Shown here: one piece after another, positions 1 through 64,000 of the stretch
Numbering within the stretch: the first letter of the stretch is position 1
Layout of the letters: each line of letters opens with the position of its first letter
Assembly (NCBI GenBank): GCA_026770575.1
Contig: MU657213.1
Span: 75,717 to 139,716 of the forward strand
DNA: 64,000 nucleotides
Source of the DNA: Pelagophyceae sp. CCMP2097
Taxonomy: Eukaryota > Sar > Pelagophyceae
Reading direction: 5' to 3'
The notes under the pieces: model-generated
The model's database searches: none
What the model saw: the letters and a program-made list of their open reading frames with translations, nothing else
Told to the model about the DNA's origin: nothing
Program-made: the position numbers and the translations under genes

Positions 1-281
1 ATCATAGGACCCCCGTAAGCGCACTCGAAAAAATCCAACGGACGAGCCAACTGAAACAAACTGCATTACAGAGCAATTGTAATTCAGTAAGGCGACGGTA
101 AACACACACGACCTCCGAGTCGCGCTTCCGTCGCGCTTCTTCATCGCATCTTCGCCGTCGCGGCGCACCGCACCAGCCCGATAAGCCCTTCCTCTTTAAC
201 AAAAACAGCTGCACTACCGTACGGGCTCGTCTGCAGGTATCGAACGAGCGCGCAGAGCACTCGGCGAACGGCCACGGCGCG
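1..281. other. 5' flank of the MYND-RING-Sel1 copy; no gene seen
   Basis: No credible coding frame was found here. The last part (about 215-281) resembles the DNA just before the second broken copy (about 16165-16245), including a shared stretch with CTCGTC, AGGTATC and AACGAGC. The duplicated unit therefore includes upstream DNA and not only the coding part. Confidence 0.5.
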
Positions 282-1305
282 ATGGAGGACCCGCCGGTCA
301 CTCGAAAGCCCTGCTGCGTCTGCGGCGAGCCGGGCGGCGAGCACTGCACCAAGTGCAAATCCCGGCATTATTGCGGCAAGGCGTGCCAGCTCGTATACTG
401 GTACGAGCGCGGGCACAAGGCGCAGTGCAAGCAGCTCGCAGCCGAGTTCCAGGACCGCCTCCTCGACTCGATAAAGCCGGAGAAGCTGCAGATCAAGGAG
501 GAGCCGGCCGTCGTCGAGGACGTCTTGTTGGCGGACGGTTCCAAGGCTGCGGCGCGCTCATCGGCTGTTCCGACGGCGGCGCTGGTCAAGGCCAGTGCGC
601 TGAAGGACGCCACGCCGGCCTGGCGGGGCACGTGCGCCATCTGCTTCGATCTACTTTCAGTTGATTTGAACAGACGAACATTCTACGCGTGCTGCTGCAG
701 GTTCATGTGCGTGGACTGCTCTAGCAAGTGGAGTACGACCACCGTTGCCCCCGGCAACACGTCGAAAGCCGAGTGGGTGCGCCGGGTGAAGAAGCAAGTG
801 GACGAGGGAAAAATGCCGAGGCGCAGACGCAGCTCGGGTGCATGTACCGTGATGGTGACGCGGGCCTCAAGAAGGACTTGAAGCGGGCGGTCCAGCTTTT
901 CGAGCTTGCAGCGGCGCAGGGACACGCGCGAGGTCAGGCGAGTCTGGGACAATGCTACGAAAGTGGGGACGGCGTCGCGATCGACCACAAGGCCGCCGCG
1001 CACTGGTATCGGCGCGCGGCCGACCAAGGCTATCCTGAAGCGCAATTTATTCTTGGCTTGACGTTTGCAGACGGGAGTGGCCCATTCATTTGACGAGGCC
1101 GTGCGGTGGTACCGCCTCGCCGGCGCAGGGCCAGCCCGACGCGCTCTTCATGCTCGGCGCGTGCCACGCAAACGGCCGCGGCGTGCCGCAGGATCTCGAC
1201 GAGGCATTGCGGCTCCGCAAGCGCGCCTCGGCAAAGGGGCACGCCGGCGCAATGGCCGAGGGCGAAAAGCTCGAGACGTGGCTCGCGGCCAACCCACTGA
1301 CGTGA
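282..1305 (+). pseudogene. Broken MYND zinc finger-RING-Sel1 repeat gene (copy A)
   Basis: The ATG at 282 opens a MYND zinc finger (CCVCGEPGG, then CTKCKSRHYC and GHKAQC). A RING-like segment follows from WRGTCAIC at about 630, and then Sel1 repeats with the pattern AxxLGxxYxxGxGVxxDxxxAxxWYxxAAxQG. The homologous protein cannot be read in one frame. The match moves from frame 0 to frame 2 near 725, back near 760, to frame 2 near 812, to frame 0 near 1070 and to frame 1 near 1115, ending at the TGA at 1305. The second half of the RING has lost most of its cysteines. The family usually acts as a protein-protein scaffold or ubiquitin ligase; this copy cannot make a full protein unless the frameshifts are sequencing errors. 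The intact paralogue at 23514-24584 shows what was lost. No intron explains the shifts. Confidence 0.8.
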
Positions 1306-1688
1306 GCATCGATCCCCCAGCCGCACGTCGCGGCGCAACTCGCTGGCCGCCTCCTCGGAACCCTTCCCCCTTGAGGTGATGCCCGTGATTCGGCGTGATA
1401 ATCGGTCTCGTCATCGAATTCTTCAAAGAAGGGACCTCCATACAGAAACACGGCGCGGGAGGCCGGGCGCGAGTCCGCCCCGTCCCGCAGAGTCATCAAG
1501 AGCGCGTGCTTTTGCACTCTCAGCCGGCGCCCGTTCGTCGCAGAAGAGCGGGCTTGTTCTCGGCGAGTCCATCCCGGCTCGCGCTGGCGACGGCCCCTCG
1601 GCCCTGCCCTTTGTCGTCCGAGTCGCGCCTCGGTGGGGCTTTGAAGCGTGTATTTTACGGACGGCGCTGAGATTGTTTCCGGGCGCGG
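1306..1688. other. Convergent spacer, no gene seen
   Basis: This 383-bp stretch lies between the end of MYND copy A and the stop of the helicase on the other strand. Short GC-rich open frames occur, but none shows a domain or splice pattern. Confidence 0.5.
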
Positions 1689-3134
1689 TCAAAACGTTAT
1701 CTTACTCGAGACGTACTTCCCAAGCGCGGCGGGCACGTCCTGGCCCGCCTCTCTGAGGATGCGGACGAGCTCCGGGGCGTGGAGCTTGTCTCCGGCCGTG
1801 AAGAGGGAGTCTGCTTCGCCGGTGGCGCCCGCGCGGCCAGTTCGGCCGATGCGGTGGATATAGTCCTGAAAGTCGTCCACCGGCAGCTCATAATTGATCA
1901 CGCACTCGATGCCCTTGATGTCGAGGCCGCGCGCCGCGACGTCCGTGGCGATGACGACCGTCGTCGTGCCCTCCTTGAATCTGCGGATGGTGGCTTCGCG
2001 CTGCGCCTGCGACCGGTCGCCGGAGATGGAATCCGCGCGCATGCCCTGCTCGGCACAGTAGGCTGCGATTTGCTTCACGACGAACTTCATGTTCGCAAAG
2101 ACGATGACCCGCTGGCCCGCCCTTTTGCCGCCTTTATTGAAGGGCGCGATCAGCGTAACAAAGGTGGACCAGCGCTCGACGTCGCTCTGGACCACGTGCA
2201 CTCTTTGAGTGACGCTCTTATTCGCAGTGAGCTTGGAGCCGCCGGCACCCACGGTGATCTTGACGGCGTCGTGCAGCAGGTCGCCGGCGATGCCCTGCAC
2301 CGAGAGAGGCCACGTCGCAGAATAGAGGAAGGTCTGATGCTTGTGTTCCTCGCCGAAGCAGTGCCATACTAAGTTGCGGATGCCCGGTTCGAACCCCATG
2401 TCGAGCATGCGGTCCGCCTCGTCGAGGACAAGCATGGAGATTTTGTCCACGGCGACGCAAGAGTCGTAGCCGCCGACGTCCAAGACGTCGGAGATGCGGC
2501 CCGGCGTGCCGACAATAAGCTCGCAGCCGCGGCGCAGCGCGGAGATCTGAGCGGCCTTTGCGGCGCCGCCGTAGACGGCCACGGCTTTGCACTTGACACA
2601 AGCGCCGTACTTGTTCGCCTCGACGGAGATCTGTACCGCCAGCTCGCGCGTCGGCGCCATAATCAAAGCGAGCGGAGCGCCCTTGGCGTTGGCCTTTTCT
2701 CGAAGGCATCTCGTCAAGACAGGGAGTAAAAACCCGAGCGTCTTGCCCGAACCCGTCTTGGCGATGGCCAAGACGTCGCGCCCAAGGGCCGCCACGGGCC
2801 ACGTCGCCGCCTGCACGGCGCTCGGCACTGTAAAGCCGGGCTGCTTGGAGAGCATGTCGACCAAAGGCGCGGGGAACGGCGCGGCGGCGAAGCTGAGGCA
2901 CGGCGCGGGGGCGTGGGCGTCGTGGATGACGATTTCGTGCGCCGCGAGGTACGCCGCCGCATCCGCTGCCGTCGGAGCCGCTGCCGGAGCCGCCGCTGCC
3001 GGAGCCGTGGCCTCGACGTCGCGGGGGCGCTTCGTCTTTTTCGCCTTCTTCGCAGGCGGCGCCGCCTGCGCACCCTCATCTGCCGCCGGCGCTGCAGCCT
3101 CTTCCCGAGCATGGCGCGCCATCGGGGCCACCAC
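1689..3134 (-). CDS. DEAD-box ATP-dependent RNA helicase (DBP2/DBP3-like)
   Basis: This is a single-exon reading frame of 481 residues. The N-terminal ~70 residues are Ala/Lys rich (PAKKAKKTKRPR), typical of a nucleolar leader. All helicase motifs follow in order: a Q motif (GFTVPSAVQAATWP), motif I AKTGSGKT, Ia PTRELA, Ib TPGR, II DEAD, III SAT, IV VIVFAN, V TDVAARGLD and VI HRIGRTGRAG. The family uses ATP to remodel RNA duplexes and RNPs; the short conserved core with a lysine-rich leader fits the ribosome-biogenesis helicases DBP2/DBP3 best, but the exact orthologue is not certain. The first ATG is used as the start; a second Met five codons in is possible. It is downstream of PIGV on the same strand, 351 bp away. 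Confidence 0.93.
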   Translation of the reverse strand: MVAPMARHAREEAAAPAADEGAQAAPPAKKAKKTKRPRDVEATAPAAAAPAAAPTAADAAAYLAAHEIVIHDAHAPAPCLSFAAAPFPAPLVDMLSKQPGFTVPSAVQAATWPVAALGRDVLAIAKTGSGKTLGFLLPVLTRCLREKANAKGAPLALIMAPTRELAVQISVEANKYGACVKCKAVAVYGGAAKAAQISALRRGCELIVGTPGRISDVLDVGGYDSCVAVDKISMLVLDEADRMLDMGFEPGIRNLVWHCFGEEHKHQTFLYSATWPLSVQGIAGDLLHDAVKITVGAGGSKLTANKSVTQRVHVVQSDVERWSTFVTLIAPFNKGGKRAGQRVIVFANMKFVVKQIAAYCAEQGMRADSISGDRSQAQREATIRRFKEGTTTVVIATDVAARGLDIKGIECVINYELPVDDFQDYIHRIGRTGRAGATGEADSLFTAGDKLHAPELVRILREAGQDVPAALGKYVSSKITF

Positions 3135-3485
3135 CGCCTCCTCGGTGAATGAATGGAGCGCGAGTCGATTCTAGAATTCTATCGCTACTCTTTTTGCGAT
3201 TGCAAGCGCACGCCGCAAGCTCGCTGGCAGTCGACCGCGCCGACGGCGGGTGACGAGCGACCCGCTTCGGCCCTGCGATGGCGCCTTGGCCACTACGCTC
3301 CGTGGAACTATCGAGAACAAATGTTTACAAACACAGACGGCCGCTCGGTGGCGCCGGCGACCCTCAAGGCCGCGGACGCCCGCCGCCGCCTCGTCGGCTC
3401 AGAGGCGACTGCGGTCCTCGTAGCGTCGACGGGAAAGGGCAGGGTCGACGGGGGAGGGCCGACGGAGAAGGGGGCCGTCGACGTG
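3135..3485. other. Spacer upstream of the helicase, no gene seen
   Basis: This spacer lies between the PIGV stop and the helicase start, both on the minus strand, so it should hold the helicase promoter. No TATA box, repeat or coding signal stands out. Confidence 0.5.
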
Positions 3486-5286
3486 TTACGTCCACGGCAG
3501 AAAGTTTGCGTGCGCCGCAGCCCCGACGACGTTGTAGACTACGAGGTAGGCCATGACCGGGCCCGGCTGCCGCTCCAGGAGCTGCGCGAGCGCAACGTGG
3601 AAGGGGAAACTCGCCGCCGCGAGCAGCCGCGTCGCAATCTCGACGTGCGCCTGGTGCCGGTATGACGGTGGAAAAGCTCCGGAATCAGCCGCGTACGACG
3701 GCCAAGGTCAGGACACCTCGCCTCTGATACCAGCCGCGTGTGCCGTCCTCGCTGCGACGGTTTTCCGACCGGCATCGCCGACGCCGGCGCGCGCGACGCA
3801 GAGCACGAGCAGCGCGATGACAGCCGTGTGCGCGGCTAAGAGGCGGCGTCGGCTCCCGCGGGATGGAGGCGCAAAAGACGCACCGAGGGCGAGTCGCATC
3901 GGGGCCACCGAGGACCACCACTCGGCAGACGGCCACCACGCGCCGCTCAGCGCATTGCATCGCCGGACCTCGTTGTGGACGGCGTGCGCGGCGATGAAAA
4001 GCGCCGGCGCGGCGAGGAGGAAGTTCGGGAGCTGCTTGAATTGCCAGTACTCAAAGGGCCCGACACCTGAGGGTTTGAGTGAGATCGACCGCACCACTCC
4101 CGACTCGACGTACCCCAGTGCTCGCGCTGCACGTGTCTGTACAAAGACGGCACCGCGGCGTCGCACCACGCGCCGCGCGTTTCGTCGGAGAAGCATCGCC
4201 GCCGGTAGCTCCATAAGTCTACAAAGAGCGGCGGCGCCGCGACGACGATGCATTGGAACACCGTCGTAACCTGCGTGCACAATCCGACGCTGCATAGGCG
4301 GGTGAGCGACTGACGATTGCTGGGATTCGCAGCTTGCGCGTCTTCGCGTAGTGTGATGCGACTTGTGCAAAGCCGTGCGCCAAAAGGAGGAGGGCGAAGA
4401 GGCAGCCGTTGGAGCGCGTCATAGCGGCGCAGGCGAACGCGGCCGTCGCGGCCCAGGCGCGCTTTTCGAGGAGGGCGGCGACGCCGTGGAAAGCAAAGGC
4501 GGCAAAGAGAGACTCGGAATAGCAAACCGAACAAAACACGCCGGCCGGCGTCCAGCAAAAGATAAGGGCCACTTTCAGCGCCCTTTCGCCGCCTTCGAAG
4601 GCGAGCGCCGCGCGGTAGACGCTGCGCGCCGCGAGGACAAAAGCGACGTTGGAGATGAGGATGCCCGCGACGACGCAGCTCTCGCGAGGTGCGAGGCCCA
4701 CAATCCTGCGAGCGTGGTGGCCGCCGGCTGAGTGGTGGTGGTGGTGGCCTTTGCACGAACGCACCGCCGGAGCGCGGCTGCCACGCCTCGCACGAGGAGC
4801 GGGTAGGCCGGGAACCACGCGGCATCCGTCTCGTCGACCTACGCCTCGAGTTTTCAAGTGTGCACTCATGTTTGCGCTCCTCTATGCGCCGTCCCGAGGC
4901 GGCTCTCGCGTCGGCCCCTTGTGGACGCCGCCTTGCGACGTAGCCTTCGACGGCGACGCCGAGCATGTGCGCTGAGTCCCAGCGCGTGCAGCCGCGAAGC
5001 AGCCAATCGGGCAATCGGCCGTCGACGTCGAGCGAAAAGACCCGCACGCCTGCCGCCTAGAAATCGGGCTGGCGCTGGAAGCGGCGGCGCGAGAGGGACG
5101 CGGCGCAGGTGCGTGGTCGGGGAGCATGGCGTCCGAAAATAAGACCCACACGAGGACGCAGACGCGCGAGCCGGCGGCCGCGAGCGTCAACGCGCGCAGC
5201 GGCCGCGCGGCCTCAAGCGGTGCGTCGGCCCCGAGCGGCGCGGGCCACAGCGTGCGCAGCAGGGCCATGGCTGCCTTTGACGTCAT
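3486..5286 (-). CDS. PIGV: GPI mannosyltransferase 2 (PIG-V / Gpi18)
   Basis: This multi-exon gene encodes the ER membrane enzyme that adds the second mannose to the GPI anchor precursor. Recognised pieces in order are: an N-terminal membrane segment ending SDAMLPDH; the lumenal motif RWDSAHMLGVAVEGY; AAWFPAYPLLVRGVA after an intron ending GTAG; AGILISNVAFVLAA; YSESLFAAFAFHG; MTRSNGCLFALLLLA; GPFEYWQFKQLPNFLLAAP; and the C-terminal block with HVEIATRLLAAASFP and AHANFLPWT followed by TAA at 3488-3486. These match the PIG-V family along the whole length. Phase is consistent for the joins at GY|VDETD and HWG|GVGPF. The last intron, near 3665-3710, could not be placed exactly. The start is the first Met before the first hydrophobic segment; a second Met lies six codons downstream. 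Confidence 0.9.
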
Positions 5287-5629
5287 ACTCTCTCCTCAGC
5301 GCATGAGTCGGGGACCACTGCGGGACCACTGGAGAGGCTAGGTGGGCCTTGGACATGTATACACAGGTCCGAGTCCCTGGAATTCTTTCGCTAAATTCAG
5401 CGATGACCCCCCTCAGCTGCGCGCCGCGTCAACTTTAGGCACGCGGTCCGTCATCGAGCTGCTGCATTTTTCGACGTCCAGCGCCGAAATTCGGCCCGGC
5501 GCTGCGACAGCGTGTCGGACGCGCCCAGAGCGCCAGATCCGACAGTGATCGACCAAGGAATCCCCGAGACAATGTCTGCAAGTCCCGTGACCGGACGGCG
5601 CCCGCATCGTCCAAAGAGGCAGTACCGCG
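5287..5629. other. Spacer, no gene seen
   Basis: This spacer lies between the PIGV start and the stop of the NADAR-FHA-RRM gene, both on the minus strand. It is presumably PIGV 5' DNA. Nothing else is visible. Confidence 0.45.
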
Positions 5630-7173
5630 TTAGCGCTTCTCCGGCGGCGGCGCGTTTGCGCGCGAGATGCGTACCTTGCGGCCGGCGAGCTCGTCGCCGT
5701 CGCAGGCGAGGGCTTGGAGCAGGTCGCGCGGCGTCGAAAACACCACAAACGCCGTCCCGCGGTGCCGCGGCGGCCGGTCCGTCGGCGCGCCGGTTTCGCC
5801 GTCGGTGGGGAGGACGCAGGAGACCAACGAGTCGGCCATGTCGGCGAAGAGCGCGCGGACATCTTTTGCCTGGCACTCAAAAGCCACATTTTGAATGCGC
5901 AGCGTGCAGTCCAGCTCCTTGGTCTGCGCGGTTGCTGGGTCAGCGAGTCGAGTGTACAAGTCGCCGCGCATGTGATCCGTCAGCCGCGTCTCCAGGCGGA
6001 CCTTGTAGCGTTTCGAAGATTCGCCAAACCGCACCTCGTCGCCGAGCATTAAAGGGACCACTCGGAAGGCGTCAATCCGCACCGGCGCCTCGCGCCTAGA
6101 TTGAAACTCGCCTTTTGAAGGAGTTATAGGAAACTCACGACTTGTGCACGAAGACGCCGTGGGCCGAGCCCAGGTCGACGACGCAACAGCCGCAGCCGAC
6201 GCCTCTGAGTACCGCCGCGTGCGCTCTCGAAGCGGAGGCGTGGTCCAACTGGATGGAGCACTTTTCGTGCCTGCCCACGAAGATTTCCGTCGTGGCGGGG
6301 AACGTCTCCGGTTCCGAGTAGGCCGTGGAGCCGGACTTTCTGAACGTCACCTTGAAGGCCGTGTCGTCTCTGGTAGACCTCAAATGCGCGCAAGTGCGAT
6401 CTTTCACCCAGTCCCAAAACTCGCGGCCGTCGCCCGCTCGAGCGGCAGCCGCCAAGGAATCGCGCAAACGCGTTAAAGCTTTGCCCAGCTCGTTGCGGCC
6501 CGAGCCTTGTAAATCTTCGCCCCAATACACGTCTTTGTACTCCGGCGGCCGGTGGATCAAAAGACGGTCCTCCGTGGCCATCAAAGCCTTGCGCAGCTCC
6601 TTGCATCGCAGGAACTTGTCTCGTAATAAGACTTCCATGTTTGCGACAGAGTCCTTTTTAAAATGGGCTTTGAAAGCTTCGTCTCTGCCTCTTAAAGCCT
6701 CCGCCCCAAGCTTCTTCGCCTCGCGCACCTTGACGCCGGCAATGGCGGCGCGCTTCGTAGCGTCCTGCGTCTTGCTCGCCTGGAACGCGTGCTCCAAGGA
6801 CGGATACAAAGCGTCGCCGTCCGCACATGCGACGGGGCATAAAAACGTCGGCGAGAGGCACTCAAAATCCGGCGAGTCGTCCAGGAACACGGCGTTCCGA
6901 CGCTCCGCCGTGTCGACGTCCGCGCGCCGGCCCAGCCGCATGTACCTAGCCGTCGCAGCTTGGCCGCGCCTCGGCGCGGGCCTGCCTCTCAAAAGTCTCC
7001 GCAGTCCTGTAATCCACTCACCGCTTGTCCGGGTCGCGTTCGTTTTCCTCTTCCTGGTCTGCGAACTTTTGGTCGATTGCGTCCATGGTTTCGCGCGCCG
7101 CGGCAAGTTTGCGTTTTCTCGTGGCTGCCGTCCAGTCGCGGTTGCCCCACTTGCTATCCCCGGCAGACGCCAT
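5630..7173 (-). CDS. NADAR-FHA-RRM fusion protein
   Basis: Three exons (7173-7022, 6945-6139, 6095-5630) join in phase to give 474 residues. Exon 1 is charged (MASAGDSKWGNRDW onward). Residues ~70-215 form a NADAR/YbiA-type domain with YPSLEHAFQASK and WGEDLQGSGRNELGKAL. Residues ~250-350 form an FHA domain: the GR of VGRHEKC, SASRAHA, then GSAHGVFVHKS split by a 46-nt GTGAGT...CTAG intron, followed by LGDEVRFG. Residues ~385-470 form an RRM with RNP2-like LRIQNVAF and RNP1-like RGTAFVVF. NADAR proteins act on N-glycosidic bonds of ADP-ribose-linked or riboflavin-pathway compounds, and some remove ADP-ribose from guanine bases. FHA domains bind phosphothreonine and RRMs bind RNA. A role in phospho-dependent handling of base-ADP-ribosylated nucleic acid is inference. 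The gene is divergent from the EF-hand gene. Confidence 0.88.
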
Positions 7174-7399
7174 CGCGCCGACCCGCGACCGTCGGGACGG
7201 CGTCGACGCGTCAAAGGCTCGAAAGTGCTCGCCAAATGGGCTTTCACTTTCACTCCAATGTCATGTACAGTATCAAATCCTGGTCGGTTTCACGCAAATC
7301 TTGGGCAGAAGCCGCTCTGATCAGCGCCGATTCAGCGGAGCATTTGCAGGTGAAGGCCGCTGCAGTCAGACCGGAAGCGCAGCGCGAATTGGACCGGCC
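7174..7399. promoter_or_regulatory. Probable shared promoter of two divergent genes
   Basis: Only 226 bp separate the start codons of the NADAR-FHA-RRM gene (minus) and the EF-hand gene (plus), so both core promoters should lie here. No canonical TATA box was seen. This is inferred from position. Confidence 0.4.
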
Positions 7400-8841
7400 A
7401 TGGGCGGCGCGAATTCGTACGAGAAGGCTGCCAAGGCGGCGACGGACGTGCTCACCACGCTCGGTGCGTTTGATTGCGAGCCGGGACTGCGTTGGATTGC
7501 GAGCCGGGACTGCGTTCCCAAAGAGGCGACTCTTATTCGGCACGAGTGCATTCAGTCGAGGGGCGCGCCGCCCTCTGGGCAAATCTGACAAGGCTTGTAG
7601 GCCCGCCCTTTGCCGTCGCGGCGGCGCTGCTCCGCGGTGGGGCCGTACCGACGCACGAGCTCCTCCTCCCCCTAGCCTTTGGCGACGTCGACACGCTGCG
7701 CGCTTTGTTCCTCCGCCTGCACATCTTAGACCCGCAGCACCACGACACTTTGCTGGGGTTGGTCTATGGGGCCCGGAATTTGGAGGCCGTATACAAGTGG
7801 TCTCCGCCTGAGACGATCTTACCCGCCACGCCCTTGACTCCAGACGCCGGCGACCGCGCCTACCGCGCTGCTCTAGCAAAAGAGGCGCCGCGCGATCCGC
7901 CGCGTTACCGCGCTTCTTTAGCGCGCGAGTCTCCGCGCGAGGTTGCGGCGCGGCCGACGCTGCAGCGGACTTCGCCCCAATCTTCCTTCCGCCAGTCCTC
8001 GTTCAGAATGCCCAAGCCGGCCGACGATTTCGCAAACGTCCGGGATGAGCTGCCGGAGTGGTCGAACAGGAAGCTCGACCATGGCAAGCCGGACGCGGTC
8101 CGAGTCTTGCCCGCGCGGCCAAAGTCTGCCGGGGCGCGGTCTCCCACCACGGGCGCGACGCCGCGTCTGACGAAGAAGTGCCGCCTGCAAAAGGAGGCCG
8201 CGGCGGCGAAGATGACGGCGTACTCGCACTCGCAAAAGCCGCACATGCGCCTGGGTGTGCCGCTGCCGGGCCAGCTGCGGCACTCGGCGCTATCTCGCAG
8301 GTTCTCCAACCCGCGCATGGAACCGGGAGCTGCGGAGCACTACGTCGACGACGGCGGCCTCTTGGACGCCGCTTCGTTAGCTCGAGTTTGGACGACGATG
8401 GAGATCGCGCTCTTGAAGATCGCGGACCCTGCGGCTCGATCCTGGATGCGCCTTTATACCCGGTTTAATGAGGACGGTTCGGGCAGGCTCACGATGGCGC
8501 AATTTAGGCTGATGGCGCGCAACAATCCGCACCAGCATCCGAGCGGTTTGGCTTTGTCGAAGCAGCAGTTACCGGAAGCGCACTTCATCGCACTTTGGAC
8601 CATCCTCGATAAACATCGCTCTGGCGGCGTCTTAATAGACGAATGGGCTCTATTCTGCCGCAACGCGCATTCCGTCTGCGCCGAGCAAAGAGCTCTAACG
8701 GACCCGACCGACGTCGACGACGACGACGACTCTTACGAGCCCAGGCGAGCCGAGAATTTCAAAGGCGACGACATCGACAACGTCCACGCCCAAAACATCT
8801 ACAAGCGCGCCCTCGCGCGCAGCATCTACCTCGGCTTCTAG
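7400..8841 (+). CDS. EF-hand protein with N-myristoylation start
   Basis: Exon 1 (7400-7463) gives MGGANSYEKAAKAATDVLTT. Its MGxxxS start is the consensus for N-myristoylation. After a 137-nt GTGCGT...TGTAG intron, exon 2 (7601-8841) continues in phase to a total of 434 residues. The first ~70 residues are helical and hydrophobic, and a Pro/Ser/Arg-rich region with AxxAKEAPRD/ASLARESPRE repeats follows. Two EF-hand-like loops lie near residues 310-360: NEDGSGRLTMAQ, which has Gln instead of Glu at position 12, and DKHRSGGVLIDE, which has His at position 3. Calcium binding may therefore be weak. The acidic tail contains DVDDDDDSYEP. A role as a membrane-tethered calcium sensor is inferred; no closer family is recognised. 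Confidence 0.8.
7472..7516 (+). repeat. 22-bp direct repeat inside an intron
   Basis: The intron of the EF-hand gene holds two identical 22-bp copies (7472-7493 and 7495-7516), each starting GATTGCGAGCC, separated by one base. It is a small tandem duplication with no coding role. Confidence 0.85.
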
Positions 8842-9063
8842 CCCGAAAACCCGACCGCGCGCAAAGCGCTTCTCCGAGGCCCTTTTTGAACCTGCCTATC
8901 GAGCCTCGAGATTTTTTGAACCCTCTCCGAGATGCGGCAGGTGCTGCCAGAAGGGGATGCATATGCCATACCTTAGCTCCTCGGTCGCTCTCGCCCTTGG
9001 GCGGCTCGCCGGGACCGGGTTGGTTTTACGTGGAGACGTTTTTCACGTGGTCACGTTCGATGT

Positions 9064-9699
9064 TTACGTGGCAACGATAATCGTGGCGATGATGGCCAGG
9101 ATGAACGCCACCCCCGAGCAGACGAAGAGCAGGCCCACGGGCAGGAACCTGCAGCGGGCAACGCGAGTCCCGCGGGCGGCGCGTTCGGTCTCCGGATTGG
9201 GTTCTCGCGAGCCTCCGCAAAAGAGACGCACTTGTGCCCTCCTTCGCTGTCCGCGTAGCAGCGCCACCGCGCGCCCGTAAAGCCGGCGACGATGAGGGTC
9301 AGGATGTCCTGCGCCGCCCAAGCGCCGATATCTTGTGGTTTTGCGAAGGTGGCGATGACCGAACCGAGCAGCGCCAGGCCGATTAAGCCTGCGCCCGCCA
9401 GTCCAAAGCATCGTTGGGTCCTCGAACCCCGACCGGCGACCGGCGACCGGCAACGCTCCGAGCGCCGGCGGACGCACCTCCGGCTATGAGCGTGGCCTTG
9501 CTCTTATTCTTATAGTACCTTTGATCGTCCCGGCGTTTCCGCCCGCGGGCGCTGTCCGGGGCTGGCCGGAATGCCCGTATGCCAGGGAAGACTGTTGTCT
9601 ATACGCTGGGTCTCACGTGTAGACGGCCCAGCCCAGGAGGCCGAGCGAGTAGACGAGGAGGAGGCAGCTCAGCACGAAGAGGGCACCTTGATCTTTCGC
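9064..9699 (-). CDS. Small multi-pass membrane protein (5' end not found)
   Basis: Three exons fit on the minus strand. The first visible one, after an acceptor ending TTGATAG, encodes AKDQGALFVLSCLLLVYSLG, a membrane helix. The second has a basic Cys-containing loop, then CFGLAGAGLIGLALLGSV and ILTLIVAGF. A phase-2 join across a GTGCGT...CTGCAG intron leads to FLPVGLLFVCSGVAFILA and the stop at 9064. Three or four membrane helices are predicted, as in tetraspan-like proteins, but no family motif is recognised. The start exon must lie upstream, possibly around 9830, and could not be fixed. The gene converges on the EF-hand gene with a 222-bp gap. Confidence 0.6.
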
Positions 9700-10132
9700 C
9701 TATCAAAGTGGTGTGATGTCAATACACTGGGGCCTATACACGCGTCGAGGAGTGGACCGCCTTCGGTGGGGGGCGACCGGCTCTGTCGCCGGGGGTGTAT
9801 GGCCGAGAGCTTCTCACGACGCCGGATCAAGAAGTACCATTCTTCTTCGCTTCTTCTCGACGGCTCAAAGAGGTGACCTTCAGGAGACGTCGTTTCCTGC
9901 GTGCCGTGGGGGAGCCGGGGGCGCGTTCGAATACGACGTCGTCCTGCCGCGCGCGTGAGAAGGGAGAGATCCTTGTTCTTTGAAGGAAACGCAAATGCAA
10001 GTTTTTTGGAGTGTCTCGGAATTCCTATCAGGATAGATGTTCGGATTTGGCAGACTACAATTGTAGTATCAACACAGGTATCGGATTTGGAGATGTCTCG
10101 TGTCCCCGGTGGGCTGCTTTGGATTACGGCGG
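9700..10132. other. Spacer, AT-richer, holding palindromic GGAATTCC motifs
   Basis: No gene body is supported here apart from the missing first exon of the membrane protein. Around 10016-10035 it contains GGAATTCCTATCAGGATAG-type sequence that recurs in introns elsewhere in the window. It is clearly less GC-rich than the surrounding exons. Confidence 0.4.
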
Positions 10133-12584
10133 CTACCAGGGGAGGAACGACTTGCGCTGCGCGCGGGCCTCGGCTTTCCGCTTCTTCTGTAATTCGACCT
10201 GCTTCTTCCGAAGCTTCTCCCATCGCCTAGGTCGGAATTCCTAGAGAACCGCAGAGGGGCCGTCGAAGGTCCATGGAGGGGCCGTCGAGGGGCCGTCGAG
10301 GGTCCGGTCGAAGGTCCGTTGCTCGGGGCCGGTCTTCGAAGCCTGCCCTCGGGGCCGGCCGCAGCGCGACGCCACAGACCCGCGATCGCCGCCGACGCAC
10401 CTCAAAACGACGGCCTGTGCCTCTTCGTCCGGCCGCCGCGCCTGCGCGAAGATGACGGCGCGGCCGAGCGCGGCCGAGCGGCGCCTGCCGCGTACGCAAA
10501 GGTCCGCGCGGAAGCGTCACTGCCGCATTGCAAGTGCGACTTGCACATTGCGGGTTATGGGCCCAGTATATACATCGCAACTTTCGCCGCACCGGTTCGC
10601 GCGCTCGAGCCTGCGCAGGCGGTCCACGAGTCTGCGCGTCTCCAGCACGACCTCGCTCCGGCCCTCTGCCAAGTCGCGCAAGTCGAGGAGCCTGCATCGT
10701 ACAGCGTGGGGCGTCGCGACGGCTCCGTTTCACATGGGCTCACCCCGCGCCGGCGCAGGCGTCGCGGACGTCGTCGTCGCCATAATCAAATTCAGACGAC
10801 TCGAAGCCCTCTGCGCCGTCGCCGGCGCCGCGGCCGCGCGACTGCGCCGCGTCGTGGCCTGTCGCGGTACGAGTCGGGGAGCCCGCTCCCACCACGGGGC
10901 CGCACCGCTCAGTTGGAGGCAGGCTCGTTTGAGCGGCCGGTCGCCGTTGTGCGTGGCGCAGTTGCACGTGGCCGCGTCGCAGTTGTCGCACGTGGTCGCG
11001 TCGCCGTTTTCGCCGTTGTGATGGCAGTGCCGCGCCGTCGACGCGCCATTCGTGGGCGCAGGGCGCGGGATCCTCGCCCGCGGCGATCCGTCGCGCGCCG
11101 GCGCCGCTTCTTCTGAAGGTAGCAATTTTGTTGGCAGCAAATTCGGTGGTACCATGAGCGCGGCGACGAGGCGCCGGCTCAACGACTCGTCGCCTGCGAG
11201 GCGTCAAGTCAAGCAACCACGCGAGGCGTCGACGCATCACGCGGCGAGCACAAAAGTATCCCGATAAACGTCGCGACTCGCCGAGTCTCGCGTCGAGGTA
11301 GTACTCGTCGTCAGACTCGGATTCCGACGATCCTTCCGACTCGTCTTCGTCCTTGTCGAGGACCTCGTCAAGGAACGACAGCGCGAGGCGCGGGTCGTGC
11401 TCGAGCGCCGACGAAGACCTGCGGGGGGAGCGTGACGGTCGCTCCGGGATGGAGCGGTGACGCACGGGTCCGCGGCGTCGAAGAGGTCGGAAAGGAGCTG
11501 ATTCGTCGACAACTTGCGGTGCGACTGCCGCTCGAGCCTGCGAAATGCGTCGGAGACCGCCTTGCGATATAGCGGGGTATAGCGATATAGAGACCGACAT
11601 AGCGGGAGGCGGGAAAGATGAGTCGAAACACATTTGAGTCGAAACGCACCATTCCCAGAGCCCGGTCGTCGTCGCGCCGGCGTCCTCCGAGTCAAAGTTG
11701 CGCTGGCTCAACTCCCTCGCCGCCTCGGCCTTGAGCGCCGCCTGCGCGTGAGGGTATAAGAAAGGCTCGAGGCGAAATTCGCAGGGCGACAGATGAATGA
11801 CGTTTGCAAAGCACCTCTGCTGCGGCGTGTGCGGCGGCGGCGTCGCGCGTGATGGCGGCGGCGCGCGCGTGGGCGGCGGCGACGGCCGGCAGGAATCGCG
11901 AGTGCGGGCCCAAACGCGCGGGGAGCACGCCCTTTGCCCACTGTTCGCCTCCTACGCGACGTGCCGCTCGAGACGTCACGAGTGTGATGCAAGGACGCAC
12001 CGGCCATGTCGAGTTTGAGGTGGACTTTGAGCGTTGGAGGTGGAGCTTGTCGCGTGTACTTCCGTTTGATCCGTTCCCCGTTCGGGCCCAGCAAAGGCGC
12101 CGGTGGCGCGGTCACCGGCGGCGCGGTCGCCGCGGGCTCGGCAGGGCCCGCGCCGTCGTCGCTGAACAAGTCGGAGGCGGCGCCGTCCAAACCGCCGCTG
12201 TCCAAACCGCCGCCGTCCCGACCGCCGCCGTCTGGAGCGAAGAAGTCCGCCCCCGCACCGCCGTCCGAAACGGCGGCGGTCGCCAAATGGCCCGTCTCCG
12301 CGGGTCCTGCGCCGGCTGCGAGCTGCGAGAGTTGCGACTCGAGGTAGGACCGCCATTGCGCGCTCAGCCCGCGCAGCTGCCGCAGCTCGGTGCACACCTG
12401 TTCGACGGACGTCCAACGAATGGCCGAAATGCCTGCCGCCCGCAAGCAAAGGCGCCTCGCAGGCGCGGGCACGCACGTGTTGCGCGTGCTGCGCCCCACC
12501 GCCGTCGGCGAGGAGCAAGCGCAGGCGGTCCGCGCGCGCAGGCACGTCGCCCGCCAGCGCCGCCGCGTCCGCCGGAGTCACCAT
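10133..12584 (-). CDS. Unrecognised multi-exon protein, probably nuclear
   Basis: Exons were linked by coding character, donors and phase. The start is MVTPADAAALAGDVPARADR. A helical exon with VEQVCTELRQLRGLSAQW and a Gly/Asp-rich stretch follow, ending near GERIKRKYTRQAPP. Next come a helical exon (TRDAAAAHAAAE), an exon ending in TTGLWEW, one with KLSTNQLLSDLFDAADP, an acidic Ser-rich exon (LDKDEDESEGSSESESDDEY), an exon ending in SSEFDYGDDD, a coiled exon (LAEGRSEVVLETRRLVDRLR), and a final basic exon ending KKRKAEARAQRKSFLPW and TAG at 10135. Alternating acidic and basic low-complexity regions suggest a chromatin or RNA-associated protein, but no domain is recognised. Some joins, especially between 10740 and 11280, are uncertain. 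Confidence 0.5.
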
Positions 12585-12961
12585 CCGCCCGCGAAGTGCG
12601 GCGGCGCCGCCGGACGAGCGCGGGACGACGAAGTGCGTCGCGACGAAGAGCGCCGCGGGGAACCTTGGTTATGCACCGAGCGCGGTCGGCTTCCCGAAGC
12701 GGCGGGCCGGTCCTCGCCGTGGGGGGCGCGCGCGCCGGTGCGTTGGGCCGGCTTCTGCCGCGGCGCTTTTGGGCCGCTCCGAACGATCCTTTCGCTAAAC
12801 TTGCATTTTCAAACTTCGGCGAAGACTCACGTCGCGGCTGCGCGCGCGGCTGGTCCAACGGGCACTTGTTGCCCAGAAGCGACTCTCGGGCCTCGATTCG
12901 TTTTGAGAGTCTCCGGCGGCAAACTCGCCAGTAGAGTTTAGTTTAAAGCGCCCCGGGCTTT
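12585..12961. other. Spacer, no gene seen
   Basis: This spacer lies between the start of the unrecognised nuclear-type gene and the stop of the iron transporter. It is GC-rich, and no domain or splice-supported exon was found. Confidence 0.45.
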
Positions 12962-14265
12962 TCAGCCGGCTAGGCCTTTTGGTAGAAACCCATTGAGCCA
13001 ACTGCTCGTGCCATACGCAACCGCGGCGCAGGCGGCGCCGAGCAGGAGCGATTCCGCGCCGAGGGCGTACCACTTGCGTCCGACGAAGCGGGCCTTTGCC
13101 GCGCCGAGGCCGAATAAAGCCGCTGACGTCACGACGCACGCAGCCGCGAAGCGCGCATCCGGGTCGACGCGCGCGGCGGCGCAGTGATGCGGGAACGCGG
13201 CGCCGCACATGGCCGGTAGAGCGACGTAGCCCAGCAAAGGCACGAGGCCCAGAGCGACAAACGCCGCAAACATCAGCAAGCCCTCGCGCAGCGCCTCGCC
13301 GTCGGCGCCCGCCGTGGGCACCTCGAGGCCCAGCTCCTCGACCTAGAACGGGGGTCTGGGCGTTCCGGATCGTCCGGGTGCGGTCCAAGTTCCCCCGACG
13401 CGGTTCCCCTCGTCGGTCCTTGTTCCCCGCCGGTCTGCGCACCATCATGATGTCGACGAAGAGCGACGGGTACTTTGCCATGCGCTCCACAATGACCGTG
13501 GCGTCGTCTTTGGTCATGCCGCGCTTGACGTAGATGTCGACCATTTCGGCCACTTCGCCATCAAAGTTATTCTCAAGTTCCCAAGCCTCTCGTTTGCGCT
13601 CGAAGAGCGCAAACTCGTTCGAAGACTTGGTGGAGAGGTACTCGCCGACGCCCATCGACAACGCGTCTGCGAAGATGTTGCAGATGCCCATTAGAAGCAC
13701 CACCCTCGCGTCCAGGTCCGCGCCCGCGCACCTTAGGGTCATGGGGTGAGTATAGGGTGCAAGGCACGCGTGCGTCGAGCTTCCCGAACGCGCATCTCGA
13801 TGCCTCCCGCGACACAGCACCGCATTGCCCGAGACGGTATTCAACTGTGGATGGTATTCTACTCTTCCGAAACTCTGGTTCGCCGGCGCGGCCTCCTCAC
13901 GACGAAATGAGCGCGAAGCAGGTCAAGATGCCGTCGAGGCCGCCGAAGATAAACCTGCGCACACGCGGTGGGGCATGCGCGCGGGCGGGGCGCTGCGGGA
14001 GCCCCCGCCGCGTCGCCTGACCCCAAGAATCCGACGCGGCGGCGCGCGTGCGCAGCTTGCCGCCGGCCGTCGAGTGCTCCTCGTTGTGGCCCGCGCTCGC
14101 CCGCTTGGCGTCGTGCCTAGTTAGGCGCCTCGCGCGGGGCCATAGGGCTTCGAGCGACTGGCGAATACCCCTGACGCACGCGAGTCTGGACGCCTCCAAG
14201 TCGAGGGACTGGTACGCGGCGCGCGCCACGGTGCACTTGGCCGGCTCCAGCCTGGCGTTTGACAT
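12962..14265 (-). CDS. CCC1/VIT-family vacuolar iron transporter
   Basis: Three recognisable exons fit the VIT1/CCC1 family, which moves ferrous iron or manganese into vacuoles. Exon 1 ends with HNEEHSTAGG and RRFIFGGLDGILTCFALIS, the first conserved helix. Exon 2 holds NIFADALSMGVGEYLSTKSS, the signature helix, then the cytosolic metal-binding region (FERKREAWELENNF, VIVERMAKYP). A GTGCGC...TTCTAG intron joins in phase to EELGLEVP. Exon 3 supplies the remaining helices (LMFAAFVALGLVPLLGYVALP, GAESLLLGAACAAVAYG) and ends at 12962. The N-terminus is uncertain: Met at 14265 is the upstream limit, and an acceptor near 14120 may mean a different first exon. A MITE sits just upstream. Confidence 0.85.
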
Positions 14266-14488
14266 GCCGACCCGGGGACCGCGACCGACGCCAAAGGACC
14301 TCGTCACCGATGTTGTCGATAAGGCAATGAATAGAGAGCCGAATTTGGCCCGAAATCATGCACCCATAAACCATGGGCACGTGCCGGCTCGGTTTCCGAG
14401 AGACAGAGTTCCTGGGTTTTCGACGAGCATCCGGCGGACCTGCCCTCGAGGAGCTGCGCACAGTGGCATCGCCGCGGGCGGCCCAGAC

Positions 14489-14899
14489 TAAGGATGGACG
14501 GTTAAGTCGCTTGACGCGGCTGCAAATGTCGAATGCCATTATCGTCACGAAGTCGAGAATTTCACTGCAAAAGTCGTCGGAAAAGCCAGCCGCAAAAGCC
14601 GCAAAAGCCGCAAATGTCGTCGGAATCTCCCTTAAAGTCCCCTGATGACGGATTAACCCCCGAGTTAAAATTCTGATGCCTTGGTTTGAGGCTCCAGAGC
14701 GGTCCAAGTCGGTCGTTTGTCGTCGATCTCGGTGCAAATGTCGTCGGAAATATCGCCCCCTTGAAACACTGTTTCTATTTACTGACTATAGCAAGCAGCG
14801 CGGGGCATTCGCAAAAGGAAATGGAGGAAGGGGAAATTCGAGGGCGGCAGCGGCTGCAAATGTCGAAAAGATTAATTCTAATCCTACCGTCCATCCTTA
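14489..14899. mobile_element. hAT-like MITE, 411 bp (element 1)
   Basis: The element has 14-bp perfect terminal inverted repeats (TAAGGATGGACGGT at 14489-14502, complement at 14886-14899). They are flanked by identical 8-bp direct repeats GCCCAGAC (14481-14488 and 14900-14907). The 8-bp duplication and the YARNG-type end (TAAGG) are those of hAT transposons. It has no coding capacity and is AT-richer than its surroundings. Internal sequence is shared with element 2 at 25841-26173 over most of its length. It lies between two divergent genes, 77 bp before the hypothetical gene at 14984, so it may affect that promoter. Confidence 0.9.
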
Positions 14900-14983
14900 G
14901 CCCAGACTGGAAGATTTCATAAAATCTTAGCGAGTGGATCTGAGAAGCATTTTCTTCGAAATTCTTGTCACGAGCCCGACGCC

Positions 14984-15889
14984 ATGGCGCCCAAGCGCAA
15001 GGGCGCGGTGCACACGCTGCGCGGCAACGGCGAGACGCTCGGCGACCTCGAGCGGCGGCAGCATTCGGAGTCTCTCGAGAACCTTCGAAAACGAGACGGC
15101 GCCCGCGGCGGCGTCGCTGTGCTCTCCAACCCGGGCGCCGGCGAGGCTTCCCACGTCCGCCTCCGGCCCGAGGACTTCTTCCGCAGCGACCATTGGTCGG
15201 CCAAGCGCCCGCCGCTGCCGCCCGGCGCGGCGAAGAAACGCGGCCGCGTCTCGTGCGCGTCCATCCCAGAGGAGCGACCCTCCGGTGAAGACGACGACGA
15301 CGACGCGTCGGCGGCGTCGTGGCTCGCGCGGTGCGACGATGCGGCGCCGTCCGCCGACGACGCGCGCCGCGGCCGCGCGAACGACGCGAACCTCGCATGG
15401 CCCGTCGACGCGCAGGCCTCGGCGGACTGGCCCGTCGAGGCCTCCCAGCCCCAGGCCTCGGCGGACTGCTTCGCGTCGGTGGACAACGGCACCGCGGCGG
15501 CCGCGCCGGCGGTCGCCGGCGAGACGCCGTCGCAGCCGCGCAAGGTCCGGCGGCTGTACACCGCGACGCCGTCGTCGCCGTCGTCGACGTCGTCGGCGAC
15601 GCAGTCGCCCGGCGGCGCGGGCGCGCACGCCGGATCGCCCCGGGACTCGGTCGACGGCGCCGTCGCCGGCCGCGGCGCCAAGCGCGGCGGCCGCGGCGAC
15701 GGCCGGCTGCGCCGCGCGCCCGGCGCATCGCGGCGGCCGCAGTTCGCACCGCAGCTCGTCGACGCGGCGTCGATTGCGTTCATGCGCCGCGCCAAGGCCG
15801 AGTACGACGAAGTAGACGAGATGGAGCTCGCCGTCGGACACTTTGATACACAAGGCAAGCTCGTCTACGACACCGACCCAAGGCCCTAA
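14984..15889 (+). CDS. Hypothetical low-complexity protein
   Basis: This is an uninterrupted 301-residue frame. The start, MAPKRKGAVHTLRGNGETLG, is basic and is followed by a charged helix (LERRQHSESLENLRKRD). The middle is rich in Asp, Ala, Ser and Pro (EDDDDDASAAS), with a near repeat AWPVDAQASADWPVEASQPQ, and appears disordered. The C-terminal ~40 residues (SIAFMRRAKAEYDEVDEMEL) look more ordered. No family is recognised. The lysine-rich start hints at a nuclear protein. The frame is open over its whole length in a GC-rich region, where chance ORFs are common, so coding status is likely but not certain. Confidence 0.6.
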   Translation: MAPKRKGAVHTLRGNGETLGDLERRQHSESLENLRKRDGARGGVAVLSNPGAGEASHVRLRPEDFFRSDHWSAKRPPLPPGAAKKRGRVSCASIPEERPSGEDDDDDASAASWLARCDDAAPSADDARRGRANDANLAWPVDAQASADWPVEASQPQASADCFASVDNGTAAAAPAVAGETPSQPRKVRRLYTATPSSPSSTSSATQSPGGAGAHAGSPRDSVDGAVAGRGAKRGGRGDGRLRRAPGASRRPQFAPQLVDAASIAFMRRAKAEYDEVDEMELAVGHFDTQGKLVYDTDPRP

Positions 15890-16245
15890 AAGCCTAACGC
15901 GAAAAGGCCGCACCGGAGCCCGACGCCGCAGCCAGCGCCGCGGGCGCGAACCCCGGCCCCCCGCGTGGACAGCGAAGGTCCAAGCGGCCCGCCGGGCCCT
16001 CTACTAATTCGAATCGAGATTGCGTCGCCGAAATTCTGTAAAACCCGAGGTGCCGCACTCAACCATTCTTCTCAGAGTCGGGCTCGCTACTGGGCTCGCT
16101 CGCGCTCGAGCGCACGCGGCTCTAGCGTGCGACTTGTCCGAGGCAGATCTAGGGATCCCTACTGCTCGTACCTTTTTGTACGGACTCGTCAGTAGGTATC
16201 AAACGAGCAGCGCGCAGCAGCGGCGGACTGTTCATCCGCGGTACG
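15890..16245. other. Spacer with duplicated 5' flank of the MYND-RING-Sel1 family
   Basis: The last ~80 bp match the DNA upstream of copy A at 282. No gene is visible in the remainder. Confidence 0.5.
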
Positions 16246-17328
16246 ATGGACGACCCGCCGGCCGCCGCTGTGCGAAAGCTGTGCTGCGTCCTGAAAACGC
16301 CGTGCTGTGTCTGCGGCGAGCCGGGCGGCCAGCACTGCACCAAGTGCAAATCGAGGCATTATTGCGGCAAGGCGTGCCAACTCGTGGACTGGTACGAGCG
16401 CGGGCACAAGGCGCAGTGCAAGCAGCTCGCGCAGAGTTCCAGGACCGGCTCCTCGACGCGCTCATGCCGGAGAAGCTGCAGATCAAGGAGGCTCCGGCCA
16501 TCGTCGAGGACGCTGCGCCGGCGGCTGGTTTCAAGGCGCGCTTATCGGCTGTTCGGGATACTGCGACGGCCAAGGCCAGCGCGAAGAACGACGACACGCT
16601 GCTGGACTGGCGCGGCACGTGCGCCATCTGCCTGGACCCGCTTCCAGTCGAAGCTGATAGACTGACATTCTACGAGTGCTGCTGCAAGTCGATCTGCTCA
16701 GACTGCTCCGACAAGTGCGAGGAGTACGACACACGCTGCCCGCTCTGCCGAGCGCCACTCCACAAGTCGGATGCCGAGTGGGTGCGCCGGGTCCAGAAGC
16801 ACGCGGACGAGGGGAACGCCGACGCACAGGTCACGCTCGGATACAAATACCATGATGGTGAGTTTGGCCTCAAGAAGAGTTTTGCTCAAGCGGGCGATCC
16901 AGCTCTACGAGCGCGCTGCGGCGCAGGGATACGCACCAGCTCAGAATGCATTGGGATGTCTTTGCAGCAAGGGAGGCGAAGGCATCAAGATCAACTACAA
17001 GACCGCCGCGCTGTGGTATCGAAGCGCAGCCGACCAAGGCTATTCTGAAGCTCAATTCCATCTCGGCTACTTGTTCGACCTCGGCCAGGGCGTTGCGCAG
17101 TCGTACGAGGAAGCGGTGAAGTGGTACCGCCTCGCCGCGGCGCAGGGCAACGCGGACGCGCTCTACAGCCTCGGTGGGTGTTACGACAACGGCGAGGGCG
17201 TGCCGCAGGATCACGACGAGGCGCTGCGCCTCTATAAGCGCGCCACGGCCAAGGGGCAAAACGACGCCGCGCCGGCGGTCAAAGAGCTCGCGGCGTGGCT
17301 CGCGGCAACCTCTGCTCGCCCAAAATAA
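16246..17328 (+). pseudogene. Broken MYND zinc finger-RING-Sel1 repeat gene (copy B)
   Basis: All domains are present: a MYND finger (CCVCGEPGG, CTKCKSRHYC, GHKAQC), a complete RING (CAICLDPLP ... CSDKCEEYDTRCPLC) and about four Sel1 repeats ending TSARPK. Two frameshifts break the frame. One base is missing near 16430, where CTCGCGCAGAG replaces the CTCGCAGCCGAG of copy A. About four extra bases lie near 16878-16890, after GLKK. Repairing both would give roughly 360 residues, the length of the intact paralogue at 23514-24584. A duplicated CVLKTPCCVCGE segment at the start is specific to this copy. Either the gene is recently dead or the two indels are assembly errors; its better conservation than copy A fits both. 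Confidence 0.75.
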
Positions 17329-17643
17329 GCGCCGATTGAGACCCTTTCGACCGTCCAGCTGCTCGATCGAAGGTTCCTCCTCAGCGTGTGCCCACCTCCA
17401 ACGCGCACGAACCGGAAGACGCAACAAGTCTTGCAGTAACGACCGTAATAGAGTGTGCAGCGAGCATCTGCGCTCGGAGCCGCCGTGGACCGGGTCCGAA
17501 AGATCACCCAGAGGAACCAGCCCCGAGGTCTTCCCGTTTCCCCTAGCGGCCGCACAGCGGCGCCCGTTGGTATCGCCGAAATAATCGGGGCGGCCCCCAG
17601 CGGTGTCGCGGAGGTGTCGAGGGTCGCTGCAGCGCTCGGCGCG
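17329..17643. other. Spacer, no gene seen
   Basis: This spacer lies between the broken MYND-RING-Sel1 copy and the start of the eight-exon gene. No feature stands out. An upstream in-frame extension of the next gene is possible here. Confidence 0.4.
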
Positions 17644-20600
17644 ATGAGCCCCGTCGCGCAGGGGCGCATGATCGTCGAGGTGCGGCGCCGCCGCGGGGGG
17701 CTCTTTCGGCGCCGCCGGTTGCGATATGGCGCCGGTTGCGATACGGGGCGCGGTCCAAGAAAGCGGTCTCCGACGGTGGTTCCATCCCCAGACGCCCATC
17801 CTCTAGGTGGTCTTCGCGGACGACCGCACGGAGAAGATCCACGTCCGCGAGGGCGACGTGGCCCTCGAGTTGGCGCAAAAGTTCGCCCACGAGTTCAATC
17901 TCCCAGCGGCGTACGAGGCCGTCCTCACGGCGCAGATCGAGGCCAGCATCGTCGAGGACGCGCGGCGCCGCAATACGCGCGGCGACCGCACGTCCGAGAG
18001 CGCGCGGCACCGCAATACGCGCGGCGACCGCACGTCCGAGAGCGCGCCGAGGCTCGAGTCGCCCAAGTCCGAGGTGCGTCTCCCGCGACGGTCCATGCCG
18101 CACGCCAGCCGCGGCGGTCGCCGCGCTTCCGGGACCGCTGGATGTGTAGGCGGCGAGTGTCGACGAAGGCACCTCGTCGGAGCGGTTGTCCGAAGGCGCT
18201 TCCTCGGAACGGCTTTCGTCTTCCGGCAGCCGCGACGGCGCGCGCGACGACGGCGCGCGCGACGACGGCGCGCGCGACGACGGCGCGCGCGACCGCCGCG
18301 ACGACGAAGGCGCGCGCGACCGCCGCGACGACGACGGCGCGCGCGAAGGCAGTGGCGACGACGACGACGAGGTGAGTCACGCGCCTCTTCCGGGGCGAGC
18401 GGCGCGGTGGTCTGGGGCCGCGTAGCGCTGATCGGAGAGTGACGCCGCCCGTGTAGGAGGAGCGGTATGCGCGCGCCGTGGCCGCGTTCCAGGCGCAGGG
18501 GAAGAAGGGCGCCGGCGACGTGGCGGCCAAAGCGCGCGGGAGCGCCGTCAGTTGGTGCGTCGCTCGGCCCCGCGCCGGCAGCCCCCGCTTCGACGGTCCC
18601 TGCACTTTGGTGACCGCGGGCTCCCGAGCGGTCTCGGCACGCGCGCCTCGGCACGCACGCCTTGATAGGATGTCGACTGCGGGCGTGCAGCGCGGCAAGC
18701 CGCCGCGCGAGACGAGCCAATCGAAGAAGCAGTCTGCGACGTTTTCGAGGTGAGCGGCCCTCTGGCGAAAAGGGCCCTCGTGACTCCAAGGGCCTTTCGG
18801 GGCCCGCACGGAAGGGCCGCCGATGGCTGTCGGATCGTGAGGCGCGCGCGCCGCAGGCTGCACGGCGACGCGAACCGCATGGACCGTCGGCGCGAGCGCG
18901 TCGTGGAGCGCCGGAGGGCGCTTGAAGATGTGCGTTTCCTTTGCTTGCTTAAGATCCACCCTGCGTGGGGCTGGCCCAAAGGGGAATAACCGTCAAACCT
19001 TTCGGGCGTTGCGTGGGTATATAAAGAGTCACGACATGCTCCTATATACCCAATACCCACGCGTTGGGTTTCCTTCTTTCGGGCGTGCCATGGACCCGAC
19101 GTGCGTGTCGCAGGAGGCGCGCAAGGGCGGCATGTACAAGGCGAACGACAAGTCGAGCGAGCTGGCCTTGCGCATGAACCGAGCCAAGGTGCGACTTTGT
19201 TCTTTCGTTGCGACGCCTCTCGGCGCAATCTTCAAAGACTTTGTCTCGACGCACTCGTCGACGCCTCTCGGCGCAATCTTCGACAGCAAAAGCCCACGCT
19301 TGCCTTCCCAGGCGCCCGGCTCGCGCGGCGCCGCCGCGGCGCAGCACGGCATCCATGAACGATTATACGCGGAAGCCAAAGGCAAAGACCCTCTGCAGGA
19401 CCAGGGCTCTTCCCAGAGCGCCTCGCAGCTCGTCGAGGCGAGGCAGGACTGGCTCTGCCCGCGGTGCGGCGCGGCGAACCGCTTCGACGCTGCGAAGTGC
19501 GACGCGGCTCACAAGAGCGGAATCGCCCTCTCTGACAAGTGCCCCTCTGCATGGGTCTGGGCCAAACGTGAATCTTTGGGCGGCGCTTTCCCGGCGTGTG
19601 GGCAGCCGAGGCCGGTGTTACACCACCCAACGATTTGTGCGCCAAAGTCGCGGGCGCTCATCGACGCGTGGCGTGGGACTGAGAAATCTTCGAAACACCA
19701 CGTCGTCGGCCGGCGCGACGCCGGCCGCGGTTCTTCGGAAGACTCGCCCGACGTCTGGGAGGCGCTGTACAAGCACGCTTCCGAGGCCAACGTCGTCGCT
19801 GAGCCGTTGCCCGACGTCGAAGCCACTTTTGCGCCGAAGATAGACAGAAAGTCTCGCGCAATCGTCCGAGAAAAGCTCGTCGTCAGCGCCATCATGGACG
19901 CCTTGAAGGACGACGACGGCACGGCCCAGGGCCAGCGGCGCGCGGAGCTCGCCGCGCGCGCGGCGTACGCTGCCGCGCTCCAGGCCGCGCCCCGTGAAAG
20001 TGCCATCCACGACCGCCTCTTTCAAGAGGCGGCGCAGCGCAACGAGACGAAGCGGCTCAACGAGCAGGTCGACTCTTCCACGTTTGTGCCCGACACGGGT
20101 CGGTCGCTGTGGCAGTCTCGGGGCGGCGTCGAGGACGCGTGTGACCAAAAGCTTTTAGATTCCCGACTCTGCGCGGAGAAGCTGCGCGTTTTGAGATGCG
20201 GCGCGCCTTTGGACGACTCTCGAGATTCGGAAACGGGCCAGAAATTATTCGCTCCGTTGATGGCTTCAAGAGGCCCCGCCGCTCCTCCTTCGCACCGGGG
20301 CGATTTAGCAGACGGCGTGCACGGTTCTTCGCGAGACGTCCACGCCGCGCTCCACGCCGAGCACCGGTCTGCCGCCGACGGCCGCGCGAGGGCTGCCGTG
20401 CAAGCGAGGGAAGCTCTCGCGCAAAGGTCTTCCGTGTCGCACGTCTCTTCAAAGAGCAGAGCTTTACTCGTGCAGATGCGCCACTCGGCGTACCGCGACG
20501 TCTGGGCGGCGATGCAGTTCAAAGGCGACTCTCTCACTTGCGTGGAGCTCCTTTCGGACCAAGCCGCAGAGCTCCGATTCCAGGCGCAGTGCGTTCTGCG

Positions 20601-21129
20601 AGAAGCCCCTTGGGCAGACTTTGACGGTTTCTGCGCGTTGATGGACTTGCGTTTGGATGTGGCCCGGAGTGGGGCGCCAAACGCCTTTATCATCTCGCAA
20701 CAAACGAAGCCCATTCGAACCAAGACCCTCCAGCTGAAGAAAGACGTCGCCGAGGAAAAGGTAGCCAAGACGCTCGAGGCGTGCACCTTCCGCCCGGACA
20801 CGTCCAATACGAGCGGCTACACGCCCCCGAAGCCGCGCCGACCCGGCTTGATCGAACATGTGCTGAGGGATGCCGGCGACCGCTACTCGCAGTCGCAGCG
20901 GGACCGCGAACTCGCAGACGACGAGATGACCCGCGCCGCCTGCACCTTCCGGCCCACTTTGCTGGCAAAACAACCAAAGGCGGCGCAGTACCCTCTCTCC
21001 AGGCGTTACGGTTCAGATGACGCAGAGGCCTTTCGCAAACCGCCCGCCGTCTACTACAACTCCAACGCGTCGCAGGAAGCGCCCGACGCGCCCGCGCCCG
21101 AAACGCCCCCGCAATCGCGGACCAAGTAA
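17644..21129 (+). CDS. Repeat protein with RLYxEA and TFxPxx motifs, possibly cytoskeletal
   Basis: Eight exons join without a phase error: 17644-17679, 17807-18073, 18150-18371, 18457-18554, 18669-18749, 18857-18929, 19114-19188 and 19312-21129, about 889 residues. The N-terminus (MIVEVVFADDRTEKIHVREG, FAHEFNLP) is a small globular domain. A disordered region follows with a 14-residue tandem repeat and DDGAR repeats. The C-terminal 600 residues repeat a pattern of an RLYxEA-type helix followed by a Cys/Thr-Phe-x-Pro strand (IHERLYAEAKGKD; ATFAPKIDRKSR; CTFRPDTSNTSG; CTFRPTLLAKQ). Such arrays occur in protist cytoskeletal and ciliary proteins, so that role is only suggested. A WLCPRCGAANRFDAAKC stretch resembles a RanBP2-type finger missing its last Cys. 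The start could be Met 17644 or 17668. Confidence 0.75.
17962..18350 (+). repeat. Coding tandem repeats (42-bp unit and DDGAR array)
   Basis: Two near-identical 42-bp units (caata anchor at 17971 and 18013) encode RNTRGDRTSESAR twice. Further on, 18229-18350 is an imperfect array encoding RDDGARDDGAR repeats. Both keep the frame of the host gene. An intron lies between them. Confidence 0.85.
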
Positions 21130-21189
21130 ATTCCACCCGTCGTCACCGCACCCCGACACGCGCGACTGTGTCACCTCCGACGAGGTGCC

Positions 21190-22170
21190 TTAGACGGCGG
21201 CCGCTGCTTGGGCCTCGAACATCTCGCGCGCGCTGAGCGCCTTGGCCGGCGGCTTTGGGGTCCCGGGCAGGGAGAGGCCTCTGCGGAGCTCGTCGAAGAG
21301 CCGGAGGCCTTGCCTCTCCGCGCCACTCAGTTCGGGGTGAAACAGGTCAAAGTACAAGATGGTGCGGTTTGTCTTCGGCGAGTCGTTGACGGCGGCGTGC
21401 TCGAACGACGTCTGGAGGAGTGGAGCGAGCTGGTGCTTCTGCCACCTGATGGACTTATGAAAGTGGGGGAAGAATAGCGCCACCTCGCCGTCGTCGGGGA
21501 CCTGCAGGCCCAGGTGCGCCTAGCGGGGCGCGTTGGTTGAAGAAGCGGGACAGTCGAAAGCACGCACAGTGACGAGCCAGTTGACGTTGTCCGAGTGTAA
21601 TTCAACGTGCGTCTGCGCTTTCTGCTTCGCAAAGAAGGCCAACCGCGTCGCGCCAATCGTACAGCCCAACCCGACGTCGTGGTCGTCGTGCGGCCGCTCC
21701 GAGTCGGCGACGGCGCTCAAAGCTGCGAGCGTCTTCGGGAACGCCTCCGCAGCGCCATCGACGACGGCGCAGTGCCTCGCCAACGCGATGCCAGAATAGC
21801 CCTGGCCGTACTTGCCACCGAAGAAGCCGTCGCCCTGGAAGGCCTGCGCCGCTTGCGCTTCCACGAGCTCGGCTTCGATTTGCGGCGCGGCTTTTTCGAG
21901 CGCGTCGGCCCACGCGGGCCTGCCCGCGCGGACGGGGACGTGCTCCGTGAGGCCCGGGTAGTTTCCGCGCGCGACGAGCTTCTGGCCGTCGTCCTGGATC
22001 TTACCGACATCGTCATCGCCGCCGTATTCTGGAACGAGCTCGGCGTTGGCCCACGTCATGACAAATTCCTCAAACCGCTCCAGCTGCCTCAACCCACCGA
22101 GCTTGGCCACCATGCGCTTCAGGCACTCGTCCGCCACGCCCATGCGCGCCAGGCCGGGGTACCTGGGCAT
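21190..22170 (-). CDS. Aspartyl/asparaginyl beta-hydroxylase-like dioxygenase
   Basis: Two exons (22170-21568 and 21519-21190) join in phase through a 48-nt GTGCGT...GCTAG intron to give 310 residues. The catalytic AspH fold is recognised from ELHSDNVNWLVT, continuing across the intron to AHLGLQVPDD, then TSFEHAAVNDSPKTNRTILY and LFHPELSGAERQGL. The His of ELHSDN and the His of FEHAAVN are the candidate iron ligands, and the Arg of NRTIL the 2-oxoglutarate contact. The family hydroxylates Asp or Asn side chains using Fe(II) and 2-oxoglutarate. No signal peptide or membrane anchor is visible at the N-terminus (MPRYPGLARMGVADE), unlike animal AspH in the ER, so this may be a soluble stand-alone domain. 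The substrate is unknown. Confidence 0.83.
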
Positions 22171-22471
22171 CTTCGCGCAGGACGACGAACTCTATGGTGT
22201 CGCCAAAGTTTAGCGACTATCGCTAAAGTTTAAAACTTGACTCGGCACTGTCGAATTAGATTATCACCGGAAATCTATTAACTATTTTTGGCTCGTGAGG
22301 GCGGCTGGCGCTGCGCCGGCCACTCCCGCGAGACGCCCTGGGCGCGCTTGTTTGGCTTTTTCGTCAACTGCCTTATTTTGGCGATTCTCTGCGAAAGCTC
22401 CTAATTTAGTAGTTAATCAAGTCTAAACCTTAGGGCACAAATCAAAAGTCGATGAAGGCGCCAATGAGTTC
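22171..22471. other. AT-rich intergenic DNA, no gene seen
   Basis: This is DNA upstream of the AspH-like gene. It contains a short imperfect palindrome around TTTAGCGACTATCGCTAAA (near 22210-22228). It is much richer in A and T than the neighbouring exons, and no coding frame is supported. Confidence 0.5.
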
Positions 22472-22532
22472 CCGGCCAATTGAGACAGACGTTAGGGGCA
22501 CTATGCCCGAACGTTATGTCCAAATTGGCCGG
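22472..22532. repeat. Imperfect hairpin, 29-nt arms
   Basis: Arms 22472-22500 and 22504-22532 are imperfect inverted repeats around a 3-nt loop. Both start or end with the perfect block CCGGCCAATT, and both carry an ACGTT core and a GGGCA block near the loop. It could be a decayed mobile-element end or a transcript hairpin. It lies in intergenic DNA. Confidence 0.7.
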
Positions 22533-23071
22533 CAATTCCTTGCCTCCAAAGTAGGCTACTAAAATTTCGCGGTTTGAGACGTTTCTTCTTCGCGCGCTGG
22601 TCTCCGAGGCGCCAACTAATACGACTGGAGGGAGCGGCAAGAGCGCACGCGCTAAAAAAAGTTATCTTCGGCGATTCCTGTTGTGCAAATTCGACAGTGC
22701 GGAAGAAAAAGGTGCTCGCGGCTCCGAGGCGACGCTCGTGTGAGGCGACGCGAGCTGGAGCCGTCGCGCTTGCCTCTGGACCTCCGACTGCGCCCCGCCC
22801 TCGAGAGGCCCGCCAGCATTCAGAGTTCGTTTGGCAAGGAGCCACGACGGTGTCTCGAGGCATCTTCGACTCGGATGGGCTCCCTTTTCGACGGACCGGA
22901 ACTCGGGCCGGATCCGCCCCAGAGGCTGCAGGCCCGGGCTCCGGGCTCCAACGCGGCGTGGCGGGCGGCGGCGCGCAGTCTCGGGCGTGCAAGTCCGTTA
23001 GACCAGAGCGACAGAGGACGGCGGCGGCGCGGGGGCGCGCGAGTGCCAGTGTGAAAGAGCGGCCGGCGGGC

Positions 23072-23425
23072 GGGTGAAAGAGTTTCTGTAGGAATCGGAA
23101 GGGCGAATATCGGGTCGTCGTCTTGTTGCGAGAGGGTGTCGCGCTCGAAGTGCGCCGAGCGGCCGGGCGGGTGATCAGGGTATCTGTTGGAATCGAAAGG
23201 GCGTCGGTCATGCCGGTCGACCGGGGGCGCGGGGGCTGCATCGCGCCCGAAGTGCGCCGAGCGGCCGGGCTGGTGTAAAGGGTCAGAGTATCTGTCAGAA
23301 TCGGAAAGGCGAATATCGGGTCGGTTGTCTTGTGGCGTGGAGGCCGCGTCGCGCTCGTAGTGCGCCGGGCGGGTGAAAAGGGTCGGAGTATCTGTCGGAA
23401 TCGAAAGGGTCGAACGGAGTGCGCC
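23072..23425. repeat. Minisatellite, about 3.5 copies of a ~100-bp unit
   Basis: Degenerate tandem units start near 23072, 23170, 23271 and 23369. Each contains a GTATCTGT-GGAATCG-AAGGGC core followed by GTGCGCCGAGCGGCCGGGC. Copies differ by substitutions and small indels. There is no spacer structure as in CRISPR, and the host is a eukaryote. It lies just after the 3' end of the intact MYND-RING-Sel1 gene. Confidence 0.8.
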
Positions 23426-23513
23426 GCGAGCCGCGCCGCGAGCCGCGCCGCGTGCCGTTCGAAGGTGTTCACTGGGTTCTGCAATTCGCCGCGCCGTTGG
23501 CGGCGGGCGGCTG

Positions 23514-24584
23514 TTAGCCCACACCGCGGTAGGCCTGTAGCTTTACGATCATATCGAGGATGGGCTGTAGCCTTTTGACCTCCGCCGCAGCTACGGTTTG
23601 CCCCATTGCCGCGGCGCGCTTAAAGAGGCCCAACGCCTCGTGGAGGTCTTGCGGCACGCCGTGGCCGTTTGCATAACACAAGCCGAGGTTGGTGAGCGCG
23701 CTCGCGTCGCCCACCGCCGCGGCGAGCCGAAAATACTTCACGGCTTCGTCGAACGACTGGGCCACGCCCATGCCCCGGAAGAGCATCCCGCCGAGGTTGG
23801 ATTGAGCGGCAGGATCGCCTTGCTCTGCCGCGCGCCGGTACCACTGCACGGCGGTCTTGAGATTGATCTCGACACCATGGCCGTTCTTGTAACAAAGTCC
23901 AAACTTATTCTGACCGATAGCGTAGCCTTGCGCCGCAGCAAGCTCGTACAGCTGGAACGCCCGCTTCGGGTTGGCCTTGAGACCCAAGCCACCAAGAAGG
24001 TACTCCTCTCCGAGCCTCGTCTGTGCCTTGGGATCCCCCTTGTCCACGTGCTTCTGCAGCCTGCGCAGCGTCTCAACAGCCAATGTGGAGACTGGCGCCC
24101 GGCAGAGCGGGCACCGGTTGTCGTACTCCTGGCACTTGTCGGAGCACTCCTTGCAAATCATCTTGCAGCAGCAGCTGTAGAATATTTCCATTGCAGCATC
24201 GACTGGAAGCAGGTCCAAGCAGATGGCGCACGTGCCGCGCCAGTCTTGCGTGGCATCATCCAGCGCCCTGGGCTTAACCAGCGCCGTCGCTCCAACATCC
24301 GATAAGCGCGCCGCCGCCTTTAAACCAGCCGCCGGCGCGACGTCCTCGACGATGGCCGGCTCCTCCTTGACCTTCTTCGGCGGCATCAACTCGTCGAGGA
24401 GCCGGTCCTGGAACTTGGCGGCGAGCTGCTTGCACTGCTCCTTGTGCCCGCCCTCCTTCCAGTCTACGAGCTGGCACTTTTTGGAGCAGTAGTTGCGCGA
24501 TTTGCACTTGGTGCAGTGCTTGCCGCCCGGCGCGTCGCAGACGCAGCAGGGCTTCGGGGCAGCTGCGGTCGGCGGGTCGCCCAT
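23514..24584 (-). CDS. MYND zinc finger-RING-Sel1 repeat protein (intact copy)
   Basis: This is a single-exon frame of 356 residues. Residues ~13-53 form a MYND finger (CCVCDAPGGKHC, CKSRNYCSKKC, GHKEQC). Residues ~118-165 form a RING (CAICLDLLP ... CSDKCQEYDNRCPLC). Residues ~185-340 hold about four Sel1-like repeats (AAAQGYAIGQNKFGLCYKNG, AAEQGDPAAQSNLGGMLFRG, AAAVGDASALTNLGLCYANG). The RING suggests E3 ubiquitin ligase activity, with the Sel1 array as substrate platform; MYND fingers usually bind proline-rich peptides. This architecture is expanded in pelagophyte genomes, as far as I recall. It is the reference for the two broken copies at 282 and 16246. Confidence 0.92.
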   Translation of the reverse strand: MGDPPTAAAPKPCCVCDAPGGKHCTKCKSRNYCSKKCQLVDWKEGGHKEQCKQLAAKFQDRLLDELMPPKKVKEEPAIVEDVAPAAGLKAAARLSDVGATALVKPRALDDATQDWRGTCAICLDLLPVDAAMEIFYSCCCKMICKECSDKCQEYDNRCPLCRAPVSTLAVETLRRLQKHVDKGDPKAQTRLGEEYLLGGLGLKANPKRAFQLYELAAAQGYAIGQNKFGLCYKNGHGVEINLKTAVQWYRRAAEQGDPAAQSNLGGMLFRGMGVAQSFDEAVKYFRLAAAVGDASALTNLGLCYANGHGVPQDLHEALGLFKRAAAMGQTVAAAEVKRLQPILDMIVKLQAYRGVG

Positions 24585-24612
24585 CGTGTCGTGGGTGGCC
24601 GTCTCTGCGGCG

Positions 24613-25029
24613 TCAGTCGAGTGCTCTGCGCGCTGCTCTTTTCACCTCCACTGCTCCAGCTGGACGGAATGCCGAGGGTTCAGTCGGGAAGCTCCACTGA
24701 AGGCGAACGTCTGGTACTATCCGGTCCCCTTCAATGCTCCAGCACCGCCACAGGCGACGGCCGACGCGACGGCGCTCCGAGTCCTCGAAAGATTTTTTTG
24801 GTGGTGCGGAACCGCGGTGCATGGAATTTGACGAAGTTTTGACCTCGCACACGAGCTCGACGTGTACCCCGTCGAGCGCACAATTGTACGAGCCGGACCG
24901 GCGCAAGAAGTTAAGCGCTTCGAGGAACCCCTCACTTGACTCGGCGCGCGCCGTCCCTTGCCCAGAAAACCATTTGATCTCTGCGGCTTCAAGTCTGTCT
25001 CTCCTCCACGCCGTGCTCGTCCAAGACAC
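24613..25029 (-). CDS. Doubtful small ORF
   Basis: This is an open frame of 138 residues ending 28 bp before the start codon of the MYND-RING-Sel1 gene. Part of it (EGFLEALNFLRRSGSYNCAL, GVHVELVCEVKTSSNS) has amphipathic, protein-like composition and a lower GC content than chance frames here, but no domain is recognised. It could instead be 5' flank of the next gene or a remnant. The rest of 24585-25127 shows nothing. Confidence 0.3.
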   Translation of the reverse strand: MSWTSTAWRRDRLEAAEIKWFSGQGTARAESSEGFLEALNFLRRSGSYNCALDGVHVELVCEVKTSSNSMHRGSAPPKKSFEDSERRRVGRRLWRCWSIEGDRIVPDVRLQWSFPTEPSAFRPAGAVEVKRAARRALD

Positions 25030-25127
25030 GCGTCGCGTAAGCCCCTCCCCCTCCCGAGGGATCGACGTTTACACAAGTTGTCGGTTCTCGGGGCCGCCTT
25101 CGCAGTTTGGACTCCTCGGGATTCCTC

Positions 25128-27489
25128 TTAGGAGAGGACCGTGTCCCCGGTGAGCTCGACGACGATGGCCTTTGTGTCTCCCGTCTGCGACGCGAGGTCG
25201 TCGAGGTGCAAGACCTCGAAGCGCACAGTCTCCGACTCGGCCGCCTCGGCCGCCGCCGCCGTTCGGTGCGGGAAGCGGCGGACCATCTCGTCGTGCGCCA
25301 CTACAACGCGCCGCAGCGGCTGCGCGGCGAACGAGGCGGGCTCTGGAACTCTCTCGCCCGGGTCGCGCCGGACGTTGTACCACTTGCCGCCGGGGCCGAG
25401 GTGCACTTTGAAGTCGCCGTGGCGCACGGCGCCGAGCGCGGTCCCAGAGTAGTGGAACATGGTCCGCCTGCGAGATTGGCCCTCGCCGTTCAAAAGCAGC
25501 GGCGTGGCGTCGACGCCGTCGACTACGCGGTCGGCGCGGGGCGAGGTGCGTCGCGTTGGCGAGGCGGCAAGCGGTGGTGAAGAGGTCCGTCAGATGGATC
25601 AGGTCCGTCGGGTCCTATTTTTTGTCATGATGGCGCCTCGGGACACGTGGGGCGTACCTGGTCTGGCGCAATCATGCCCGGCCACACGGCCAGGGCGGGG
25701 ACGCGCACGCCGCCCTCGAGGACGTCTCCCTGGCCGCCTCGGAGCCACGAGGAGCCGGTATTCAGGTCGTAGTTCGGCCCGTTGTCAGAGTACCTGCGGC
25801 GGCGTCTCGAGCTGCTCGAGGGGCGAATGGCCTCACCAGATAAGGATTTCCCGTAGTATCGTTTCAAATCCTCTCAAATGTCGTTTGCCAATGTCGTCGC
25901 GATGTCGAAAATTTCACCGCAAAAGTCGTCGGAAAAGCCGGCCGCAAAAGCCGCAAAAGCCGCAAATGTCGTCGGAATCTCCCTTAAAGTCCCCTGCCAT
26001 CGGATGACGGATTAACCCCCGAGTTAAAATTCTGATGCCTTGGTTTGAGGCTCCAGAGCGGCCCATGTCGGCCGTCTATCGTCATATTCACTTCAATTGT
26101 CGTCGGAAAGATCCCCCTCTTGGAAACACTTCAAATGTCGAAAAAATATATCTAATCCTACGGGAAATCCTTATCACCAGACGATGAGCGTGTTCTCCGA
26201 GAGGCCTCGCGCTTGGAGGTGCGAGCGGAGGTCGGCGAGGTGAACGTTGTGCTGAGCCATCGCCTGCAATTCATCGACGGTATAAACCCGCATGCCTCGT
26301 CGAAGCCTGCGTCGCGACGAGCCGACGCGTCGAGCTTCTCTGAAAGGGCCTTGCTGGCGGAGGACGGACCTGGTTGTTGGCGCCTTGTTGCGTGGCGCCG
26401 CAGAGCTGCGTGGCCCAGTAGATGAAGAAGGGTTCTTGCGTCTCGGCTTGGGCGGTGATCCAGGACTTGATTTGCGAAATCGACTCTTTCTCAAACGCTC
26501 CTTGCCGGCCCGCCCCAAGCGTCCCTTCAATTCCGCCGAGGGGCGATCGTCCTTGGCCCGATTCCCCGACGTACGCCGCGGTGCGGAGGTCGACGCCCGA
26601 ATCCCTTTCGTAAACTTCGAATCCTGGAAAGTCCGTGTGCGCGGGCCACGTGTCTACCATCCCGTCAAAGACGCTGTAGTAAGCATAGTCAAAGCCGTGC
26701 CGCTCCGGCGCATGCTCAAATAGTTCGCCTAGGTGCCACTTGCCCCACATGCCCGTCGCGTAGCCCGCCTTTTTTAGCACGCTCGCCACCGTCACTTCTT
26801 CAGAAGAGAGGCCCTCCGTGGCCCCCGGGAGCAGATCATTCGCGAGGCCCGCGCGCACGCCGTGGCGGCCCGTCGTCAATGCGACGCGCGACGGCGTGCA
26901 CGAATGCTCCGCGTACGCGCTCCAGAAGCGCATTCCTAAGCACAAGGCCGTCCAGTCGACGCGGCCGTTCCGCGTCGAGTCGACACTCGCCTTCCTTGGC
27001 CATCTTTTCGAGCTCGGGCGTGGGATTGCCGCAGTGCTTGCCTGCGCAGCGTGTTGGCTGCGAGCAGTTTCTCGTTCCTCGCTAGAGTATGCAGCGCGGG
27101 GGCCTTTGCAAAAGGAAATGGAAAGGAGTCCTCTCACCGCCACCTTGGAACCCGACTTCGCCCCAGCCCACGTCGTCGGCGAGGACGTAGATGATGTTCG
27201 GCCGCGCGCCGAAGCGGCCCCAGAGCCCCGCGAGGCGCCGCCTGCGAGGGAGGCGTCGCGAAAGGCAGCGCGTCGTCGGGCGCCCGGCCCCCCCGGCTCG
27301 TCGGGCGGCGTTGTCCCGGCGCGTTGGATCGACGCTGGAGCCTTGCTCGATGGCGTCGTCCTCGTCTGCCCACGCCGCCGCGTGCGTGTGGCGGAGCGCT
27401 TCGAAGGGTGCATCGAACTGCGGCACTGCAGTGACGCTCGCCGCCGCCGCAACGCAGAGCAGCCACGCCCAGAGCGAAACGCGGCGCAT
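25128..27489 (-). CDS. Secreted sulfatase (arylsulfatase type)
   Basis: A signal peptide (MRRVSLWAWLLCVAAAASVT) starts the protein. The N-terminal metal site is PNIIYVLADDVGWGEVGF. After an intron come GNPTPELEKMAKEG and the sulfatase signature HSCTPSRVALTTGRH, whose Cys is the one converted to formylglycine, then MWGKWHLGE. Later exons give EPFFIYWATQL, LSENTLIVW|YSDNGPNYD (second metal site), LEGGVRVPALAVWPG, DLIHLTDLFTTACRLANA and the C-terminal MFHYSGTALGAVRHGDFKVH. Family enzymes hydrolyse sulfate esters; here the substrate is probably an extracellular sulfated glycan. The donor after ENTLIVW carries a MITE insertion. One join, near 25515-25545, is one base out of phase for a GT-AG intron, so it is either a GC-AG intron or an indel. 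Confidence 0.88.
25841..26173. mobile_element. hAT-like MITE, 333 bp (element 2), inside a sulfatase intron
   Basis: The element has 16-bp perfect terminal inverted repeats (TAAGGATTTCCCGTAG at 25841-25856, complement at 26158-26173) and 8-bp target duplications TCACCAGA (25833-25840 and 26174-26181). The interior is strongly similar to element 1 at 14489-14899, for example over the GATGACGGATTAACCCCCGA block and the following ~60 bp. It has no coding capacity. On the sulfatase strand the duplicated target TCTGGTGA spans the exon-intron junction TCTG|GTGA, so the splice donor itself was copied. Splicing at the outer donor removes the element with the old short intron. Confidence 0.92.
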
Positions 27490-27813
27490 CGTCCGCGGCA
27501 GGAGACGGCCCGGACCACAGTCGGCGGCCCAGCGACGACTAAGTCACGACTTAAGCTTTACTTTTGTTCGCGAGTTTGAATCCTCGGTCCGTTAAAGAGT
27601 GTCAAGGCGTCGACGCGACGGCGTGAGCTGAACGACGGGGGGGCGCTGAGGCCGGCTTTAGCGCCGCAAGGGTCGTGGAGGCCCTGCCCAAGGGCGAGGC
27701 GGGCCCCGCGCTTGGACCTCGATGGATCCCCTCGCTTGCAAGAGTCCGGGCTCCCCATTGCGAGTGTTTACAGGCTTCCACCGCTTCGGCCTGTCGGACC
27801 CGTCTGCTCGGGT
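27490..27813. other. Spacer, no gene seen
   Basis: This spacer lies between the sulfatase start and the EGY-type protease stop, both on the minus strand. It is presumably the sulfatase promoter; nothing distinct was seen. Confidence 0.45.
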
Positions 27814-30413
27814 CTATAACGACGGAAAGCCCAAAGGCATGGCGTTGCCTTGGAACAGCGGCGAGTTTGTGAGTGGTGCGGGCACGAGGGCGAAGAGGGC
27901 GATGCCGAGCGACAGCGCGTAAACGTTTAGCCGCACTTGGCCGACGCCCACGATCTCCTCGACGCACGGCGCCTCCAGGTCCCGCTGCAGCGCGAAGACC
28001 TAAACGCATAAGTCGCAACGACCAATCGAGCCGTGCCGAGGCCTCCGGGGACGCGGGCGGCGTGCGAAGATGAGGTGGAGGAGGAGGACGTCGTTGGGCG
28101 CGACGACGCCGGCCGTCGCGGCCACAAACGTCGCGAGCACGAGGGCGCCCTGCGCCAGGGGCCGCCCGAGCGCGCCGAGGAGCGCGCGGCCGCCGTCGGA
28201 CCGGCCCAGCGGCAGCAGCCTAGTTCCGGTGTCGCGTCTCCAAGGACCCGTCCGTGGAACGATTGCCATTTGACTGCCTTGCTGCGGCGGTCCGGTGTTC
28301 TCCGGTTTGCCAAAGCCGGCGCTGGTAAGCGCTGCAGCGCGTTGACGGTGACGCCGACGAATCCGGCGACGCCGAGCGGGTGCAGCGGGATCAGTTGCTG
28401 CGCCAGCTGCGCCCCGAGCTGCGCCGCGTCGCCGCCCGCGCCGCCGAGGATGGACGGCGCCAGGCTGGGAGATGAGGCGCACATGACGACCTGTCGGAAA
28501 TTCGTCGAAAAGGCAAAAAAAGGGACATGGTCGAAAAGGCCCGCGTCGTCCGTCTCGAACCGTCTCCACAGTCCTGAGGCCCGTCCCTTGGAGCCTCTTC
28601 AAACGCTGGTGTGACGGCGGAGAGCGCGCTGGACCGCAGCGTGCCGACTGGAATGTTGGGCATGCTCGCCAGCGCTTCGGGAGAGGCCGACGCCGTCAAA
28701 GAAGCGCCGAGGGCGAGGGCGGCGACTGATAAAGCGAGGCCGACCAACGGCCCCGCGAGGCTGACGTCGAACAACGCTTTTCGGTTCGGGGCAAAGTCCA
28801 CAAGGTAATTCGTCGCGCCCAGCGCCCCCGTGGACAGCGAAGGCAGCGCCTGCACTGGCGCGGACCAGGAGACGTTGCGCTGCGACGCCATCGTCGCGTG
28901 CGCCACCTCGTGCGCCACGCCCAGGAGCGTGATGAACGCCGCCACGGGCAGCACCTAGCGCCGAGCTGATGCACACCTCGGGTACCCTCGAGCCGGAGTG
29001 GGTTCCCCGACCGGGCGGACTTTGCCCGACACGCTTTCCCGCAACGACGCCGGCCCTTACGGCGTCGATGGCCGCCGGGTCGCCGCGGGAGAGCGGGTCG
29101 AAGAGCTTTGGGTTCAACGCGCCCGTCGAAACAGCGTAGGCCAGCAAGCTGACGGACGTGACCGCTCCACTCAGAGCGCGCGACGCGATGACGGAGACGG
29201 CCCCGGGAGTCGAGGGCCGCGTCGACGCCGCGATGGCGATGAGCACGGGCTCGCGGCTCGCCAGAGCAAAGGGGTTGTCCGCCGTATCGTCGCCCGCCGC
29301 CATCCTGGAGAGACCGTCGTTGCATGCCGCATCAAACGGGAAACACACGCACCGCATCTGGGCGTCTGCGATGCGCGCGTCGAGCTCGTCGGGCTGGAGC
29401 GGCAGGGGGTCCTCGACGAGGAACAGTCGGACGTCGTCCTTAAACGGCGATTTCTCCAAGGCTGTGCGGCACAGCGCCAGCGCCGCGGCAGGGTCCGACC
29501 TGCGTGCGTCATGCTCCTAAGGCGCGATCCGAAGCTCGGGGAGGACGCGTCTCAGCACTGTGCCCATATACGGTGTGAACGTACGTCCTGCAGTTGCCTC
29601 GCAAGACAATGGCGCGGTCGCAAATGTCGAGCTTATCGCAGTAGTACGACTTGAGCCCGCAAATGGCCTCGCGGATCAACTCCGCCTTTGCGGGCCTGAA
29701 GGCGGAGCGTGGTGGATGCGTCCAAAGGGACGCAGGCCCATCTCCCGCAAAATCGCCTCTCTCCCGTGGCCCGGCACCAAGAGGCGAGGACGCACGACAT
29801 TTTGAGCATGGGCGCCTCTGGAAACAGCGAGATGATCGCGTCCGCCGTCAAGAGCCCTTCCGCGCTGACCCCGACAGAGGCCGGTCGGCTGCTGCTGTTG
29901 CTGACCTTTTGGTCGGACGAGTCGAAGTCGACAGCCATCTTATTCACGATTTTGTCGAGTGTTTGCCGGCTGTCGTACGGCGCCGATACTTCGGCATTCT
30001 CCTTGACCTCGACTTCTGTCATCATGTCCTTCAAGAGCGCCAGCTCCGCAGCCAGAAACGTCGCCGCCGCCGCCGCCTCGGCGTCGCGCAAAACCTTGGC
30101 CTCGAGCCTAGACGGCCTCGTTTCGATGGCCGTCGACGCCCTTTGACACGCACCGTTCGCGCGCGAGCGCGAGCTCGTCGCGCTTGGCCTCGAGGAACAT
30201 CATCTCCGCCTGGAGCGTGAGCGTCTCCGCGTCGCGTTTCAGCGCCGCCGCTTCGTTGTCCGTGTCGATACCGTCGATGCCAGATTCGAGTCCCGGCCCC
30301 TCTGCTCTGCGCAGATTTGTGCGCGCCCGCGCCGAGGCCAGGCCGGCGGGCCTCAAGAGGCCCGCGGCGCGCGCCGCTAAGGCGCAGGCGACGGCGGCTC
30401 GGAGGAGCCTCAT
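27814..30413 (-). CDS. EGY-type plastid site-2 metalloprotease (M50)
   Basis: A leader (MRLLRAAVACALAARAAGLL) with signal-peptide character precedes a charged region (QAEMMFLEAKRDELALARER). Further exons give TFLAAELALLKDMM, RQTLDKIVNKMAVDFDSSDQ, GLLTADAIISLFPEAPMLKM, ELIREAICGLKSYYCDKLDI and SPFKDDVRLFLVEDP. The catalytic part follows: LLGVAHEVAHATMA with the HExxH zinc site, NRKALFDVSLAGPLVGLALS, QQLIPLHPLGVAGFVGV, and LLPLGRSDGGRALLGALG carrying the second-site Asp. The last exon ends NAMPLGFPSL and TAG at 27816. EGY proteases cut membrane proteins in plastid membranes. The join NALQ|LLPLG requires a GC-AG intron starting GCGCTTACC. The order of motifs leaves little doubt about the family; single joins may shift. 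Confidence 0.85.
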
Positions 30414-30495
30414 CTCCCGAGCGTGGCTGCACTGAGCTGCGTTTTAGCGACATAAGTTTTTCAGCGAAGGCTCAAGTCAACCCTCGGAAGCGACC
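30414..30495. promoter_or_regulatory. Very short divergent promoter region
   Basis: Only 82 bp separate the start codons of the plastid protease (minus) and the GPx-like lumenal protein (plus). Both products are predicted plastid proteins, so shared regulation is plausible. This is inferred from position only. Confidence 0.4.
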
Positions 30496-31783
30496 ATGCA
30501 CCTCGCGCGCCTGCTGCGCGTAATCGTCGCGGCCGTGGCGCCGCGCCTCGCCGCGCACGGCCTCGCCCCGCTTCGCGTCGACCGTCAGACGCTGCTCCGC
30601 ACCGCCGGCGCCGCGCTGGCGCCGCTGCTGACTTCTTCGCCGGCATTGGCCGACGACGCGTCGGACGCGCGCGCGGCCGTGGCGCGGTCCAAGTCCATCT
30701 TCGACTTTGACGTGCCCTTCCGCGGCAACGAGCTGCCTCTGGCGAAATTCCGGGGGAAGGTAAACCTGATGGTAAATATCAAGATGGATGACCCTCAAGC
30801 CGGTTCGAAACCGCGTCCAACCGGAAGACGCGGGGAACACTCGACGAGAGGCGGGCCCGAGACGGACCCGCAACCGGGGCGGCCCCTACGGACACCGTCG
30901 CGGCCGCCCTCGGCGACGGCCCGCTCGTTGGTCCCGCCGCGTGGCCGCTCGAAAGGACGTCCGGGAGGGTTGCCACTTGAGGCTCTCGAGTTCCCTGAAC
31001 GACCCGTCCCAACGCGTTTCCGCTTAGGCCAGAACTTCCAGGCGCTGCGAGCCATGGCGGCCACTTATTACGAGCAGGGCTTGCGCATCTGGGCCTTCCC
31101 CACCGACCAGGGCTACTTCGAGCCAGACGTCGCAGAAATGGTCCGCGCAAAGGCGTACCAGTCGTGCGTAGGAACTCCTATAGGGATTCCTATAAGAATT
31201 CATATAGGTATGGCTTCGGCCAGTACCCGACGGCGGTCGTTTTCGACAAGATTGACATCGTGGGCAAGACGACGCACCCGTTGTACCGCCGGTTGACGAC
31301 GGAGCTGGCGAACCCGTACGGCGTGAAGCGCATCACGGTGAATTTCGAGAAGTTCCTCTTAGACGTAAGTCTCGTCTGCAACCTTTCCACTCCAAAACCC
31401 GCTTCGATAGGCCGAGGGCAAGCCGCTGCGCAGATACCCGCGGACGCTGTACGCCTACGACTTTGAGGAAGACGTCATCGCGGCGCTCGTGCGTCCTTTC
31501 GCACTTGGCAACGAGTTGCGACGCCCCCCACGCTCCCCTTTAGGCGTCGCAGGAGCTGCCGCCGCCGGACGAGAACTACCGTGCGTCTTCGGATGCCACT
31601 TCTGAGCTCTTTTGCTTCGGAGGGTTTATGTATAGGAATTCCTATGATTTAGGCGCGGCGTGGCTCGCTTCCAGCAAAGAGGTCAAGGCCGGCGAGTACG
31701 CCTTCCGGTCCAACTACAACGTCTACGACCAGATCGAAAAGAGCCGCGACTGGGACGGGCTCGCCGACTCGTCGTTCCAGTAA
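30496..31783 (+). CDS. Glutathione peroxidase-like protein without the catalytic Cys, probably thylakoid lumenal
   Basis: Six exons (30496-30802, 31028-31163, 31208-31364, 31411-31488, 31544-31580, 31653-31783) join in phase to 281 residues. The leader has a signal-like start (MHLARLLRVIVAAVAP), then LLRTAGAALAPLLTSSPALA ending in an AxA cleavage site, as in lumenal proteins. The GPx fold is recognised from SIFDFDVPFRGNELPLAKFR, GKVNLMVNIKMDDP, LRIWAFPTDQGYFEPD, QYPTAVVFDKIDIVG and VNFEKFLLDAEGKPLRRYPR. Where active enzymes have a Cys or Sec after VNVAS, this protein has IKMDDP, and the WNF tryptophan is Val. Peroxidase activity is therefore unlikely; a binding or structural role is inferred. 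There is no in-frame TGA at that position, so selenocysteine is excluded. Confidence 0.85.
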
Positions 31784-32015
31784 ATGGAAGACGTGCTTTG
31801 GAAAGTCACTCTTCCGACGTAAAGAAAATCGTTTTGCGAGACGCCGTCGCCCGGGCAAGGAGCGCCGGCTGTTTGGCAGTCTGCGAGAGACGCGCTTCAA
31901 GACTGCCACGCGCAGCCCCCGTGGGGAGGACCCGTGGCTGCTTTGTACAGGCCGGGAACACCAATGGAACACCAGCCTTTCGCCAAACGGGCTCCTTTGG
32001 CGAGCGCCGACGCCG
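31784..32015. other. Spacer between tandem genes
   Basis: This is 232 bp between the GPx-like gene and the cytochrome b5 gene, both on the plus strand. It should hold the terminator of the first and the promoter of the second; no distinct motif was seen. Confidence 0.4.
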
Positions 32016-32538
32016 ATGGAGCTGCTCCCCGTCCTTGCCGCGGTGGTGGCGGGCCTGCTGGCGGCGTTCTTCCTCATCCGGTCCATGGCGTCCAAGACCA
32101 TTCCCGTGCCGCCGAGCCTCGCCCCGCCGCTCGTCGCGACGCGGCGTCGTTTACTCGGGGACGTTTAATACGGAGCTCTATGAGACCGCGCGCTCTATGT
32201 GACCCGGCGTAACCCATCCTGTATAGGCGCCGGCTGGGTCGACCAAGGCCACTTTTACTCTGGCCGAGGTCGCAAAACACGACCAGCCCGACGACGCCTG
32301 GATCATCGTCGCCGGGAAGGTCTACGACGTCACCAGATACATCGACGACCATCCCGGCGGTGCGTGGCATCGGAAAGCGGGAAGCGCGCAAGAACGCACC
32401 TTTTCGAGACGGCAACCCGTAGGCGCGTCGATTATGAACACCCTCGGCGGCGACTCTACCAAGGGCTTCAACGGGCCGCAGCACGCCGAGACGGCGCGCG
32501 ACGTTCTTCCCATGTTCTACATCGGCGACGTACGTTAG
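32016..32538 (+). CDS. N-anchored cytochrome b5
   Basis: Three exons (32016-32132, 32227-32359, 32423-32538) join in phase to 121 residues. An N-terminal membrane helix (LPVLAAVVAGLLAAFFLIRS) is followed by a short Pro-rich linker and a b5 domain: FTLAEVAKHDQPDDAWIIV, VYDVTRYIDDHPGG with the first heme His, and GGDSTKGFNGPQHAE with the second. The protein ends IGDVR, four residues after the domain. Cytochrome b5 carries electrons to desaturases, hydroxylases and other ER enzymes. Most ER b5 proteins have a C-terminal anchor; here the anchor is N-terminal, as in membrane-associated progesterone-receptor-type or some protist b5 proteins. The stop lies only 22 bp from the stop of the gene on the other strand. 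Confidence 0.9.
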
Positions 32539-32560
32539 CGTTTCAGACAAGTAAACAATT

Positions 32561-35500
32561 TTATAAAGGCGCCTGCGTCGGCGGCGGAGTGAGAGTGCCG
32601 TTTGTACCGAGGCAGAGCTCGACCTTTTTGCGGTGCAGCGCTAGGATGAAGTAGTACAGCTCGACGTCCAACGCGTTGATTCGGTAGAGGAGCTCGAGGT
32701 TGTGGGGCGAGAGGGGCCCGGACTTGGTCCGAGTCTGCACCGGTTTTGTCCGCCCCACGCCTTTCACTCTCCTCTCCGAGCTGTGCAGCTCCGGGAAGTC
32801 GGCCTCGTCGGGCGTGTGTTCAGGGTCGCCTTTGAAGAAGGTTGGGAGGAGGATGCGGAAGAGCTGGACCGTGTTGGGCAAGTCCTCGAGGACTCCCACG
32901 TGTGCGTACGAATGCTCGACGTGCTCCTTGGCCAAGTCCAAAGCGCGCCGCGGCCTCGCCGGGTCGCGGCACTCTGGCGAATGGCCGCAAAACCTACGCA
33001 CCGCTTCTCTCGACCATCCCCCGTGGCCTCTTTGATTTCCAGGTCGACGCGGCGAAGTACCACCTCGTCATGTAGTTGTGGCACTCGTCCAAGAGCAGGG
33101 CCAGAGATTGGTTGCGCGAGAGTTTGAGGAACTTGCGCCACTCTTTTTTCGTGGCACCTTTTTCCGGGTTTGGATAGTCCTGGTAAAAGTGCTGCTCTTG
33201 CTTCAGCGACCACTGCCCAAAGGTGCACTCGCCCGAGTCGAGGCACTCGTTCAAGTCGACGGGCGGGAGACGCTTTTTGTAAAAGGCCTCGTAATTGTAT
33301 CTCGAGACGCACCGCCCGACGGGCTCTCTCGCCACGTTGACCAGAGCGACGCCTTTCGAGTGCGCATTGCGGACGTCGACGTAATAGACGTGCCTCTGCG
33401 TGACGAAGCGGCCAAAGTCGCCAAAGTGCGCGATACCGGCGAAATACGACTTCTCATCTGCCGGAGTCAGAAACCGGTGCTTCGGCAGGTGCGACGTCCA
33501 CCTGACCGTCTGCCTTTCAAGTGCCTCCAAAGGATTGCGCTCTGGATCGTTTGCCCGAGCCTCGACGCGGGCTTGTGCCAAGTCACGTCCGTCTGCGAAA
33601 GGCCGTGCTGGTGCATTGCCGTGGCGTTCAGCTGGCCCGACCTGGGTGGTCGAATGCGAGAGAGTGGTATCATGCAAAAGCGGCAGAAGAGGCCACGCTG
33701 ACGCACATCCATGCCATGACCGATGCGGACCCGGACTTCGGGATGCGGTTGTAGAGCACGCCGCGCGGGTCTCGCGGCGCGCAATCCGCGTGCCACGCAG
33801 GCACAAAACCCAACGACGCCTAACAACGTCGCATACCGTGCCGAGGCGGCATCAAAGGTGCGCACCGCGCGCTTGAGGGCCAACCTCTGCGACCGCGGCA
33901 GCGGCTTTTGCGGCGGCGGCGGCTTTGGCGGCGCAATGGTAGACTCTCGCGTAGAGTTCAAAAACGCCGCCACGCGAGCCTTGTACGCCCGGTACTTGGC
34001 CCCCTTGCCGACGGGCGCGCCGTCGGCGGCCGAATCGACGGCCGCCTTTGGGCAGCCTTTTTGTTTCACGGAGAGGCTGCGGCCGGGGATGGGCCGGTGG
34101 AGAGGGCAAGTGGACCAGGCCTCCAAGAAGTTGCACACTTTCGACCACGCCTCGGAAGCGTCCATCATCTCGAGGACGTCGTCCAGAAAGACGAGGCGGT
34201 GCGCCTGGCCGCGGGCCGCGAAGAATCGAACGATTTCGGCGTTGCGTCTGTTGTACGCCTTGACGAAGCGCCTCCGGAGGCGCGCAGCGACGCGGCCCTC
34301 GGCGTGCGCCTCGGGCGCGGGGCCGGCGAAAAAGGCCGTCTCGAGGGCCGTCTCTAAAAACGGCTCGCCGAGGACTCTTTCCGCGAGCTTGGCCCGCTTG
34401 CCCGCAGTTGCGCATCGAAGGCCGCGGTCCATGTGCGGCCACCACTCTTCCTCGGCCCTTAAAGTGAGGACGAACTTGGCGCGCGGGTACTTGGTTGCCA
34501 GTCTGGCGTAAACGTCTGAGGACGACCATGGCGCGTCCCAAAAGACTCGAGCCGAGTCGGCGGCCTAAACGGCCATTTTTTTATTTCAAGTGCGTTTTTT
34601 CAAGTCACAAGGCGCACCTCCCAAACAGCAGAATCGTCGCCGCGGTCCGCGGCGTCCGCCGCGCGCAGCCGCAGCGCCACGCTGCAGCGCCTGCGTTGCA
34701 CGCGCTCGGGGGCTGAGGATCAAAGGGCGCAGGGTTCGATTCTCAACGAGTCGCAGGGTTCGATTCTCAACCGAGTCGACTCACGGTTCGATCTTCATCA
34801 TGTCCAGCATCATCGCCACGTGCACCGCCCCGGTCCCAAAGGCCCCAACGAGGAAGACCTTGACCGAGGAATCGTGCTTGGCGGGCTTGTGCACGACGAG
34901 GCAGCCGGCGTCGCAACTGACGACTTTTGAGATCTTGTTTCGGCAGAAAAATGAAGAAGCCATGTCGTGGTGCCGCAAGCCGTGCTTCGAGACCGCGACG
35001 CTTAGAGCCACCATCAAAGCCGGCTGGTCGCGCGACGACGTGTAGCTCGGCCGCCGCCGCAGGAAGGTAAACGCCTCCAAGTAGAGATGCAGCATCTTCT
35101 CCGTGCGCGGCGAAGTCGAGAGGAGGACGACGCAGGCCGAGTTGTGCTCCAGCTTCAAATGGTCCTCGAGCGCCAGGCCTGACTGGCCGTCGAACTTGTT
35201 CGTTAGGGCGATGTCGAAGCCGTACGGGCTGACGAGGCCCGCGAGTTTCGCGGCAAAGTCCTGCGGCGCACATACCGGGGCTTTTGAGAGGGAAAGGGAC
35301 GCGCCTTATCACACGGCCGCGCGTCGAAGTCGAGGAAGATGGTCGTCACAAAAGGCGAATGGAGCATAGCCGTCACCTTGACGAGCTTCGACCGCACCTT
35401 CACCGGAGCATCCATTTGTCTCCCGTCGTCGTAGAAGAGCACATCGTCGAAGAACGCTTGGAGCTGCCCCGCCTCGTCGGAGTCGAGCGAACCCCAAAGC

Positions 35501-35936
35501 GGCCTTTCAATGAACAGCGCGAAACCGCACGGCCTCGAACCGCCGGCGTCCGCGATCCCGAGGTCGCGCTGCAGGTACCGCACCGTCGACAGCACCTCGC
35601 GCTGCACGAACTCGCGCGACCCCGCCGCGCTGTAGAGCACGCCGACGCCTGAGAGAGGCGGTCTGCGAAAGGAGGTCTGCGAAAGGCGCTCAGAGCGGTG
35701 TCCTCTGCGCGCTTCGCCGGACGCGCTCGGCGACCCCGGCCTGAGGACGAACCTCGTCGCTGGACCGGCGCCGCTGCGCGGGCCTTGTTGCCGGATTCGA
35801 CTTGGAAATTCGTGAGGTGGGCGTACGTCGCGTCCATGTGCTCATCCCACGAACTCTCAATAACCACGTCGAGCGCGGACATGACCGCGCCAGAGGCCGC
35901 CGCCGCGGAAAATGCCGCGAGACACGCCCGCCGCAT
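32561..35936 (-). CDS. Glycosyltransferase - sulfotransferase - 2-O-sulfotransferase fusion
   Basis: Exons form one open chain. Part 1, after the start MRRACLAAFSAAAASGAVMS, is a GT-A-like glycosyltransferase (GVLYSAAGSREFVQREVLST, FVTTIFLDFDARPC with a DxD site, GFDIALTNKFDG). Part 2 is a PAPS sulfotransferase: P-loop KVFLVGAFGTGAVHVAMML, then across two short introns VFWDAPWSSSD, YPRAKFVLTLRAEEEWW and WSKVCNFLEAW. Part 3, after a 47-nt GTGCGC...TTAG intron with phase 0 on both sides, is a heparan/uronyl 2-O-sulfotransferase-like domain: VLYNRIPKSGSAS, VALVNVAREPVGRCVSRYNY, FCGHSPEC, HSYAHVGVLEDL, ending at 32561. It probably acts in the Golgi to extend and sulfate a polysaccharide. Joins near 35285 (GC donor) and 33650 (donor choice) are less certain, so separate genes are not excluded. 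Confidence 0.72.
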
Positions 35937-36289
35937 CGCGCCGGCCGCAGCCGCACGGCCGCACGAGATCGGCCGATTTTTTTTTTCGTTCGAAAGTCGC
36001 TGAATTCAAGTTGGATATCGATTTTTTTATAATTAGATGGTCGAAAAGGCCCCCCCCCCAATCATGCTCATGCTCGTCCTGTACACGGGTCGTACATGTG
36101 AATATACTCCCCCCCCACGCTCCGTCCAGGCCCTCGTCACGCGGATGTGTCTTGTTTAATTCGCGGCGGCTGCGTGTGAAGCTCGCAAGTGCGCCGCGGG
36201 CATGTCTAAGATGGTGAGGCCGCAGGGGCCGAACGAGCGCGTCGCGCGGGGGCCGGCGTCGTCCGACACGTTGCCGGCGTGCCTCGCGG
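35937..36289. other. Spacer with homopolymer runs, no gene seen
   Basis: This spacer lies upstream of the triple-fusion gene. It contains T runs near 35976 and 36025 and two runs of C near 36050 and 36105. A 16-bp match ATGGTCGAAAAGGCCC also occurs near 28530. No coding frame is supported. Confidence 0.5.
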
Positions 36290-38586
36290 CTAGGCGGCGC
36301 AGGCGGCGACGGCGGTGGCGAGGCCGCGGAGCTGCGCCTCGGAGTGGCGCACGGACGTGGCGACGCGGATCACCAAGGCACTTTTCCGCCTATGACGACG
36401 GTACGACGACGGTACGGCCGACGAACGTACGGCGGAAGCATGCGTCACTTGACCACGAGTCGCGTCGTCCCCGGTGTCGATCGAAACTCTGCTCCGGCTC
36501 TGTCGCCGCTCGGTCCTTGCTGACGGTTTGGGTTTTCCAACGACGCAGTTCCCAAAGACGCCGTTCCGAGCATGTCCTTGATAGCGGGCTCGTAGTGCAC
36601 CGCCGCGTCGCGGAACGACGTGTCGTGCTTCGCGACCTGCGCGACAAACGGTATCAGGCCAGCCGCGGGCAACCGCCATCGAGGACGACGACGCGACGGC
36701 AGCGGGGGCTTTGCGCGGTCTCTCCGCCCGGGACGCGGCCTGCCGCACGGCGACGGCGTAGCCCTTGCCCGCGATGGCGTCGACGATGTCCTCTAAGGCC
36801 TTGATGTCGCGCGCCGCGTCGCCGCTCGGCTCGGCGAGTTCGAGGTGCGTGAACGGCACAGCAGCCTCGCACAGCGGCGAGGCGACGCGGAGGCGCGTGC
36901 CCTGGAGCTGCGCCGCGAGGAGCGAGCGCAGGAGCTTTGAGTTGAAGGAGAGCTTAGGGAGCATGGTCGACGAGTCCGCGCGCAAGAGGTCCAGCGCCGC
37001 CAGCGCCGCCGTCGAGACAAAGGGCGGGGCCGCCGCGGAGAAGCAGTAGCCCGCGCCCGAGAGCCGCTGGTGGTCCACGACTTCAAAGGCCCCCACGCAG
37101 AGGCCGCCGACCTAAAGAGCGGCAGTCGGACGCCGACGCCTCGCAACACTCGCCCAAAAAAGGCGGCACCGAGCCGAGGGCGGGCCCGAGGTCGACCATG
37201 GTGATCTCGACCTTTGGCTGCTTGGGGTCGTCGCCAAAGGTGTGCTCGCGCAGGCCTTTTCCCGTTTTGCCCAGGACTCCGAACGAGAGCGACTCGTCCA
37301 AAAGCAGGCGGTACCCGTACTCGTCCTTGAGCCGCGCCACCGCCGCGAGAGGGCAGACGTCGCCGACCTACGCCAGCCGCGGATGCCCCACGCAAAGTGT
37401 TGGACAGTCGCTTTTGGACGCACGTCGCGGGAGATGGCCTCGGTAATAATAAAGCGCCGCTGCGCCGACCGCGGCCGTCGCTTCGCCTGGTCGTCCGCGT
37501 CCACCGCCTTCAGCACGCGCTCCAGGTCCGCCACGTCGTTGTGCGCAAACGCCTACGTCCGGAGTCTTCGTCAACGTCTACCAGCACGTGACAACTCACG
37601 ATGACGTTTGCGCGCGAGAGGACGCAGCCCGTGCGCAGGGGCTCGCACAGCGCATCGTCGACGACGAGAAGGTCGCCGCGCTTTGCAAAGGCTGCGACGG
37701 TGCTCGTGCAGCACGACGCGGAATCGGAAAAGGCGATGGCCGCCTCCGCGCCGCAGTAGTCCGCGATCGCCGCCTCCAACTCCAAGTGGACATCAAAGGA
37801 ACCGTAAAACCCGCGCGGGCCGCACGACCCGCAGCCGTACTTGCGCAGCGTCGCCGCCGAAGCCTCGCGTAAAGCGGCGCTGCACCCCATGGCCAAAAAG
37901 TCAAACGACGCGTTGTTCAGCAGCCGCGGGCCGGCGCCGACGAGCGCGCTGTTGAGCGCGCCGCCGAGCGCCGCGCCACCGCCGAGCGCGTCGCTGAGGA
38001 GCTTTTGGCCTTTGCCGCCAAGCAGAGCGTCCATCGCGCCCGCCGTCGCACCGAGCGCACTCGCCGCGCCGCCGAGCGCGCCGCCGCGGCTCGCGAGACG
38101 CACGTAGCCTACGGGCGGCGTGGGGCGCGAGTTTCGAGGAGTGCACTACGCACCGTCCGCGGTAAACTCTTCCACAACCCTTGCCTTCGAGTCGAGCATT
38201 TCGACCGCGGCCGAGGGCTTTGGCACCAAGGGCTCAGGCTTCCAGTCGCGGACGAGGGTGTCGATCTCGCGCGCGGTGAGCTTGGAGTCATCTTCGAGGC
38301 TCATCTTTTTGTTCCTCCGGCCGTTCAACAAAACAAAGACCAAAAAGCAGACGAGCACCGTCTCAATCGCGACGTGCTCCGGGGCCTCGCGCAGCAACTT
38401 GCGCCACCACGTGGCGTAGAAACTCGCGCCGAGGCGGCAGGCCCCGGAGAAGTCGCGGGCGACAAGAAGCTCGCCCAGCAACCCCCAGTTAGACACCAGC
38501 GCCTCCTCGACCTTCTGCGCCCAGGGCAGCGCCGACGCTGCGCGCGCGACCGCGACCATGGCCAGCGACCGAACCGCGCACCGCAT
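36290..38586 (-). CDS. SPTLC1: Serine palmitoyltransferase subunit 1 (LCB1)
   Basis: This multi-exon gene encodes the regulatory subunit of serine palmitoyltransferase, which starts sphingolipid synthesis at the ER. The N-terminal exon has a membrane segment (ETVLVCFLVFVLLNG) and the LCB1 block LTAREIDTLVRDWKPEPLVP. Later exons give YGCGSCGPRGFYGSFDVHLE, FAKRGDLLVVDD, RFIITEAISRD, LLLDESLSFGVLGKTGKGLR and VDHQRLSGAGYCFSAAAPPF, ending with ALVIRVATSVRHSEAQLRGL and TAG at 36292. DESLSFGVLG and HQRLSGAGYCFSA are typical of LCB1, which lacks the PLP-binding lysine found in LCB2, so this subunit needs an LCB2 partner not seen here. Several short GT-AG introns separate the exons; the join in the last third (36400-36720) is the least certain. 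Confidence 0.9.
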
Positions 38587-38842
38587 CGCGATCGCAAACG
38601 GTGGCAGAGTCAGCCGGGATCGCCGTGTCGCTGAATTTTGAGCCGAAGAAAGCGCTCATTTCGACGGGACAACGGAGGCGGCTACGAACTTCCCCAAAAG
38701 GGCCCGTCTCATTGGAGTGCATGACACAAGAAGACGAACCCAGTTCGGTAAAAAAGTTTAAATCCGCAGTTAAGTCCACGGTCGAGGCTTGCATTGGGGT
38801 TGACAGGCGTTGTTTAGTAAGTTAGCGGGCGCGCGCGTTCGC

Positions 38843-39823
<981 letters not shown>

Positions 39824-41254
39824 TCATCTGCACTTGCCGGTCTGCTCGCAGCGGTCCCTGGCGACGGAGCACTTTGTGAACGGGGCGGTGCAGTTTGGCG
39901 CGAGCAGCTTTGCCCGTGCGCGCAGCGCCTCGTCTGTGGGCGCCGTCGCGGGCCAGAGGGTGCCGCAGGGCCAGCCGCGCAAAGACTTCGTCGTGGCCAG
40001 CTCGCCGGCCAGCGCGATTTGCAGCGCCTAACGCAGAAGGCGTCTTCGGGACACATGACGGGAAGCATCCAGGTGTCTTCGGACACGGGAAGCCTCAGAG
40101 GTGTCTCCGAGGAAGCCTCAGAGGCGTCTCCGGACGAAGCCCGAGGAGCCACGCGCCTCCATGTCGTCAGGCGGCGCCACGTTCAGCAGCGCGTCGAGCG
40201 CGGCTTGGACCTACGACAATGGCTTGCGGACGGAGCCCCCGCGCTTTGCGGTGGCGCACCGGGGCGAACGCGACCATGGCCGCGTCGAGCGACTCGTGCG
40301 TCGCCTTGATGCCGACAAACGTGAGCAGCCGCTCGACGGCGAGGCGCGGGCTGTGCCGGAACCTAAACACGGGCTCTGGCGGAATCTGGCACGGTTTTTG
40401 CGTTTGTCGGACGCCGCTTGGGACTCGACGGCCGGGTGGACGGTGAGGAGCGCTGTGTGCGCCGCAACGTGCGAGATGCGGCAGTGCCACCGCACCTGCG
40501 GCCTCGCGATTCCATGCGGTTTTCGACGCGTGGGGTCTCACGAGTTGCAGCAAAGTGTCGCTGCGGTGCTCCTCGACTGCTGCCACGCTCGGCACGAGCG
40601 GCAAAACGATTCGGACGATGCGCGTCCAGCCGTGGTTCTTCCCGTAGCCGTAAGCGGGTGCGTGGGACGTTGGCACGAGCTCGACCTCGAACGCGCGCGC
40701 CTTGAGCTGACAATCCGCGACAAACGCCCACAGAGCCTCGCCAAACACCCCGGGCGGCGCGAGCCTGCGCCACGGTCGTTCTGCGCGCGGCATCCTCGAC
40801 GGGCAAAAGGCGCGCGGTCGACTGGCATCCGGCGGGACGCGGCTCGGGGCAGTGCGACGCGTGCTTTGTGTTTGGCCCCCGCCGGCATCGCGGTGAGGCA
40901 CTCGGCGCCGAGGCAGGACCGGAGCGTCGCCGTGAACGCCGCCTCGGACTCGAGTGCGAGGGAGCCGCCGGCGACTCGAGGCGCCGCGGGCGCCGCAAGC
41001 GCCGCCGCGGCCGAGGCCAGCGGCGCGGCCACCGCGAGCGGCGGCGCGACGACGGCTTGCACGGCAGTGGCCGGCGCCGCTTCAAAGATTGCCGGGGCGT
41101 CGCCCGCCGGCCCTCGGTCGCAGGGCACGGCCGTGGCGGCGCCGTGCGGCAGGTTGATGCAAAAGTGCCCGACGACCATGCCCGCGGCGAACATGGCGAG
41201 CAGCTTGAAGAGCGCGGACTTGTCGCGGTGCTTCATCGAAGCCGAGAGGTCCAT
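39824..41254 (-). CDS. Unrecognised type II membrane protein with Cys-rich tail
   Basis: The start MDLSASMKHRDKSALFKLLA leads into a single membrane helix (FKLLAMFAAGMVVGHFCI), an Ala/Pro-rich stem and a lumenal domain assembled from four or five exons. Conserved-looking blocks are GVFGEALWAFVADCQLKARA, TSHAPAYGYGKNHGWTRIV, LLQLVRWHCRISHVAAHTAL (across a GTGAGA...CGCAG intron), RLAVERLLTFVGIKATHE and GELATTKSLRGWPCGTLW. The tail has paired cysteines (APNCTAPFTKCSV, RCEQTGKC). The topology is that of a Golgi glycan-modifying enzyme, and neighbouring genes are also glycan related, but no catalytic motif is recognised. It is divergent from the FKBP-CS gene, with 106 bp between the starts. A longer N-terminus would overlap that gene and is less likely. 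Confidence 0.6.
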
Positions 41255-41360
41255 CGGCGGCCCGGGCCACCGATGTCGTCGGGATGTCGACGACTCGGAC
41301 TCAGGGCCGAAGGAGCCAAGTGTCGCCGAAACGCTCTTTCGTAAACACGCATTCAGCGAC
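41255..41360. promoter_or_regulatory. Short divergent promoter region
   Basis: This 106-bp gap separates the start codons of the type II membrane protein (minus) and the FKBP-CS protein (plus). Promoter function is inferred from position; no core motif is evident. Confidence 0.35.
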
Positions 41361-43153
41361 ATGCGTCTCTGGGCGGCGGCGCTGGCGCTGCGGCTCTTGC
41401 AGCAGCCCGCGTCCCCGTTCGCGGGGCCGCGGCCAGCGCCGGGCCATCGACGACGCGTCGTCAATACCGCTATCGCGAAAGCGGCGGGCGAGAAGAAGGC
41501 AACTCCCAAGGCGCCGAGCGCCAGCAAGGCAACTTCCAAGGCGACTCCCAAGGCTCACAAGGCGACTCTCGAGGCGACTCCCAAGGCGACTCCCAAGGCT
41601 CCCAAGGCGACGGCTCTCAAGGCGGCTCCCAAGACTCCCAAGGCGACTCCCAAGGCGACTGCCGAGGCAACTTCCGAGACTCTCAAGGCGACTCTCAAGT
41701 CGACTGCCAAGACTCCCAAGGCGACTGCCAAGGCTCCCACGGCGCTTCCCACGGCGACTGCCAAGGCTCCCAAGGCTCCCAAGGCGCCTCCCGAGGCGCC
41801 TCCCGAGGCGCCGAGTTCGAAGACGACGCAGTTCGCGCCGCCCGCGGACTGGACGGACTTGAGCGGAGATGGTGGTTGCGTCAAGCGCGTCCTCTGCGAC
41901 GGCGCCGCCGGCGGCTTGAAGCCGCGCGACGGCGCCATCTGCCAGGTCAAGTGGACGGTGCGTCCTCCCTTTTGGCGCGACGGCGGCGCAATGCGGCGTA
42001 GGCGTGGCTCGCGCGGAGGACGGCCGGCTGGTGGACGCGCGGCGACCGAGTGGGTATCATGTGCGTCACCGGGTGCCGGTCCCGGTCGCCTGAATCATCG
42101 AAACAGGCAGCCCAACGCGACGATGGAGTTCACGCTCGGCGGCGGGTCCGGCGAGGCGACGAAGAGCTGGGACCTCGCAGTCGAGACGATGGTGCCGGGC
42201 GAACGGTGCGTTCGCTCGTCGACTGCCGAGACCGTGGCCGCTTCAACGCCGGCCCCTGCAGGTGCGAGATCGTGGCGTCGGCGGAGTACGCCTTTGGCAA
42301 GGCTGGTTATGAGCCGCACATCCCGCCGGGCGCGCGCATGGTCTTCGAGCTCGAGCTTTTGGACTGGGAGGACTGGGCGCGGGGCCGCGAGCTCGTCATC
42401 GGCCTCGACAAGGTCGACGACGAGGCGTGCGTGCCGCCCTCTCCGGATCTTGGGGAGAGATGTTGGTCGAATAGAGTGGCTGGTCGACTCGACTCGGTAT
42501 AGGTTCTCCACGGACACTTTGCGAGACGAAATTTTGAACAAACGCGACCGCGGCGAGCGCACTTTGATGGACGACGACCTCGACGAGCGCGACGCGGCGG
42601 CCAAGGCGCAGCTCAAGGACTCGGCTGAAAAAAAGGCGCTGAAAGACGCCACGCTGCCGCCCACGCCGCCGGCGCCGGCCGCCGAGCTGCGCGGCAAAGG
42701 CGACGGCTACTCCTGGCAAGAGTCGCAGACGCACGTCGACGTCACCTTCCACGTCGGCGAGGTCGACGAAGACATGCGAGCGCGCGACGTGAGGCGAAGC
42801 GCCCATTGGAAGGCGCTCGAGGCGTGTCGTAGGTCGAGATTAAATTCCGGGCAAACCGACTCGAGGTGACGTGGCACAAGGCGAAGGTCTTCGACGGCGC
42901 GCTCCACGGTGCGTGTTTTCCTCAAAGGCATGCGTTTGACTTTGGTTTAGACTTTGGTTTAGGCGAGATTGTCCCGGCCGACTCGACCTGGGCCGTTTCA
43001 GAGGACGCCCGCGGCCTGGAGATTTGCCTCGAGAAACGGCCGCCCTTCGACCGCGCGCCGTCGATGGAAGACGTCTGGGGCGCCGTCTTCGCGGACGGGG
43101 CGCCGGTGATGCTCCGGCCGCCGAAGATTGTACGCCTGTACGACTCGGACTAA
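41361..43153 (+). CDS. FKBP peptidyl-prolyl isomerase fused to a CS (p23/NudC-like) domain
   Basis: Six exons (41361-41957, 42111-42205, 42262-42426, 42503-42788, 42833-42908, 42963-43153) join in phase to 469 residues. A signal-like start (MRLWAAALALRLLQQPASPF) is followed by ~110 residues of imperfect TPKA repeats resembling histone H1 tails. The FKBP domain runs from VKRVLCDGAAGG through TMEFTLGGGSGEATKSWDLA and ASAEYAFGKAGYEPHIPPGA to MVFELELLDWED. A charged linker leads to a CS domain (YSWQESQTHVDVTFHVGEVD, VEIKFRANRLEVTWHKAKVF, GEIVPADSTWAV, CLEKRPPFD). FKBPs catalyse proline isomerisation and CS domains act as chaperone modules, often with Hsp90. The fusion suggests a combined folding factor; location (ER or plastid) is unclear because the basic repeat is atypical for either. 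Confidence 0.88.
41499..41815 (+). repeat. Coding TPKA repeat array
   Basis: Imperfect 12-bp units of the form AAGGCGACTCCC encode (K)ATPKA and APKA repeats in the N-terminal part of the FKBP-CS protein. The array keeps the reading frame throughout. Confidence 0.8.
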
Positions 43154-43336
43154 GCACTTGAGCCCCTGCCGTACCCCTGCACGAATCGGAGCACTGCGGC
43201 CCCTGTGTGAGCATCTCGGGCGCCTCCCGCGCCCTTTGCGCGCACCCCAGGCGTGGGTGACAGACAAAAGGCCCCCCGCTCTCCAAAAGAAGGTTCGATT
43301 CGAGCGATCGCTTTCGGGGTCGGCTCATTCGGAGCC

Positions 43337-45131
43337 ATGCAGGCTCTGTCCATCGCCGAGGCGGCGGAGCTCGTCGATTCGCGCGGAGACGAGTACGTCG
43401 ACGAGCCGGACAAGGACGATCCGGCCTACGACCCAGAGGCGCCGTCGTCTTGTTCTTTCATAGACAACGTTAGCGTCATCCCCGGCTCTTTATGCGTCGT
43501 CTGCGGCGGGTCTGGCACCACGCGGCTGATGATGACGAAAGTGCCCTACTTCCGCGAGCTTTTGCTGAGCTCGTTCGCTTGTGACGACTGCCCGGAGCGC
43601 AACACGGAAGTCCAATTCGGCGGCGAGATCCAGGAAAAGGGCGTCGTCTGCTCCGTCCAGTGCACCAACATGCGTGCGTCGGACTGTACCGAAGCGTGCG
43701 GAACCCACTTGTCTAGGTGATTTAAACCGCCAGATCATCAAGTCGGACACGGCGCGCGTCTTCGTGCCGTGCTTGGAGCTGGAGATTCCGCCAAAGACGC
43801 AGCGCGGCATCGCGTCGACGATTGAGGGCGTCTTGAGGCGGTGCTCTAAAGAATTGGCCGCGATGCAAGTCGAAAGGTTGGCCTTTGACGTGGAGGGCGG
43901 CTTAGCGGTGGCGAAAATCATTTCAAAGTTGGACGAGCTCGCAGACGGCGACGCGTTCCCCTTTGAGGTCCGCGTCGAAGACCCCGCTGGCAATTCGTTC
44001 ATCGAGCCTTTGATGGACGGGGTTTCTGATAAGGAGGACCCGAAGCTGACGACCAAGGCGTACGTGCGCACGGACGACGACGACATCGCCTGCGGCCTCC
44101 GGCCGGGCGGCCAGGCGGGCACCGACGGCCGGCCCGACGACTCTTCGTTGTTGAAGAAGCCGACTTCGAAGAGAATCGACGGCGTTGAGGCTCTTTTGTC
44201 CAACACGGACCCCATGGACCGAGAAGTCATGACTTTCTCCGTCGAGTGCCCGCACTGCCGCGCGGCGGGCGACGAGCAGATGTGCGTGGCGCAGATCCCG
44301 TTCTTCAAGGAGTGCGTGATCATGTCGTTCCACTGCGCGGCTTGCGGGTATCGAAATGCCGAGATCAAGGGCGGCGGCGCCGTCCCCAGACTCGGCTGCC
44401 GCGCCTCGCTGACGTGCGTCGACGAGCGCGACCTGTCGAGGGACCTTTTAAAGTCGGACACGGCTTTTATCGAGATTCCGGAGCTCGACTTGCAAGTGCA
44501 GCAAGGTTCGCTGGGAGGCATCTACACGACTGTTGAAGGTTGTCTGCGCAAGGTGCGCACGCAGTTGGCCGAGACGAACCCGTTCAGCGTCGGCGACTCT
44601 TCTTCGACGGTGCAGCGCGACCGGTTTACGACATTCCTGGAGAAGTTTGATGAGATCATTCAAGGCCGCTTCTTCCCCTTCACGATCATCCTCAGCGACC
44701 CTTTGGCAAACTCCTTCGTCGGCCCGCGGCGCGATGCGTTGGGCGCGGCCTACGCCGAAGCGGGGCCCGTCGACGTGCCCATGCTGCCCGACGTCCTCCC
44801 CCCGGACGCGCAGCTCGTCGTGGAGGATTACGCGCGCACCTGGGACGAGGACGAGGAGCTGGGCTTGAACGACATCGACACGGGCGACGACGCCGGCAAG
44901 GGTTTGGGGAGCATCGCCGAGTGCGACGACGGCGACGACGACGACGCGCCGGTGGTGGATGACGTCGAGCGCACGGCGAGCCAGCTCGCCGAGCACGTCG
45001 CTCGGCAGAAGAGAATGGACTTTGACGAGACGCACCAGAACCCAAAGCCCAACTTCCACCAGGTCGACCACCCAAACGCAAACTTTGCCAGAGGCTGCGA
45101 CGACGCCCTGCCACCGCCGCCAAACGCGTAA
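43337..45131 (+). CDS. ZPR1: Zinc finger protein ZPR1
   Basis: Two exons (43337-43673 and 43717-45131) join in phase through a 43-nt GTGCGT...CTAG intron to give 583 residues. The protein has the duplicated ZPR1 layout. The first C4 finger is CVVCGGSGTTRLM ... FACDDCPERN, followed by an alpha/beta box (RDLNRQIIKSDTARV, LEIPPKTQRGIASTIEGVL, FEVRVEDPAGNSFIEPL). The second finger is CPHCRAAGDEQM ... FHCAACGYRN, with its box (ELDLQVQQGSLGGIYTTVEG, FTIILSDPLANSFVGP). The tail is acidic. ZPR1 binds unliganded eEF1A as a folding chaperone and shuttles to the nucleus. Met 43337 is preferred; an upstream in-frame start at 43253 adds an unconserved 28 residues. Confidence 0.95.
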
Positions 45132-45263
45132 AGGAATAACCCTCCGAGTGGGGCCTCAAGGGCCGGGGGGCGCAAGACAGGGGTCTCGAGGCGCCGTGAG
45201 GGCGAGCGGATACGCCACAGAGTGTTTTACAGTGCGCTGCGTCAAGTCGAGGAGTTTACAGTT

Positions 45264-46016
45264 TTACAGTGCGGCGGTCATCCTCCGCGCCTCTGCTTGG
45301 AGGGCCTTGACTTCCCTCTTCGCTTTCGCCATCAACGCCTTTGGCGAGTTCAGCGCCGGGTTGCCCGAGCCGCCGGCGAAGATGCTGGCGTAGGCCATGG
45401 AGTCCGCGCGGCCGAGAGCGAGAAGGAACTCCTCGAGGGCATCCTACGCACAGCGTCTCAGGCATCGTTCCACCGACAAGACGAGGCGTCGTCCCAGAGC
45501 CCTTGCCGGATCCTCCCGGTCGACGCTGGTGCGCGCCCCGAACTGTTCTGGGTCGGCTGCCTCGGGGAGGAGCTTGCGAGCCGCCTTCTCGATCTGGAAA
45601 AGAGGCGAAGTCGACCCGACCGTCCCGAGCACGCGCCGCACGGCGTCGCCGCCGCCGGCGAGCGTGTCGAAGTCCGCCGCCGCCCTGCGCGGGAAGCGTC
45701 CGGAGAGTCGAAAGGGAGACGTCCGCGAGAGTCGACACAGAGGACTTTCACGCGGCCGCCGCACGCAGCTTCAAGGGGACGCCGGTGAGTGCAGCAAGTC
45801 GACCTGCTCCACCGCCGCGTCCCATTGCTCGCGGCCGCCCAATGCGGCGCGGCTCGGAGGCGGCGCGAGCGCCGCCGTCGCAAGGCAGCCCGCGGTCAGC
45901 ACCTGCCTTCGACCCAACGGCGCGCTGCGGCGCTCCAACGGCGCGCCGCGCAGCTCCGGCGCCAGCGCGCTCGACGACCCGGCTAGCACCACCGCGATAA
46001 CCACCGCCAGCGACAT
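45264..46016 (-). CDS. Predicted thylakoid lumen protein with Tat-like leader
   Basis: Exon 1 gives a signal peptide MSLAVVIAVVLAGSSSALAP. Its SSALAP resembles the ASAFAP cleavage motif of secondary red plastids. A second leader (GRRQVLTAGCLATAALAPPP) with twin arginines follows, as in Tat-imported lumenal proteins. The mature part has REQWDAAVEQVDLLHSP, then ADFDTLAGGGDAVRRVLGTV, SPLFQIEKAARKLLPEAADP, and a last exon DALEEFLLALGRADSM and NPALNSPKALMAKAKREVKA to the stop at 45264. The mature domain is helical, about 140 residues, in the size range of PsbQ-like proteins, but no diagnostic motif was seen. The first join (A|AADFDT) is phase-consistent with a GTCCCC donor. Confidence 0.72.
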
Positions 46017-46290
46017 TGCCGAGCAACGCGTCGCGTCGGCTGCTGCACTGACTGAGTGCGATCTTTGTGCAGGGTCTGGGTAAAAGGGGGTATTTTACCT
46101 CCGCCGTGCGCAAAGACCACGGGGAGCGGCCACCGCCCCCTCCGCACTTTAGCCGCCGCCGCGTCCATCTCCCATCGCACGCTTGCTTCATCAGTTGCTG
46201 ATTACGGTATGAATTGGGCGGACCGAGCCGCTGAAACCCGCGTCGTTGGACCGCGGCCGCTCTCGGCGCGGCCGTACGACGTGCGGCGCG
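46017..46290. other. Spacer, no gene seen
   Basis: This is 274 bp between two minus-strand genes, upstream of the lumenal protein. No coding frame or motif is supported. Confidence 0.4.
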
Positions 46291-47584
46291 TCACCGCGTC
46301 GGCTGCGCGTCCGGCTCGGCGGCGGGCGCGGCGACGGACGCGATGCTCGCCGCGACGTCGGGCGGCGGCCCCTCGAGCGGGAACAAGTCCTCTGGGCCCG
46401 GGTCCACAAACTTGAACTTCCGGTACGCCAGCCGGTCGTGGCCGTCGAGGTGCGCCACCACGGGCTCGCCTGCGTCGGCTGCGTGCGCCTTTCGAGGCCG
46501 TGGAAGGCCGTTCAACGGACGCACCTTGGGCGTCGACGACAAACGTGCCGTACTCGGCGTGCGCCGCCAGCCCAGTCGTCCGAATGTGCGCCAGCTGGTG
46601 CTGCCCGAGCCTGCGTGGGGCGTGGCGCGGGGGCAACGTGGCGCGCGGGTGGCCACGAGGTTACCATCCTAGGATACAATCGAGTCCTCACTTGTCTTCG
46701 ACAAATCCGCCCTTCTTGACCAAGTCGCCTCGAAACACAAACCCGCGGTAGTGCGCCACTTCGCAGACGTGCGTCGAGTCGTACCACTGCAGCAGCGGCC
46801 ACAATTCCAAACCGCCGGCGACGCGCCTCTCTATTCGGAGGCCGTATTTCGAGAGCATCAAACGCGCGTAGTTGATCGTCGAGCTCGTCGGGAAGTGCAC
46901 GTACTTCAGCCAAGAGGAATTCGCCTCCATGGACCGGACGACTTGCTCGACGTCGACGTCGCGGATAAAGTTGCGGTCGTGCTGGATGACAATAACATAA
47001 GGAGTCTTCACGTACTCTAAAGCGTGCTTCAGCGCGAAGCCAAAGCCCTGCCGTTCCTTGCAGACGATTACGCGGCCGAACTTGAGCTTGCGCACCTTGT
47101 TCAAGTACTCTTCGTACAACACGCCGCCTTCCGCAGTTACTTGGCCAGACCGGTACCGCGGCTCCGGCTTGACCTTGTAGCCGTCGCAGATCACGATGGT
47201 CGGGCCTGCGAGGAAGGCGGGTGACTGCGCGGGGCTTGACGACCAGGTCAATTGCGTGGCAGCGGGGACGCACACTTTGTGAGGTCTGGGGCGTGGTGCC
47301 GCACCGAGCCGACCGTCTCCTCGATCAACAGCGTCGAAGGGTTCGTCCGCGTCGGCGACGTCGAGATGACGACGGTGAGCTTGTCCTATGGAGGCGGGAT
47401 GAGCGGGGCCGCGACTTGCAAGTGAGAGGCCCGGGCAAGGACGCACCTCTAAGCGCCACTCTCGCCGCCTCCGCCGCCGGAGCACGATCACGGCAACGAC
47501 CGCCGCCGCCGCGAACAGCGCCAGCCGCGGCCGCGTCGACGCCAGCCCGGCGACGGAGCTCATCACCGTGACTTCCAAGCGCAC
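46291..47584 (-). CDS. Golgi-type membrane glycosyltransferase (GT-A-like)
   Basis: The start MSSVAGLASTRPRLALFAAA (second Met; the first gives MRLEVTV) leads into a membrane anchor with a basic flank (VIVLRRRRRREW). Exon 2 starts the catalytic fold with DKLTVVISTSPTRTNPST and IEETVGSVRHHAPDL. Exon 3 gives PTIVICDGYKV, GFGFALKHALEYVKTPYVIV, then QHDRNFIRD, where the HDR replaces a DxD metal site, and SMEANSSWLKYVHFPTSSTI, WYDSTHVCEVAHYRGFVFRG. The last exons give LGQHQLAHIRTTGLAAHAEY and a C-terminal AYRKFKFVDPGPEDLF. Topology and fold point to a Golgi nucleotide-sugar transferase; donor and acceptor are unknown. The TGA is at 46291. Confidence 0.8.
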
Positions 47585-47667
47585 GCCGCCGCTCGCCGAT
47601 CTGCGGTTTTTGGAGAAAGTGAAAACGAATATGTTTTACAAATCTCCACGCCTTCCCCGGTGCCGCG

Positions 47668-48758
47668 TCAGAGCTCGCCTTCATCGTCGGCGAACATCAT
47701 GGATTGCATGGGGTCGACGAACTGCACGGGTTGCTTGCCATACCTACGGCCATTTCTGTGACGGTTCGGTTGTCCGACCGTTGGGACGCCGGCCCGGTGC
47801 TTCGTCGCCTGCTCGTTGATGGATTGCTGCATCTTCTTCATTCTATACATCTCCTCGTCGACGGGCATCCAGTACTCGTCCGGGTGCGCGTACGAAGGCG
47901 ACGGGGGCTTCTCGGGGCCTATTCGCAAGGTCCAAAGGGGCCACTCTTCAGCAGACGCACACTTCTTGGCCCACTTCTGGCAGACGCGCGACTTCAGCTT
48001 CTCCTCCGAGAGTTGGGGCTCCTTGTAGAGCAGCTCGGCAATGTCTTCTCTCTGCTCGTCCAGCACCTACACAGACATCAACGACGCTCAAAGGCCGGCC
48101 GGCCGCACCGCGCGGCACGCCTTGACGATGGTGCGGCATTCTCGCCGGCACTCGCCGAGGTACTCCTACGAGGTTGCGTGGAGTGATCGCCGGCGCACCG
48201 CCACGCGAAACGCCTCCGCGGGCCCCACGGAGAAACGGACCTGCTTCTCCAGCTTGAGTCTGTCGCCCTTCTTCTCCTGCAGAATGTCGTAGTACGTGAT
48301 CCACTCGCCGCCCTGAATGGAGTCGCAGTCGGTGAGAGGCGCGGTCGAAGGCTTAGCGAGTGGCTTTCGGTCGACGAGTGAGTATCCCTTCTTGCGTCGG
48401 GGCGCCGTTGGACGCGCGTCGAGGTCCGGGTCGCAGAGGTCGCCGGCGAGCTCCTGGAGCTCCATCTCGCCGAGTTTGCCGTAGGGCGCCGTGGCCCGCG
48501 CGGCCGCCGACTGCACGTGTAGCTCGCCGATTGCGACCCTGCGGCCAAACGTCGAACGGACCATACCCACCCGGATCCGCCGCGGCGGCAAGGGATTGCT
48601 TGTATACGAGGGGCGAGGGAGACGCACTTGCAGACAGCGCATTCCAGGGCTTTCGCAGACTTGGCCACTGGTCGAGCCTCGGACGGCATGCCACCCATGC
48701 CCGGCATCTGCGCCCGCGCGGCGCCGAGGCACGCCAGCGCGACGGCTGAGGCGAACAT
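47668..48758 (-). CDS. Canopy/saposin-like ER protein
   Basis: The start MFASAVALACLGAARAQ is a signal peptide. The mature protein begins with a Met/Pro-rich stretch (QMPGMGGMPSEARP) and ALECAVCK, followed by exons with GKLGEMELQELAGDLCDPDL, DSIQGGEWITYYDILQEKKG, EYLGECRRECRTIVKACRA, REDIAELLYKEPQLSEEKLK and VCQKWAKKC. The pattern of six or more spaced cysteines in helices matches saposin-fold canopy (DUF3456-type) proteins, which assist receptor and glycoprotein folding in the ER. The tail (YRMKKMQQSINEQATKHRAG, ending ADDEGEL) is polar and Met-containing, as in plant relatives. The family assignment rests on cysteine spacing only. Phase is consistent at CRA|VLDEQ. Confidence 0.6.
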
Positions 48759-49013
48759 GGCCGGCGAGACCGGGGCGCGAATGGGGCGCGAATGGGGCGC
48801 GATGCGCGAGGAATCGCTAAACTCGAAACATTGCGCGCCGCTCGACGGGCTCTCTGCGCTCGAAGCGGCTCGAGGCGCCCGCCGGTGGCAAGTAGCAGAC
48901 GCCGCACCGCCGGACTCGCGCCTTATCAACACTGAACCGCGGTTTGGCACCTTGAGGCGGCCTCACAAATCCCGCGGCCCGGGCCCGATAAAATCTCCTT
49001 TCGCCGCGCGGCC

Positions 49014-49604
49014 ATGGCCGTCCTCGGCCCATTTACTCGGCTGCGCAAGGAGCTCGCAATCGTGCGCGAGGCGCCCGAGGAAGACTTGCGCCTCTGGGCG
49101 AACCCCGACGACCTCTTGGAGTGGAGTTGCCATCTACGCGGCCCTCCCGACACCTCTTACGCAAACGGCGTCTTCCGCCTGGAGATCCGGTGCTCGGAGC
49201 ATTATCCTTTAAGGCCGCCGACGATTTGGTTCGAGACGAAGATCTTTCATCCGAACATCCACGCCACGACCGGAGAAATCTGCCTCGACATTCTTAAAGA
49301 CGCCTGGTCCCCGGCATGGACGCTGCGCGAGGCCTGCCGCGCCGTGCGCGCGCTGCTGGCGGACCCGAACGCCGACTCGCCGCTGAACTGCGACGCTGGG
49401 AATTTGCTCCGGGCCGGGGAAGACGCCGCGTTCGCGCAACAGGCTTTGGAATGCGTCCAGGCCCACGCGCTCCGCGAGATGCCCCTCGACGGCGGCGGCG
49501 CGGCGGCCGCGGTGGCCACGGACGCCGCGCGGTCGACTTTGTGGAAATGGTGGGCGCTCTGCGTCGGGGCGCCCGTCCTGGCAGCAATCTTCTGGCTCGC
49601 CTAA
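49014..49604 (+). CDS. PEX4: Peroxisomal E2 enzyme PEX4 with its own C-terminal membrane anchor
   Basis: This is a single-exon frame of 196 residues. The E2 fold is complete: LRKELAIVREAPEEDLRLWA, LLEWSCHLRGPPDTSYANGV, YPLRPPTIWFETKIFHPNIH, TGEICLDILKDAWSPAWTL with the active-site Cys, and ADPNADSPLNCDAGNLLRAG. ICLDILKxxWSPAWTL and DSPLNCDxGNLLR are typical of PEX4/UBC22-type E2s, which monoubiquitinate the import receptor PEX5 at the peroxisome. After an Ala/Gly linker the last ~22 residues (STLWKWWALCVGAPVLAAIF) form a hydrophobic tail anchor. Yeast and plant PEX4 are soluble and held by PEX22, so the built-in anchor may replace PEX22. Confidence 0.9.
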   Translation: MAVLGPFTRLRKELAIVREAPEEDLRLWANPDDLLEWSCHLRGPPDTSYANGVFRLEIRCSEHYPLRPPTIWFETKIFHPNIHATTGEICLDILKDAWSPAWTLREACRAVRALLADPNADSPLNCDAGNLLRAGEDAAFAQQALECVQAHALREMPLDGGGAAAAVATDAARSTLWKWWALCVGAPVLAAIFWLA

Positions 49605-49952
49605 TCTTCTGGCTCGTCTAGCTCCGCCGCCCCGGCCCGGCACAAATCACATACGACCTCGCAGGAGAGGGATCCCGATCGTATTCTACATAAGTTCGAC
49701 CCGAATCTTGGTTCGGTGATGGGCCGAGACACGATCTTTGCACGGTGGGATACCTCCTCCGGCAAACGCACCCCACTCGGGGTCGCGGTGGCGCTCTGTC
49801 GGCGCACCTCCTATAACGGCTTGAAAGAGCACTGTTGTTACGGTGCGCGAGGAGGGTTCTTGGGCAGTTTCGAAGTTGAATCGGAAACTTGTTTCAAAAA
49901 AAGTGACGTGGTTGCCGGAACAATCAGCTGGAACAATCCTCGCAGCGGCGCC
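49605..49952. other. Spacer upstream of the cellulase gene
   Basis: An open frame extends upstream from the chosen cellulase start to 49716, but it would put unconserved, Cys-rich residues before the cytosolic tail, so it is treated as 5' DNA. Nothing else is visible. Confidence 0.4.
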
Positions 49953-50162
49953 ATGGCCTCGCCGGCTGGCGCAGCGGAGCCGGGGTTCTCGAAGATGGAA
50001 GTCGGCATCGAGCTCGATCCGTTGCGGAGCCTCGGGGCCGGACACGATCGGAAGGAGCAGGGAGGCCGGAAAGCCTCCTTCCGGAAAGCCGCATCGGTGC
50101 TGCTGCTCCTCGGGCTGCTCGTCGGCGGAGTCGTCGCCGCGGTCCTCCTCGGCACGGACCGC

Positions 50163-50193
<31 letters not shown>

Positions 50194-53100
50194 GCTCGTC
50201 GACCGACGGCGGCGCGACCGACGACGGCGTCTTGGCGGCCCCGACGACGACGGCGCCGACGCCGCAGCCGCTCGGCGGAGGCACGCGCGCACCGACGCCG
50301 AGACCCGAGGACCAGCCAGGCCCGACGCAGAGTCCGGTCGACGACTCGACGGGTGCCGCCTCGTTTTGCTGCTTCGAATCGCCGGCCGAAGACGGCTGCG
50401 GCGCCTGCAGCAGGTTCGAAAGCGGAACGTCGTTCTGCGCCGCTTCGAATATCAACTGCCAAGGCAGCTGCGGTGGCGTGTGGTGCGCCCGAGATGAAGA
50501 CGATTCCTCTCCGTCGCCCAAGCCGAGGGCCACGCCGACGCCCAAGCCGACAACGGCGCCGCGCCCGGCGCCCACGCAGACGGCGCCGACGGCCAGGCCG
50601 ACACCGCAGCCGACCGTCCAAGGTAAGGCGATTCAACGAATGTCCAGCGTGGCTCCTCCGGCTTGACGTCGACTCGCTGTAGGCGAAACGACCTCTCCGG
50701 CTCTCAAGCCGACGGCCAAGCCGACGCCGACGCCGACCGTCCGAGGCGAGACGACCGCGCCGGCGCCAAGGCCGACGCCAAGGCCGACTCTCCAGCCGCC
50801 GACGCAAATCATCAGTTGCATCGATTCGGCATCCTGGCACAAAACCGGAACCCCCTCGAAGGATTGCGCGTGGGTGCGCGCCTTCCACGAGGCAAGGTGC
50901 GACACCAGAGGGGTCACCGACGATTCCGAGGAGTCGCTCGCGAGCGACGCTTGTCTCGAAGCATGCGGAACGTGCGACTCCGCCTCGACGACGCCTGCTC
51001 CGACGGCGAAGCCGACGCCGCGGCCGACCGTTCAAGGCGAGCCGACGCCGACGCAGCCGACTCTCCAGCCACCGACCCCTTGCGTCGATTCGGAATCTTG
51101 GCACAAGACTGGAGACCCCTCGAAGGATTGCGCCTGGGTGAGCGCCTTCCACGTGGCGCGGTGCGACACGAGAGGAGTCGCCGGGAATGCCGAGGAGATG
51201 CTCGCGAGCGAGGCGTGCCTCGAAGCTTGCGGGAATTGCAATTCGGCTGCGACGACGGCTGCCCCGACGCTGAAGCCGACGCTGAAGCCGACCCCTCAAG
51301 GTGCGACGATCGCGCCGACGTCGCGGTCGACCCCGACTCATCGGCCGACTCTAGGCGGCACGACGCCAGCCCCGACCCAAGGAGGTGATGCGAGCGACGT
51401 CCCGACATGGACGCCGACGGCCAAGCCGACGCCGACGCCGACGGCCAAGCCGACGCTGCGGCCGACGGCCAGAGACGCCGAGGTCGGCACGTCGTTGGAC
51501 AACCTCTTTGCGACGTCGGAGTCGTTCTACGTCAACCCAACGTACGCAGTGAACCTCGAAAACTCTATCGCGACCGCCGGCTCTNNNNNNNNNNNNNNNN
51601 NNNNNNNNNNNNNNNNNNNNNNNNNNNNNNNNNNNNNNNNNNNNNNNNNNNNNNNNNNNNNNNNNNNNNNNNNNNNNNNNNNNNNNNNNNNNNNNNNNNN
51701 NNNNNNNNNNNNNNNNNNNNNNNNNNNNNNNNNNNNNNNNNNNNNNNNNNNNNNNNNNNNNNNNNNNNNNNNNNNNNNNNNNNNNNNNNNNNNNNNNNNN
51801 NNNNNNNNNNNNNNNNNNNNNNNNNNNNNNNNNNNNNNNNNNNNNNNNNNNNNNNNNNNNNNNNCGTCGTTGGACAACCTCTTTGCGACGTCGGAGTCGT
51901 TCTACGTCAACCCAACGTACGCAGTGAACCTCGAAAACTCTATCGCGACCGCCGGCTCTGCGACGATCGCCGCGACGCTCGAGGAGATGAAGTCCGTCGC
52001 CTCGGCGTACTGGATAGACGTCAAGTCCAAGATCGAGCTAGAATCTACCGGAGGTCTCCGAGGCATCCTCCTCGACGCCGCGAGCCAGTCGCCGCCGCCG
52101 CTCTGCGTCTTTATCGTCTACGACCTCCCGAACCGCGACTGCCACGCAAAGGCCTCCAACGGCGAGATATGTTGCACGTACAACGACGACGGCACGTGCG
52201 ACTACGAGGTCGCCGGGTCGACGTGCAAGGACGGCCTCGAAGAGTATCGCACCGAGTACATCGACCCTTTCGCGGCGGTCCTCGCGGAGTTTGACGGCAT
52301 CGTGCCCATCGCGCTGGTCATCGAGCCGGACTCGCTTCCCAACTTTGTGACCAACTCGGGCAACCCGCGGTGCGGCAACCCGGCCACGAGGGCCGCGTAC
52401 AAAGAGGGCATCAAGTACGCGATTACGGCCATCGCGGCCGCGACGGATCACGTATCCATGTACCTCGATGCCGCACACGGCGGTGCGCGCCTGTTTTGCA
52501 TCTGTTTGACCTTTTGGCGCCTGCTCGTCGTATCCGCGTTTGATCGCCGGGCTCTTGTCTAGCATGGCTCGGCTGGGACGACAACCTCGCGGGGTTCGCG
52601 TCGGCAGTCGCCGAGCTCGGGATCGAGGAGCACCTTCGTGGCGTCGCGACAAACGTTGCAAACTACCAGCCGCTCGGCGAGCCCTGTCCCGTTCAAACAT
52701 CTTCCAGCGTCGACGATCGTACCCCCTCCCAGTGGCTGCTGACGACGAGTGATTTTGGTAGGTGGGCGTCGATTGCATCTCGGGTCCCGGTCAGAGCTCG
52801 GCGTGCTGCGACGACCCATGCGGCCTGCTGGGCCAGTATAACCGCGCCAACAACGAGTACAACTATGCCACGCGCCTCGTCGCAGCGTTCAAGGCCAAGA
52901 TGCCGAGCTGGGACCCCCACGTGATCATCGACACGGGACGGAATGGCAACCCGGAGGACCGGCCCGACTGCGCGACGTGGTGTAACCCGAGAGACATGGG
53001 CGTCGGGCGCGTCCCGACGTCTGAGACTGCCTCGGGCATCGTCGACGCGATCTATTGGCTCAAGACGCCCGGCGAATCGGACGGCTGCACGCAGGAGCTG

Positions 53101-54253
53101 CCGTCGGGCGACGCGTGCCCGCGCTTCGACTCAAACTGTGCCGACCCTGGCTCAATCGGGACCGAGTCGGGCGAGCCGCGCGCGCCCGAGGCGGGCCGCT
53201 GGTTTGACTTCCAGATGCAGCAGCTGGCGGCGAACGCGGACCTCGGTTCGCCACTGCCGCGCCCGACGCCGCGACCGACGCCCTCGCCGGTCGTCGCCAA
53301 GCACGGCCGGCTCGTCGTGCAAGGCACGCGCATCTACGGCGCGAAGAGCGGAGACGTCGTCCAGACCTGCGTCTGTAGGTGATGGTTGGAAAGCTCAAAC
53401 CGAAGCGCCACGATTGCCACCCTAGGTCCAGCTCAAGGGCATGAGCCTCTTTTGGAGCAACACGGGCTGGGGCGGCGAGGCATTTTACAACGCCGCCGTC
53501 GTTGATGCGCTCGTCGACGGCTGGGGCGTGACGGTCCTGCGCTGCGCCATGGGCGTCGAGGACGATGGCGGCTACCTCGACGACGCTTCTGGCAACCGGG
53601 CCCGCGTCGTCGCCGTCGTCGAGGCGTGCATCGACCGCGGCATTTACGTCATCATCGACTGGCACTCGCACCACGCAGAGGATTATCTCGACAAGGCCAA
53701 CGCCTTTTTTGCCGAGATGGCCGGGACGTATGGCCTCTACGACAATGTCATCTTCGAGGTCTACAACGAGCCCATCTTGTCCGCGTGGCCCGACATCAAG
53801 GACTACGCCGATGCGGTGACGGCGACGATCCGCACGGTTTCGTCGAACCTCGTCCTCGTCGGCACGCGCTTCTTTTCGCAGGAGGTGCACGTCGCCGCGC
53901 GCGACCCCGTGCGCGACGGCAACTCGGCCTACGCCCTGCACTTTTACGCCGCGACGCACAAGGCCCCGCTCCGCGCCTCGGCGCAAGCGGCGCTCGACCT
54001 CGGCGTCGCACTCTTCGTCTCGGAATGGGGGGCCGTTTGGGCCGACGGCGATGGCAGCGTCAATGCGGCGTCGACGGCCGAGTGGATGGCCTTCCTCGAC
54101 GCGCGCGGCATCTCGAGCTGCAACTGGGCCGTCAACGACAAGGTCGAGGGCGCCTCCGCGCTCCGCCCGGGCGCGAGCAAGTCGGGCGCCTGGACCACCG
54201 CGGACTACACGGCCTCGGGCCTCGCCGTCCGGGCCATCCTCCTCGGAGAGTAG
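49953..54253 (+). CDS. Membrane-anchored double cellulase: GH6 plus GH5
   Basis: A cytosolic tail and one membrane helix (residues ~47-67) make this a type II protein. A Gly/Ser/Pro-Thr stem follows with one Cys-rich module (FCCFESPAEDGCGAC) and two ShK-like repeats of the form SWHKTGxPSKDCAWV ... CLEACGxC. The GH6 domain has FYVNPTYAVNLENSIATA, VYDLPNRDC and IEPDSLPN (catalytic Asp region), YLDAAHG|AWLGWDDN, DPHVIIDTGRNGN and AGRWFDFQM. A Pro/Thr linker leads to a GH5 domain: LKGMSLFWSNTGWGG, YVIIDWHSHH, IFEVYNEP (acid/base Glu) and LFVSEWGAVW (nucleophile Glu). GH6 enzymes are cellobiohydrolases or endoglucanases and GH5 are endoglucanases. Five introns are phase-consistent. A 280-N gap interrupts the frame at 51585-51864. 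Confidence 0.88.
51490..51959. other. 280-N assembly gap between two identical 95-bp ends
   Basis: N occupies 51585-51864. The 95 bp before it (51490-51584) and after it (51865-51959) are identical, and their offset is 375 bp, a multiple of three. This is what two overlapping contig ends look like when a scaffolder failed to merge them. Collapsing the copies leaves the cellulase frame open, so probably no sequence is missing. Confidence 0.85.
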
Positions 54254-54624
54254 AGAAGTCGAAGAGTAACCAACCCTGTTAGAACAGAGTGCGGCATCGG
54301 CATCGTCGTGGTCTCCCTTGGGTGTTGGGTGGGTTGAATCGATTATGAATAAGTCGGCGGCGCGGCTCAAAAGGCAGCCCCCGGGATCGTCGCACTTGTC
54401 TAGTGCGGCGGGCCCGTATCCGCCGGGCGGCGCAGCGCCGTCGCGGGGCGTGCCGGTGGCGCGCCGGGCGGGCCCTTATTGTGATCGAAGAGGAGCGGCA
54501 GATTTGGCGCCGGCGGCGGGGCGTCCGGGCGGCCGGGGGCCGTCGGCCGTGCTGCGAGGAGAATAAATGGGGACATGATGCCGCGCGGCCTTTGCTCGTC
54601 GTCGCCCCTGCGGCGCGTGGGCGT
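54254..54624. other. Convergent spacer, no gene seen
   Basis: This spacer lies between the stop of the cellulase gene and the stop of the PP2C gene on the other strand. It is GC-rich, with no domain-bearing frame. Confidence 0.5.
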
Positions 54625-56705
54625 TTATTGTTCCTTTTGCTGTTGCAGCGAGCCGCGGCGCGTCGTCGGCTTGCCGCCACCCTTGCCGTCGTCGGCGTCG
54701 GCGCCCTCGACGTTGACGTCGGTGCACTCGAGGTCCTCTGCATGCGCGCGCATCGAGTGGTCGCCCACCCCGGGCGGCTCGATGAAGCCGAGGATGATGG
54801 TAATGTCGTCAGTGCGGTCCTCGCGCTCGATCCACAGCTTGTACGCCTCGCCGACCAAGGCCTTGCACGCCTCGAGCGGGTCCGAGTAGAGAAGAGCGAC
54901 GTCGACACATTGCTTCGTCGTGATAAACTCGAAAATCCCGTCCGACGCCACCATGATCACGCGGTCCCGCGGGCCGATCTTGTGCGAGTCCACCTCCGGC
55001 TCGGCCACCACTCCCAAGGCCTCGGCCAGAGAGTCGCCGATGCTGCGCGTGAACGCTGTGCCGGGGTACTCTTGCTCCTGGGCCCAGATGCGCGGCGGGT
55101 CGCCGCCGTCGTCGATCTCGTCGCCGAGGTTGCAGTCCCAGTTCTCGTGGATGGGCTCGACGCCGTCGATCTGGTCCGCAGTCATCACGCGCGCGCCGTA
55201 CTTCTTCACGCGCTCGCGCTCGTCGCGTCGGTACGGCGTCTGGTCCAGAGAAAGCGCCTTGGCGACGATGCCGCCGTCGTCGCCGACGCTGCCGAGCATG
55301 CAGCGAGAGTCGCCGACGTTGGAGATGGTCACCTCGCGACCGCTCAAGTACATGGTGATGGCGGTAGTCCCTGACTGCGTATCGTCAATGTCCGACCGCT
55401 GGGCCAGCATCTTGTTCGTCGTCACGTGCGCCGAGGACAAAGCCGCCGACACGCCGGAGCCGTCCTTCAAGGCGTCCTACACACCACGCCGTCGACTCCA
55501 CGAATCGTCCTGGGTCCGGACGCACCACAAACTGCTTCGGGCAGTGCTCGCAGGCAAACGTCGAGCACTTTTCGCCAATCGGGCCGTGGCCGTCGTAGAC
55601 GGCGAACCAGTGGTTGCCCGCGCCTGGTCCCAATCGGTGTCGCACGGGCAGGGCTCGCGGAAAGTCTTTGGCAAAGCACCGACCGTTCAAATCAATGTGG
55701 ATGGCGAGCGAGTCCTGGTTCGCCTTGTCCGCCTGCTGCGGGTAGTAGCCGCGCTGGCTCGCCGCCGCGTACCGCAGCCGGTAGCCATCTAATGTTCCAC
55801 GGGTCCGCCAAAGCCGAAAACGCGACGCGAAGCATCCCCGCTTCCTCCGACGACGGCACCTCGTGGCCTCCGTCGTGGAGCCGTCTTTGGATTCTTCCTT
55901 CGACGTGCGGCCTCGCCCCCCACCGCGCAGGGTCCGCGTCGGGACTCCCGCGCAAGCCAGACCCCGTCGGGTCCGTCGGAGACTCCGTCGGCTATGTCGA
56001 GGGCCGCAGCGCCGGACCATCGAGGGGCCGTCGAGGGGCCTTTTTCGCCTCGTGGTGTTTGCACCCGATTCAGGCACACGTACCTGGCAAATCGATGATC
56101 TGCTCAGACTGCGTCTTCAGCCGCGCCTTGACCTGCCGCTCCGTCAGATAGCCCACCTGCTCCGCGCCCGACGGCCAGTCCCACCTAGCAGGCCGTCTTG
56201 CACGTTTGGCAAAAGTCGGCACCGTCGCAGCGGCTCCGGCGCCGCCTCTGCGCGACTCACGGGAACTTGTTCTGGGCCGGCGTCTTCGTCGACGCCGCGC
56301 CCGCCGCCTCGCCGCCCTTTTGGTTGGGCTCTTCGACCGCCTTCGCGCTCACGCACCTACAGCCCGGCCGTCAAAAGCCAGCAACGACCCCTCGCTTCAA
56401 AATCGCCTCCCCGGGGCGGCCGCCGGCCGGGAGGGCCGCGCTCCCCGGATTTCCCCGCCGGCTGCGTCGCGCCTCGCTCTTCCGCCGGAACGCGCCCTTT
56501 GGCCGCGACCGGCCGGCGTTTTAAAAACAAATCCTTTCCAAAGCGACGCCTCGAGGCCGCGGCGCTTTTGCGCCGGGGCCTTTGCGTCGCCGACGCCACG
56601 GGGACCGCGGGCCACGGGCGGCCTCAGCGGCGCCGCCCGAGCCGGCCCCCCTCGGCCACCCGGTGACACCCGACTGCAAAGGATTGCAACGCACAGGTTG
56701 CCCAT
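54625..56705 (-). CDS. PP2C-family protein phosphatase, predicted N-myristoylated
   Basis: The tiny first exon (56705-56695) supplies ATGGGCAACCT. A ~338-nt intron joins in phase to give MGNLCVSAKAVEEPN, a classic N-myristoylation plus palmitoylation start. Further exons give KTPAQNKFPWDWPSGAEQVG and YLTERQVKARLKTQSEQI. The catalytic domain starts at LRYAAASQRGYYPQQADKAN with QDS, then WFAVYDGHGPIGEKC, QSGTTAITMYLSGREVTISN, VGDSRCMLG, TAFTRSIGDSLAEALG, MVASDGIFEFITTKQCVD and DDITIILGF. These hold the Asp residues of the two-metal site. The C-terminal tail is charged and Gln-rich (RGSLQQQKEQ). It should be a Ser/Thr phosphatase at a membrane, possibly the plasma or flagellar membrane. The exon around 55800-55950 is the least certain. 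Confidence 0.88.
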
Positions 56706-56928
56706 GCCAGCGTCGTCGCGCTGCGCGGCGGGGGTGCGCGGCGCCTCGGACACGCAGCAGATGAGGCGCAGCAAGTAGGGCAGGTCCACGGTGCTTGTCG
56801 GAGCTTCGGTCGGCTCGCCTCAACTATTTTACGCCGACTTTGGTTTCTTAAACAACGACACCTCTCTCTTTTTAATAAAGTTTCGGCGATCGTCGGGAAG
56901 ATTCGGCGCGGCGGCGGCGGCGGCGCGA
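56706..56928. promoter_or_regulatory. Probable shared promoter of PP2C and RFT1
   Basis: This 223-bp region separates divergent start codons. It contains an AT-richer block (56825-56880) with TTTTTAATAAAG on the plus strand, about 50 bp before the RFT1 start; it resembles a degenerate TATA region. Function is inferred from position. Confidence 0.35.
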
Positions 56929-59791
56929 TGGAGAGCGGCCACGCGCGTGTGCTGCGCGCGGGCCTCGGCGGCGCCAAGTGGATGGCCATGGGCATCGCCT
57001 TGCAGAAAGTCGTCGGAGTCGTGCTGTACTCTTCCCAGCGCCGCCTTTGCAAGCCTACGAAACCCCTCCCCGTCGCCGTCCGTACGTCGGACCGCGTAGC
57101 AACCAAGCGGCGGCGGGCCTCGCATCGACGGTGCGGCTCGTAATTTCATTCTCTTCCTGCCCTGTGCACCATCGGCCGCGTGCGGCTGCGTGTGGGATCT
57201 TCTGCGTGCCGTACGGATCTTCTGCGCGCCTTCTAGGAGACGCTTGGCGTCGCATCGGTGCTGCCTCCCGCGCGCCGCGCGGGACCGCCGCGGACGGCGG
57301 CGTAGGTTCGCATGGAGCTGGCGCTCTCGACGGTCCTCTTCGTTTCGCGAGAGGGCTTCCGGCGCGGCCCTCCTGCGTCCAATTGCGCCAAACGACCCTT
57401 TTCGAGTCCGCGCTCGATTGCACCCGCGCGTAGGCTGGCGCTGGTGCGGACGACGGTGGTCCACGACGCGTCGAAGCCCATGGACAGATCGCTCGTGAAA
57501 ACGTGCCCCAGACGCAGCGTCCCCCGATCGATCAGGCGACGGGCCGAGGCCCGCGCTCAGAGAGAGGCGCGCTCGCGTGCACTCGTGCACTCGACGAGAG
57601 GCGTGACGTGCTCGAGTCGCGATGCCGAGGTACATGGCCGAGTCGCGAGAGTGGGAAATGTTTTATCGTCGCACCCTTTCGTGTCCTCGCAGGAGCTGGA
57701 TCCCGGCGCTCGCGGGCATGGTGCTGGCCGTGCTCGTGGGTGTCATCGGCGTGCCGCGCGTGCCTGCGGCGCAGCGCGGCCGCGAAGCCCTGGCGCTGTA
57801 CGTTCCTTTCGTGTCCGAGACGGACGCAGCGCTCCCTGGGCGCTTGCGGCGGCCTGCGAAGACCATCGCTTTAGCTACTGCGCGGCGGCGGCCGTCGAGT
57901 CGCTCTCGGAGCCGCTGCACACGCTTGCACTTGCCCAACTCGTGGTCGCCCCGCGCGCCGCTGCGGAGCCCGCGGCCGCGCTCGCGAGGGGCCTCACTTT
58001 AGTCTACCTCCTGCGCACGCGGGCGGAGCTCGAGGCCGCCGCGTTCGGCGCTGCGCAACTCGTATTCGCGGTCGTGCTCGGCCTCGTGCGCGCCGCGTGC
58101 TGGTACGTTTTGGAGAAGCGTCGCAAAGGACGGACGCTCGTGTCCCAGGTGCGGCGCCGTCGGCTTCGCACGCGCGGCCGAACTGGCGCCGCGGCCGTCG
58201 GACGGCATCGATTCGGCCCTGGCCGGCGTGGGCGCCGGGTTTGCCGCGCACTCAGTTTTGAAGCATCTTCTGACAGAGGCGGACCGCGTCGCAAAGGACT
58301 GCGTCAAGGTTTCCAGAAAGCCGCTCAGGGCGGTGCACACGGAGTCGTGAGCGGCATCAGAGATTCGAGGGCGACGGGAAAGACCCAAAGTGCGCGAAAC
58401 CCGCGAGAATCCCGTGTCGTCAACAACCGCGCAGGTCCTGACGTTCGCCGCGACCGCAGCCGACGCGGGCGTCTACGCCGTCGTTTCAAACTACGGGGCT
58501 CTGGTGGCGCGCCTGCTGCTGCAGCCAGCGGAGGACGCGGCGCGGCTGACGTTTGGCAAGCTCGGGGCTTTGTCGGCCGAAGCCGAAAAAGATGAGGACC
58601 GCGCCGCCGCAAAAAGGCAGGCGGGGGCGGTCCTCTTCGCCTTCAGCCGCGGCCTCCTCTACCTCGGCCTCCTCTTCGGCTGCGTCGCATCGGGCTACGC
58701 CGCGTTTGCGCTCCGGCTCTTACACCACGGCCCACTTGCGGCGTCGAACACGCCCGCGAGAACGCTTCGCGATCAAAGTGCCGCGATCAGAGGCCTCTGG
58801 GGCGCCGGGAAAGACCCTCGTCGCCAGTATAAACGGGTGGTGCCTCTAGACCGTCATCCCAGATGCTTTGGACCGTCATCCCAGATGCTCCAGGCCACGC
58901 GCGCCTCGGCGGGGCAGACGCGGCCGCCGCGGGCGCTGCGCTCCGCGCCTACTGCTGGTACATCCCCTGTCTCGCGCTCAACGGTATCTTCGAGGCCTTT
59001 GCGCAAGCGACGGCGGGGCCCGAGGTCCGTTTTCGAAAGATTCTGTCGGCGCCGCGAAACAGCACGGATATCTACGCGCCCGCAGGACCTGCGCAGCCTC
59101 GCGGCGGCGCACGTGGCCTGCGCGGTGGCCTTTGCTGCCGTCGCGCCCAAACTCCTCGCGCAGCACGGCGCCGTTGGGATCGTCGCTGCAAGCGGGATGA
59201 CCATGTGAGTGGACGCCACAGCCGACTTTTCGGTCCTTGGAAGGCTCACGGGTCCTCACGCGTGTCGCGCGCTTGCGTCTTTGGGTCCGCCGTCGGCGTC
59301 GACGACCGTCTCCGCGCGCGTGACGCCATGCTAGGTTGCTGCGCGCCGTGTTTGCGTCGACGCTCGCGTCGCGCTACTTTGCAAAGCGGCTCCCGCGCCT
59401 TGCAGATGCCCAGTTCACAGCCGCGCCGCTCGCAGCCTTCGCCGCAGCGTGGTGCGCCCCGTCATCATGCTGGTACATGCGTCTCCACGGGAACTGTAGG
59501 GCGGCGAACGAGTACTCGCGCCAAGCGCTCCAAAGCCTCGCCGCACAAGAGTCGCGGCTCCGCCTCGTCGCCGCCGCCGCGCCGTACCTCGGCATCGCGG
59601 CGACGACGGCGGCGATACTGCTCGTGCGTCGTTTATCCGGGCGTGTCTGCTACGATTCTGTCTCGCAACGACCCGCGCGCTCGACGACCCGCGCGATTCA
59701 GGCGACCATTTACTTCTGCGACAAGAGCTTCGTCGTCGCCGTCGCCGACCTCGCCGGCGCCGCCAGCGGCCGGCGCCAGAAGACCGACTAA
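56929..59791 (+). CDS. RFT1: RFT1-type lipid-linked oligosaccharide translocation protein
   Basis: This multi-exon ER membrane protein is needed to bring Man5GlcNAc2-PP-dolichol to the lumen side for N-glycosylation. Recognised blocks in order are GAKWMAMGIALQKVVGVVLY, ETLGVAS|VRMELALSTVLFVSREGFR, FSYCAAAAVESLSEPLHTLA, RTRAELEAAAFGAAQLVFAV, ADAGVYAVVSNYGALVARLL with QPAEDAARLTFGKLGAL, AFSRGLLYLGLLFGC, YCWYIPCLALNGIFEAFAQA, DLRSLAAAHVACAVAFAAVA with GIVAASGMTM, and the final helices (ESRLRLVAAAAPYLGIAATT). LSTVLFxSREGFR, ESLxEP and AYCxYxPxLAxNGxxEAF are diagnostic of RFT1. The exact exon limits between 57450 and 58450 were not all resolved. It and PIGV both serve glycan assembly at the ER. 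Confidence 0.85.
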
Positions 59792-60056
59792 CCGAAAAAG
59801 GAAAAAATGGACCAACGAAAAAACGTGCGTCCGAGGCGCGGCCTTGGATGCATCGCCGCGATGCGGAGGGCCTTTCTTCCGCATGGTGTGGCATGGTCTT
59901 TGCCGGGCTTTCCCATCGTTGTGCGCCGCTGCGCCGCGCACACCGCCGTGGTCGCACCCGTCGAGGTCGGTCCACTTCGCCCGTGACGTGCGTCTTCTCC
60001 ACGCTCCACACGCTCCCCACGCTCCCGTAGACGCCGGCGAGCGGGGCGGCGCTCGG
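59792..60056. other. Convergent spacer, no gene seen
   Basis: This spacer lies between the RFT1 stop and the doubtful small minus-strand gene. Nothing is recognised. Confidence 0.4.
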
Positions 60057-60475
60057 TTAGGTGGAGTCCAGGAGCACGTCGTCGTTGGCGAAGACGGCGC
60101 CGCAGACGCCAAAGGGCAAGTGTCGTCGGACAACTTTCCCGGGCTTCACGTTGCACGCCGCTACCTCTTCAAGTATCACCGCGGTGCCCGGCTCCGCAAA
60201 GGGCTGCCGCCCCGGGTGGACTCGGCCCGCCGCGACGGTCGGCGTCGACACAGTGCGGGCACTCGTAGGCCGTCTGGGACAGGTGGGTCCTCGACGGCGG
60301 GTCCCCTCCTCGATGGCGGGTCCCGGAGAAAGCCGTACCCACGCATCTCCGCTGCGCACAAAGACGCAGCCCCCATCCCGGGCAGCGGCGAAAGAGGCGG
60401 GGGCGCGGTGTCAAAGGCCGAAGCGAAGGGCAGCGGGCAAGTGGCATCGGGCGCGGCGTCGTGGCCGACGAACAA
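60057..60475 (-). CDS. Doubtful small zinc-ribbon-like protein
   Basis: A possible three-exon gene starts MFVGHDAAPDATCPLPFASA and continues with HLSQTAYECPHCVDADRRG and, after a GTCCAC...GGAG intron, PGTAVILEEVAACNVKPGKV and HLPFGVCGAVFANDDVLLDS before the stop. A CPHC knuckle and a later Cys suggest a small metal-binding protein, but no family is recognised and the splice sites are weak. The last exon looks the most convincing. Confidence 0.35.
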
Positions 60476-60662
60476 GGAAGGACCCGTGGCAAGGATGTCA
60501 AAAGTTTCCGATTCGAAATTGTTCCGAGGTGCCCGGCCACGTGGGCGCGCCGAGCACGGGCGGCGAGGCCGATGGATGATCTCGACGACCGCTTCCGCTT
60601 TGATTCGGATGCGACCAACCGGAGAGGCCAGGTGGTCACGTTTAAAGTTCCAATTGAAAGCC

Positions 60663-61676
60663 TCACACGGGCAGCAGCTTGACGATGAGCCTGAGCGCGT
60701 CTCTCGCTTTGATCGTCGCTAATTTTGCGTCGTTGAGGAAGGCCGAGTCCTTTGCGTCGCCGTTGCTCGCAGCCGTGGAGACGATGGCCCCAAAATCCTA
60801 GGGGGGAAGTTTCCAAGTGAAAATCCTAGGGGGGAAGTTTCCACGTGAAAATGCCAACCGGCGTTTTCCCAAATGGGTTTTCCCCAAATGGGTGTCCCCG
60901 CAGAGCGAGTACGCACGGCGACGCCCGAAGCGTACGACGCCGACTGGAGCTGGGCCATGGCGGAGAGCCAGGCCTCTTCTGCGTCGACGTAGTCCACCAA
61001 GTCGTCGTCGTCGACTGTATTGCGCGCGCGGCGGATCATGCGGTCCGCGCCGACGAGGGGCGACTTTTTCGGCTCTGCCTTTTCCGCGCGCGTGCGCTCG
61101 TCGAACATGGACGGCACGGACGACTTCTTGTTCAGGGTCGAGTCGAGGCCGAGGATCAGCCTGACCGCCTCGGGGTCTCTTTTGCACAGCGTTTTAATGG
61201 CTTTTGCGTTTTTGGACATCAAGGCGTTTTTCGTCGCCTCCTTGAGCAGCTCGTCCTTGTTCTCCGACTGTAAAAGGTCGCGGTTCACTTCCGCGAAGCG
61301 GCAGTTCAACGTCGCGGCGTCCCAGTCTTCGACTAAAGCCTCGATGCGCTGCAGGCCGTCGCGGAGATTCGCCGCGTCGCTCACGGGCGCCTCCGCCGTG
61401 GGAGCCGCCAACATGCGGTCCGCCGCCGCCGACGCAGTGGGGACGTGCGACAAAGACGCCAGGGTCGCCGACGCGACGCCGCCGAAGACGCGGCGGTCGA
61501 CGTTCCGGGGCTTTGGCGCGACGTTGTGCGCGGCGGCTGGCTGGCTGGCATACCTATGGCCGGCAGACTTCTGGGAGGCGCGCGGACTCTGGCTTGCGGC
61601 GGCTCGCGCACCTCGGGCGAACGTCGAGGCCGAGACTCAAGGCGACGCAGAGCGCCAGGCAGCACCACCGCCCCAT
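60663..61676 (-). CDS. Predicted thylakoid lumen protein of unknown function
   Basis: Exon 1 gives a signal peptide (MGRWCCLALCVALSLGLDVR). Exon 2 contains a second leader with twin arginines (DRRVFGGVASATLASLSH ... PTASAA) followed by the mature domain: LRDGLQRIEALVEDWDAATL, CRFAEVNRDLLQSENKDELL, ALMSKNAKAIKTLCKRDPEA, VRLILGLDSTLNKKSS and DDDDLVDYVDAEEAWLSAMA. The last exon (60797-60663) adds DFGAIVSTAASNGDAKDSAF and ARDALRLIVKLLPV before TGA. The helical mature domain with a double leader resembles lumenal proteins of diatoms and pelagophytes, but no function can be assigned. The intron before the last exon contains two copies of its own 3' end. Confidence 0.75.
60792..60847 (-). repeat. 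28-bp tandem duplication of an intron 3' end
   Basis: Two copies of a 28-bp unit (60792-60819 and 60820-60847) differ by one base. On the gene strand each unit ends CCCCCTAG, so the intron has two possible acceptors 28 bp apart. Only the outer one (exon start 60797) keeps the reading frame. Confidence 0.85.
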
Positions 61677-61979
61677 CGTAGCCATTGCGACGTTCGCGGC
61701 ACTCTCAAGCTGCTGCAGGCCGCCGACTTATCCCCGGGCCTTGGACGGCGAGAGAGGAGCGCGAGGCAGCTCAAGGTGTGTGCGGGACCACGCTTTGGCT
61801 GTGCACGTGCTCGATGACCCCGGGTGTGTGTGGGACCACGCTTTGGCTGCAGGCGGCACGACGGCGTCGAGCGCGCGCGCTCGTATGATCGCTGAACTTT
61901 CAGCGATATTTCGGCCGTCCGCCGCCCGAGCGCACGTGTACGTGGGACCGCCGCGAGTCGCACTGCTCCACCCGCGACC

Positions 61980-63523
61980 ATGCTCGCGCCGCGGAAGAAG
62001 CTCTGGGGCACCCCGGACGTCGCTCTCGATATTGTGCGTCGGATGCTTATGGCCTCTCGGGGACGGCTCCCCGTCTCAGAAACAACACCCGCGCTCGCCC
62101 CTTGCGCCGTCTCGGCGGGGAAGACGTCGCGCTAGGCATGCGCGTGGCAGCGCGGGACAATCTGTTTCCCGTGGATCCGACTACTTCTGTTTTTCGAGGA
62201 TGCGGCAATCTACCGCTCGAACCGCGGCCACAAAGACTGCCGGTGGCGTCTAGGCGACATGCTGCAGGTGGGGCCGAGCGACGTCGTCTACGACATTGGC
62301 TGTGCGCTTCCGCGGGCGGCGTCTTTGGTGCCTCTGTCCCACGGGCACGGGAGGCAGGGCTGCGTTGGGCGACGGCGCTCGAGTGAGTGAGACCGTTTCT
62401 GCGTCACCGTTTGCGACGCAGGCGGCGACGGCCGATTCCTCGTGAGCAGGGAGCCTCGTTGACATGGCCGTTTCGAGCCGAGGCGAGCCGCGACCCATTC
62501 ACCTTTTTTCAGATAGCGGCGGCGAAGCGCGGCGCGCGCTGCGTCGGGGTGCGCCCGACCTGCCGAGGAAGTGTGCAATTTCCCAAGCATGCGCAGGTTG
62601 AGATCGAAGAGGCGCGGGCCGCGGAGGCGCGCGACAACGCGGTGCGCCCCGGCCGAACCTCCGTCCCACAGCATGTCCGTCACGCGTGCCGCGACGTAGG
62701 AGCGCGCGGGTCAGCATCCCTGCGCCTCGGGGAGCGCCCGCTCTCGACGAACGCGCGGCCTCGGAGGGGGTCTGTGGACTACCGTTTCGCACAGGCGTTT
62801 CTGATCGCGTCACGGTCATCGTGAGCAACGGCCTCGAGTGCGACCTCAGCGAGGCGACGGGTGCGTCGCCGTCGCATGCCGCGATGGTTCGAATGAGCCC
62901 CTTTCCAATTCCGACACGTTTCTAAGGGAGTCCTTTCAAAGCGAGGCCTCAAGCCCTTTACAAGGGACGTCGGAAATTCCCTTTACGAGGGACGTCGGAA
63001 ATTCCCTTTCCGAGGGACGTCGGAAATTCCCTTTCCGAGACGCCGCCGCGCAGCGCTCTACCTCTACCTGATCCCGCGCGGCCTCCGGATCATCCTCCCG
63101 ACGCTGCGGACGTGGTACGATCCGACGCTGCGACGGCCCTTGCCGTGATGATCCAATCGTACGATGCCCGACGCAGCCCGAACCGGCTGCGCGTCGTGAC
63201 GTACATGGCGCCGCTGCCCGGCGTAGAGGTCCTGGAGTGCGTCCCTTTGGACCAGCGCCCGTCGACCGCCCGCGGTCTTGAAGAGACTCAATAGGCGACG
63301 GACGTGCACGTCGCGACGCCGCCCGCGCCCTTTGCCGGATTGCGTGCCGTCCCCCGGCGCGACAAACGGCGTCGACCGCTTCTTCGCTAGGCCTTCGCAC
63401 CAGCCGGACGCAGAGTACCCGCTTTTCCTCTTTCACCTCCAACCCGAAACCCGCCTCCAACCCGCCGACGGCCACGCCGACGGCGTCGAGGAGCAGGCCG
63501 TGTTCGGATGCTGCCCGAGTTAA
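61980..63523 (+). CDS. Class I SAM-dependent methyltransferase (FAM173/ATPSCKMT-like)
   Basis: Exon 1 gives MLAPRKKLWGTPDVALDI. Exon 2 has DAAIYRSNRGHKDCRWRLGD and MLQVGPSDVVYDIGC; a phase-1 join to CGDGRFL completes motif I (VVYDIGCGDGR), followed by IAAAKRGARCVG|VEIEEARAAEARDNA (motif II acidic residue), GVSDRVTVIVSNGLECDL, and SEATALYLYLIPRGLRIILP in the position of motif IV. Later exons give LRVVTYMAPLPGVE and YPLFLFHLQPETRL, ending at TAA 63523. The layout (MLxxxxVxxxDVVYDxGxGDGR, GxxCVGVExxxxxxxxAxxNA) is that of small protein-lysine methyltransferases such as FAM173, which act on mitochondrial proteins. The substrate here is not known. Seven or more introns of 40-190 nt are inferred. 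Confidence 0.8.
62954..63039. repeat. 25-bp tandem repeat in an intron, 3.4 copies
   Basis: Units start at 62954, 62979 and 63004, with a partial at 63029. Each has the form CCCTTTNCNAGGGACGTCGGAAATT, and copies differ at two positions. It lies in an intron of the methyltransferase gene, just before the exon encoding ALYLYLIPRG. Confidence 0.9.
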
Positions 63524-64000
63524 AGCGTCACCACGATGTCGAACGGACGCCGCTCTCCACGAGGACCCTTCCTCGCACCGACGCCCGGGACCGGCGTTGC
63601 CTCGCGCCATCTCGCGCGAGGGGAGAGGCACGGACCGTACCTGGCCATCCAGGTGCGGCCGCCCGGACCGTGGGTCTCCGGTCGGGACGACGGCGACGGC
63701 GCGGGCAGAAGAAGGCAAAGCAGAACGAAGAGGTTTTACGAGCCATGTCACGAGGCTCCCTCTGGGTACGACACACAGACACAAGGAGCGCGGCACGCGC
63801 TGCTCGCAGAGTTTCTCTCGACTTCTTCAGCGCGCCGCTCGGGCACGCGGCGTGGTTTACCCCGGACCTGAGACCCGGACGCGCGTCCGGGTCGGCCGGC
63901 CCCTGGACAGACGCGCAGTCAGATTTTCGCGGGTCTCGGTCGGTCGGCGGGTCGCAAATATTCGCAACCACGGCCCGGGGCACCCGGGCCCTACCCACGG
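63524..64000. other. Window end, no convincing gene
   Basis: Open frames exist on both strands (for example one on the minus strand over most of the stretch), but they are Arg/Pro-rich, show no domain and no splice-supported continuation, and are likely a by-product of the GC content. A gene could begin here and run beyond the window. Confidence 0.4.

Follow-up and report, generated by a model that had tools for sequence, protein, structure and literature searches.

A pelagophyte gene encodes a GT-A glycosyltransferase, a loop-eroded Sulfotransfer_4 domain and an HS2ST-like domain in one chain

A single gene on the minus strand of the window (the whole 64,000-nt stretch of DNA that was analysed) encodes three domains in one chain: a GT-A-type glycosyltransferase (GT), a PAPS-sulfotransferase fold of the Sulfotransfer_4 family and a domain resembling HS2ST/uronyl 2-O-sulfotransferase. 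An earlier note on this DNA had proposed these domains, their order and their union in one gene; all three points are confirmed, and relatives share the order. Each of the three domains is of a known kind. To our knowledge, what is new is that the three are combined in one conserved chain and that the middle one has decayed.

The gene model comprises nine exons, joined by hand and refined against homologues (Table 1). It runs from the start ATG at 35936 to the stop codon at 32563-32561 and codes for 941 aa in 2826 nt. These two ends are the bounds that the earlier note had given, and the motifs that it had quoted all lie on the minus strand in the order proposed, in one reading frame once the introns of the spliced model are removed. 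The eight introns measure 104, 44, 94, 53, 46, 65, 77 and 67 nt; six are of the GT-AG type and two of the GC-AG type. They were examined with a purpose-written spliced aligner, to which P0001 and five of the six full-length homologues described below were supplied (P0005 was left out). Six of the eight introns, including both GC-AG introns, were recovered every time with the five homologues. The homologue search and the Pfam scores for the fusion gene were obtained with a 950-aa draft, in which two splice sites were later changed to give the 941-aa model.

Table 1. Exons of the fusion gene, the introns that follow them, and the stretch shared with P0001 (positions in the window)
Feature	Positions	Strand	Content	Following intron	Recovery in five spliced alignments
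Exon 1	35753..35936	-	Start codon, signal-peptide-like hydrophobic N-terminus, beginning of GT region	35752-35649, 104 nt, GT-AG	3/5
Exon 2	35305..35648	-	First part of GT-A domain; DxD motif DFDARPC (35325-35305) at exon end	35304-35261, 44 nt, GC-AG	5/5
Exon 3	34785..35260	-	Remainder of GT-A domain, then unbroken into Sulfotransfer_4 from ~34864; degenerate loop VKVFLVGAFGTGAVH	34784-34691, 94 nt	5/5
Exon 4	34618..34690	-	Inner part of Sulfotransfer_4; end at 34618 or 34609 uncertain	53 nt; donor uncertain	Donor 34617 in 3/5, 34608 in 2/5
Exon 5	33866..34564	-	Remainder of Sulfotransfer_4 (to ~34112) and proline-rich linker	33865-33820, 46 nt	5/5, also with P0001
Exon 6	33707..33819	-	Beginning of HS2ST-like domain; PAPS loop YNRIPKSGSAS (33753-33721)	33706-33642, 65 nt	5/5, also with P0001
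Exon 7	33579..33641	-	HS2ST-like domain	33578-33502, 77 nt, GC-AG	5/5, also with P0001
Exon 8	33061..33501	-	HS2ST-like domain; QRHVYY (catalytic-histidine position), NVAREPVGRCVSRY (3'-phosphate site)	33060-32994, 67 nt	5/5, also with P0001
Exon 9	32561..32993	-	End of HS2ST-like domain (FCGHSPECR) and stop
P0001-identical stretch	32561..34432	-	Spliced translation, residues 404-941

Several alternative introns were discarded. A 32-nt intron at 35312-35281 gave way to the 44-nt GC-AG intron that is supported by the alignments. Extra introns between 34432 and 33866 appeared in the alignments with P0003 (one), P0004 (two), P0006 (one) and P0008 (two); P0001 codes through them, and they were therefore taken as length differences. 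The P0008 and P0006 alignments also place other introns in exon 1. Two short repeats were observed within the gene, both on the minus strand. In intron 3, GAATCGAACCCTGCG occurs twice without mismatch (34728-34742 and 34752-34766); these are its sole copies in the window, where 0.02 were expected. Exact copies of CCTTTCGCAGAC occur twice in intron 1 (35661-35672 and 35675-35686) and once in exon 7 (33591-33602); with at most one mismatch, six matches are present in the window against 0.62 expected.

The earlier note had placed both joins between domains at introns. This is correct for the second join only, a proline-rich linker that carries the 46-nt GT-AG intron. The first join had been assigned to an intron of about 60 nt; in the model the end of the GT (CLVVHKPAKHD) and the start of Sulfotransfer_4 (VKVFLVGAFGTGAVH) are both carried by exon 3, and the intron near 34700-34790 is 94 nt long and falls inside the Sulfotransfer_4 domain. 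Independent evidence was provided by P0001, a 538-aa JGI protein that is identical letter for letter to residues 404-941 of the model. This match extends over four introns, one of which lies in the linker that separates the second domain from the third. The source record of P0001 is 2879 nt long, which by arithmetic is the 2826 nt of coding sequence plus the 53 nt of intron 4; an in-frame TGA in intron 4 would explain why the P0001 protein starts at the next methionine.

The protein search, limited to lengths between 0.55 and 1.75 times that of the query, yielded ten homologues. Six of them (P0002-P0006 and P0008) align over 94-100% of the query with 44-54% identity and carry the order GT, Sulfotransfer_4, HS2ST-like domain in one chain in other organisms. 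P0008, the only homologue with a species name, belongs to Chrysophaeum taylorii (class Pelagophyceae), so that the proposed check for the same order in relatives came out in favour of the fusion. Among the other four, the GT part is absent from P0001, P0007 and P0010, and P0009 stops before the third domain; these proteins could be truncated, or else genuine shorter forms. The full order in six of ten homologues, together with 538 residues that exactly match an independent record, places the shared order beyond chance. It could be argued that two or three separate, close-lying genes were joined by misprediction: the genome is gene-dense, three homologues start after the GT, and an extra domain in P0008 (see below) could be such a joining error. 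However, a single exon contains the first join, P0001 spans the second, and the fusion is present in six homologues. This explanation was rejected as very improbable. Neither a break between domains nor orthologues encoded separately, which the earlier note had named as grounds for giving up its claim, came to light within this length-limited search.

P0008 carries an additional Exostosin GT47 domain (residues 33-348, 9.7e-32) ahead of the three-domain chain, as a fourth module or as a join made in gene prediction. It was considered as a part of the system and rejected: P0008 alone has it among the seven homologues scanned, and the nearest upstream same-strand match in the window is an aminotransferase. 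The GT47 domain is taken as lineage-specific or as a prediction error. Pattern scans for viral and prokaryotic relatives gave 2, 11 and 6 matches, none of which was confirmed, and no near match was found in the phage records. The fold matches in BFVD were to single domains.

The N-terminal domain has a GT-A fold. Its motif TIFLDFDARPC corresponds to a DxD motif after a hydrophobic strand; DFD and many of the flanking residues are invariant in all eight rows of the alignment (A2). No Pfam family scored above its cut-off for this domain: the best sub-threshold matches were PF03407 (0.0018, in two of eight members) and PF11051 (0.11, in one of eight). A PDB search with the GT profile returned only a chance match at 0.38. 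The fold matches were tied, so that no CAZy family can be assigned. The lack of a GT family at its cut-off would fit an inactive GT, in a protein that is effectively one sulfotransferase with two acceptor-presenting helper domains. We regard this as improbable, since the DxD motif and many neighbouring residues are invariant in 8/8 rows and the mean identity of the region is 0.55. The GT would be a working sugar transferase in the reading we prefer. The suggestion that the protein polymerises a glycan is not supported: a single GT domain indicates sugar transfer at most.

The middle domain is recognised by PF17784 (36.3 bits for a cut-off of 22.8), as in four of the seven homologues scanned. 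It is the least conserved and fastest-evolving of the three. The phosphosulfate loop GxxRTGTxS, present in 9kf1 and 8y9p and at the C72 and C14 loci of the same genome, was compared with strings placed by hand. The window sequence keeps three of its six positions; the basic residue, the serine and the second of the threonines are gone. In most relatives the loop is broken or shortened, with deletions in P0004, P0005, P0006 and P0008; four of six positions are kept in P0009 and five in P0002, where it is nearly intact. The middle domain has thus probably lost PAPS binding, as judged from its sequence, and the earlier view that both sulfotransferase domains are active is not upheld: with its degenerate loop and low conservation, the middle domain looks like a pseudoenzyme. 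Given the loops of P0002 and P0009, it may still be active in some relatives. A protein in which all three domains are catalytic, one transferring a sugar and the other two carrying out distinct sulfations, would be consistent with the P0002 loop and with a middle domain that still exceeds the PF17784 cut-off in the window. The residues missing from the window loop, the deletions in four homologues and the fast evolution of the domain argue against it, and we consider it to have a low probability.

The third domain is the most conserved of the three and its motifs are intact. The window sequence scores 20.6 bits with PF03567, below the cut-off of 22, which is passed by two of the seven homologues scanned, P0002 (22.2) and P0003 (30.3). 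The relationship to the solved HS2ST is detectable both by sequence profile and by fold. The domain was modelled with low confidence (mean pLDDT 53.5), and its fold match is therefore used only as support. The PAPS-loop lysine, the catalytic histidine and the arginine and serine of the 3'-phosphate site are present, are invariant in nine of nine rows (alignment A3) and align with HS2ST. Of the HS2ST histidine pair, the second member is replaced: the sequence reads QRH instead of HGH. The roles of these residues, including the second histidine, are those that we take to apply to HS2ST motifs.

The search of the genome (66.2 Mb, 638 contigs) located the GT domain at three loci: the fusion gene itself (C50), C10 and C13. 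At C10 and C13 the GT is followed by a Sulfotransfer_4 domain, with the GT end and the sulfotransferase loop in one open frame; at C10 a stop closes this frame a short way beyond the sulfotransferase domain. The third domain was not found in the 8-kb stretches fetched around either locus. PF17784 detected loci on six contigs, and C10 was identified by protein; loops were read at C50, C72, C14, C13 and C10, with C37 and C2 left out. For the third domain, the closest relatives are present in single copy, and other PF03567 loci lie on C46, C10 and C28. The two GT-Sulfotransfer_4 paralogues lacking the third domain suggest how the fusion gene originated. In the simplest history, the third domain was probably acquired by one copy of a GT-Sulfotransfer_4 gene.

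We think it rather likely that the product belongs to the secretory pathway and combines a GT with a pseudo-sulfotransferase and a single active carbohydrate sulfotransferase. A hydrophobic N-terminus is present in six of the seven proteins tested, and a lumenal Golgi protein is most likely. The signal-peptide-like N-terminus would take the protein of about 941 aa into the ER and Golgi, where the GT-A domain with its DxD motif would use a nucleotide sugar to add one sugar unit to a glycan. The Sulfotransfer_4-type domain, having lost the residues that hold phosphosulfate, would most likely be a folded spacer or an acceptor-holding module. Beyond the linker, the HS2ST/uronyl-2-O-sulfotransferase-type domain would sulfate the same glycan from PAPS, the product presumably passing between domains. 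The fullest version of this scheme is a conserved pelagophyte enzyme that couples extension to sulfation, in which the decayed sulfotransferase is a scaffold passing the new sugar from the GT to the HS2ST-like domain and the fusion was built stepwise. We put it forward tentatively, as possible.

Other domains were observed in the window. An open frame with a Cytochrome b5 domain (PF00173, 3.2e-22; 32227-32538, plus strand) runs on the strand opposite to the fusion gene, and about 22 nt separate its end from the fusion gene's stop codon. A Sulfatase frame (PF00884, 9.3e-15; 26274-27557, minus strand) lies about 5 kb from the fusion gene, placing a sulfate-removing enzyme near a sulfate-adding one. 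Upstream on the same strand, a class I/II aminotransferase match (PF00155, 2.5e-5; 37513-38145) resembles a serine palmitoyltransferase subunit. A Glycosyl hydrolase family 6 domain (PF01341, 1.1e-33) is located at 50667-52559 on the plus strand. Nothing in the window matched Rfam, and NCBIfam gave no meaningful match.

As a rule, different Golgi enzymes assemble a sulfated glycan and add its sulfate groups. A conserved fusion, if true, would hold sugar transfer and sulfation to one site and a constant ratio, and a single recombinant protein would allow a direct test of which reaction comes first. The intact-loop paralogues without the third domain offer a natural comparison for the passage from an active sulfotransferase to a spare part. 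The fusion also bears on the making of sulfated slime, of which bloom-forming pelagophytes may be capable.

The closest parallel in principle is N-deacetylase/N-sulfotransferase (NDST), the classic two-enzyme glycan-modifying chain, in which a sulfotransferase and another glycan-active domain likewise share one polypeptide. The GT domain has the GT-A fold and DxD motif of MNT2 (7xjv), glycogenin (3rmw) and LARGE1 (7zvj), structures that we assume to lie near GT71 and GT8; for GT71, GT8 and GT77 only sub-threshold Pfam matches and tied fold matches were obtained. Unlike Cpz8 (9kf1, 9kf2) and SgdX2 (8y9p) of the Sulfotransfer_4 family (PF17784), the middle domain sits between two other domains and its loop is eroded, as it is eroded or deleted in most fused members. 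Finally, in comparison with HS2ST and uronyl 2-O-sulfotransferase (PF03567; 3f5f, 4ndz), the third domain forms the C-terminal third of a fusion, has a glutamine in place of one histidine of the pair and contains extra insertions.
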